Shown here in pieces: positions 1 through 20,980 of a stretch of 20,980 nucleotides of DNA. The position numbers were made by a program, and so were the translations under genes. A model generated the notes under the pieces. That model was not told the DNA's origin. It did not search any database and was given only the letters and a program-made list of their open reading frames with translations. Every line of letters starts with the position of its first letter. The stretch's first letter is position 1. This stretch comes from a virus: positions 1 through 20,980 of IMG/VR virus record IMGVR_UViG_3300026136_000022, one strand, 5' to 3'.

Positions 1-2
1 AT

Positions 3-182
3 TATAAATTATTAATAGAAGAATATAAGAACGACATTCTTTTGTCACTCAGAATGGGAGTGCTGAAAGTGGATGAGTTAAAGTATCTGCTACAGCACTT
101 CAAGGATGAGGAGAACTATGAGGCTTGTCAAGGACTATCGAATGCTTACGTTCTATTTAAACAAGAGTTAGATGAATACTGA
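3..182 (+). CDS. Small hypothetical protein, 5' end outside window
   Basis: An open frame runs from the window edge to TGA at 180-182 and gives 59 residues with no visible start, so the gene is cut by the window. The translation is charged and probably helical, with segments such as LLIEEYKNDILL and LKYLLQHFKDEENYEA. No motif or signal is recognised. Its end overlaps the start of the DnaA-like gene (ATG at 172) by 11 nt, which is typical of the tight plus-strand packing here and suggests co-transcription. A short overlap-coupled ORF upstream of the terminase block fits an early or regulatory phage protein, but no function can be assigned. It could be the C-terminus of a longer protein. Confidence 0.6.
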   Translation, partial: YKLLIEEYKNDILLSLRMGVLKVDELKYLLQHFKDEENYEACQGLSNAYVLFKQELDEY

Positions 183-702
183 TTTTGATATATTAAGAGA
201 CATTACAAAAGAGGTTTGCAAGGCAGACCCAATGAAAAAAACAAGACAAAGGGAGGTTGTATATGCACGAATGATTATGTATAAAGTCCTGCATAGTTTC
301 CATAAACATACTTACACCAGAATAGGCAGGATGTTCGGAAAGAATCACGCCACCGTATTACATAGCATTAACCAGTTCGATAATATGGTTAGAAACGATG
401 ACTGGTTAAACAATAGATTCCACTGCGTTCTTAGTGAATACACAAAAGAGATTAGTTTACAGAACGAAGCTATTGCAGATGTGTATCTAAAGAATAAAAT
501 ACTTGAATCTAAACTGAAGGCGCAAAAAAGAATTATAAGACAGTGTAAGGAGATATCTGATGTTATTAATGGCGTACCTGAAGATAAGATAGAACAGATA
601 ACTCAAAAGCTCCGTATGCTTGTGGAGGTCGCTAAGAAAGAGATAAAGCCTCGTAATCAACAGACAGTAGTTTATAACTCTAATATAGTAACACACGAAT
701 GA
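172..702 (+). CDS. Standalone DnaA domain IV-like DNA-binding protein with coiled-coil tail
   Basis: This 176-residue protein resembles the C-terminal DNA-binding domain (domain IV) of DnaA. Residues about 5-75 contain the helix segment RQREVVYARMIMYKVL (25-40), then IGRMFGKNHATVLHSI (51-66). The latter matches the DnaA signature G-x-RDH(T/S)TVLHA in shape, with KNHA in place of RDHT. There is no AAA+ ATPase module, so it cannot act as an initiator ATPase on its own. Residues about 95-165 are Lys/Glu-rich and likely coiled coil, suggesting an oligomerisation tail. It sits a few small genes upstream of the terminases, overlapping both neighbours. A role as a sequence-specific DNA-binding protein (replication, transcription or packaging-site recognition) is inferred. 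The fold assignment is good, the role unknown. Confidence 0.8.
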   Translation: MNTDFDILRDITKEVCKADPMKKTRQREVVYARMIMYKVLHSFHKHTYTRIGRMFGKNHATVLHSINQFDNMVRNDDWLNNRFHCVLSEYTKEISLQNEAIADVYLKNKILESKLKAQKRIIRQCKEISDVINGVPEDKIEQITQKLRMLVEVAKKEIKPRNQQTVVYNSNIVTHE

Positions 703-833
703 TGAGAAGGAAAACGAAAGCTGAAATAGATAAGGATATTAAGTTCATTCCTATTCCTGAATGGCGCAATACTTATCAATATCATAGAACTAATAAACGT
801 GCTACATACGTTGACTTAAATAAGAAGAGATGA
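699..833 (+). CDS. Hypothetical 44-residue basic protein
   Basis: ATG at 699 overlaps the upstream stop as ATGA, and the frame ends with TGA at 831-833, itself overlapping the next ATG at 830. The product is 44 residues, strongly basic (MMRRKTKAEIDKD at the start, NKKR at the end), with a central aromatic patch around IPIPEWRNTYQYH. Support comes from the perfect overlap chain on both sides and from the absence of any other reading of this DNA. No domain is recognised. The basic charge could suit nucleic-acid binding, but that is only inference. A second ATG at 702 is an equally possible start. Confidence 0.55.
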   Translation: MMRRKTKAEIDKDIKFIPIPEWRNTYQYHRTNKRATYVDLNKKR

Positions 834-961
834 AACAAAAGAAACTAACTCAGGCTCAAAGAATATCTCAACTTGAGAAGGCAGTGACCAGAATGTACAT
901 TATGATTCAGGCTATAATGGAGAAGCTACCTAAAGAAGAAAACACCGAAGAGAAAAAGTAG
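830..961 (+). CDS. Hypothetical 43-residue helical protein
   Basis: ATG at 830 overlaps the upstream stop (ATGA), and the frame ends at TAG 959-961. The 43-residue product looks like a single amphipathic helix: LTQAQRISQLEKAVTRMYIMIQAIMEKL with hydrophobic residues spaced in heptad-like fashion, followed by an acidic/basic tail (PKEENTEEKK). A short coiled-coil oligomer is plausible. It lies 22 nt before the probable small terminase, so it may be part of the packaging operon. No family is recognised. Confidence 0.55.
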   Translation: MKQKKLTQAQRISQLEKAVTRMYIMIQAIMEKLPKEENTEEKK

Positions 962-983
962 TTACTTTAATTAAAGATGGTGT

Positions 984-1502
984 ATGTCTGAAGAGCAAGA
1001 GTTTAAGAAACAGGGAGTTATCAGCGCCAAAACACAAAAGTGGTTAGCTGAGAAGAAACGTAAAGAAGCTGAGGCGAAAGCCAAACCCAAACCAGCTCCA
1101 AAGAAACCAGAGCCCAAAACAAACCAACCCACTATCGTAAAAGAAGAGCACGTTAAGTATTCCGATGGGCGCAGAAATAACGGAGCGGTCAAAGGGATAT
1201 CAAGAGGGCAAGGGCGTAAGCCAAAAGCGAAAGAAGAGGAGATAAAGAACTTCGCTCTTGGTTCAATGAAACGTGCCTTTGGTAGTGAGAAGAAAGCGTG
1301 GGAAGCACTTGCGAATATGAGTAAAGATTCCTTCCCACACTTACGCCTACTGTGGGAGTACAAGTACGGTAAACCGAAAGAACAAAAAGATTTGAATGTA
1401 AAACAGGAAGTGAACATTCCTGTAATATCATTCTTAGACCCAGAGAAAACTATTGATATTGACGCTGAAATACAAGACGATGGCAAAAAAGATAAAGAAT
1501 AG
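984..1502 (+). CDS. Probable terminase small subunit
   Basis: 172 residues. The N-terminal half (1-60) is low-complexity, Lys/Ala/Pro/Glu-rich (KPKPAPKKPEPK), so flexible and basic. The second half holds a compact segment, about residues 75-135 (GQGRKPKAKEEEIKNFALGSMKRAFG, then AWEALANMSKDSFPHLRLLWEYKYGKPKEQKD). It resembles the helical DNA-binding region of small terminases and related phage proteins, where a YKYGKP-type ending is common. Position is the main support: it lies two genes before the large terminase in the same strand and operon. Small terminases recognise phage DNA and load the large subunit during packaging. An opposite-strand ORF covering 971-1486 is a shadow of the Lys/Ala-rich codons. 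Assignment is by context plus partial motif similarity. Confidence 0.65.
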   Translation: MSEEQEFKKQGVISAKTQKWLAEKKRKEAEAKAKPKPAPKKPEPKTNQPTIVKEEHVKYSDGRRNNGAVKGISRGQGRKPKAKEEEIKNFALGSMKRAFGSEKKAWEALANMSKDSFPHLRLLWEYKYGKPKEQKDLNVKQEVNIPVISFLDPEKTIDIDAEIQDDGKKDKE

Positions 1503-1620
1503 TTATTCTCCGTTCTTTAATAGTAGAAGTGAAAAGGAGTTTGATTGTGTTGAATATGAGATAGGTAGAGAGAGATGCGAGAAACAGTGTTCATTCTGTA
1601 GCGTTATACCTATCACTTAG
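1480..1620 (+). CDS. Cys-rich 46-residue miniprotein, possible zinc-binding
   Basis: ATG at 1480 lies inside the end of the small terminase gene (23-nt overlap), and the frame stops with TAG at 1618-1620, just before the large terminase ATG at 1623. The product has four Cys residues: Cys23, then a cluster Cys33-x3-Cys37-x2-Cys40 (CEKQCSFC). Such spacing could bind a metal ion, but the set is not a textbook zinc finger. Being sandwiched between the two terminase genes suggests a packaging accessory role. That is inference from location only. Without this ORF there would be a 120-nt gap in an otherwise gap-free operon. Confidence 0.55.
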   Translation: MAKKIKNSYSPFFNSRSEKEFDCVEYEIGRERCEKQCSFCSVIPIT

Positions 1621-1622
1621 TA

Positions 1623-2837
1623 ATGAAGAATGTTAACCTTAATCCAAAGTATCATTCGTTATTCAAGTCTCAATCCAGATACCATATCTGTACTGGTGGG
1701 CGAGGTAGCGGAAAGTCTTTTGCGGTAAATACATTCTTAGTATTACTAACTTACGAAAAAGGGCATAAGATACTTTTTACTCGATATACGATGACTTCAG
1801 CAAGTATGTCGATTATACCAGAGTTTCTGGAGAAGTTAGACCTTATGGGTATTGGCGGTAACTTTACTGTCACAAAGACTGAAATCATAAACAATCTTAC
1901 AGGGAGTAGTATATTCTTCAGTGGTATCAAAACCGCCAGTGGAGACCAAACTGCAAAGCTAAAGTCCATTCAGGGTGTTACTACATTTGTATTGGATGAG
2001 GCGGAGGAGCTTACAGACGAAGAATCGTTTGATAAGATAGATTACTCTGTAAGGGCGATGGGTACGCAGAACAGATGTATCTTAATTCTAAACCCTACTA
2101 CAAAGGAGCACTGGATATATCAGAGGTTCTTTCAGAACAGAGGTATTCCTGATGGGCACAACGGAGAGAAGGAGAATGTGAATTATGTACACACTACATA
2201 CTTAGATAATAAGAAACACTTGTCTGAATCATTTGTGGCGCAAGTAGAGGATATGAGAACCAGACGACCAGATAAATATAAGCACCAGATATTAGGTGGC
2301 TGGTTAGATAGAGCTGAAGGAGTTATCTTTACTCATTGGCGCATTGGAGAGTTCGACAACAATCAGGACACAATCTTTGGACTCGACTTTGGATTTTCCA
2401 CAGACCCCTCAGTTTTAACTGAGATTGCAATAGACAAGACACGCAAAATAATATGGATTAGAGAGCACTTCTACAAAGCAGGTATGTCCACCTCCAACAT
2501 ATTCGAGATGTGCCGTAGAATCGCAGGAAAACAGCTTATAGTGTGCGATAACAGTGAACCTCGACTGATAAGTGAATTGAAGACTAAAGGACTCAATATA
2601 ACTCCAACAATAAAGAAGAAGGGTAGTATATTGACAGGAATCGCTCTAATGCAAGACTACGACATTGTAGTGGACAAAGAATCTATCAATACAATTAAGG
2701 AGTTCAATAATTATGCTTGGAAGCTAAAGGGTAGTATTCCACAGGATAATTGGAATCACAGTATTGACGGAAGTCGGTACGCAATTCAATACCTACTTAC
2801 TCGCTCTGTTCCGAAGGGGATGTATATATTGCGTTAG
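1623..2837 (+). CDS. terL: Terminase large subunit (packaging ATPase/nuclease)
   Basis: 404 residues, near the usual length for PBSX-like large terminases. The N-terminal ATPase has a Walker A at residues 24-33 (TGGRGSGKSF, Lys31), a Walker B at 122-129 (FVLDEAEE, Asp125/Glu126) and a coupling-type motif ILNPTT at 155-160. The C-terminal RNase H-like nuclease shows three expected acidic positions: Asp255 in IFGLDFG, Asp309 in IVCDNSEP and Asp382 in HSIDGSRYA. It powers translocation of DNA into the prohead through the portal and cuts the concatemer. The start is two bases after the preceding stop. Its TAG stop overlaps the stop of the convergent minus-strand gene at 2834. No truncation or frameshift is visible. 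Confidence 0.96.
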   Translation: MKNVNLNPKYHSLFKSQSRYHICTGGRGSGKSFAVNTFLVLLTYEKGHKILFTRYTMTSASMSIIPEFLEKLDLMGIGGNFTVTKTEIINNLTGSSIFFSGIKTASGDQTAKLKSIQGVTTFVLDEAEELTDEESFDKIDYSVRAMGTQNRCILILNPTTKEHWIYQRFFQNRGIPDGHNGEKENVNYVHTTYLDNKKHLSESFVAQVEDMRTRRPDKYKHQILGGWLDRAEGVIFTHWRIGEFDNNQDTIFGLDFGFSTDPSVLTEIAIDKTRKIIWIREHFYKAGMSTSNIFEMCRRIAGKQLIVCDNSEPRLISELKTKGLNITPTIKKKGSILTGIALMQDYDIVVDKESINTIKEFNNYAWKLKGSIPQDNWNHSIDGSRYAIQYLLTRSVPKGMYILR

Positions 2838-3154
2838 AAGTTCTTTTTGTAGTTACTTCTTTCTACTTGCATCTTGTAGTATTCAAATCCCCTCATACCA
2901 GCTATATGTGAATCTGTAGGCACAAAGTACTTCCATCCTTTACTCATACCTTTATTTATATAGTAAAAGAAGAATGCAGCTAATTTACCTGTATTCTTTT
3001 CAAATATAACTGTTGCTGTAAAATCTGAAGTTGGTATAACCTCTTTTATTGAGAATGACTCTTTGTTAAAGTTACCTTCTCTGTCTTTCCTTGAGAATCT
3101 CGACTCTACTTCTTTTGCAAACGAGTCAAGTTCTTTAGCTATCGCTTTGTTCAT
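2834..3154 (-). CDS. Hypothetical protein, minus-strand accessory gene
   Basis: 106 residues on the minus strand. The first third is helical and charged (AIAKELDSFAKEVESRFSRKDREG). The rest looks like an alpha/beta domain with alternating strands (SDFTATVIFEKNTGKLAAFFFYYINKG) and ends in a basic tail. No signal peptide or clear membrane helix is seen; the FFFYY run is too short and is flanked by charge. Its start overlaps the end of the upstream minus-strand gene by 20 nt, so the two are probably co-transcribed and coupled. Its stop overlaps the terminase stop in the convergent direction (TTAG at 2834-2837). The family is not recognised. It may work with its diphosphohydrolase-like neighbour, but nothing in the sequence proves that. 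Confidence 0.7.
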   Translation of the reverse strand: MNKAIAKELDSFAKEVESRFSRKDREGNFNKESFSIKEVIPTSDFTATVIFEKNTGKLAAFFFYYINKGMSKGWKYFVPTDSHIAGMRGFEYYKMQVERSNYKKNF

Positions 3155-3536
3155 TTTCTATTTCCTTTTGTAAATTAGCAAGAGCTCTCCACGCTACTTT
3201 AGTTGAGTGGCGCACTCCATCTGTATCTATTGTACCAGCCTCAAGTAAGTGGCGAGTTAGTGCATCTAATTCATCGCCAGATTTACTTCTATCCCAGTGC
3301 AGAGGTTTATCTGGATTGTGTTGCTGATTTCCCATATAAGAACATTGAGCTACTTCTCTTATCGCATCAGGGAAATAATTAAGCACTCCACTGTAAACAG
3401 GTGTTTGCTTTCTTGTGAATTCAATAGGGGTCTCTGTAAATTCAATAGGGGTCGTTTCTTTTTCTTTCGCATACTCTATCGCCTCATCAAAATAGTCTCC
3501 TGTGAATTTAACACCCCCTGTATTGTTTTGTTCCAT
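3135..3536 (-). CDS. dATP/dGTP diphosphohydrolase N-terminal-type domain protein
   Basis: 133 residues on the minus strand. Residues about 48-127 (NYFPDAIREVAQCSYMGNQQHN, then LHWDRSKSGDELDALTRHL and DGVRHSTKVAWRALANLQKEIE) strongly resemble the phage domain named dATP/dGTP diphosphohydrolase N-terminal (formerly DUF5664). It is helical, rich in conserved His/Asp/Glu and related in use to MazG-like nucleotide hydrolases. A role in adjusting the phage dNTP pool is therefore suggested, but only this domain is present and activity is unproven. The N-terminal linker carries an exact-style 7-residue duplication, TPIEFTE/TPIEFTR (residues 29-42), plus a related KFTG at 10-13. These are encoded by the same AATTCAATAGGG-type repeat found in intergenic DNA. 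The next minus-strand gene overlaps its end. Confidence 0.75.
   Translation of the reverse strand: MEQNNTGGVKFTGDYFDEAIEYAKEKETTPIEFTETPIEFTRKQTPVYSGVLNYFPDAIREVAQCSYMGNQQHNPDKPLHWDRSKSGDELDALTRHLLEAGTIDTDGVRHSTKVAWRALANLQKEIENEQSDS
3417..3451. repeat. 21-nt tandem duplication of the AATTCAATAGGG repeat inside a coding region
   Basis: GAATTCAATAGGGG at 3417-3430 and AAATTCAATAGGGG at 3438-3451 are 21 nt apart, which equals seven codons, so the minus-strand reading frame is kept. They encode TPIEFT twice in the N-terminal linker of the diphosphohydrolase-like protein. The same motif occurs outside genes near 4621, 6038 and 18548. Confidence 0.8.
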
Positions 3537-3556
3537 TTGTATGAATTTAATAGGTA
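3504..3556. repeat. AATTCAATAGGG-family repeats at the start of the minus-strand gene
   Basis: Two divergent copies: GAATTTAACACCCC at 3504-3517, inside the start of the minus-strand gene, and GAATTTAATAGGTA at 3543-3556, just upstream of its start codon. The second is next to the hairpin/terminator on the minus strand. The match to the strict family consensus is weaker than for the copies at 3417-3451. Confidence 0.5.
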
Positions 3557-3557
3557 C

Positions 3558-3588
3558 AAAAAAAATACCCTATCTTTCGACAGGGTAT
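3558..3588 (-). terminator. Rho-independent terminator/attenuator on the minus strand
   Basis: The arms 3565-3574 (ATACCCTATC) and 3579-3588 (GACAGGGTAT) form a 10-bp stem with one G-U-type pair. Read on the minus strand, the loop is a GAAA tetraloop and the stem is followed by eight T residues (3565 down to 3558). On the plus strand the sequence after the hairpin is not T-rich. It lies upstream of the minus-strand gene start (3536) and downstream of a minus-strand -7-like element at 3640-3647, so it would stop a transcript of about 75 nt. It also lies next to an alternative partner, TAGGTA at 3551-3556. Confidence 0.75.
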
Positions 3589-3639
3589 CTTCAACTTTAT
3601 TAATACAATTTTTATGAATAAACTATTAAGTTTGTTTTA

Positions 3640-3670
3640 CAAATATAGTACAATTTCTTAACATTACCAT
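3640..3670 (-). promoter_or_regulatory. Possible Bacteroidota-type promoter, minus strand
   Basis: On the minus strand 3647-3640 reads TATATTTG, matching the -7 element TAnnTTTG of Bacteroidota housekeeping promoters. No good TTTG lies at the expected upstream distance; the sequence around 3666-3670 is degenerate. It would drive the two minus-strand genes, with the terminator-like hairpin at 3558-3588 inside its leader. Confidence 0.45.
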
Positions 3671-3673
3671 AAC

Positions 3674-3702
3674 ATTGGGAAATAAATTTCTGTCTATGTT
3701 TG
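3674..3702 (+). promoter_or_regulatory. Bacteroidota-type promoter driving the small-gene block
   Basis: A -33-like ATTG is at 3674-3677 and TATGTTTG at 3695-3702 matches TAnnTTTG, with a 17-nt spacer. Immediately downstream is CAGTGTAA, nearly the same as TAGTGTAA after the promoter at 4887-4894, which suggests a shared start-site context. The first gene starts at 3731. Confidence 0.65.
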
Positions 3703-3730
3703 CAGTGTAACAATTTTAAATATAAATAAT

Positions 3731-3946
3731 ATGGAACACAAATGGATATATATAAATGAGATAACTACGCTCCACGCAAATGATGACGGCGTATGCTTAT
3801 CCAACGAGTATAACTCAATTACGATTGACCCCTATACTCTGGTGGATTGGTTGCCAAATATAATTGAAGTAGCTTTCAAAGAGAAAGAGAAACGAGACAA
3901 AGAGAAGATTGAAGAACTTAAAAATATAGTAAATGAGACAATATAG
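3731..3946 (+). CDS. Hypothetical 71-residue acidic protein
   Basis: 71 residues, first gene after the promoter at 3674-3702. The start is at the first ATG of the frame, preceded by an A/T-only leader as usual in Bacteroidota. The N-terminal part looks like beta strands (KWIYINEITTLHAN, YNSITIDPYTLVDWL). The C-terminal third is a charged helix (FKEKEKRDKEKIEELKNIVNETI). No family is recognised. Its end overlaps the next small ORF (ATG at 3933) by 14 nt. Position in a block of tiny genes between terminase and tail module suggests an accessory, possibly early-expressed, phage protein. Confidence 0.65.
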   Translation: MEHKWIYINEITTLHANDDGVCLSNEYNSITIDPYTLVDWLPNIIEVAFKEKEKRDKEKIEELKNIVNETI

Positions 3947-4097
3947 TTTAGAATATATAAAGATGATATCCGTTGATATTATTTCAGATGATGAATGGGT
4001 AAACGATTCACAAACTATGGCAGAACACAGAGGTATTGTCTCTGGTTTAAATAGACTTATTAATCACTTAACAGAATTAGAAAATGAAACAATTTAA
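3933..4097 (+). CDS. Hypothetical 54-residue protein
   Basis: ATG at 3933 (14-nt overlap with the gene before), stop TAA at 4095-4097, 54 residues. An acidic middle (VDIISDDEWVNDSQTM) is followed by a helix-like end (HRGIVSGLNRLINHLTELENE). A second in-frame ATG at 3963 (residue 11) is possible. The next ORF starts inside its end at 4084. Overlaps on both sides support it as real. No function is recognised. Confidence 0.5.
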   Translation: MRQYSLEYIKMISVDIISDDEWVNDSQTMAEHRGIVSGLNRLINHLTELENETI

Positions 4098-4257
4098 AGT
4101 AAACATTCCAAGTCTGGCAAATACCTCCGCAGTATTTAACGCCATCGACAAAGTAGAGTTATTAAAACTAATTTGTCAGAAGTATAATGTGGATATTCAG
4201 AAACACAGGGTGTTCATCCGTGAGGTACAGGATAATCATACACAGGTGCAAGGATAA
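4084..4257 (+). CDS. Hypothetical 57-residue protein
   Basis: ATG at 4084 overlaps the previous gene by 14 nt; TAA at 4255-4257. The 57-residue product (MKQFKVNIPSLANTSAVFNAI, then DKVELLKLICQKYNVDIQKHRVFIREVQ) looks like a small folded domain with a helix and a C-terminal strand. No motif is known. A longer frame beginning at 4187 in another phase overlaps it, but the later start at 4298 for that gene removes the conflict. Confidence 0.5.
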   Translation: MKQFKVNIPSLANTSAVFNAIDKVELLKLICQKYNVDIQKHRVFIREVQDNHTQVQG

Positions 4258-4297
4258 TCATTGTATAATAATAATAAGAATAATAAATATAATAGAT

Positions 4298-4585
4298 ATG
4301 AGAACAAATGAGGAAATAATGAAGTTAGATTTTGAACACTTAGGCGAATGGGCAGAGGCTCATTCCGTATGGCTCGAAACTCAATTCAAATATAAAGATA
4401 TATTTTATATCGCTCGTGGTATTTATCACGAAGGTAGTTATGGGATTGAAGATATCGAGATACTCGGAGAAGGTTATCAGGAAATTGACTACGATGAAGA
4501 TGTTTATGATATTGGCGAGTTACTTCTGGCTGGAATTAATTACGATGCAAATATAAAATGTGAAACTGATTTGCGTTATCTTTAA
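4298..4585 (+). CDS. Hypothetical 95-residue acidic protein
   Basis: The open frame extends up to 4187, but the upstream part translates to an unlikely Ile/Arg/His/Cys mixture, overlaps the preceding small gene and crosses an AT-only stretch. ATG at 4298 (MRTNEEIMKLDFEHLG) is therefore chosen, giving 95 residues. The protein is strongly acidic (DIEILGEGYQEIDYDEDVYDIGE) with many aromatics. Small acidic phage proteins sometimes act as inhibitors or DNA mimics, but nothing here identifies a target. It is the last gene before a 345-nt gene-free stretch. Confidence 0.6.
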   Translation: MRTNEEIMKLDFEHLGEWAEAHSVWLETQFKYKDIFYIARGIYHEGSYGIEDIEILGEGYQEIDYDEDVYDIGELLLAGINYDANIKCETDLRYL

Positions 4586-4620
4586 ATTTTATCTGGCGAA
4601 AATTATATGCAAACAATAGT

Positions 4621-4699
4621 AAATTCAATACCCTGTTGAGTTGTGTACCCTATGAATTCAATATATAATAGATTCAATCGGTGCGCAATTCAATGGGAA
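4621..4699. repeat. Cluster of four AATTCAAT-type repeats
   Basis: Copies begin at 4621 (AAATTCAATA), 4654 (GAATTCAATA), 4670 (AGATTCAATC) and 4686 (CAATTCAATG). Start-to-start distances are 33, 16 and 16 nt, so the sites fall at about 16-nt steps with one position skipped. They belong to the family also seen at 3417, 6038 and 18548. Confidence 0.7.
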
Positions 4700-4780
4700 T
4701 AATGAACTGACCTAATCGCATACTATTTAGATTAGTTCTAAATTGTATAAATGTTTGGATATGTTGTAAAATTGTCGTAT

Positions 4781-4825
4781 ATAACGCGCTCCCGTTCATA
4801 TAGTATATAAGAATGAGCGCATTAT
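4781..4825. repeat. Imperfect palindrome / strong hairpin
   Basis: ATAACGCGCTC (4781-4791) and GAGCGCATTAT (4815-4825) pair at 10 of 11 positions. Inside them, GTTC (4794-4797) can pair with GAAT (4811-4814) and TATA (4799-4802) with TATA (4806-4809), leaving CC as a bulge. No T tract follows on either strand, so it is not a typical terminator. It is a notably GC-rich arm pair in an AT-rich intergenic region, 40 nt upstream of a promoter. Confidence 0.7.
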
Positions 4826-4863
4826 TTAGAATGAGTATAAACTAAAAAAAATGTTTGTTTTTG

Positions 4864-4894
4864 TTTGGTTTATTAACATTATTGTGTATATTTG
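4864..4894 (+). promoter_or_regulatory. Near-consensus Bacteroidota promoter
   Basis: TTTG at 4864-4867 (-33) and TATATTTG at 4887-4894 (-7, TAnnTTTG) with a 19-nt spacer. This is the best promoter in the window. It is followed by TAGTGTAA, as at the 3674-3702 promoter. The first downstream ATG is at 4931, leaving a short A/T-rich leader. Confidence 0.8.
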
Positions 4895-4930
4895 TAGTGT
4901 AATTAATTGTAAAACATAAAACATAATAAA

Positions 4931-5062
4931 ATGAAAAAAGTAAATAACAACATAATTGACAAAGTAGTATTTTGGACAATAGTGGGGATTTTCGTTCCTA
5001 TGATTCTGGGCGGTATTTTTACCATCATCAAAAACATTGATTTAGTTTCATTTAATTTTTAA
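4931..5062 (+). CDS. Small single-pass membrane protein (43 residues)
   Basis: ATG at 4931, TAA at 5060-5062, 43 residues, first gene after the promoter at 4864-4894. A short polar N-terminus (MKKVNNNIIDK) precedes one hydrophobic helix, about residues 12-33 (VVFWTIVGIFVPMILGGIFTII), and a short tail. Two Lys at the start would place the N-terminus in the cytoplasm by the positive-inside rule. Possible roles include a holin-like or superinfection-related membrane peptide; no family match can be claimed. A second single-pass protein follows directly. Confidence 0.6.
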   Translation: MKKVNNNIIDKVVFWTIVGIFVPMILGGIFTIIKNIDLVSFNF

Positions 5063-5066
5063 TAAG

Positions 5067-5207
5067 ATGAAAGAACAAGAAAATCAAAACATTGAAAAAC
5101 TCCAAAGGTTTTTTGATAAGGTGGACAAAATTACATTTCAAGCCGTTAAAATTATGGCGGCTTTTATTCCCCTTTATGTATTGTATCAACTAATTTTTAA
5201 CACTTAA
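5067..5207 (+). CDS. Small single-pass membrane protein (46 residues)
   Basis: ATG at 5067, four bases after the preceding stop; TAA at 5205-5207; 46 residues. The N-terminal half is a charged amphipathic segment (KEQENQNIEKLQRFFDKVDK), followed by one hydrophobic helix, about residues 24-44 (FQAVKIMAAFIPLYVLYQLIF). It forms a tandem with the 43-residue membrane protein under the same promoter. A phage lysis, exclusion or membrane-remodelling role is possible but not shown; neither has a recognisable partner lysin in this window. Confidence 0.6.
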   Translation: MKEQENQNIEKLQRFFDKVDKITFQAVKIMAAFIPLYVLYQLIFNT

Positions 5208-5211
5208 TAAA

Positions 5212-5487
5212 ATGGAAAAAATAAAAGTAAATCAAATGACAAGCCCACGAACAGGCAACCCTATTGCAAACCAGTTCGAAATATATACCGATAAAGGTGT
5301 CTATTTTCAGAGTTACCGCTCCATCATAGCGTTTAAACCTTACAACGGCAAAACGCAGTTAGATGAGTATTATTGGGATTTTTCCAACACAACGGCAAAG
5401 TATCGCCGTGAGTTTCTTGGCGAAGGTGTTGACGAGACGAGGCACAAAATAAAAGAAGGAGAGTATAAACTTGTAAACCTAAACTGA
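5212..5487 (+). CDS. Conserved-type phage hypothetical protein (91 residues)
   Basis: 91 residues starting four bases after the previous stop. The sequence MTSPRTGNPIANQFEIYTDKGVYFQSYRSIIAFK reads like a small beta-rich domain often seen as an unnamed protein in phages of many hosts; the rest is charged (TAKYRREFLGEGVDETRHKIKEGEYKL). No catalytic motif is visible. Its TGA stop overlaps the next ATG by one base (TGATG at 5485-5489), so translation is likely coupled. Base composition is somewhat richer in GC than its neighbours. Function unknown. Confidence 0.7.
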   Translation: MEKIKVNQMTSPRTGNPIANQFEIYTDKGVYFQSYRSIIAFKPYNGKTQLDEYYWDFSNTTAKYRREFLGEGVDETRHKIKEGEYKLVNLN

Positions 5488-5702
5488 TGGCGAATAAAAT
5501 ACAATTTGAACACCTTTTGAAATATAAAAAAGAACAGAGACAAATGAAAAGATATATAAACTTTAAATACGACAACCAGCCGACCGAAACAATAGACGAG
5601 GCGAAAGACTTAACAGAGGCAAATTATTTGCTAAATGAGTATCAAATGAGCGGCGATGGTCGCTATTGGATAAGCAATAAACCAACAAAATGTTGGCTAT
5701 AA
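5487..5702 (+). CDS. Hypothetical 71-residue protein
   Basis: 71 residues from the coupled ATG at 5487. The first 19 residues are a charged, unstructured-looking leader. The recognisable part begins at a second Met (residue 20, ATG at 5544): MKRYINFKYDNQPTETIDEA, then LTEANYLLNEYQMSGDGRYWISNKP, a pattern met in short unnamed phage proteins. The internal start is therefore a real alternative. It is the last gene of the accessory block and is followed by a strong terminator 34 nt later. Function unknown. Confidence 0.65.
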   Translation: MANKIQFEHLLKYKKEQRQMKRYINFKYDNQPTETIDEAKDLTEANYLLNEYQMSGDGRYWISNKPTKCWL

Positions 5703-5735
5703 AATAAAAAATAAATAATGTTTTCATTATGTTTT

Positions 5736-5757
5736 GCCCTCTTCGGAGGGTTTTTTT
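5736..5757 (+). terminator. Strong rho-independent terminator
   Basis: CCCTC (5737-5741), a TTCG tetraloop and GAGGG (5746-5750) followed by seven T residues. It closes the small-gene block that begins at 3731/4931. A weaker ACCC...GGGT hairpin with a T run follows at about 5760-5786 and may act as a backup. Confidence 0.9.
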
Positions 5758-6037
5758 ATACCCTTATTTTTGTATGGGTTTTTTGTTATCTTGTTTTGTC
5801 TGAGGATTTTAATTTGTTTGGATGGGTTAAATTGATATTAAATAGGTATGTTTTTCTTCCGTTCTAAGCCCGTTTCTCTCTCCCAACCATACCAACATAC
5901 CACACAATCCCTAAAGTGGCTTAAAATAGCCCTTAAAATGCGTTTATGAGGGTTTTATTGACTACTCTCCCCGTAATGACACCAGAGTGGATAATATATC
6001 CCAACTCTACACATACCTCAATCTCCATCTGCCAACT
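5758..6037. other. Gene-free stretch between terminator and next promoter
   Basis: No supported ORF. An open frame beginning at 5987 is only the upstream extension of the gene at 6086. A hairpin at 5930-5952 (CCCTTA...TATGAGGG with one internal mismatch) followed by TTTT could be a weak plus-strand terminator. Nothing else is recognised. Confidence 0.55.
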
Positions 6038-6068
6038 GAATTCAATACCCTTGTGAATCTAATAGGTA
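6038..6068. repeat. Paired AATTCAATA / AATCTAATAGG repeat over a promoter
   Basis: GAATTCAATACCCT at 6038-6051 and GAATCTAATAGGTA at 6055-6068, 17 nt apart. The same pair in the same order and spacing occurs at 18548-18578. The second copy lies in the spacer of the promoter at 6050-6080. AATACC (6044-6049) and GGTATT (6064-6069) are also inverted repeats. Confidence 0.75.
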
Positions 6069-6080
6069 TTTCGTATATTT
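6050..6080 (+). promoter_or_regulatory. Bacteroidota promoter, nearly leaderless
   Basis: CTTG at 6050-6053 and TATATTTG at 6073-6080 with a 19-nt spacer. The ATG of the next gene is at 6086, only 5 nt after the -7 element, so the transcript may be leaderless or have a leader of a few bases. One copy of the dispersed repeat occupies the spacer and could act as an operator. Confidence 0.7.
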
Positions 6081-6085
6081 GTATT

Positions 6086-6331
6086 ATGGCAAAGCGTAAG
6101 AAAAAAACAATCAATCTACAGAATCACCCAGAATCCTTAAAAGCATTTAGCTGGTGTCTGGAAAGAAACATACGAATCTACCCAATCCCATCTGCCACAC
6201 AGTATCAAATAGTAATTGATAATGGCGTATCAAAGATAGTTTCGCCCAAACTATACGATAAGACTGAGTGGTCTGATAAAATATGGGAGTTATACAGACA
6301 TTTTTACAACGAAAATAAAGTTTCAGTATAA
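6086..6331 (+). CDS. Hypothetical 81-residue basic protein on its own promoter
   Basis: The open frame reaches back to 5987, but the -7 promoter element ends at 6080, so the start at ATG 6086 is chosen (MAKRKKKTINLQNHPESLKAF), giving 81 residues. The N-terminus is very basic (KRKKK) and could contact nucleic acid. The rest looks like a compact domain (FSWCLERNIRIYPIPSATQYQIVIDNGVSKIVSP, then WSDKIWELYRHFY). It is a single gene with its own promoter and repeat pair. The TACAATGTA array begins one base after its stop codon. That placement makes it a candidate DNA-binding regulator of the array, but this is inference only. Confidence 0.65.
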   Translation: MAKRKKKTINLQNHPESLKAFSWCLERNIRIYPIPSATQYQIVIDNGVSKIVSPKLYDKTEWSDKIWELYRHFYNENKVSV

Positions 6332-6457
6332 TACAATGTATAGAAGAGTACAATGTACTGTAATATACAATGTATATATATTATTTTTATACTGTACAAT
6401 GTACCCTACTGTACAATGTACTATATATAATACAATGTACTCTACTATACTAATGTA
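6332..6457. repeat. Iteron-like array of TACAATGTA palindromes at about 17-bp spacing
   Basis: Six exact copies of TACAATGTA start at 6332, 6349, 6366, 6395, 6412 and 6431, with an imperfect seventh (TACTAATGTA) at 6448. Spacings are 17, 17, 29, 17, 19 and 17 bp. Each 9-mer is a palindrome around its central A. In five of six copies the flanking bases extend it to 11 bp (ATACAATGTAT or GTACAATGTAC), with the flanks changing together. The array is non-coding, between the stop at 6331 and the tail operon start at 6519. This looks like a cluster of binding sites for a dimeric protein: origin, partition, operator or packaging site are all possible. Confidence 0.9.
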
Positions 6458-6518
6458 TTATATATTGTGCCATACAGACAGTTGGGCGAACACTAATAGA
6501 AACATAAGTTAATTTAAT

Positions 6519-7232
6519 ATGGCGAATAACGTACAAATAGAACTATCCGTTCCAGACGCACTTTCTGACATAACACTCGGTCAGTATCAAAAGTATTTAA
6601 AGATACTTGACCAGAACAAAGATGATGATAACGCAGCAGAGTTTATCAATATGAAGACTATTGAGATATTTTGTGATGTTGACTTCAAAGACGTATTGAA
6701 GATTCCTTTAGGTGAGGCGGAAAAGGTACTCACAATCATTAACAAGGCGTTTGAAGAGAAACCTGATATTATACGCCACTTCAAACTACTTAACGTAGAT
6801 ATGGGCTTTATACCAAACTTAGAGCGTATATCTCTTGGCGAGTATATTGATGTAGAAAATAACATAGTGGACTGGCAAACAATGCACAAAGCTATGGCAG
6901 TGCTGTACAGACCAGTCAACTTTAAGAGTAAAGAGAAATATACGATTGCGCCATACGAACCAAGTGATGAGGTATCTGAACTAATGAAAGAGATGCCACT
7001 CGATGTATCTATGAGTTCTATGGTTTTTTTTTACGATTTAGGGATGGAGTTACTGAAAGCTATTCCGACCTTTATACAGAAAAATCTGACGGAGGAACAG
7101 ACTTATCTGCTCAAGCAAACTTTGGCTCAAAGTGGGGTTGGTATCAATCAATTTACGCACTTGCTGGAGGGGATGTCCTTAAATTCAATGAGGTTACCGA
7201 GAGTCCACTCTTCCAATGCCTCACCTACCTAA
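6519..7232 (+). CDS. Tail assembly chaperone, short (unshifted) form
   Basis: 237 residues, first gene of the tail module. The sequence (LSVPDALSDITLGQYQKYLKIL; FKLLNVDMGFIPNLERISLGEYIDVENNI; MHKAMAVLYRPV) has the helical character of Bacteroidota-phage tail assembly chaperones. These bind the tape measure during tail assembly and are absent from the virion. At 7024-7032 the gene crosses nine T residues; in-frame reading continues FYDLGMELLKAIPTFIQKNLTEEQ to TAA at 7230-7232. The same DNA in the -1 frame encodes an equally protein-like C-terminus, so this is the G-like partner of a G/GT-type pair. No promoter is obvious upstream; the palindrome array ends 62 nt before the start. Family assignment rests on context and the frameshift layout. 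Confidence 0.8.
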   Translation: MANNVQIELSVPDALSDITLGQYQKYLKILDQNKDDDNAAEFINMKTIEIFCDVDFKDVLKIPLGEAEKVLTIINKAFEEKPDIIRHFKLLNVDMGFIPNLERISLGEYIDVENNIVDWQTMHKAMAVLYRPVNFKSKEKYTIAPYEPSDEVSELMKEMPLDVSMSSMVFFYDLGMELLKAIPTFIQKNLTEEQTYLLKQTLAQSGVGINQFTHLLEGMSLNSMRLPRVHSSNASPT

Positions 7233-7294
7233 CATTTGAAAAAGAGAAAAACGAATTAGAAGCTATGATGATTAAGAAAGCATATAAACGATGA
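6519..7294 (+). CDS. Tail assembly chaperone, -1 frameshift product (long form)
   Basis: A -1 slip on the T run at 7025-7031 (frame G GTT TTT TTT TAC) would join residues 1-171 of the short form to an 87-residue extension, 258 residues in total. The extension runs LRFRDGVTESYSDLYTEK, then KWGWYQSIYALAGGDVLKFNEV and CLTYLTFEKEKNELEAMM, and ends at TGA 7292-7294. That stop overlaps the ATG of the next gene as ATGA, the usual coupling in this genome, which supports genuine translation of the -1 frame. The frame is open with no stop from the slip site. In lambda-type siphophages the long GT-like form recruits the tail tube protein to the tape measure. A sequencing error in the T run is the alternative, but both frames look protein-like downstream. 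Confidence 0.8.
7024..7032 (+). promoter_or_regulatory. Probable -1 ribosomal frameshift slippery site (T9)
   Basis: Nine consecutive T residues contain T TTT TTT in the X-XXY-YYZ phase relative to the zero frame (7025-7031), allowing both tRNAs to re-pair after a -1 slip. It sits where the zero-frame and -1-frame coding regions begin to overlap. No downstream pseudoknot was worked out. Confidence 0.75.
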
Positions 7295-7785
7295 AAGCAT
7301 ATTACGACTTAGTAGATAAATTAAATACATACCTTGATGGTAGTCCATCTGTCAATACCGTTACATTTGGCGATATATTTAAAGTGGACTTGTCTAAGCA
7401 AACTATATTTCCATTGGCGCACGTTAACATACAGAACGTAACTTTCTCTGAGCACATAATGACGTTCTCTTTGCAAGTGATTTGTATGGATATCGTAAAC
7501 GAGAGTAAAGATGATAAGTTAGCTGCTACCTCCACGCCATACAGAGGATTAGATAACAAGCACGATGTATTTAACACTCAGCTTACAGTAATCAATGGAT
7601 TGCAATCGTCTTTGCGTAGAGGCGACTTATATACCGACAAATACCAACTTGTGTCTGACGCAACTGCCACTCAGTTTGAAGATAGGTTTGATAATCTACT
7701 GGCTGGTTGGAGTATGGATTTAGTTATAGAGACCGCCAATACGGATATGCAGCTTATTAACGCAACAGGAGACGCTTGTAGATAA
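7291..7785 (+). CDS. Probable tail terminator-like protein
   Basis: 164 residues; ATG overlaps the stop of the frameshifted chaperone (ATGA). The start, MKAYYDLVDKLNTYLDGSPSVNTVTFGDIFKVDLSKQTIFPLAHVNI, and the beta-rich centre (FSEHIMTFSLQVICMDIVNESKDD) resemble the small alpha/beta proteins of Bacteroidota phages that sit beside the tail chaperone and are thought to cap the tail tube. A helix (FNTQLTVINGLQSSLRRGDL) and the strand WSMDLVIETAN follow. Function is inferred from fold impression and neighbourhood; no catalytic motif is expected. It ends in a 1-nt overlap with the next gene (TAATG). Confidence 0.5.
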   Translation: MKAYYDLVDKLNTYLDGSPSVNTVTFGDIFKVDLSKQTIFPLAHVNIQNVTFSEHIMTFSLQVICMDIVNESKDDKLAATSTPYRGLDNKHDVFNTQLTVINGLQSSLRRGDLYTDKYQLVSDATATQFEDRFDNLLAGWSMDLVIETANTDMQLINATGDACR

Positions 7786-8321
7786 TGGATATAGAACTTA
7801 AAAATACTAAAGCATATTTAGAGGGGTTCGCAAATAATGAACTCATCAGATATTTCCTTGATTCTTACGTTAAATCAAGACCAAGAGCCTCTGGTATAAA
7901 TGCAAAAGTAGAGGCATCTGGTAGAGGCGGTGAGTCTTTAGAGGTAAAAGCTGAGGGTGATTCTATAAATTTATATGGTGCACAATATCTAAAGTATGTT
8001 GACGAAGGAACTGGAAAGTTTCAGCCTAATATATCAGCGCTTAAAAGATGGATAACAGAGAAACCAGTAAATCTTGATGGCGTAAAAGGGAAAACACTTG
8101 AATCGAAGGTAAATACACTTGCTTTCTTGATAGGTAGGAGCATAAGTATTAAGGGTATCGCACCAGCTAATTTTATAACAGAAATAGTTGAACGTGCTCT
8201 TCCAGAAATAGCTGACGGAATAACAGAACATCTTACGGATGATGTTTTAGAGAACTTAGATACAGTTATGCTTGATTTAGGTTATATTAAAAAGGGAAAC
8301 ACTTACGAACTAAAGAAATAG
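7785..8321 (+). CDS. Probable tail completion / HK97 gp10-like protein
   Basis: 178 residues, starting on the last base of the upstream stop. After an amphipathic N-terminus (AYLEGFANNELIRYFLDSYVKSRPRAS), the segment LYGAQYLKYVDEGTGKFQPNISALKRWITEKP followed by LAFLIGRSISIKGIAPANFI matches the pattern of gp10-like completion proteins: a 'W-I-x-x-K' helix, then a helix leading to 'GI-x-P-x-x-F'. These act at the head-tail junction. The rest is a charged helical tail. Position between tail terminator-like and large tail proteins fits. A minor structural protein of another kind cannot be ruled out. Confidence 0.55.
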   Translation: MDIELKNTKAYLEGFANNELIRYFLDSYVKSRPRASGINAKVEASGRGGESLEVKAEGDSINLYGAQYLKYVDEGTGKFQPNISALKRWITEKPVNLDGVKGKTLESKVNTLAFLIGRSISIKGIAPANFITEIVERALPEIADGITEHLTDDVLENLDTVMLDLGYIKKGNTYELKK

Positions 8322-8322
8322 A

Positions 8323-9720
8323 ATGGCACAAATAATCAATACAAGGAGTCCGTTTTACATAAAAGTGTCAGATAGTTCACTTGCAACTGCTACACTTAAG
8401 CTATACATATATGATGGCTCAAAAAATACAGGGAGTCCTAACGATGCGGATTTAAAATACACTATAACTAAATCAGAGCTTGAAAACAACGACTATGTTG
8501 TATTTGAGATATCAGAGCTTATAAGAGATTATATTGACGTAAAATATGATGGAGAGTATGATAGCTATTGCGTATGGGTGATGTTTGATATCGATGTTAC
8601 AAGTGGAAGTGGTGATGAGATTTTTGAATGGACATCAACGCCACCTGACCTACAAAATACATTGGCAGCATCGGGTACTGCAACAGGAACATCAACAAAC
8701 AAACTTATAGATAGTTCTGCCTCATTTACATCAACAGTTCAAGTTGGAGATATTGCTGTAGAAGACCAAAGTGGGTATGTTACTACTGTAACTTCTGTTG
8801 ATTCAAATACTCAATTGACATTAGACGATAATATATATCAGTCAGGCTCTGGGTATTTTATATACAGGAGGTCATACCTTAATATGATAGCAACAGAAGG
8901 GTATGGCTACTTTGAAGAGGGTGTAAATCCTGAACCAAGCCGCACACTACTTCAGTCAAACAAGATAATTTATCGACCAAGTGATTACAATGTAAATATA
9001 CCAATCTTTGCGGAAGACACAACTTCGGTTACTTATTTTTATAATAACATAGAAATTAGAACAGACACTATATCTGATGACGATAACACCAATCAAAAGA
9101 TTCAATACATATACTCTTATGTAAATTCAGACACAGATACATATCAAGAGAGGGTTTTGAATGATGGAGGAACACTTGAAGAATCAGTATGCTTGGATAG
9201 ATTTCTTAGAAATGTAGAAACGAGTCCAGTAGATAAAATAATAATAAATTCAAGCGGCTCGCCTGAAGTTGTAGAAATAAGAACGCTCGATTGCTCTATA
9301 TACGACCCAATCAAAGTCACCTTTGTAAATAAATATGGCGCACTACAGGATTTGTGGTTTGACAAGAAAAGTATGAATTCAATAAACGTGCAGTCAAACG
9401 ATTACAAGGCTTCTGTAATGGATTTCTCTTCTACGCCAACATATGATACCTCCGCACACCAGAATAGAGTATTAGATTTAGTAGGTAAAGAAAGTATCAC
9501 AATGAACACTGGTTATATAGATGAAGAGTACAATGAAGTGTTCAGGCAACTTATGCTATCAGAGCAAGTTTGGATGACAAAATTAACTGACACCGAAGAG
9601 GTATTCCCTTTACGCCCAAAAACACAATCGTTACAATTCAAAACCAGAACTAACGACAAGCTCGTAAACTATACAGTAGAATTTGACTTTGCGTTTGATA
9701 AGATAAACACTATTCGATAA
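8323..9720 (+). CDS. Tail structural protein with inserted small beta module
   Basis: 465 residues, beta-rich. The N-terminus (MAQIINTRSPFYIKVSDSSLATATLKLYIYDG; FEISELIRDYIDVKYDGEYDSYCVWVMFDID) is typical of large structural proteins in flavobacterial phage tail modules. Residues about 125-181 (NKLIDSSASFTSTVQVGDIAV, then TTVTSVDSNTQLTLDDNI and GSGYFIYR) are a compact VGD-containing beta module, bordered by Ser/Thr/Gly linkers. It looks inserted and has a relative in the next gene. The C-terminal half (TSVTYFYNNIEIRTDTISDDD onwards) resembles the main domain again. Probably part of the tail tip or distal tail; exact role unknown. Stop and next start overlap by one base. Confidence 0.7.
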   Translation: MAQIINTRSPFYIKVSDSSLATATLKLYIYDGSKNTGSPNDADLKYTITKSELENNDYVVFEISELIRDYIDVKYDGEYDSYCVWVMFDIDVTSGSGDEIFEWTSTPPDLQNTLAASGTATGTSTNKLIDSSASFTSTVQVGDIAVEDQSGYVTTVTSVDSNTQLTLDDNIYQSGSGYFIYRRSYLNMIATEGYGYFEEGVNPEPSRTLLQSNKIIYRPSDYNVNIPIFAEDTTSVTYFYNNIEIRTDTISDDDNTNQKIQYIYSYVNSDTDTYQERVLNDGGTLEESVCLDRFLRNVETSPVDKIIINSSGSPEVVEIRTLDCSIYDPIKVTFVNKYGALQDLWFDKKSMNSINVQSNDYKASVMDFSSTPTYDTSAHQNRVLDLVGKESITMNTGYIDEEYNEVFRQLMLSEQVWMTKLTDTEEVFPLRPKTQSLQFKTRTNDKLVNYTVEFDFAFDKINTIR

Positions 9721-12116
9721 TGAATAAGGTTATACTATATATAAAGCCCATTGTAATAGAAGATGGCGACCAAGTTGAAAGTGATTTCCAGCAAGTGGAC
9801 TTGTTTGAGGATGAGACAATATCTGTTACATCTAAGATACAAGATATTCGTGACATATCTAAAGTATTTACCGACTTCTCTCAGTCATTCACTCTACCTG
9901 CTTCTAAAAAGAACAATAAGATATTTAAGCATTTTTATAATTACTTTATATCTGAGGGCGCATTTGATGCTCGAAAGAAAGTTGAAGCTGTATTAGAAAT
10001 AAATTACATACCCTTCAGAAGAGGTAAGGTATTTCTGAATGGCGTAAAAATGAAGAACAATAAGCCGTACGCATATAATATAACATTCTTTGGCAATACA
10101 GTTTCATTAACTGATTTATTTGGAGATGATGAACTTAGTCAATTAGATTTAAGTGCTTATGACCATCCATATGGCGCATCTGATGTCCAGACTGGATTGA
10201 CTACTGGATTTCATTCTCAGTCAATCATATACCCCCTTATAACTCATACTCAGAGGTTGTATTATAATTCAGACACAAGTCACGACAATACTACTCTTGA
10301 TGGAGATTTGGCTTATCACTCAAACAACTCCCACAACATAAAAGTCGCACTCAGATATGACCAATTAAAACCAGCACTGAAAGTAAAAGACATAATATCA
10401 GCAATAGAAACAAGATACGGAATAGACTTCGTTGATTCTGATTTTATATCTACTACGCCTATGGATAATCTATATATGTGGCTTAGTAAAGAGAAAGGTA
10501 GACTTGGAGGTGCAACAGGTCAAGAGCAAACAAAAACTTTGGGTAGTTGGTCAAAAACTTCAGGTTTAGCTATGGTTACAATATCATCTGACGGAACAGA
10601 GCTTACATATGGAGGTTTGAATGTAGGTGGATTGTTGTTTGATTTCGAGTATGACTTAACAATAACCCCTTCGAGTGGATTTGAAAGTATAAAATATGAT
10701 ATTGACTTTTATAAAGATGGTACTTTAAATTCAACAAGAAGCAATAATTCTGGAACTAATGACTTCTCTTTTGGTGGAGGAGACGGAAGTGATTTTGAGG
10801 ATATTCCAGTTAAGTTTGTTCTTAGGTCAGAAGGCGCTATGACATTTACACCTACACTTGTGATTCGTGTATCAGAGTTTAGACCAGAGAGAGACCCACA
10901 AATTGTTACTTATTCAGGCAGTTATACTTGTGGCTCTATATCCTCTATAGGGCAAATCTTAGTTTCAACTCAAGTGCCTAAAATAAAGGTGTCTGATTTT
11001 ATATCAGGGTTTCTTAAATTATTTAACCTGACAGTTTACTACATAGATGATGAGAATGATGCTAATTACGGTAAAATTAGAATGATACCTCTTGACGATT
11101 TCTATGATGATAACCCAAAGATATTTGATATAACAAAATATGTTGATTCATCAGAGCACGATGTAGAATCTACTATACCATTTAGTGAGATTGACTTTGA
11201 ATACGAGAAGCCAAAGACACTTCTTATGAAGCAACACGAAGAAACATTTGGACACATCTTTGGTGACGAAGAGTTTAAACCAGATGATGTAGATAGAGGT
11301 AAACCTTACAAAGTTAAAGTTCCGTTTGAGCACTTAAAGTATGAAAGATTATTTGATGAAGATGATAATTCAAAAACTAATATTCAGTGGGGTTATTCTG
11401 CTGGAGATAACTTTAAACCATTAGAAGAAGATGATGAAGCTCAAGGTCAACCTTCTGCTAATTATGACCCTGTTCTTACAAAACCAGTTTTATTTTACGG
11501 ATTACTCACAGGCACAGGTAGCACTTATAAAATAAATTATCAAACATCAAGTAGTACACACGATGATTTAACTAATTACTGGAGACCTTCAAATACTAAT
11601 GAAAGGGGTTATGATGTTAATGAACCACTATATTCAAGTACAAACTTGAATTCAACAGCAGATAGGGTTGAGCAAAGTAATCTTGGTAGTGCTGCCAATG
11701 TTGGTGATTACGTTTTTAATGTAACAGAGTCACAAACAACAAGAGTGATAGCGATAATATCAAGTGATATTATACAAGTTGCTGACTCTATATTTAGCTC
11801 TGGCGATTCATTTAAGTTATATAGAATACCAGAATACACACTTAACTTTGATAACGAAGTTGACGAGTGGACTTTAACTGATTACGGTGGAAACACAAAC
11901 TCAATCTTTAAGAATTTCTATCAAACATACATAGAAGATGCCTTCAATGCAAAGAAACGTATATTTAAGCTAACAGCACATTTACCCAATAGTGTGTTAC
12001 TTAATTATAAGCTAAACGATAGATTTCAGATTGGCGACAAAGTATTTACAATAAATTCAATAGACACCAACCTAAAAACAGGTGAGTCTAAATTAGAACT
12101 ACTGAACGTATTATGA
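9720..12116 (+). CDS. Large tail protein, probable tail-tip/hub component
   Basis: 798 residues, start coupled to the previous stop (TAATG). The N-terminal domain (FEDETISVTSKIQDIRDISKVFTDFSQSFTLPASKKNNKIFKHFYNY, then RRGKVFLNGVKMKNNKPYAYNITFFGN) is the pattern of a large structural protein of Bacteroidota siphophages with a hub-like look. Jelly-roll-like strands follow (about 280-400). Residues about 640-702 (SSTNLNSTADRVEQSNLGSAANVGDYVFNV, then VIAIISSDIIQVADSIFSSGDSFKLYRI) are a diverged copy of the small VGD beta module of the upstream protein. The end (LPNSVLLNYKLNDRFQIGDKVFTINSIDTNLKTGESKLELLNV) reads like the terminal barrel of a hub. Location directly upstream of the tape measure supports a tail role. 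Confidence 0.7.
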   Translation: MNKVILYIKPIVIEDGDQVESDFQQVDLFEDETISVTSKIQDIRDISKVFTDFSQSFTLPASKKNNKIFKHFYNYFISEGAFDARKKVEAVLEINYIPFRRGKVFLNGVKMKNNKPYAYNITFFGNTVSLTDLFGDDELSQLDLSAYDHPYGASDVQTGLTTGFHSQSIIYPLITHTQRLYYNSDTSHDNTTLDGDLAYHSNNSHNIKVALRYDQLKPALKVKDIISAIETRYGIDFVDSDFISTTPMDNLYMWLSKEKGRLGGATGQEQTKTLGSWSKTSGLAMVTISSDGTELTYGGLNVGGLLFDFEYDLTITPSSGFESIKYDIDFYKDGTLNSTRSNNSGTNDFSFGGGDGSDFEDIPVKFVLRSEGAMTFTPTLVIRVSEFRPERDPQIVTYSGSYTCGSISSIGQILVSTQVPKIKVSDFISGFLKLFNLTVYYIDDENDANYGKIRMIPLDDFYDDNPKIFDITKYVDSSEHDVESTIPFSEIDFEYEKPKTLLMKQHEETFGHIFGDEEFKPDDVDRGKPYKVKVPFEHLKYERLFDEDDNSKTNIQWGYSAGDNFKPLEEDDEAQGQPSANYDPVLTKPVLFYGLLTGTGSTYKINYQTSSSTHDDLTNYWRPSNTNERGYDVNEPLYSSTNLNSTADRVEQSNLGSAANVGDYVFNVTESQTTRVIAIISSDIIQVADSIFSSGDSFKLYRIPEYTLNFDNEVDEWTLTDYGGNTNSIFKNFYQTYIEDAFNAKKRIFKLTAHLPNSVLLNYKLNDRFQIGDKVFTINSIDTNLKTGESKLELLNVL

Positions 12117-12274
12117 TAAAAGATATTATAGATTTATTGCAGCTTTCTGATTGGTATGGCGTATCTCATAACGTAGATATCGCCAAAGGAATGTATAAAG
12201 CACCGAGAAATTGGGAAGAAACTAAAGAAGTGTTAGAGAGAGTAAGAAATTCAAAATCATACAGAAATGGCTAA
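12113..12274 (+). CDS. Hypothetical 53-residue protein between tail hub and tape measure
   Basis: ATG at 12113 overlaps the upstream stop (ATGA), and the frame ends with TAA at 12272-12274, overlapping the tape measure start (12267) by 8 nt. 53 residues: MIKDIIDLLQLSDWYGVSHNVDIAKGMYKAPRNWEETKEVLERVRNS is mostly helical, with a conserved-looking SDWYG turn. The chain of overlaps argues that it is translated. Not recognised; a tail assembly accessory is plausible from position. Confidence 0.6.
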   Translation: MIKDIIDLLQLSDWYGVSHNVDIAKGMYKAPRNWEETKEVLERVRNSKSYRNG

Positions 12275-14504
12275 ACAAGACATCATAATATCTATACAGC
12301 TCAAAGGAGCTGAAGGCGCGAGTAAGTCAACAGACCAATTATCTAAGGCTACAAAGAAATTATCTGATTTACAGAGGCAAGAAGCTATTGAACTTGAGAA
12401 GGTAAATCAGCAGATAAAGATACAAAAAGAGTTGAATGTCGCTGCTGCAAAATCATCTTTAGGTTTAGCTCAATCTACCAAATCTACGTCAGAAGCTTTT
12501 AAAGCATCAAAAACGCAGGCTGGTCTTAATAATGCAATCTTACTTGAATCTGGTAGGTTAGCCTCTGATGCAAGTTATGGCTTTACAGCTATGGCTAACA
12601 ACTTATCTCAATTAGTAAGTTTATTTGGCAGCTTCGTTAAAACGGCAGGTGGTGTAGGAGCTTCATTCAGGCAATTAGGTAAATCCCTTTTAGGTACTGG
12701 TGGGGTTTTACTTGGAGTTCAATTATTAATTGGTGCTTTACAGTCTCCGAGATTCAGGGAGTTCATAAGTGAACTTAATGGTATTTCGAGAGCTATGAGA
12801 TTATTAAAGGAGTCAACAGAAGAGGCTACAGATGTATTTGGAAAACAAATAGGTTTTTTGCGTACAATGGAAACTCTATTGAATGATACTACAGTTAGCA
12901 ATAGACAAAAAGAAATCATATTAAAAAGAGTAAAGAAGGAGCACGAAGACTTAAATCCACTTTTAGATGAAGAGGGTAAATTAACTAAAGAATCTACTTC
13001 AGCACTTGAAGATTACCTTGTTTTACTTGAAAGAAAAGCAAGGTCTCAAAGTTTATTGAATGCTATTGAAGAAGAATATGTTAAACTTCAATTACTTCAA
13101 GATTCTGCTGCAAGTGACAATGTTTCTGTTGTTGAGGTTCTGATAGATAAATTTAAAGCTCTTGCAAAAGGTCAATCAGCACTTTCTGTTACATCAGATT
13201 TAGTTGTAAAAGGGGAAGAAAACAAGCAGGAAGAAATAGATAAAACGAAAGATACAATATCCGAATTGACAGAAGAGCTGAAGAAGCTCGGTATCTTTAT
13301 GGATAAAGATAGGAAAAAGGGGTACGGAAGAAGAGAAAGGGAGTTTAGGCAACATCTTCTTGATTTGAATAGATTAGAAGAAAGTTATAGACAAAGAGCT
13401 GTAGACACTCAGATGATGACTGCTGAAGAAATCATTGATGAAGAGGAGAAAAATGCTAAAGCAGAGCTCAAAATAAGAGTTGATTCTTTTAAAGCCAAAC
13501 AGCTATTAAGATTAAATGAGTTTTTAGAAACTACTGAAGATGCAGATAAAAGAAAGAAGGCTAATGATGAGTACAATGAATCCATAAGATTAGCTGACGA
13601 GGAGAGTCGTCAGGTTACGATTGAGCTTGAGAATTCCTTTAACACAAAAAGAACTCAGTTAATAAGAAAGCGAACTGAAGATGACGCTAAAGAGCAGGAA
13701 CGTGCAGACGATATATTAAAGCAATATCTTGATGGTAGAATAGAAACTCAAAAGACATTTGAAGAGGAAAGTAATGAGCTTTATTACAATGCTAATGAGA
13801 ATCGTATTCAACAGGATATGGATTTTATCGCCAAGAGAATTGAACTTGAGACTGATGATGTAGCTCTTAGAGCTGAATTGCAAACCCAATTCTACGCTCT
13901 TCAGGATGAACTAAGACAAAATGACTTAGAAAGAGAATTGTCTGCTATAGAGGCTAAGAAGAATGTTAATATGGAGTATGTCGGGTTCGCTGAACAGACA
14001 GGCTCTTTACTTGAGAAGTTAGGTAATCGTTCTAAAGCACTTGCTAATGTGGCGTTAGCTGTAGAAAAAGGTGCTGCGATAGCAAAAGTTATCGTTAGTG
14101 CTCAATCATCCATCGCTGCAAAAACTGCGTCAGCAAATGCGATACCTGCATTTTTACCGCCATTTGGAACACCTAACCCATCATTCTTAGTGGCTCAAGC
14201 AGAAGCTAAAGCATCTAACACAAGAACTAAAATTAGTGCAGCTTTATCTATTGCAAATATATTAGCAACTTTGATAGGTAAAAAGGGAGCGCCTAAAGAC
14301 ACTTCTGGTGGAGGTAGAGCAGGAGGTTCTGTGTCAATTCAAGCGCCAGACTTTAATGTTGTTGGCGCATCTCAGACATCTCAATTGGCACAAGCTGTAA
14401 CAACTCAGCAAGAGAAACCAGTAAAAGCATTTGTAGTAGGTAAAGATATATCTACACAACAAGAACTTGATAGAAACATAACAAACACCGCATCATTCGG
14501 TTAA
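12267..14504 (+). CDS. Tail tape measure protein
   Basis: 745 residues. The N-terminus (IIISIQLKGAEGASKSTDQLSKATKKLSDLQRQEAIELEKVNQQIK) has the heptad-rich, coiled-coil look of tape measures. A hydrophobic stretch at about residues 112-155 (ANNLSQLVSLFGSFVKTAGGVG, then LLGTGGVLLGVQLLIGAL) could insert into the host membrane. A long charged coiled coil spans about 170-580. A small Gly/Ala-rich region follows (IAKVIVSAQSSIAAKTASANAIPAFLPPFG). The end (NVVGASQTSQLAQAVTTQQEKPVKAFVVGKDISTQQELDRNI) is the characteristic tape-measure C-terminus of Bacteroidota phages. At about 0.15 nm per residue it would set a tail of roughly 110 nm. It fits the position between chaperone/tail proteins and the head module. 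Confidence 0.9.
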   Translation: MAKQDIIISIQLKGAEGASKSTDQLSKATKKLSDLQRQEAIELEKVNQQIKIQKELNVAAAKSSLGLAQSTKSTSEAFKASKTQAGLNNAILLESGRLASDASYGFTAMANNLSQLVSLFGSFVKTAGGVGASFRQLGKSLLGTGGVLLGVQLLIGALQSPRFREFISELNGISRAMRLLKESTEEATDVFGKQIGFLRTMETLLNDTTVSNRQKEIILKRVKKEHEDLNPLLDEEGKLTKESTSALEDYLVLLERKARSQSLLNAIEEEYVKLQLLQDSAASDNVSVVEVLIDKFKALAKGQSALSVTSDLVVKGEENKQEEIDKTKDTISELTEELKKLGIFMDKDRKKGYGRREREFRQHLLDLNRLEESYRQRAVDTQMMTAEEIIDEEEKNAKAELKIRVDSFKAKQLLRLNEFLETTEDADKRKKANDEYNESIRLADEESRQVTIELENSFNTKRTQLIRKRTEDDAKEQERADDILKQYLDGRIETQKTFEEESNELYYNANENRIQQDMDFIAKRIELETDDVALRAELQTQFYALQDELRQNDLERELSAIEAKKNVNMEYVGFAEQTGSLLEKLGNRSKALANVALAVEKGAAIAKVIVSAQSSIAAKTASANAIPAFLPPFGTPNPSFLVAQAEAKASNTRTKISAALSIANILATLIGKKGAPKDTSGGGRAGGSVSIQAPDFNVVGASQTSQLAQAVTTQQEKPVKAFVVGKDISTQQELDRNITNTASFG

Positions 14505-14513
14505 TTTAATAGT

Positions 14514-16220
14514 ATGAGAATTATAGAACTTTTTATAGACGAAGAAGGATTGTTCTCTGGCATAGATGCCATTTCAATAGTAGAGAAACCAGCGATAGAA
14601 GAGCATTTTATCGCCCTATCCGAAGAGAAAGAGGTAAAACTTGCTGAAGTAGATAAAGAGAAGAAGATTCTTATGGGTGCAGCACTAATCCCTAATAAGA
14701 ACATCTACAGACGTAATGGTGAGGATGAATACTACATTTACTTCTCAGAAGACACTGTACGCAAAGCGTCAGAGCTATTTTTGATGCGTGGTAACCAAAA
14801 TAAAAGCACTTTAGAGCACCAAGCAGAGCTTAACGGCTTGTCTGTGGTAGAATCGTGGATTGTAGAGGATAAAGTGCACGACAAGAGCCGTAAATATGGT
14901 TTAGATATGCCTGTAGGTACTTGGATGGTATCTATGAAGGTCAATAATGAGGAAGTTTGGGATGATTATGTTAAATCTGGCAAAGTAAAAGGCTTCTCTA
15001 TTGAAGGTTACTTCACCGATGAGGTTGCTATGTCTCAAATAGAGCAACTTGAAGAGGAAAACGAAGCTAAACAGATACTTTTAGAGGTTGCTAACGTAAT
15101 TCTTGGCGATAAATACGAATTAGCTACATACGGAGACTATGGAAGTGGCGTTAGAAACAATGCAAAGCGTGGTATTGAACTAAATAAGAAGGTAAATAAT
15201 AAGTGCGCCACCTCTGTGGGGAAAATTCGTGCACAGCAGCTCAGTAGGGGTGAAAAACTCAGTGTGTCCACGATAAAGAGGATGTATTCTTACTTATCAA
15301 GAGCTGCCGAATACTATAACCCAAGTGATTCTAAGGCTTGTGGTACAATCTCATACCTTTTATGGGGTGGTAAGGCAGGATTGTCTTGGAGTAGGTCTAA
15401 ACTGCGCCAATTAGGTGAATTAGACCTGAATTGCGACTGTCACGAGCTATCTGAGGAGCTCGAGCTTGGTTTGTATGATAAAACATACAAAGATTACCCG
15501 TCTGCTGCAAGAAAGAACGCCAGAAAGGCTCTTGCGTACTATGATAGCAACAAGCCGAGATGCGGAACGCCTCAAGCGTGGCAATTCGCCAAACTATTAG
15601 CTGATGGTAAGCCATTGTCTCGTTGTTTAATATCAGAGATGGCATCTTACAATAGATTTGAGAAAAAGAAAGACGAACCATACAATAAAGGCTGTGGTGG
15701 TCTTCTATGGGATGCTTGGGGAGGCGAAGCAGGAATCCGTTGGGCAGAAACTAAACTTGACGAGATAAATTCACAAGAATCTAAAACTGATTTAGCTAAG
15801 TATGATGACAAAGGAAGAATTGTTAGAAGCCCGAAAGCACCAAATTCCGATACTAAAAATCCTTCTCCAAAGAGAGGTAGCAAACGCAATCCAAAAGGAG
15901 CTGCTGGGAAAGGAAGGGGAGTATCTGTTCCAGCCAGAGTGTTAAAGTCGTTACAGAAAAAGGCAGGTGACTTCAACGAGAAGTATAAATCTAAACTCGG
16001 TTACGGAACTACTGTAGGTCAGCTCAAGTCTGTATATCAGCGTGGTGTTGGCGCATTTCAAACATCACATAGTCCTATGGTAAAGTCTGCTGAGCAGTGG
16101 GGTCAAGCGAGAGTAAATGCTTATATATACCTGCTGAAGAACGGAAGACCTCAAAACGCCAAATACACAACAGATTATGACCTATTACCAAAGAAACACC
16201 CTAAATCAAGTAAGAAATGA
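14514..16220 (+). CDS. XkdF-type head maturation protease fused to tandem repeat domains
   Basis: 568 residues, multidomain. Residues about 45-172 match the XkdF phage serine protease domain (KKILMGAALIPNKNIYR; YFSEDTVRKASELF; STLEHQ; VVESWIVEDKVHDKS; VKSGKVKGFSIEGYF). His102 in STLEHQ and Ser162 in GFSIEG are plausible catalytic residues by analogy with capsid proteases. Residues 206-297 and 324-415 are two diverged copies of one domain: DY-x-S-x-x-R-x-NA at the start, L-x-x-G-x-x-LS, a K-x-CG and a WGG-x-AG-x-x-W-x-x-x-KL ending. A basic linker (440-470) leads to a third C-terminal domain (VSVPARVLKSLQKKAGDFNEKYK, then WGQARVNAYIYLLKNGRPQNAKYTTDYDLLP) often found as an unnamed phage domain. 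It is the first head gene after the tape measure; the C-terminal parts may serve assembly. Confidence 0.75.
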   Translation: MRIIELFIDEEGLFSGIDAISIVEKPAIEEHFIALSEEKEVKLAEVDKEKKILMGAALIPNKNIYRRNGEDEYYIYFSEDTVRKASELFLMRGNQNKSTLEHQAELNGLSVVESWIVEDKVHDKSRKYGLDMPVGTWMVSMKVNNEEVWDDYVKSGKVKGFSIEGYFTDEVAMSQIEQLEEENEAKQILLEVANVILGDKYELATYGDYGSGVRNNAKRGIELNKKVNNKCATSVGKIRAQQLSRGEKLSVSTIKRMYSYLSRAAEYYNPSDSKACGTISYLLWGGKAGLSWSRSKLRQLGELDLNCDCHELSEELELGLYDKTYKDYPSAARKNARKALAYYDSNKPRCGTPQAWQFAKLLADGKPLSRCLISEMASYNRFEKKKDEPYNKGCGGLLWDAWGGEAGIRWAETKLDEINSQESKTDLAKYDDKGRIVRSPKAPNSDTKNPSPKRGSKRNPKGAAGKGRGVSVPARVLKSLQKKAGDFNEKYKSKLGYGTTVGQLKSVYQRGVGAFQTSHSPMVKSAEQWGQARVNAYIYLLKNGRPQNAKYTTDYDLLPKKHPKSSKK

Positions 16221-16354
16221 AAAAAGCATTTGAAACGCCAAGCACAACTTCTCCACGCAATTCAAGACGTGGTTGTTTATGCAAAGATGGAAAGAGATAT
16301 TCTCGAAAATGCTGCGATGGAACATTGAGAGCTCAAGGTATTGGGAAAATCTAA
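16217..16354 (+). CDS. Cys-rich 45-residue miniprotein
   Basis: ATG at 16217 overlaps the protease stop (ATGA); TAA at 16352-16354. The 45-residue product has RGCLCKDGKRYSRKCCDGTLRAQGIG: two Cys, nine bases-rich residues between, then a CC pair. The pattern RGC-x-CKDG-(x)-YSRKCCDG-x-x-x-AQGIG is one I associate with tiny proteins in Bacteroidota phages, in this position next to head genes. The four Cys could bind a metal or form a disulfide pair. Role unknown. Confidence 0.7.
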   Translation: MKKAFETPSTTSPRNSRRGCLCKDGKRYSRKCCDGTLRAQGIGKI

Positions 16355-16405
16355 CAGAGGAATTATTATTAGTTATTATTATATACTTTAAAGTTAAATT
16401 TTATT

Positions 16406-16960
16406 ATGGAAGGTAAAGCAACTCTTATTTTAAAAGACATTATGCAGAAACTTTCTATGATTAATTCTGAAGAGGTAAAACAAGAAGTAGATAACGTAGA
16501 AGTTGCTGCCGAAGAAGTTACTCCCGAAGTTGAGGTCAAGGAAGAAGTTGCGTTGTCTGAACAAAACGAAGAAGTAGTCGAAGAGGCTACTGAACTATCT
16601 GATGAAGTTTCCGAAGAATTAGCTGAAGAGGATGAGCAAGAAGCTACTGAATCTGAAGAGGAGTCTGAAGAAGAAGAATTGGAAGAAGACAAATATGTTT
16701 CTCGTGATGAATTTGACAGTAAAATCTCTCAGCTCAAAGATATGATTGAGTCTATGAAGGGTGATATGTCAAAAGAAAGAGAATCTTACGAACAAGAAAA
16801 GTCTGAGTTAAGTGCACAGATTGAGAAACTATCTGCTGAACCAGCAGTTGAGCCAATCAACCACGCACCTAACCAAGAAGACGAAAAGAAAGATGTATTA
16901 CGTTATTCAACAAATCGTAATGCTTCTACTATTGACAATGTATTTTCTAAATTAATATAA
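16406..16960 (+). CDS. Probable capsid scaffolding protein
   Basis: 184 residues, very acidic (long Glu runs between residues 20 and 95), followed by a coiled coil (YVSRDEFDSKISQLKDMIESMKGDMSKERESYEQEKSELSAQIEKL) and a short C-terminus (VLRYSTNRNASTIDNVFSKLI) that may contact the capsid protein. This charge profile, the coiled coil and the position 6 nt before the major capsid gene are typical of scaffolding proteins, which guide shell assembly and leave or are cut away by the protease. The leader between the Cys-rich miniprotein and this start (16355-16405) is AT-only and has no clear promoter. The opposite-strand Ser-rich ORF is a shadow of the Glu codons. Confidence 0.75.
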   Translation: MEGKATLILKDIMQKLSMINSEEVKQEVDNVEVAAEEVTPEVEVKEEVALSEQNEEVVEEATELSDEVSEELAEEDEQEATESEEESEEEELEEDKYVSRDEFDSKISQLKDMIESMKGDMSKERESYEQEKSELSAQIEKLSAEPAVEPINHAPNQEDEKKDVLRYSTNRNASTIDNVFSKLI

Positions 16961-16966
16961 ATAAAA

Positions 16967-17938
16967 ATGAGCACACAACAAGTAAACTTAACTGGCTCTG
17001 TTGCCAGTATCACTTCAACTTACGCTGGTGAGTTTGCAGGGAAATATATTTCTGCTGCTCTACTAAGTGGTAAGACATTGGCTGATGGTTCTATTACTAT
17101 CAAGCCAAACGTAAAGTTCAAAGAAGTTGTAAAGAAAATCGCCTCTACAGACATTATTGCTAATGCTGGATGTGACTTCTCTGCTACTTCAAGTGCACTT
17201 ACGCTTACTGAAAGAATTCTTCAACCAGAAGAGTTCCAAGTAAACCTCGAACTATGTAAAAAAGATTTCCGCACAGATTGGGAAGCTGTACAAATGGGAT
17301 ATTCTGCATTTGATAACTTGCCTCCTAAATTCTCTGACTTTGTATTAGGTCACGTTGCTGCTAAAGTAGCTGAGAAAACTGAGCAAAACATCTGGGGTGG
17401 AGTTGACGGTAACGCAGGTGAATTTGACGGTTTCACAGTTCTTATGGCTGCTGATTCTGATGTAAATGACGCTGCTAACGGTTCTGAAACTTCATACACA
17501 TCTACTAACATCATTTCATTGTTAGGAAATGTTGTAGATTCAGTTCCTTCTGCTGTTTACGGAAAAGAGGATTTAACTATCTATGTACCTACTGTAGCCC
17601 TTCAGGCTTATGTTCGTGCGCTTGGTGGATTTGGAGCTTCTGGTCTTGGTGCTGCTGGTACTGGAGACAGAGGAACACAATGGTATAATATGGGTAACGC
17701 TCTTTCTTTTGAAGGTATCAAGATTCAGCACGCGCCTGGTATGCCATCTGACCACATCGTTGCAGGTGAGGCTTCTAACTTGACATTTGGTACTGGTCTA
17801 TTATCTGACCACAACGAAGTTAAGTTGATAGATATGGCGGACATTGACGGGAGTCAGAATGTTCGTGTGATAATGCGTTTTACCTCTGGTGTCCAATACG
17901 GAATCGGTGGTGACCTCGTGTTACAGACTCTTGCTTAA
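16967..17938 (+). CDS. Major capsid protein
   Basis: 323 residues, of normal length for an HK97-fold major capsid protein. It follows the scaffold and precedes a strong terminator. Alternating Ala/Gly/Val-rich strands and helices are seen: GEFAGKYISAALLSGKTLADG near the start, ILQPEEFQVNLELCKKDFRTDWEAVQMGYS in the middle, VYGKEDLTIYVPTVALQAYVRALGG, and a C-terminal VRVIMRFTSGVQYGIGGDLVLQTL. Codon choice leans to T-ending codons such as GCT, TCT, ACT and GGT, consistent with high expression. Assignment is from position, length and the resemblance to Bacteroidota phage capsid proteins. A downstream terminator 20 nt after the stop supports a highly expressed gene. Confidence 0.85.
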   Translation: MSTQQVNLTGSVASITSTYAGEFAGKYISAALLSGKTLADGSITIKPNVKFKEVVKKIASTDIIANAGCDFSATSSALTLTERILQPEEFQVNLELCKKDFRTDWEAVQMGYSAFDNLPPKFSDFVLGHVAAKVAEKTEQNIWGGVDGNAGEFDGFTVLMAADSDVNDAANGSETSYTSTNIISLLGNVVDSVPSAVYGKEDLTIYVPTVALQAYVRALGGFGASGLGAAGTGDRGTQWYNMGNALSFEGIKIQHAPGMPSDHIVAGEASNLTFGTGLLSDHNEVKLIDMADIDGSQNVRVIMRFTSGVQYGIGGDLVLQTLA

Positions 17939-17956
17939 TAATTAATCGTCTAATAT

Positions 17957-17981
17957 GGGGGTGCTAAACCCACCCCCTTTT
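17957..17981 (+). terminator. Rho-independent terminator after the capsid gene
   Basis: GGGGGTG (17957-17963), a 7-nt loop and CACCCCC (17971-17977), then TTTTT. It lies between the capsid gene stop and the next start (17995). Confidence 0.9.
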
Positions 17982-17994
17982 TAATACTTATAAT

Positions 17995-18549
17995 ATGGCT
18001 TGTGATTTAACTGGCGGAAGATTAAGACCTTGTAAAGATGCCGTAGGTGGTATTAAGAAAATTCACTTTGCAGACTTCGGTGATTTAGGAACGCTAACTT
18101 TTGGTAGCAGTGACGAAATTACTGATATGACAGGAACTTTCACTTATCACACTTACGATGTCAAAGGTAACTCTTCCCTTGAAACTAACATTACGTCTTC
18201 TCTTGAGAACGGAACTACATTCTTTGAGCAAGTCGTAAACCTCACTTTATTCAAGCTAACTAAAGAGGACAACAAAGAATTGAAACTAATGGCGTATGGT
18301 CGCCCTCACGTTATTGTTCAAACATTTGATGATAAGTTCTTATTAGTTGGTGCTGAAAATGGTGCTGATGTTACTGGTGGTACTGCCGTTACTGGTACTG
18401 CTATGGGTGATTTAAACGGATATACACTTACACTAACTGCTAACGAGCTTCGTATGCCTTCATTTATTGATGGCGGAACTGACGCTGACCCATTCGCAGG
18501 TATGTCAAGTGCTACAGCTACAGAATCTACTCAAAGAGACCCTTCATAA
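17995..18549 (+). CDS. Probable major tail (tube) protein
   Basis: 184 residues starting with MACDLTGGRLRPCKDAVGGIKKIHFADFGDLGTLTFGS. The body is beta-rich (FTYHTYDVKGNSSLETNITSSLENGTTFFEQVVNLTLFKLTKED, then GRPHVIVQTFDDKFLLVGAENGADVTGGTAVTGTAMGDLNGYTLTLTANE), with the TLTLTANE-type end seen in tail tube proteins, and a short Ser/Thr/Asp tail. T-ending codons resemble the capsid gene. It is flanked by terminators (17957-17981 and 18571-18601), so it may be expressed as its own unit, which suits an abundant virion protein. It lies in the head module, not beside the tape measure, so a capsid-associated protein is the main alternative. Confidence 0.6.
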   Translation: MACDLTGGRLRPCKDAVGGIKKIHFADFGDLGTLTFGSSDEITDMTGTFTYHTYDVKGNSSLETNITSSLENGTTFFEQVVNLTLFKLTKEDNKELKLMAYGRPHVIVQTFDDKFLLVGAENGADVTGGTAVTGTAMGDLNGYTLTLTANELRMPSFIDGGTDADPFAGMSSATATESTQRDPS

Positions 18550-18578
18550 ATTCAATAGGGTTATGAATCTAATAGGGG
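18548..18578. repeat. Paired AATTCAATAGGG / AATCTAATAGGG repeat
   Basis: AAATTCAATAGGG at 18548-18560 and GAATCTAATAGGGG at 18565-18578, 17 nt apart, overlapping the preceding stop codon. This is the same pair, order and spacing as at 6038-6068. The second copy is the left arm of the terminator at 18571-18601. Confidence 0.75.
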
Positions 18579-18601
18579 GTGTTTTCATCCCCTATTTTTT
18601 T
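18571..18601 (+). terminator. Rho-independent terminator after the probable tail tube gene
   Basis: AATAGGGGGTG (18571-18581), a TTTT loop (18582-18585) and CATCCCCTATT (18586-18596) form an 11-bp stem with one G-T pair, followed by T residues to 18601. It lies 22 nt after the stop of the probable tail tube gene. Confidence 0.9.
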
Positions 18602-18623
18602 ATGTAATGAAAACAAAATATTG

Positions 18624-18631
18624 TATTTTTG
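18624..18631 (+). promoter_or_regulatory. Probable Bacteroidota -7 element, short leader
   Basis: TATTTTTG at 18624-18631 fits TAnnTTTG. The expected -33 region has no clear TTTG. The downstream ATG is at 18642, so any transcript would have a leader of only a few bases. It follows a terminator, which supports a fresh start of transcription for the portal unit. Confidence 0.5.
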
Positions 18632-18641
18632 TTACTTTGGT

Positions 18642-18977
18642 ATGCACATATTAAGTACATCAACTGACGCACAAGAGTTAAAGATAGTTCCTCGTTCTGA
18701 TGCGAGTGCGCCAACTCTTGAGCTTACTGACAAAAGTAAGAACACTACTACTACTGTAAGTGTATCTAAGACCTCCTCAGACCCATTTATGACGCTCTCT
18801 GGTAGCTTTTCTCTTGTTGAGGATAGATTCTATTCATTTGAGGTAAAAGATGGCTCTAACGTGATTTATAAAGGTCTTATATTCTGTACTAATCAAACTG
18901 ACTATGATAAGTTTGACGTACATAAAGATGATTATGTAGTTGAAGACAGCTACGACAATGAATTTGTTATATTATGA
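18642..18977 (+). CDS. Hypothetical protein upstream of portal
   Basis: The frame opens at 18579, but that stretch is the terminator and promoter region and translates to an unlikely FLCNENKILYFCYF; the start at ATG 18642 (MHILSTSTDAQELKIVPRSDASAP) is chosen, giving 111 residues. The protein is beta-rich (TLELTDKSKNTTTTVSVSKTSSDPFMTLSGSFSLVEDRFYSFEVKDGSNVIYKGLIFC) with an acidic end (HKDDYVVEDSYDNEFVIL). Its stop overlaps the portal start (ATGA), indicating coupling. It could be a small head or head-tail structural protein; similar unnamed proteins occur before portal genes in flavobacterial phages by my recollection. No motif identifies a specific role. Confidence 0.65.
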   Translation: MHILSTSTDAQELKIVPRSDASAPTLELTDKSKNTTTTVSVSKTSSDPFMTLSGSFSLVEDRFYSFEVKDGSNVIYKGLIFCTNQTDYDKFDVHKDDYVVEDSYDNEFVIL

Positions 18978-20206
18978 GTCGCAAAGTAAAAAGAAATAAT
19001 AATCGCCCAATGCCACAGGTAAAAGATGGTAAGATACACATTGTGAATCTTGAGTCTTATTCAAGACCTGACATAAAGGAATATAAGAATCAGGATTGGA
19101 TATCGTATGGCGATGACAACAACTACTTCGAGTACCTTATAGATAGGTATAATGGTTCGCCAACAAATAACGCTGCGATTAACGGTATTGCAGAAATGAT
19201 TTACGGCAAAGGATTAGACGCTACAGATAGTGAAGAAAAGAAAGAACAGTACGATGAGATGAAAGAACTTCTCACTAAGGACTGTATGAAGAAGATATGC
19301 TACGACTACAAAATGATGGGTCAAGCTGCACTTCAAGTTATATACACTAAAGACAGAAAGAAGATTGCTACTGTAGAGCACATCCCTGTAGAGACACTTA
19401 GAGCTGAGAAATGCAATTCAAAAGGGGAGATAGTTGCTTACTACTACAGTTCTGATTGGGAGAATGTAAACAACAGAACTAAGCTAAAGAGAATACCTGC
19501 ATTTGGCTATTCTAATGCGCCACTTGAGATACTGTACATCAAGCCATACAGAGCTGGTTACAAATATTATTCGCCAGTAGATTATCAGGGTGGCTTACAA
19601 TATGCAGAGCTTGAAGAAGAAGTGGCAAACTATCATATCAATAACATACAGAATGGTCTTGCACCTTCTATGCTTATTAACTTCAATAACGGTGTTCCGC
19701 CAGATGAGCAACGTGATATGATTGAAAGAAGTATTATAGATAAGTTTAGCGGTAGTTCTAACGCAGGTCGCTTTATCTTGGCGTTTAATGACTCGAAGGA
19801 GCTTGCAGCTACAATAGAGCCAGTACAGTTATCTGACGCTCACCAGCAGTATCAATTCTTGTCTGATGAGTCTATGCGTAAAGTTATGGTATCTCACCGA
19901 ATCGTATCACCTATGCTTGTCGGTATCAAAGATACAACTGGTCTTGGTAATAACGCTGAAGAGCTACAGACAGCATCAGTTCTTATGGACAATACTGTTA
20001 TTCGCCCTATGCAAGTAACAATCTTAGATGAGCTTGAGAAAGTTCTTTCTTATAACGGAATTGATTTAGATATATACTTCAAAACATTACAGCCTCTTGA
20101 GTTTACTGATTTAACAAATGCTATTTCAGAGAGTGAAGTAGAGAAAGAGACTGGCGTAAAGAAAGACCAAGTTGAAGAAGAAACTAAAATAGAAACAGAG
20201 GAGTAA
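18974..20206 (+). CDS. Portal protein
   Basis: 410 residues, of usual portal length. It shows the portal pattern: N-terminal WISYGDDNNYFEYLIDRYNGSPTNNAAINGIAEMIYGKGL, the KMMGQAALQVIYTKDRKKIATVEHIPVETLRAEK segment, the turn DYQGGLQYAELEEEVANYHINNIQNGLAPSMLINFNNG, and the helical RIVSPMLVGIKDTTGLGNNAEELQTASVLMDNTVIRPMQ that forms the channel-facing stem region. The C-terminus is acidic and flexible (EVEKETGVKKDQVEEETKIETEE). The dodecameric ring at the capsid vertex is the docking site for the terminase and the tail. It overlaps the previous gene as ATGA and is followed one base later by the adaptor gene. Confidence 0.85.
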   Translation: MSRKVKRNNNRPMPQVKDGKIHIVNLESYSRPDIKEYKNQDWISYGDDNNYFEYLIDRYNGSPTNNAAINGIAEMIYGKGLDATDSEEKKEQYDEMKELLTKDCMKKICYDYKMMGQAALQVIYTKDRKKIATVEHIPVETLRAEKCNSKGEIVAYYYSSDWENVNNRTKLKRIPAFGYSNAPLEILYIKPYRAGYKYYSPVDYQGGLQYAELEEEVANYHINNIQNGLAPSMLINFNNGVPPDEQRDMIERSIIDKFSGSSNAGRFILAFNDSKELAATIEPVQLSDAHQQYQFLSDESMRKVMVSHRIVSPMLVGIKDTTGLGNNAEELQTASVLMDNTVIRPMQVTILDELEKVLSYNGIDLDIYFKTLQPLEFTDLTNAISESEVEKETGVKKDQVEEETKIETEE

Positions 20207-20207
20207 T

Positions 20208-20711
20208 ATGGCAACTGCATTATTCATAAAAAGAGCTGACCTTGTAAAGAACACTGCATTGAATGCTAATGTGGACACTGACAAGTTCATACAGTTTATT
20301 AAGATAGCTCAAGAGATTCACGTTAGAAATTATATGGGTACTGACTTGTATGATAAGATAAGTGCAGATATTATTGCAGGTACTCTTTCTGGAGACTATT
20401 TAGATTTAGTAAACGATTACATACAGCCTATGCTTATTCACTACGCTATGACTGAATATCTTCCGTTTGCTGCATACTCCATCTCTAATGGTGGCGTATT
20501 TAAGCATAGCTCGGAGAATAGTACAATAGCGAATAAAGAAGAGGTTGATTTGTTAATTAGTAAGGAAAGAGACTATGCTGAGTATTACACTCAACGATTT
20601 ATAGACTATATGAGTTATAATGCTGACAGTAAGTTTCCAGAATATTACACAAATAATAATGAGGACATTCACCCAGATAAAGACAGTTTATTTCACGGAT
20701 GGGTACTATAA
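20208..20711 (+). CDS. Probable head-tail adaptor (connector) protein
   Basis: 167 residues, helical: LFIKRADLVKNTALNANVDTDKFIQFIKIAQEIHVRNYMGTDLYDKISADII, then YIQPMLIHYAMTEYLPFAAYSISNGGVFKHSSENS and YYTQRFIDYMSYN. The 'D-K-F-I-x-x-I-x-x-A-Q' start, 'I-x-x-Y-x-G-x-D-L-Y' and a helix with a conserved-looking tyrosine pair are the pattern of Bacteroidota-phage head-tail adaptor proteins. Position one base after the portal stop supports a connector that docks under the portal ring. Function is from family resemblance and context. Confidence 0.7.
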   Translation: MATALFIKRADLVKNTALNANVDTDKFIQFIKIAQEIHVRNYMGTDLYDKISADIIAGTLSGDYLDLVNDYIQPMLIHYAMTEYLPFAAYSISNGGVFKHSSENSTIANKEEVDLLISKERDYAEYYTQRFIDYMSYNADSKFPEYYTNNNEDIHPDKDSLFHGWVL

Positions 20712-20806
20712 GCAAGTATAAACCAAAAAAGGAGAACATAATTAAGTTAAAGAAATATTTAGATGCCAAACGAAATATATCACAGAAGCAATTGGGGAGA
20801 AAGTAA
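20699..20806 (+). CDS. Possible 35-residue basic peptide
   Basis: ATG at 20699 overlaps the adaptor gene end by 13 nt; TAA at 20804-20806; 35 residues, strongly basic (MGTISKYKPKKENIIKLKKYLDAKRNISQKQLGRK). It overlaps the next structural gene by 44 nt in a different frame, which is more than other overlaps here, so it may be a chance ORF. If real, it would fill an otherwise 51-nt gap. Confidence 0.3.
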   Translation: MGTISKYKPKKENIIKLKKYLDAKRNISQKQLGRK

Positions 20807-20980
20807 AGCAGAGGGCTTTGGCGATGTGTACTATGACCACGCAGCGACCAATAAGTTATATAATCACTCTGACTATTACGAGAACTCAGATGGCACAGAT
20901 GCGACCTTAAAAGACTTAAACAATAAAGCAAGTATAGTCTTAACACCTACTGCATATTCAGATGGTAGCTTAAATACTGT
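20763..20980 (+). CDS. Structural protein, 3' end outside window
   Basis: ATG at 20763 opens a frame running to the window end (at least 72 residues, no stop). It begins MPNEIYHRSNWGESKAEGFGDVYYDHAATNKLYNHSDYYENSDGTDATLKDLNNKASIVLTPTAYSDGSLNT. This is the N-terminal type of virion structural proteins of flavobacterial phages, where larger beta/lectin-like domains often follow; that continuation is not visible here. It is a probable tail or head-fibre component. It follows the adaptor gene and a possible tiny ORF that overlaps its beginning. Confidence 0.7.
   Translation, partial: MPNEIYHRSNWGESKAEGFGDVYYDHAATNKLYNHSDYYENSDGTDATLKDLNNKASIVLTPTAYSDGSLNT

Follow-up and report, generated by a model that had tools for sequence, protein, structure and literature searches.

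The window, by which we mean the whole 20,980-base fragment of DNA from an uncultured phage that makes up the record analyzed here, contains a cluster of short palindromic sites (array 1) that takes up the space from the stop codon of an 81-aa gene to the start of the late operon. The features of the window that bear on this array are:

172..702, plus strand: gene for a phage protein with a DnaA domain IV and, by prediction, a long coiled-coil tail; a candidate, disfavoured, for the protein that reads the array
5736..5765, plus strand: hairpins resembling intrinsic terminators, ahead of the 6086 gene, which they set apart from the preceding genes
6051..6081, plus strand: predicted Bacteroidota-type promoter, TTG-N20-TATATTTG, whose spacing puts the start at the ATG at 6086 (leaderless, predicted)
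6086..6331, plus strand: gene for a small basic protein of 81 aa; its stop codon abuts the array, and in those relatives that include this region a homologue stands ahead of array 1
6332..6457, no strand assigned: array 1, six exact TACAATGTA sites and a degenerate seventh (TACTAATGTA, 6448-6457)
6375..6394, no strand assigned: AT-rich stretch that parts site 3 from site 4 (90% A+T)
6462..6492, plus strand: block TATATTGTGCCATACAGACAGTTGG (TATAT-n-TGCC), lying after array 1 and ahead of the late operon; it can be recognised in every motif class
6519..7232, plus strand: opening gene of the structural (tail/head) operon that follows array 1 (phrog_32199, 1.8e-17)

The original prediction described six exact palindromes and an imperfect seventh, beginning right behind the stop codon of a small basic protein gene and preceding the tail operon, and all of these elements were located where it had placed them. 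The exact copies of TACAATGTA start at 6332, 6349, 6366, 6395, 6412 and 6431 on the plus strand (span 6332-6439), with steps of 17, 17, 29, 17 and 19 bp; the proposed 17-bp spacing therefore holds for three of the five steps, the others being 29 and 19 bp, and the 29-bp step contains the AT-rich gap attributed to it. One further exact copy, also correctly noted, lies at 8986-8994 within the gene at 8323-9720 and is probably due to chance. Whether base composition alone could produce such a cluster was assessed by shuffling: the whole window is expected to hold 0.35 copies of TACAATGTA (100 shuffles; s.d. 0.61, largest 3), and in 300 Markov shuffles of the window the largest cluster of any odd 9-bp palindrome per 125 bp was 3, against the 6 observed. 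The proposal that the flanks covary to maintain an 11-bp palindrome fared less well, because the flank pairs are complementary at five of the six sites in the window but palindromic at only 21 of 44 distinct sites in relatives carrying the same motif (motif A, below), against 20.8 expected if the two sides were independent; across these relatives the left flank is a purine and the right a pyrimidine, uncoupled. A search of Rfam returned only sub-threshold chance matches to AT-rich microRNA models.

The 6086 gene appears to be transcribed from its own promoter, as previously suggested, since the element at 6051..6081 fits the Bacteroidota promoter consensus TTG-N20-TANNTTTG (consensus and numbering from PMC6847099). 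In most of the relatives examined, a promoter of this Bacteroidota type sits 12 nt ahead of the ATG of Erf and of the homologue of the 6086 gene, so leaderless transcripts are predicted; the distance from the host-type -7 box to the ATG is exactly 12 nt both for the 6086 gene (window 6051-6088) and for the Erf homologues (L241 3102-3114). Each array closes a promoter-led unit, one comprising the Erf, SSB-like and winged-helix genes followed by a second array (array 2, below), the other the 6086 gene followed by array 1. The 6086-6331 product, one of two suggested binders of the array, matched no DNA-binding family; indeed, no family was found for it, with phrog_5945 appearing only at an E value of 0.05. 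The block TATATTGTGCCATACAGACAGTTGG is a possible late promoter or leader element, perhaps for a phage sigma-like factor. A candidate for such a factor, at L241 6374-6922, is found in all classes, with weak Pfam matches to regions 2 and 4 and a match to the PHROG RNA polymerase sigma factor at 6.8e-6. A CAGTTGG element is common to the Erf promoter region (TGTCAGTTGG; L241 ~3086-3098) and to the leader that follows array 1 (window 6480-6492) across motif classes, and is perhaps another regulatory element that the two have in common.

A motif pattern scan of viral contigs fetched relatives of the window, and among the matches listed more than a dozen related contigs have array 1 in the corresponding position; this count is a lower bound. 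Single copies of the site decay in these relatives while the spacing grid is retained. Thus, the 17-46-19 spacing seen in several of them equals 17-(29+17)-19, because one site is degenerate, and the seventh site, TACTAATGTA, is kept in this or a very similar form by most. Two genomes (G003 and G010) have an extra single site ~60 bp ahead of the homologue of the 6086 gene, just upstream of its promoter. No DNA-level match to the window was found among cultured phages. The nearest of these by terminase are the Nonlabens phages P12024S/L (56%), whose replication module is different, and one genome contig, from a Bacteroidetes MAG, carries a relative (primase-helicase 67%) from which the intergenic region of array 2 is absent. 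Taken together, the promoter type, the MAG contig and the nearest cultured terminases suggest that the host is probably a member of the Bacteroidota. Among phages that encode DnaA-like proteins but are more distantly related, a broad scan turned up essentially no palindromic arrays. Two unrelated contigs do carry paired sites behind a stop codon: a 5.4-kb contig with two TACATTGTA sites 17 bp apart (L264, G015, 3426-3451), which was matched on motif alone and encodes a DnaA-IV-like protein with NRNHAS, and a phage contig with two TACACTTAGTGTA palindromes 21 bp apart just behind the stop codon (L361 3224-3257).

In relatives of ~33-34 kb, a second array with the same motif lies between a gene for a 99-aa winged-helix protein (L241 3977-4276, for example) and the primase-helicase gene, its first site usually falling within the final codons of the former. 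The window contains neither array 2 nor the winged-helix gene, and the two arrays are more than 10 kb apart. Every genome that holds both arrays uses a single motif in the two, and this motif varies by lineage, being TACANTGTA, TACACTTAGTGTA or GATACAT(G/A)TTA. The classes are:

Motif A, TACANTGTA: window-type relatives, including G013
Motif B, TACACTTAGTGTA: G005, and G008 for array 1
Motif C, GATACATGTTA: G006 and many others
Motif D, GATACATATTA: G009 and others
ATAGTACTAT-like sites, array 1 only: G017 and G019

The steps in the two arrays are 19, 16, 30, 17, 19 and 19, 17, 30, 19, 18 in the motif-A genome G013, and 19, 16, 29, 19, 19 and 19, 19, 30, 19, 19 in the motif-B genome G005. Thus, a layout in which a 29-30 bp AT-rich gap divides two groups of three sites, matched in the window by the interval at 6375..6394 and its flanking sites, outlives the change from motif A to motif B. 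We claim the full layout for motifs A and B only, site calls with mismatches being noisy for motifs C and D; these two may represent one specificity, because motif-C arrays usually include a D-like site.

Comparison of G013 with G005 provides a natural mosaic, this test resting on one genome (G013). Most replication and packaging genes of the pair are 82-99% identical at the protein level, with drops in the SSB-like protein (52%), the winged-helix protein (74%) and the DnaA-like protein (47%); the tail genes vary as well. At the nucleotide level, identity is low across the SSB-like gene, the winged-helix gene, array 2 and the primase N-terminus, and is 52% over array 1, where the flanks are better conserved. 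The motif change therefore coincides with replacement of the block holding the SSB-like gene, the winged-helix gene and array 2, and the drop in identity from the SSB-like gene to the primase N-terminus most simply places the reader within that block. Two arrays, a shared motif, its concerted change, a conserved geometry and the linkage of that change to the swapped block are all shown by the sequences.

These comparisons indicate that the paired binding-array system is real and under selection. Conservation, the matched second array and the concerted change of motif together give good support for reading array 1 as a selected array of dimer-type sites that would act either as an origin or as a multi-operator switch. 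As for a multi-operator switch, the sites, their positions and their concerted change are present, with binding by one protein putative. Of the four functions originally offered (origin, partition, packaging or switch), the first and last are the candidates, and no evidence for a pac or partition site was found.

The winged-helix protein, encoded outside the window, is the best candidate for the reader, judging by its fold and its place in the swapped block. Its best Pfam match is HTH_36 (7.6e-10), and it also matches phage replication initiation proteins (1.4e-11) and the winged-helix fold; its PHROG O-like matches are weak (2.7e-4 and weaker), and no significant match to the Lambda O family (Pfam Phage_rep_O) was obtained. 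In the scheme we favor, the two arrays would be a matched six-site pair for one phage-encoded, probably dimeric, DNA-binding protein. The winged-helix protein would be made early from a host-type promoter and fill array 2, there controlling the replication operon and/or starting replication; as its level rises, it would fill array 1 and so come to control entry into the late operon. In this scheme we infer the part of the winged-helix protein as reader, its binding as a dimer and its effect on transcription or replication. Three observations count against the assignment. The protein is 79% identical to clade A in motif-B G005 and 70% in motif-A G013, so that its recognition helix does not visibly track the motif; identical recognition helices occur with motifs C and D; and the co-swapped block also includes the SSB-like gene and the primase N-terminus. 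Overall, we give about an even chance that an initiator-like winged-helix protein reads both arrays and couples the replication and late units, and we rank this ahead of arrays that serve only as origins, which in turn we place ahead of a DnaA-like reader.

The leading alternative, which we regard as a possible but distinctly less probable explanation, keeps the winged-helix protein as an initiator and makes both arrays iteron-type origins bound by it, with no direct role in transcription and with array 1 as a second or late origin. Array 2 does adjoin both the initiator-like winged-helix gene and the primase-helicase gene, the repeated sites with an AT-rich segment recall the lambda origin iterons, and the co-swapped SSB-like gene, winged-helix gene, array 2 and primase N-terminus resemble a replication-specificity module. 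However, an initiator gene stands beside repeated sites only at array 2, which begins inside the winged-helix gene or right behind it, whereas array 1 is far from the replication genes and heads the late operon in the relatives examined. GC skew shows no switch at either array in three near-complete relatives, weak evidence because gene direction is uniform.

The second suggested binder, the product of 172-702, is a true DnaA domain IV (Pfam, 3.9e-11; PDB 1J1V, 1.3e-11; top Foldseek matches to DnaA-DNA complexes), and its predicted long helix could dimerise. It could therefore act as a coiled-coil dimer on inverted, DnaA-box-like half sites, a proposal that we consider unlikely. In its favor, the DnaA-like protein has the largest contrast between within-class and between-class identity (61% vs. 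35%) among genes present in every class, and its recognition helix reads NHAT(V/I)L(H/Y)S in motif-A phages, including the distant G013, and DHATVI(H/Y)G in motif B. The helix thus follows the motif for A, B and G013, a pattern that other genomes contradict. Contig 3300021356_002066 has a motif-B array 1 and is motif-B-like around that array and in the genes flanking the DnaA-like gene, yet carries the G013-type NHAT allele; motif C includes both QNHAT and QDHAT, and motifs C and D share DnaA-like helices. Because of the swapped allele, the DnaA-like gene is not tied to the motif of array 1, unless the contig is chimeric. The gene is also the fastest diverging of the early genes, and the G013-type swap in this contig is gene-sized (L137/L271 1493-2032).

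Somewhat less probable again is a different reader: the SSB-like protein, the zinc-binding N-terminus of the primase, the sigma-like factor or a host protein. Identity of the SSB-like protein tracks the motif best of the genes tested (A-G013 76%, A-B 57%, G013-B 52%), but it matched no sequence-specific DNA-binding family; the primase N-terminus falls inside the swapped block. The sigma-like factor keeps 89% identity from G013 to G005 although the motif differs, and a host reader would leave the link between motif change and phage genes unexplained. Repeated palindromic sites at fixed places would also suit a packaging (pac) or partition site, which we consider very improbable: across the complete A/B motif change the TerS-like gene, next to TerL, is conserved at 82-89% and TerL at 92%, the arrays lie several kb from terS rather than beside it, and no parA/parB-like gene was recognised among the genes scanned. 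Chance or functionless expansion of a simple repeat, which the AT-rich region (76%) and its near-identical copies might suggest, has a negligible probability given the shuffling results, the conserved place and geometry, and the concerted motif change at two loci, and is effectively refuted by the matched second array.

The system shares features with several known ones. Like Lambda O and the ori-lambda iterons (PMC3349717), it has an initiator-type gene beside repeated sites with an AT-rich segment, and initiator and sites are likely exchanged as a module. In contrast to the four 18-bp iterons of Lambda, the sites here are of 9-13 bp at 16-19 bp steps, the AT-rich segment is inside the array, there are two separate arrays, one of them before late genes, and the 99-aa winged-helix protein is without the rest of O. 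The phi29 p4 switch (PMC3100819) offers a possible parallel, that of one early phage protein that could bind early and late control regions and switch expression; the phi29 regions are adjacent whereas the present arrays are more than 10 kb apart. The stoperators of Cluster A mycobacteriophages (PMC9283540, PMC6550527) are similar in that one phage protein has many identical sites in intergenic DNA that is transcribed, and in that site and reader diverge together. They are asymmetric and dispersed in the direction of transcription, whereas the present sites are palindromic and clustered at two loci, and in this respect the arrays do not fit stoperators; no repressor or integrase was recognised among the genes examined. 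With bacterial oriC and its DnaA boxes the likeness lies in the phage-encoded DnaA domain IV and in (A/G)TACA half sites that may loosely resemble part of TTATNCACA. It differs in that no full DnaA protein was found, the arrays consist of palindromes and, in 3300021356_002066, the DnaA-like allele is uncoupled from the motif.

We tentatively suggest that an initiator-like protein reading both matched arrays couples replication to late expression through a rapidly re-coded alphabet, exchanged between phages as a reader together with its arrays. These phages form a natural series in which a binding-site alphabet has been rewritten at two places at once while the spacing stayed fixed, and offer a way to study how specificity shifts jointly in a regulator and a dozen sites. 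If the initiator also gates the late genes, it would couple replication to late expression simply and directly, in phages of a group that has received little study.
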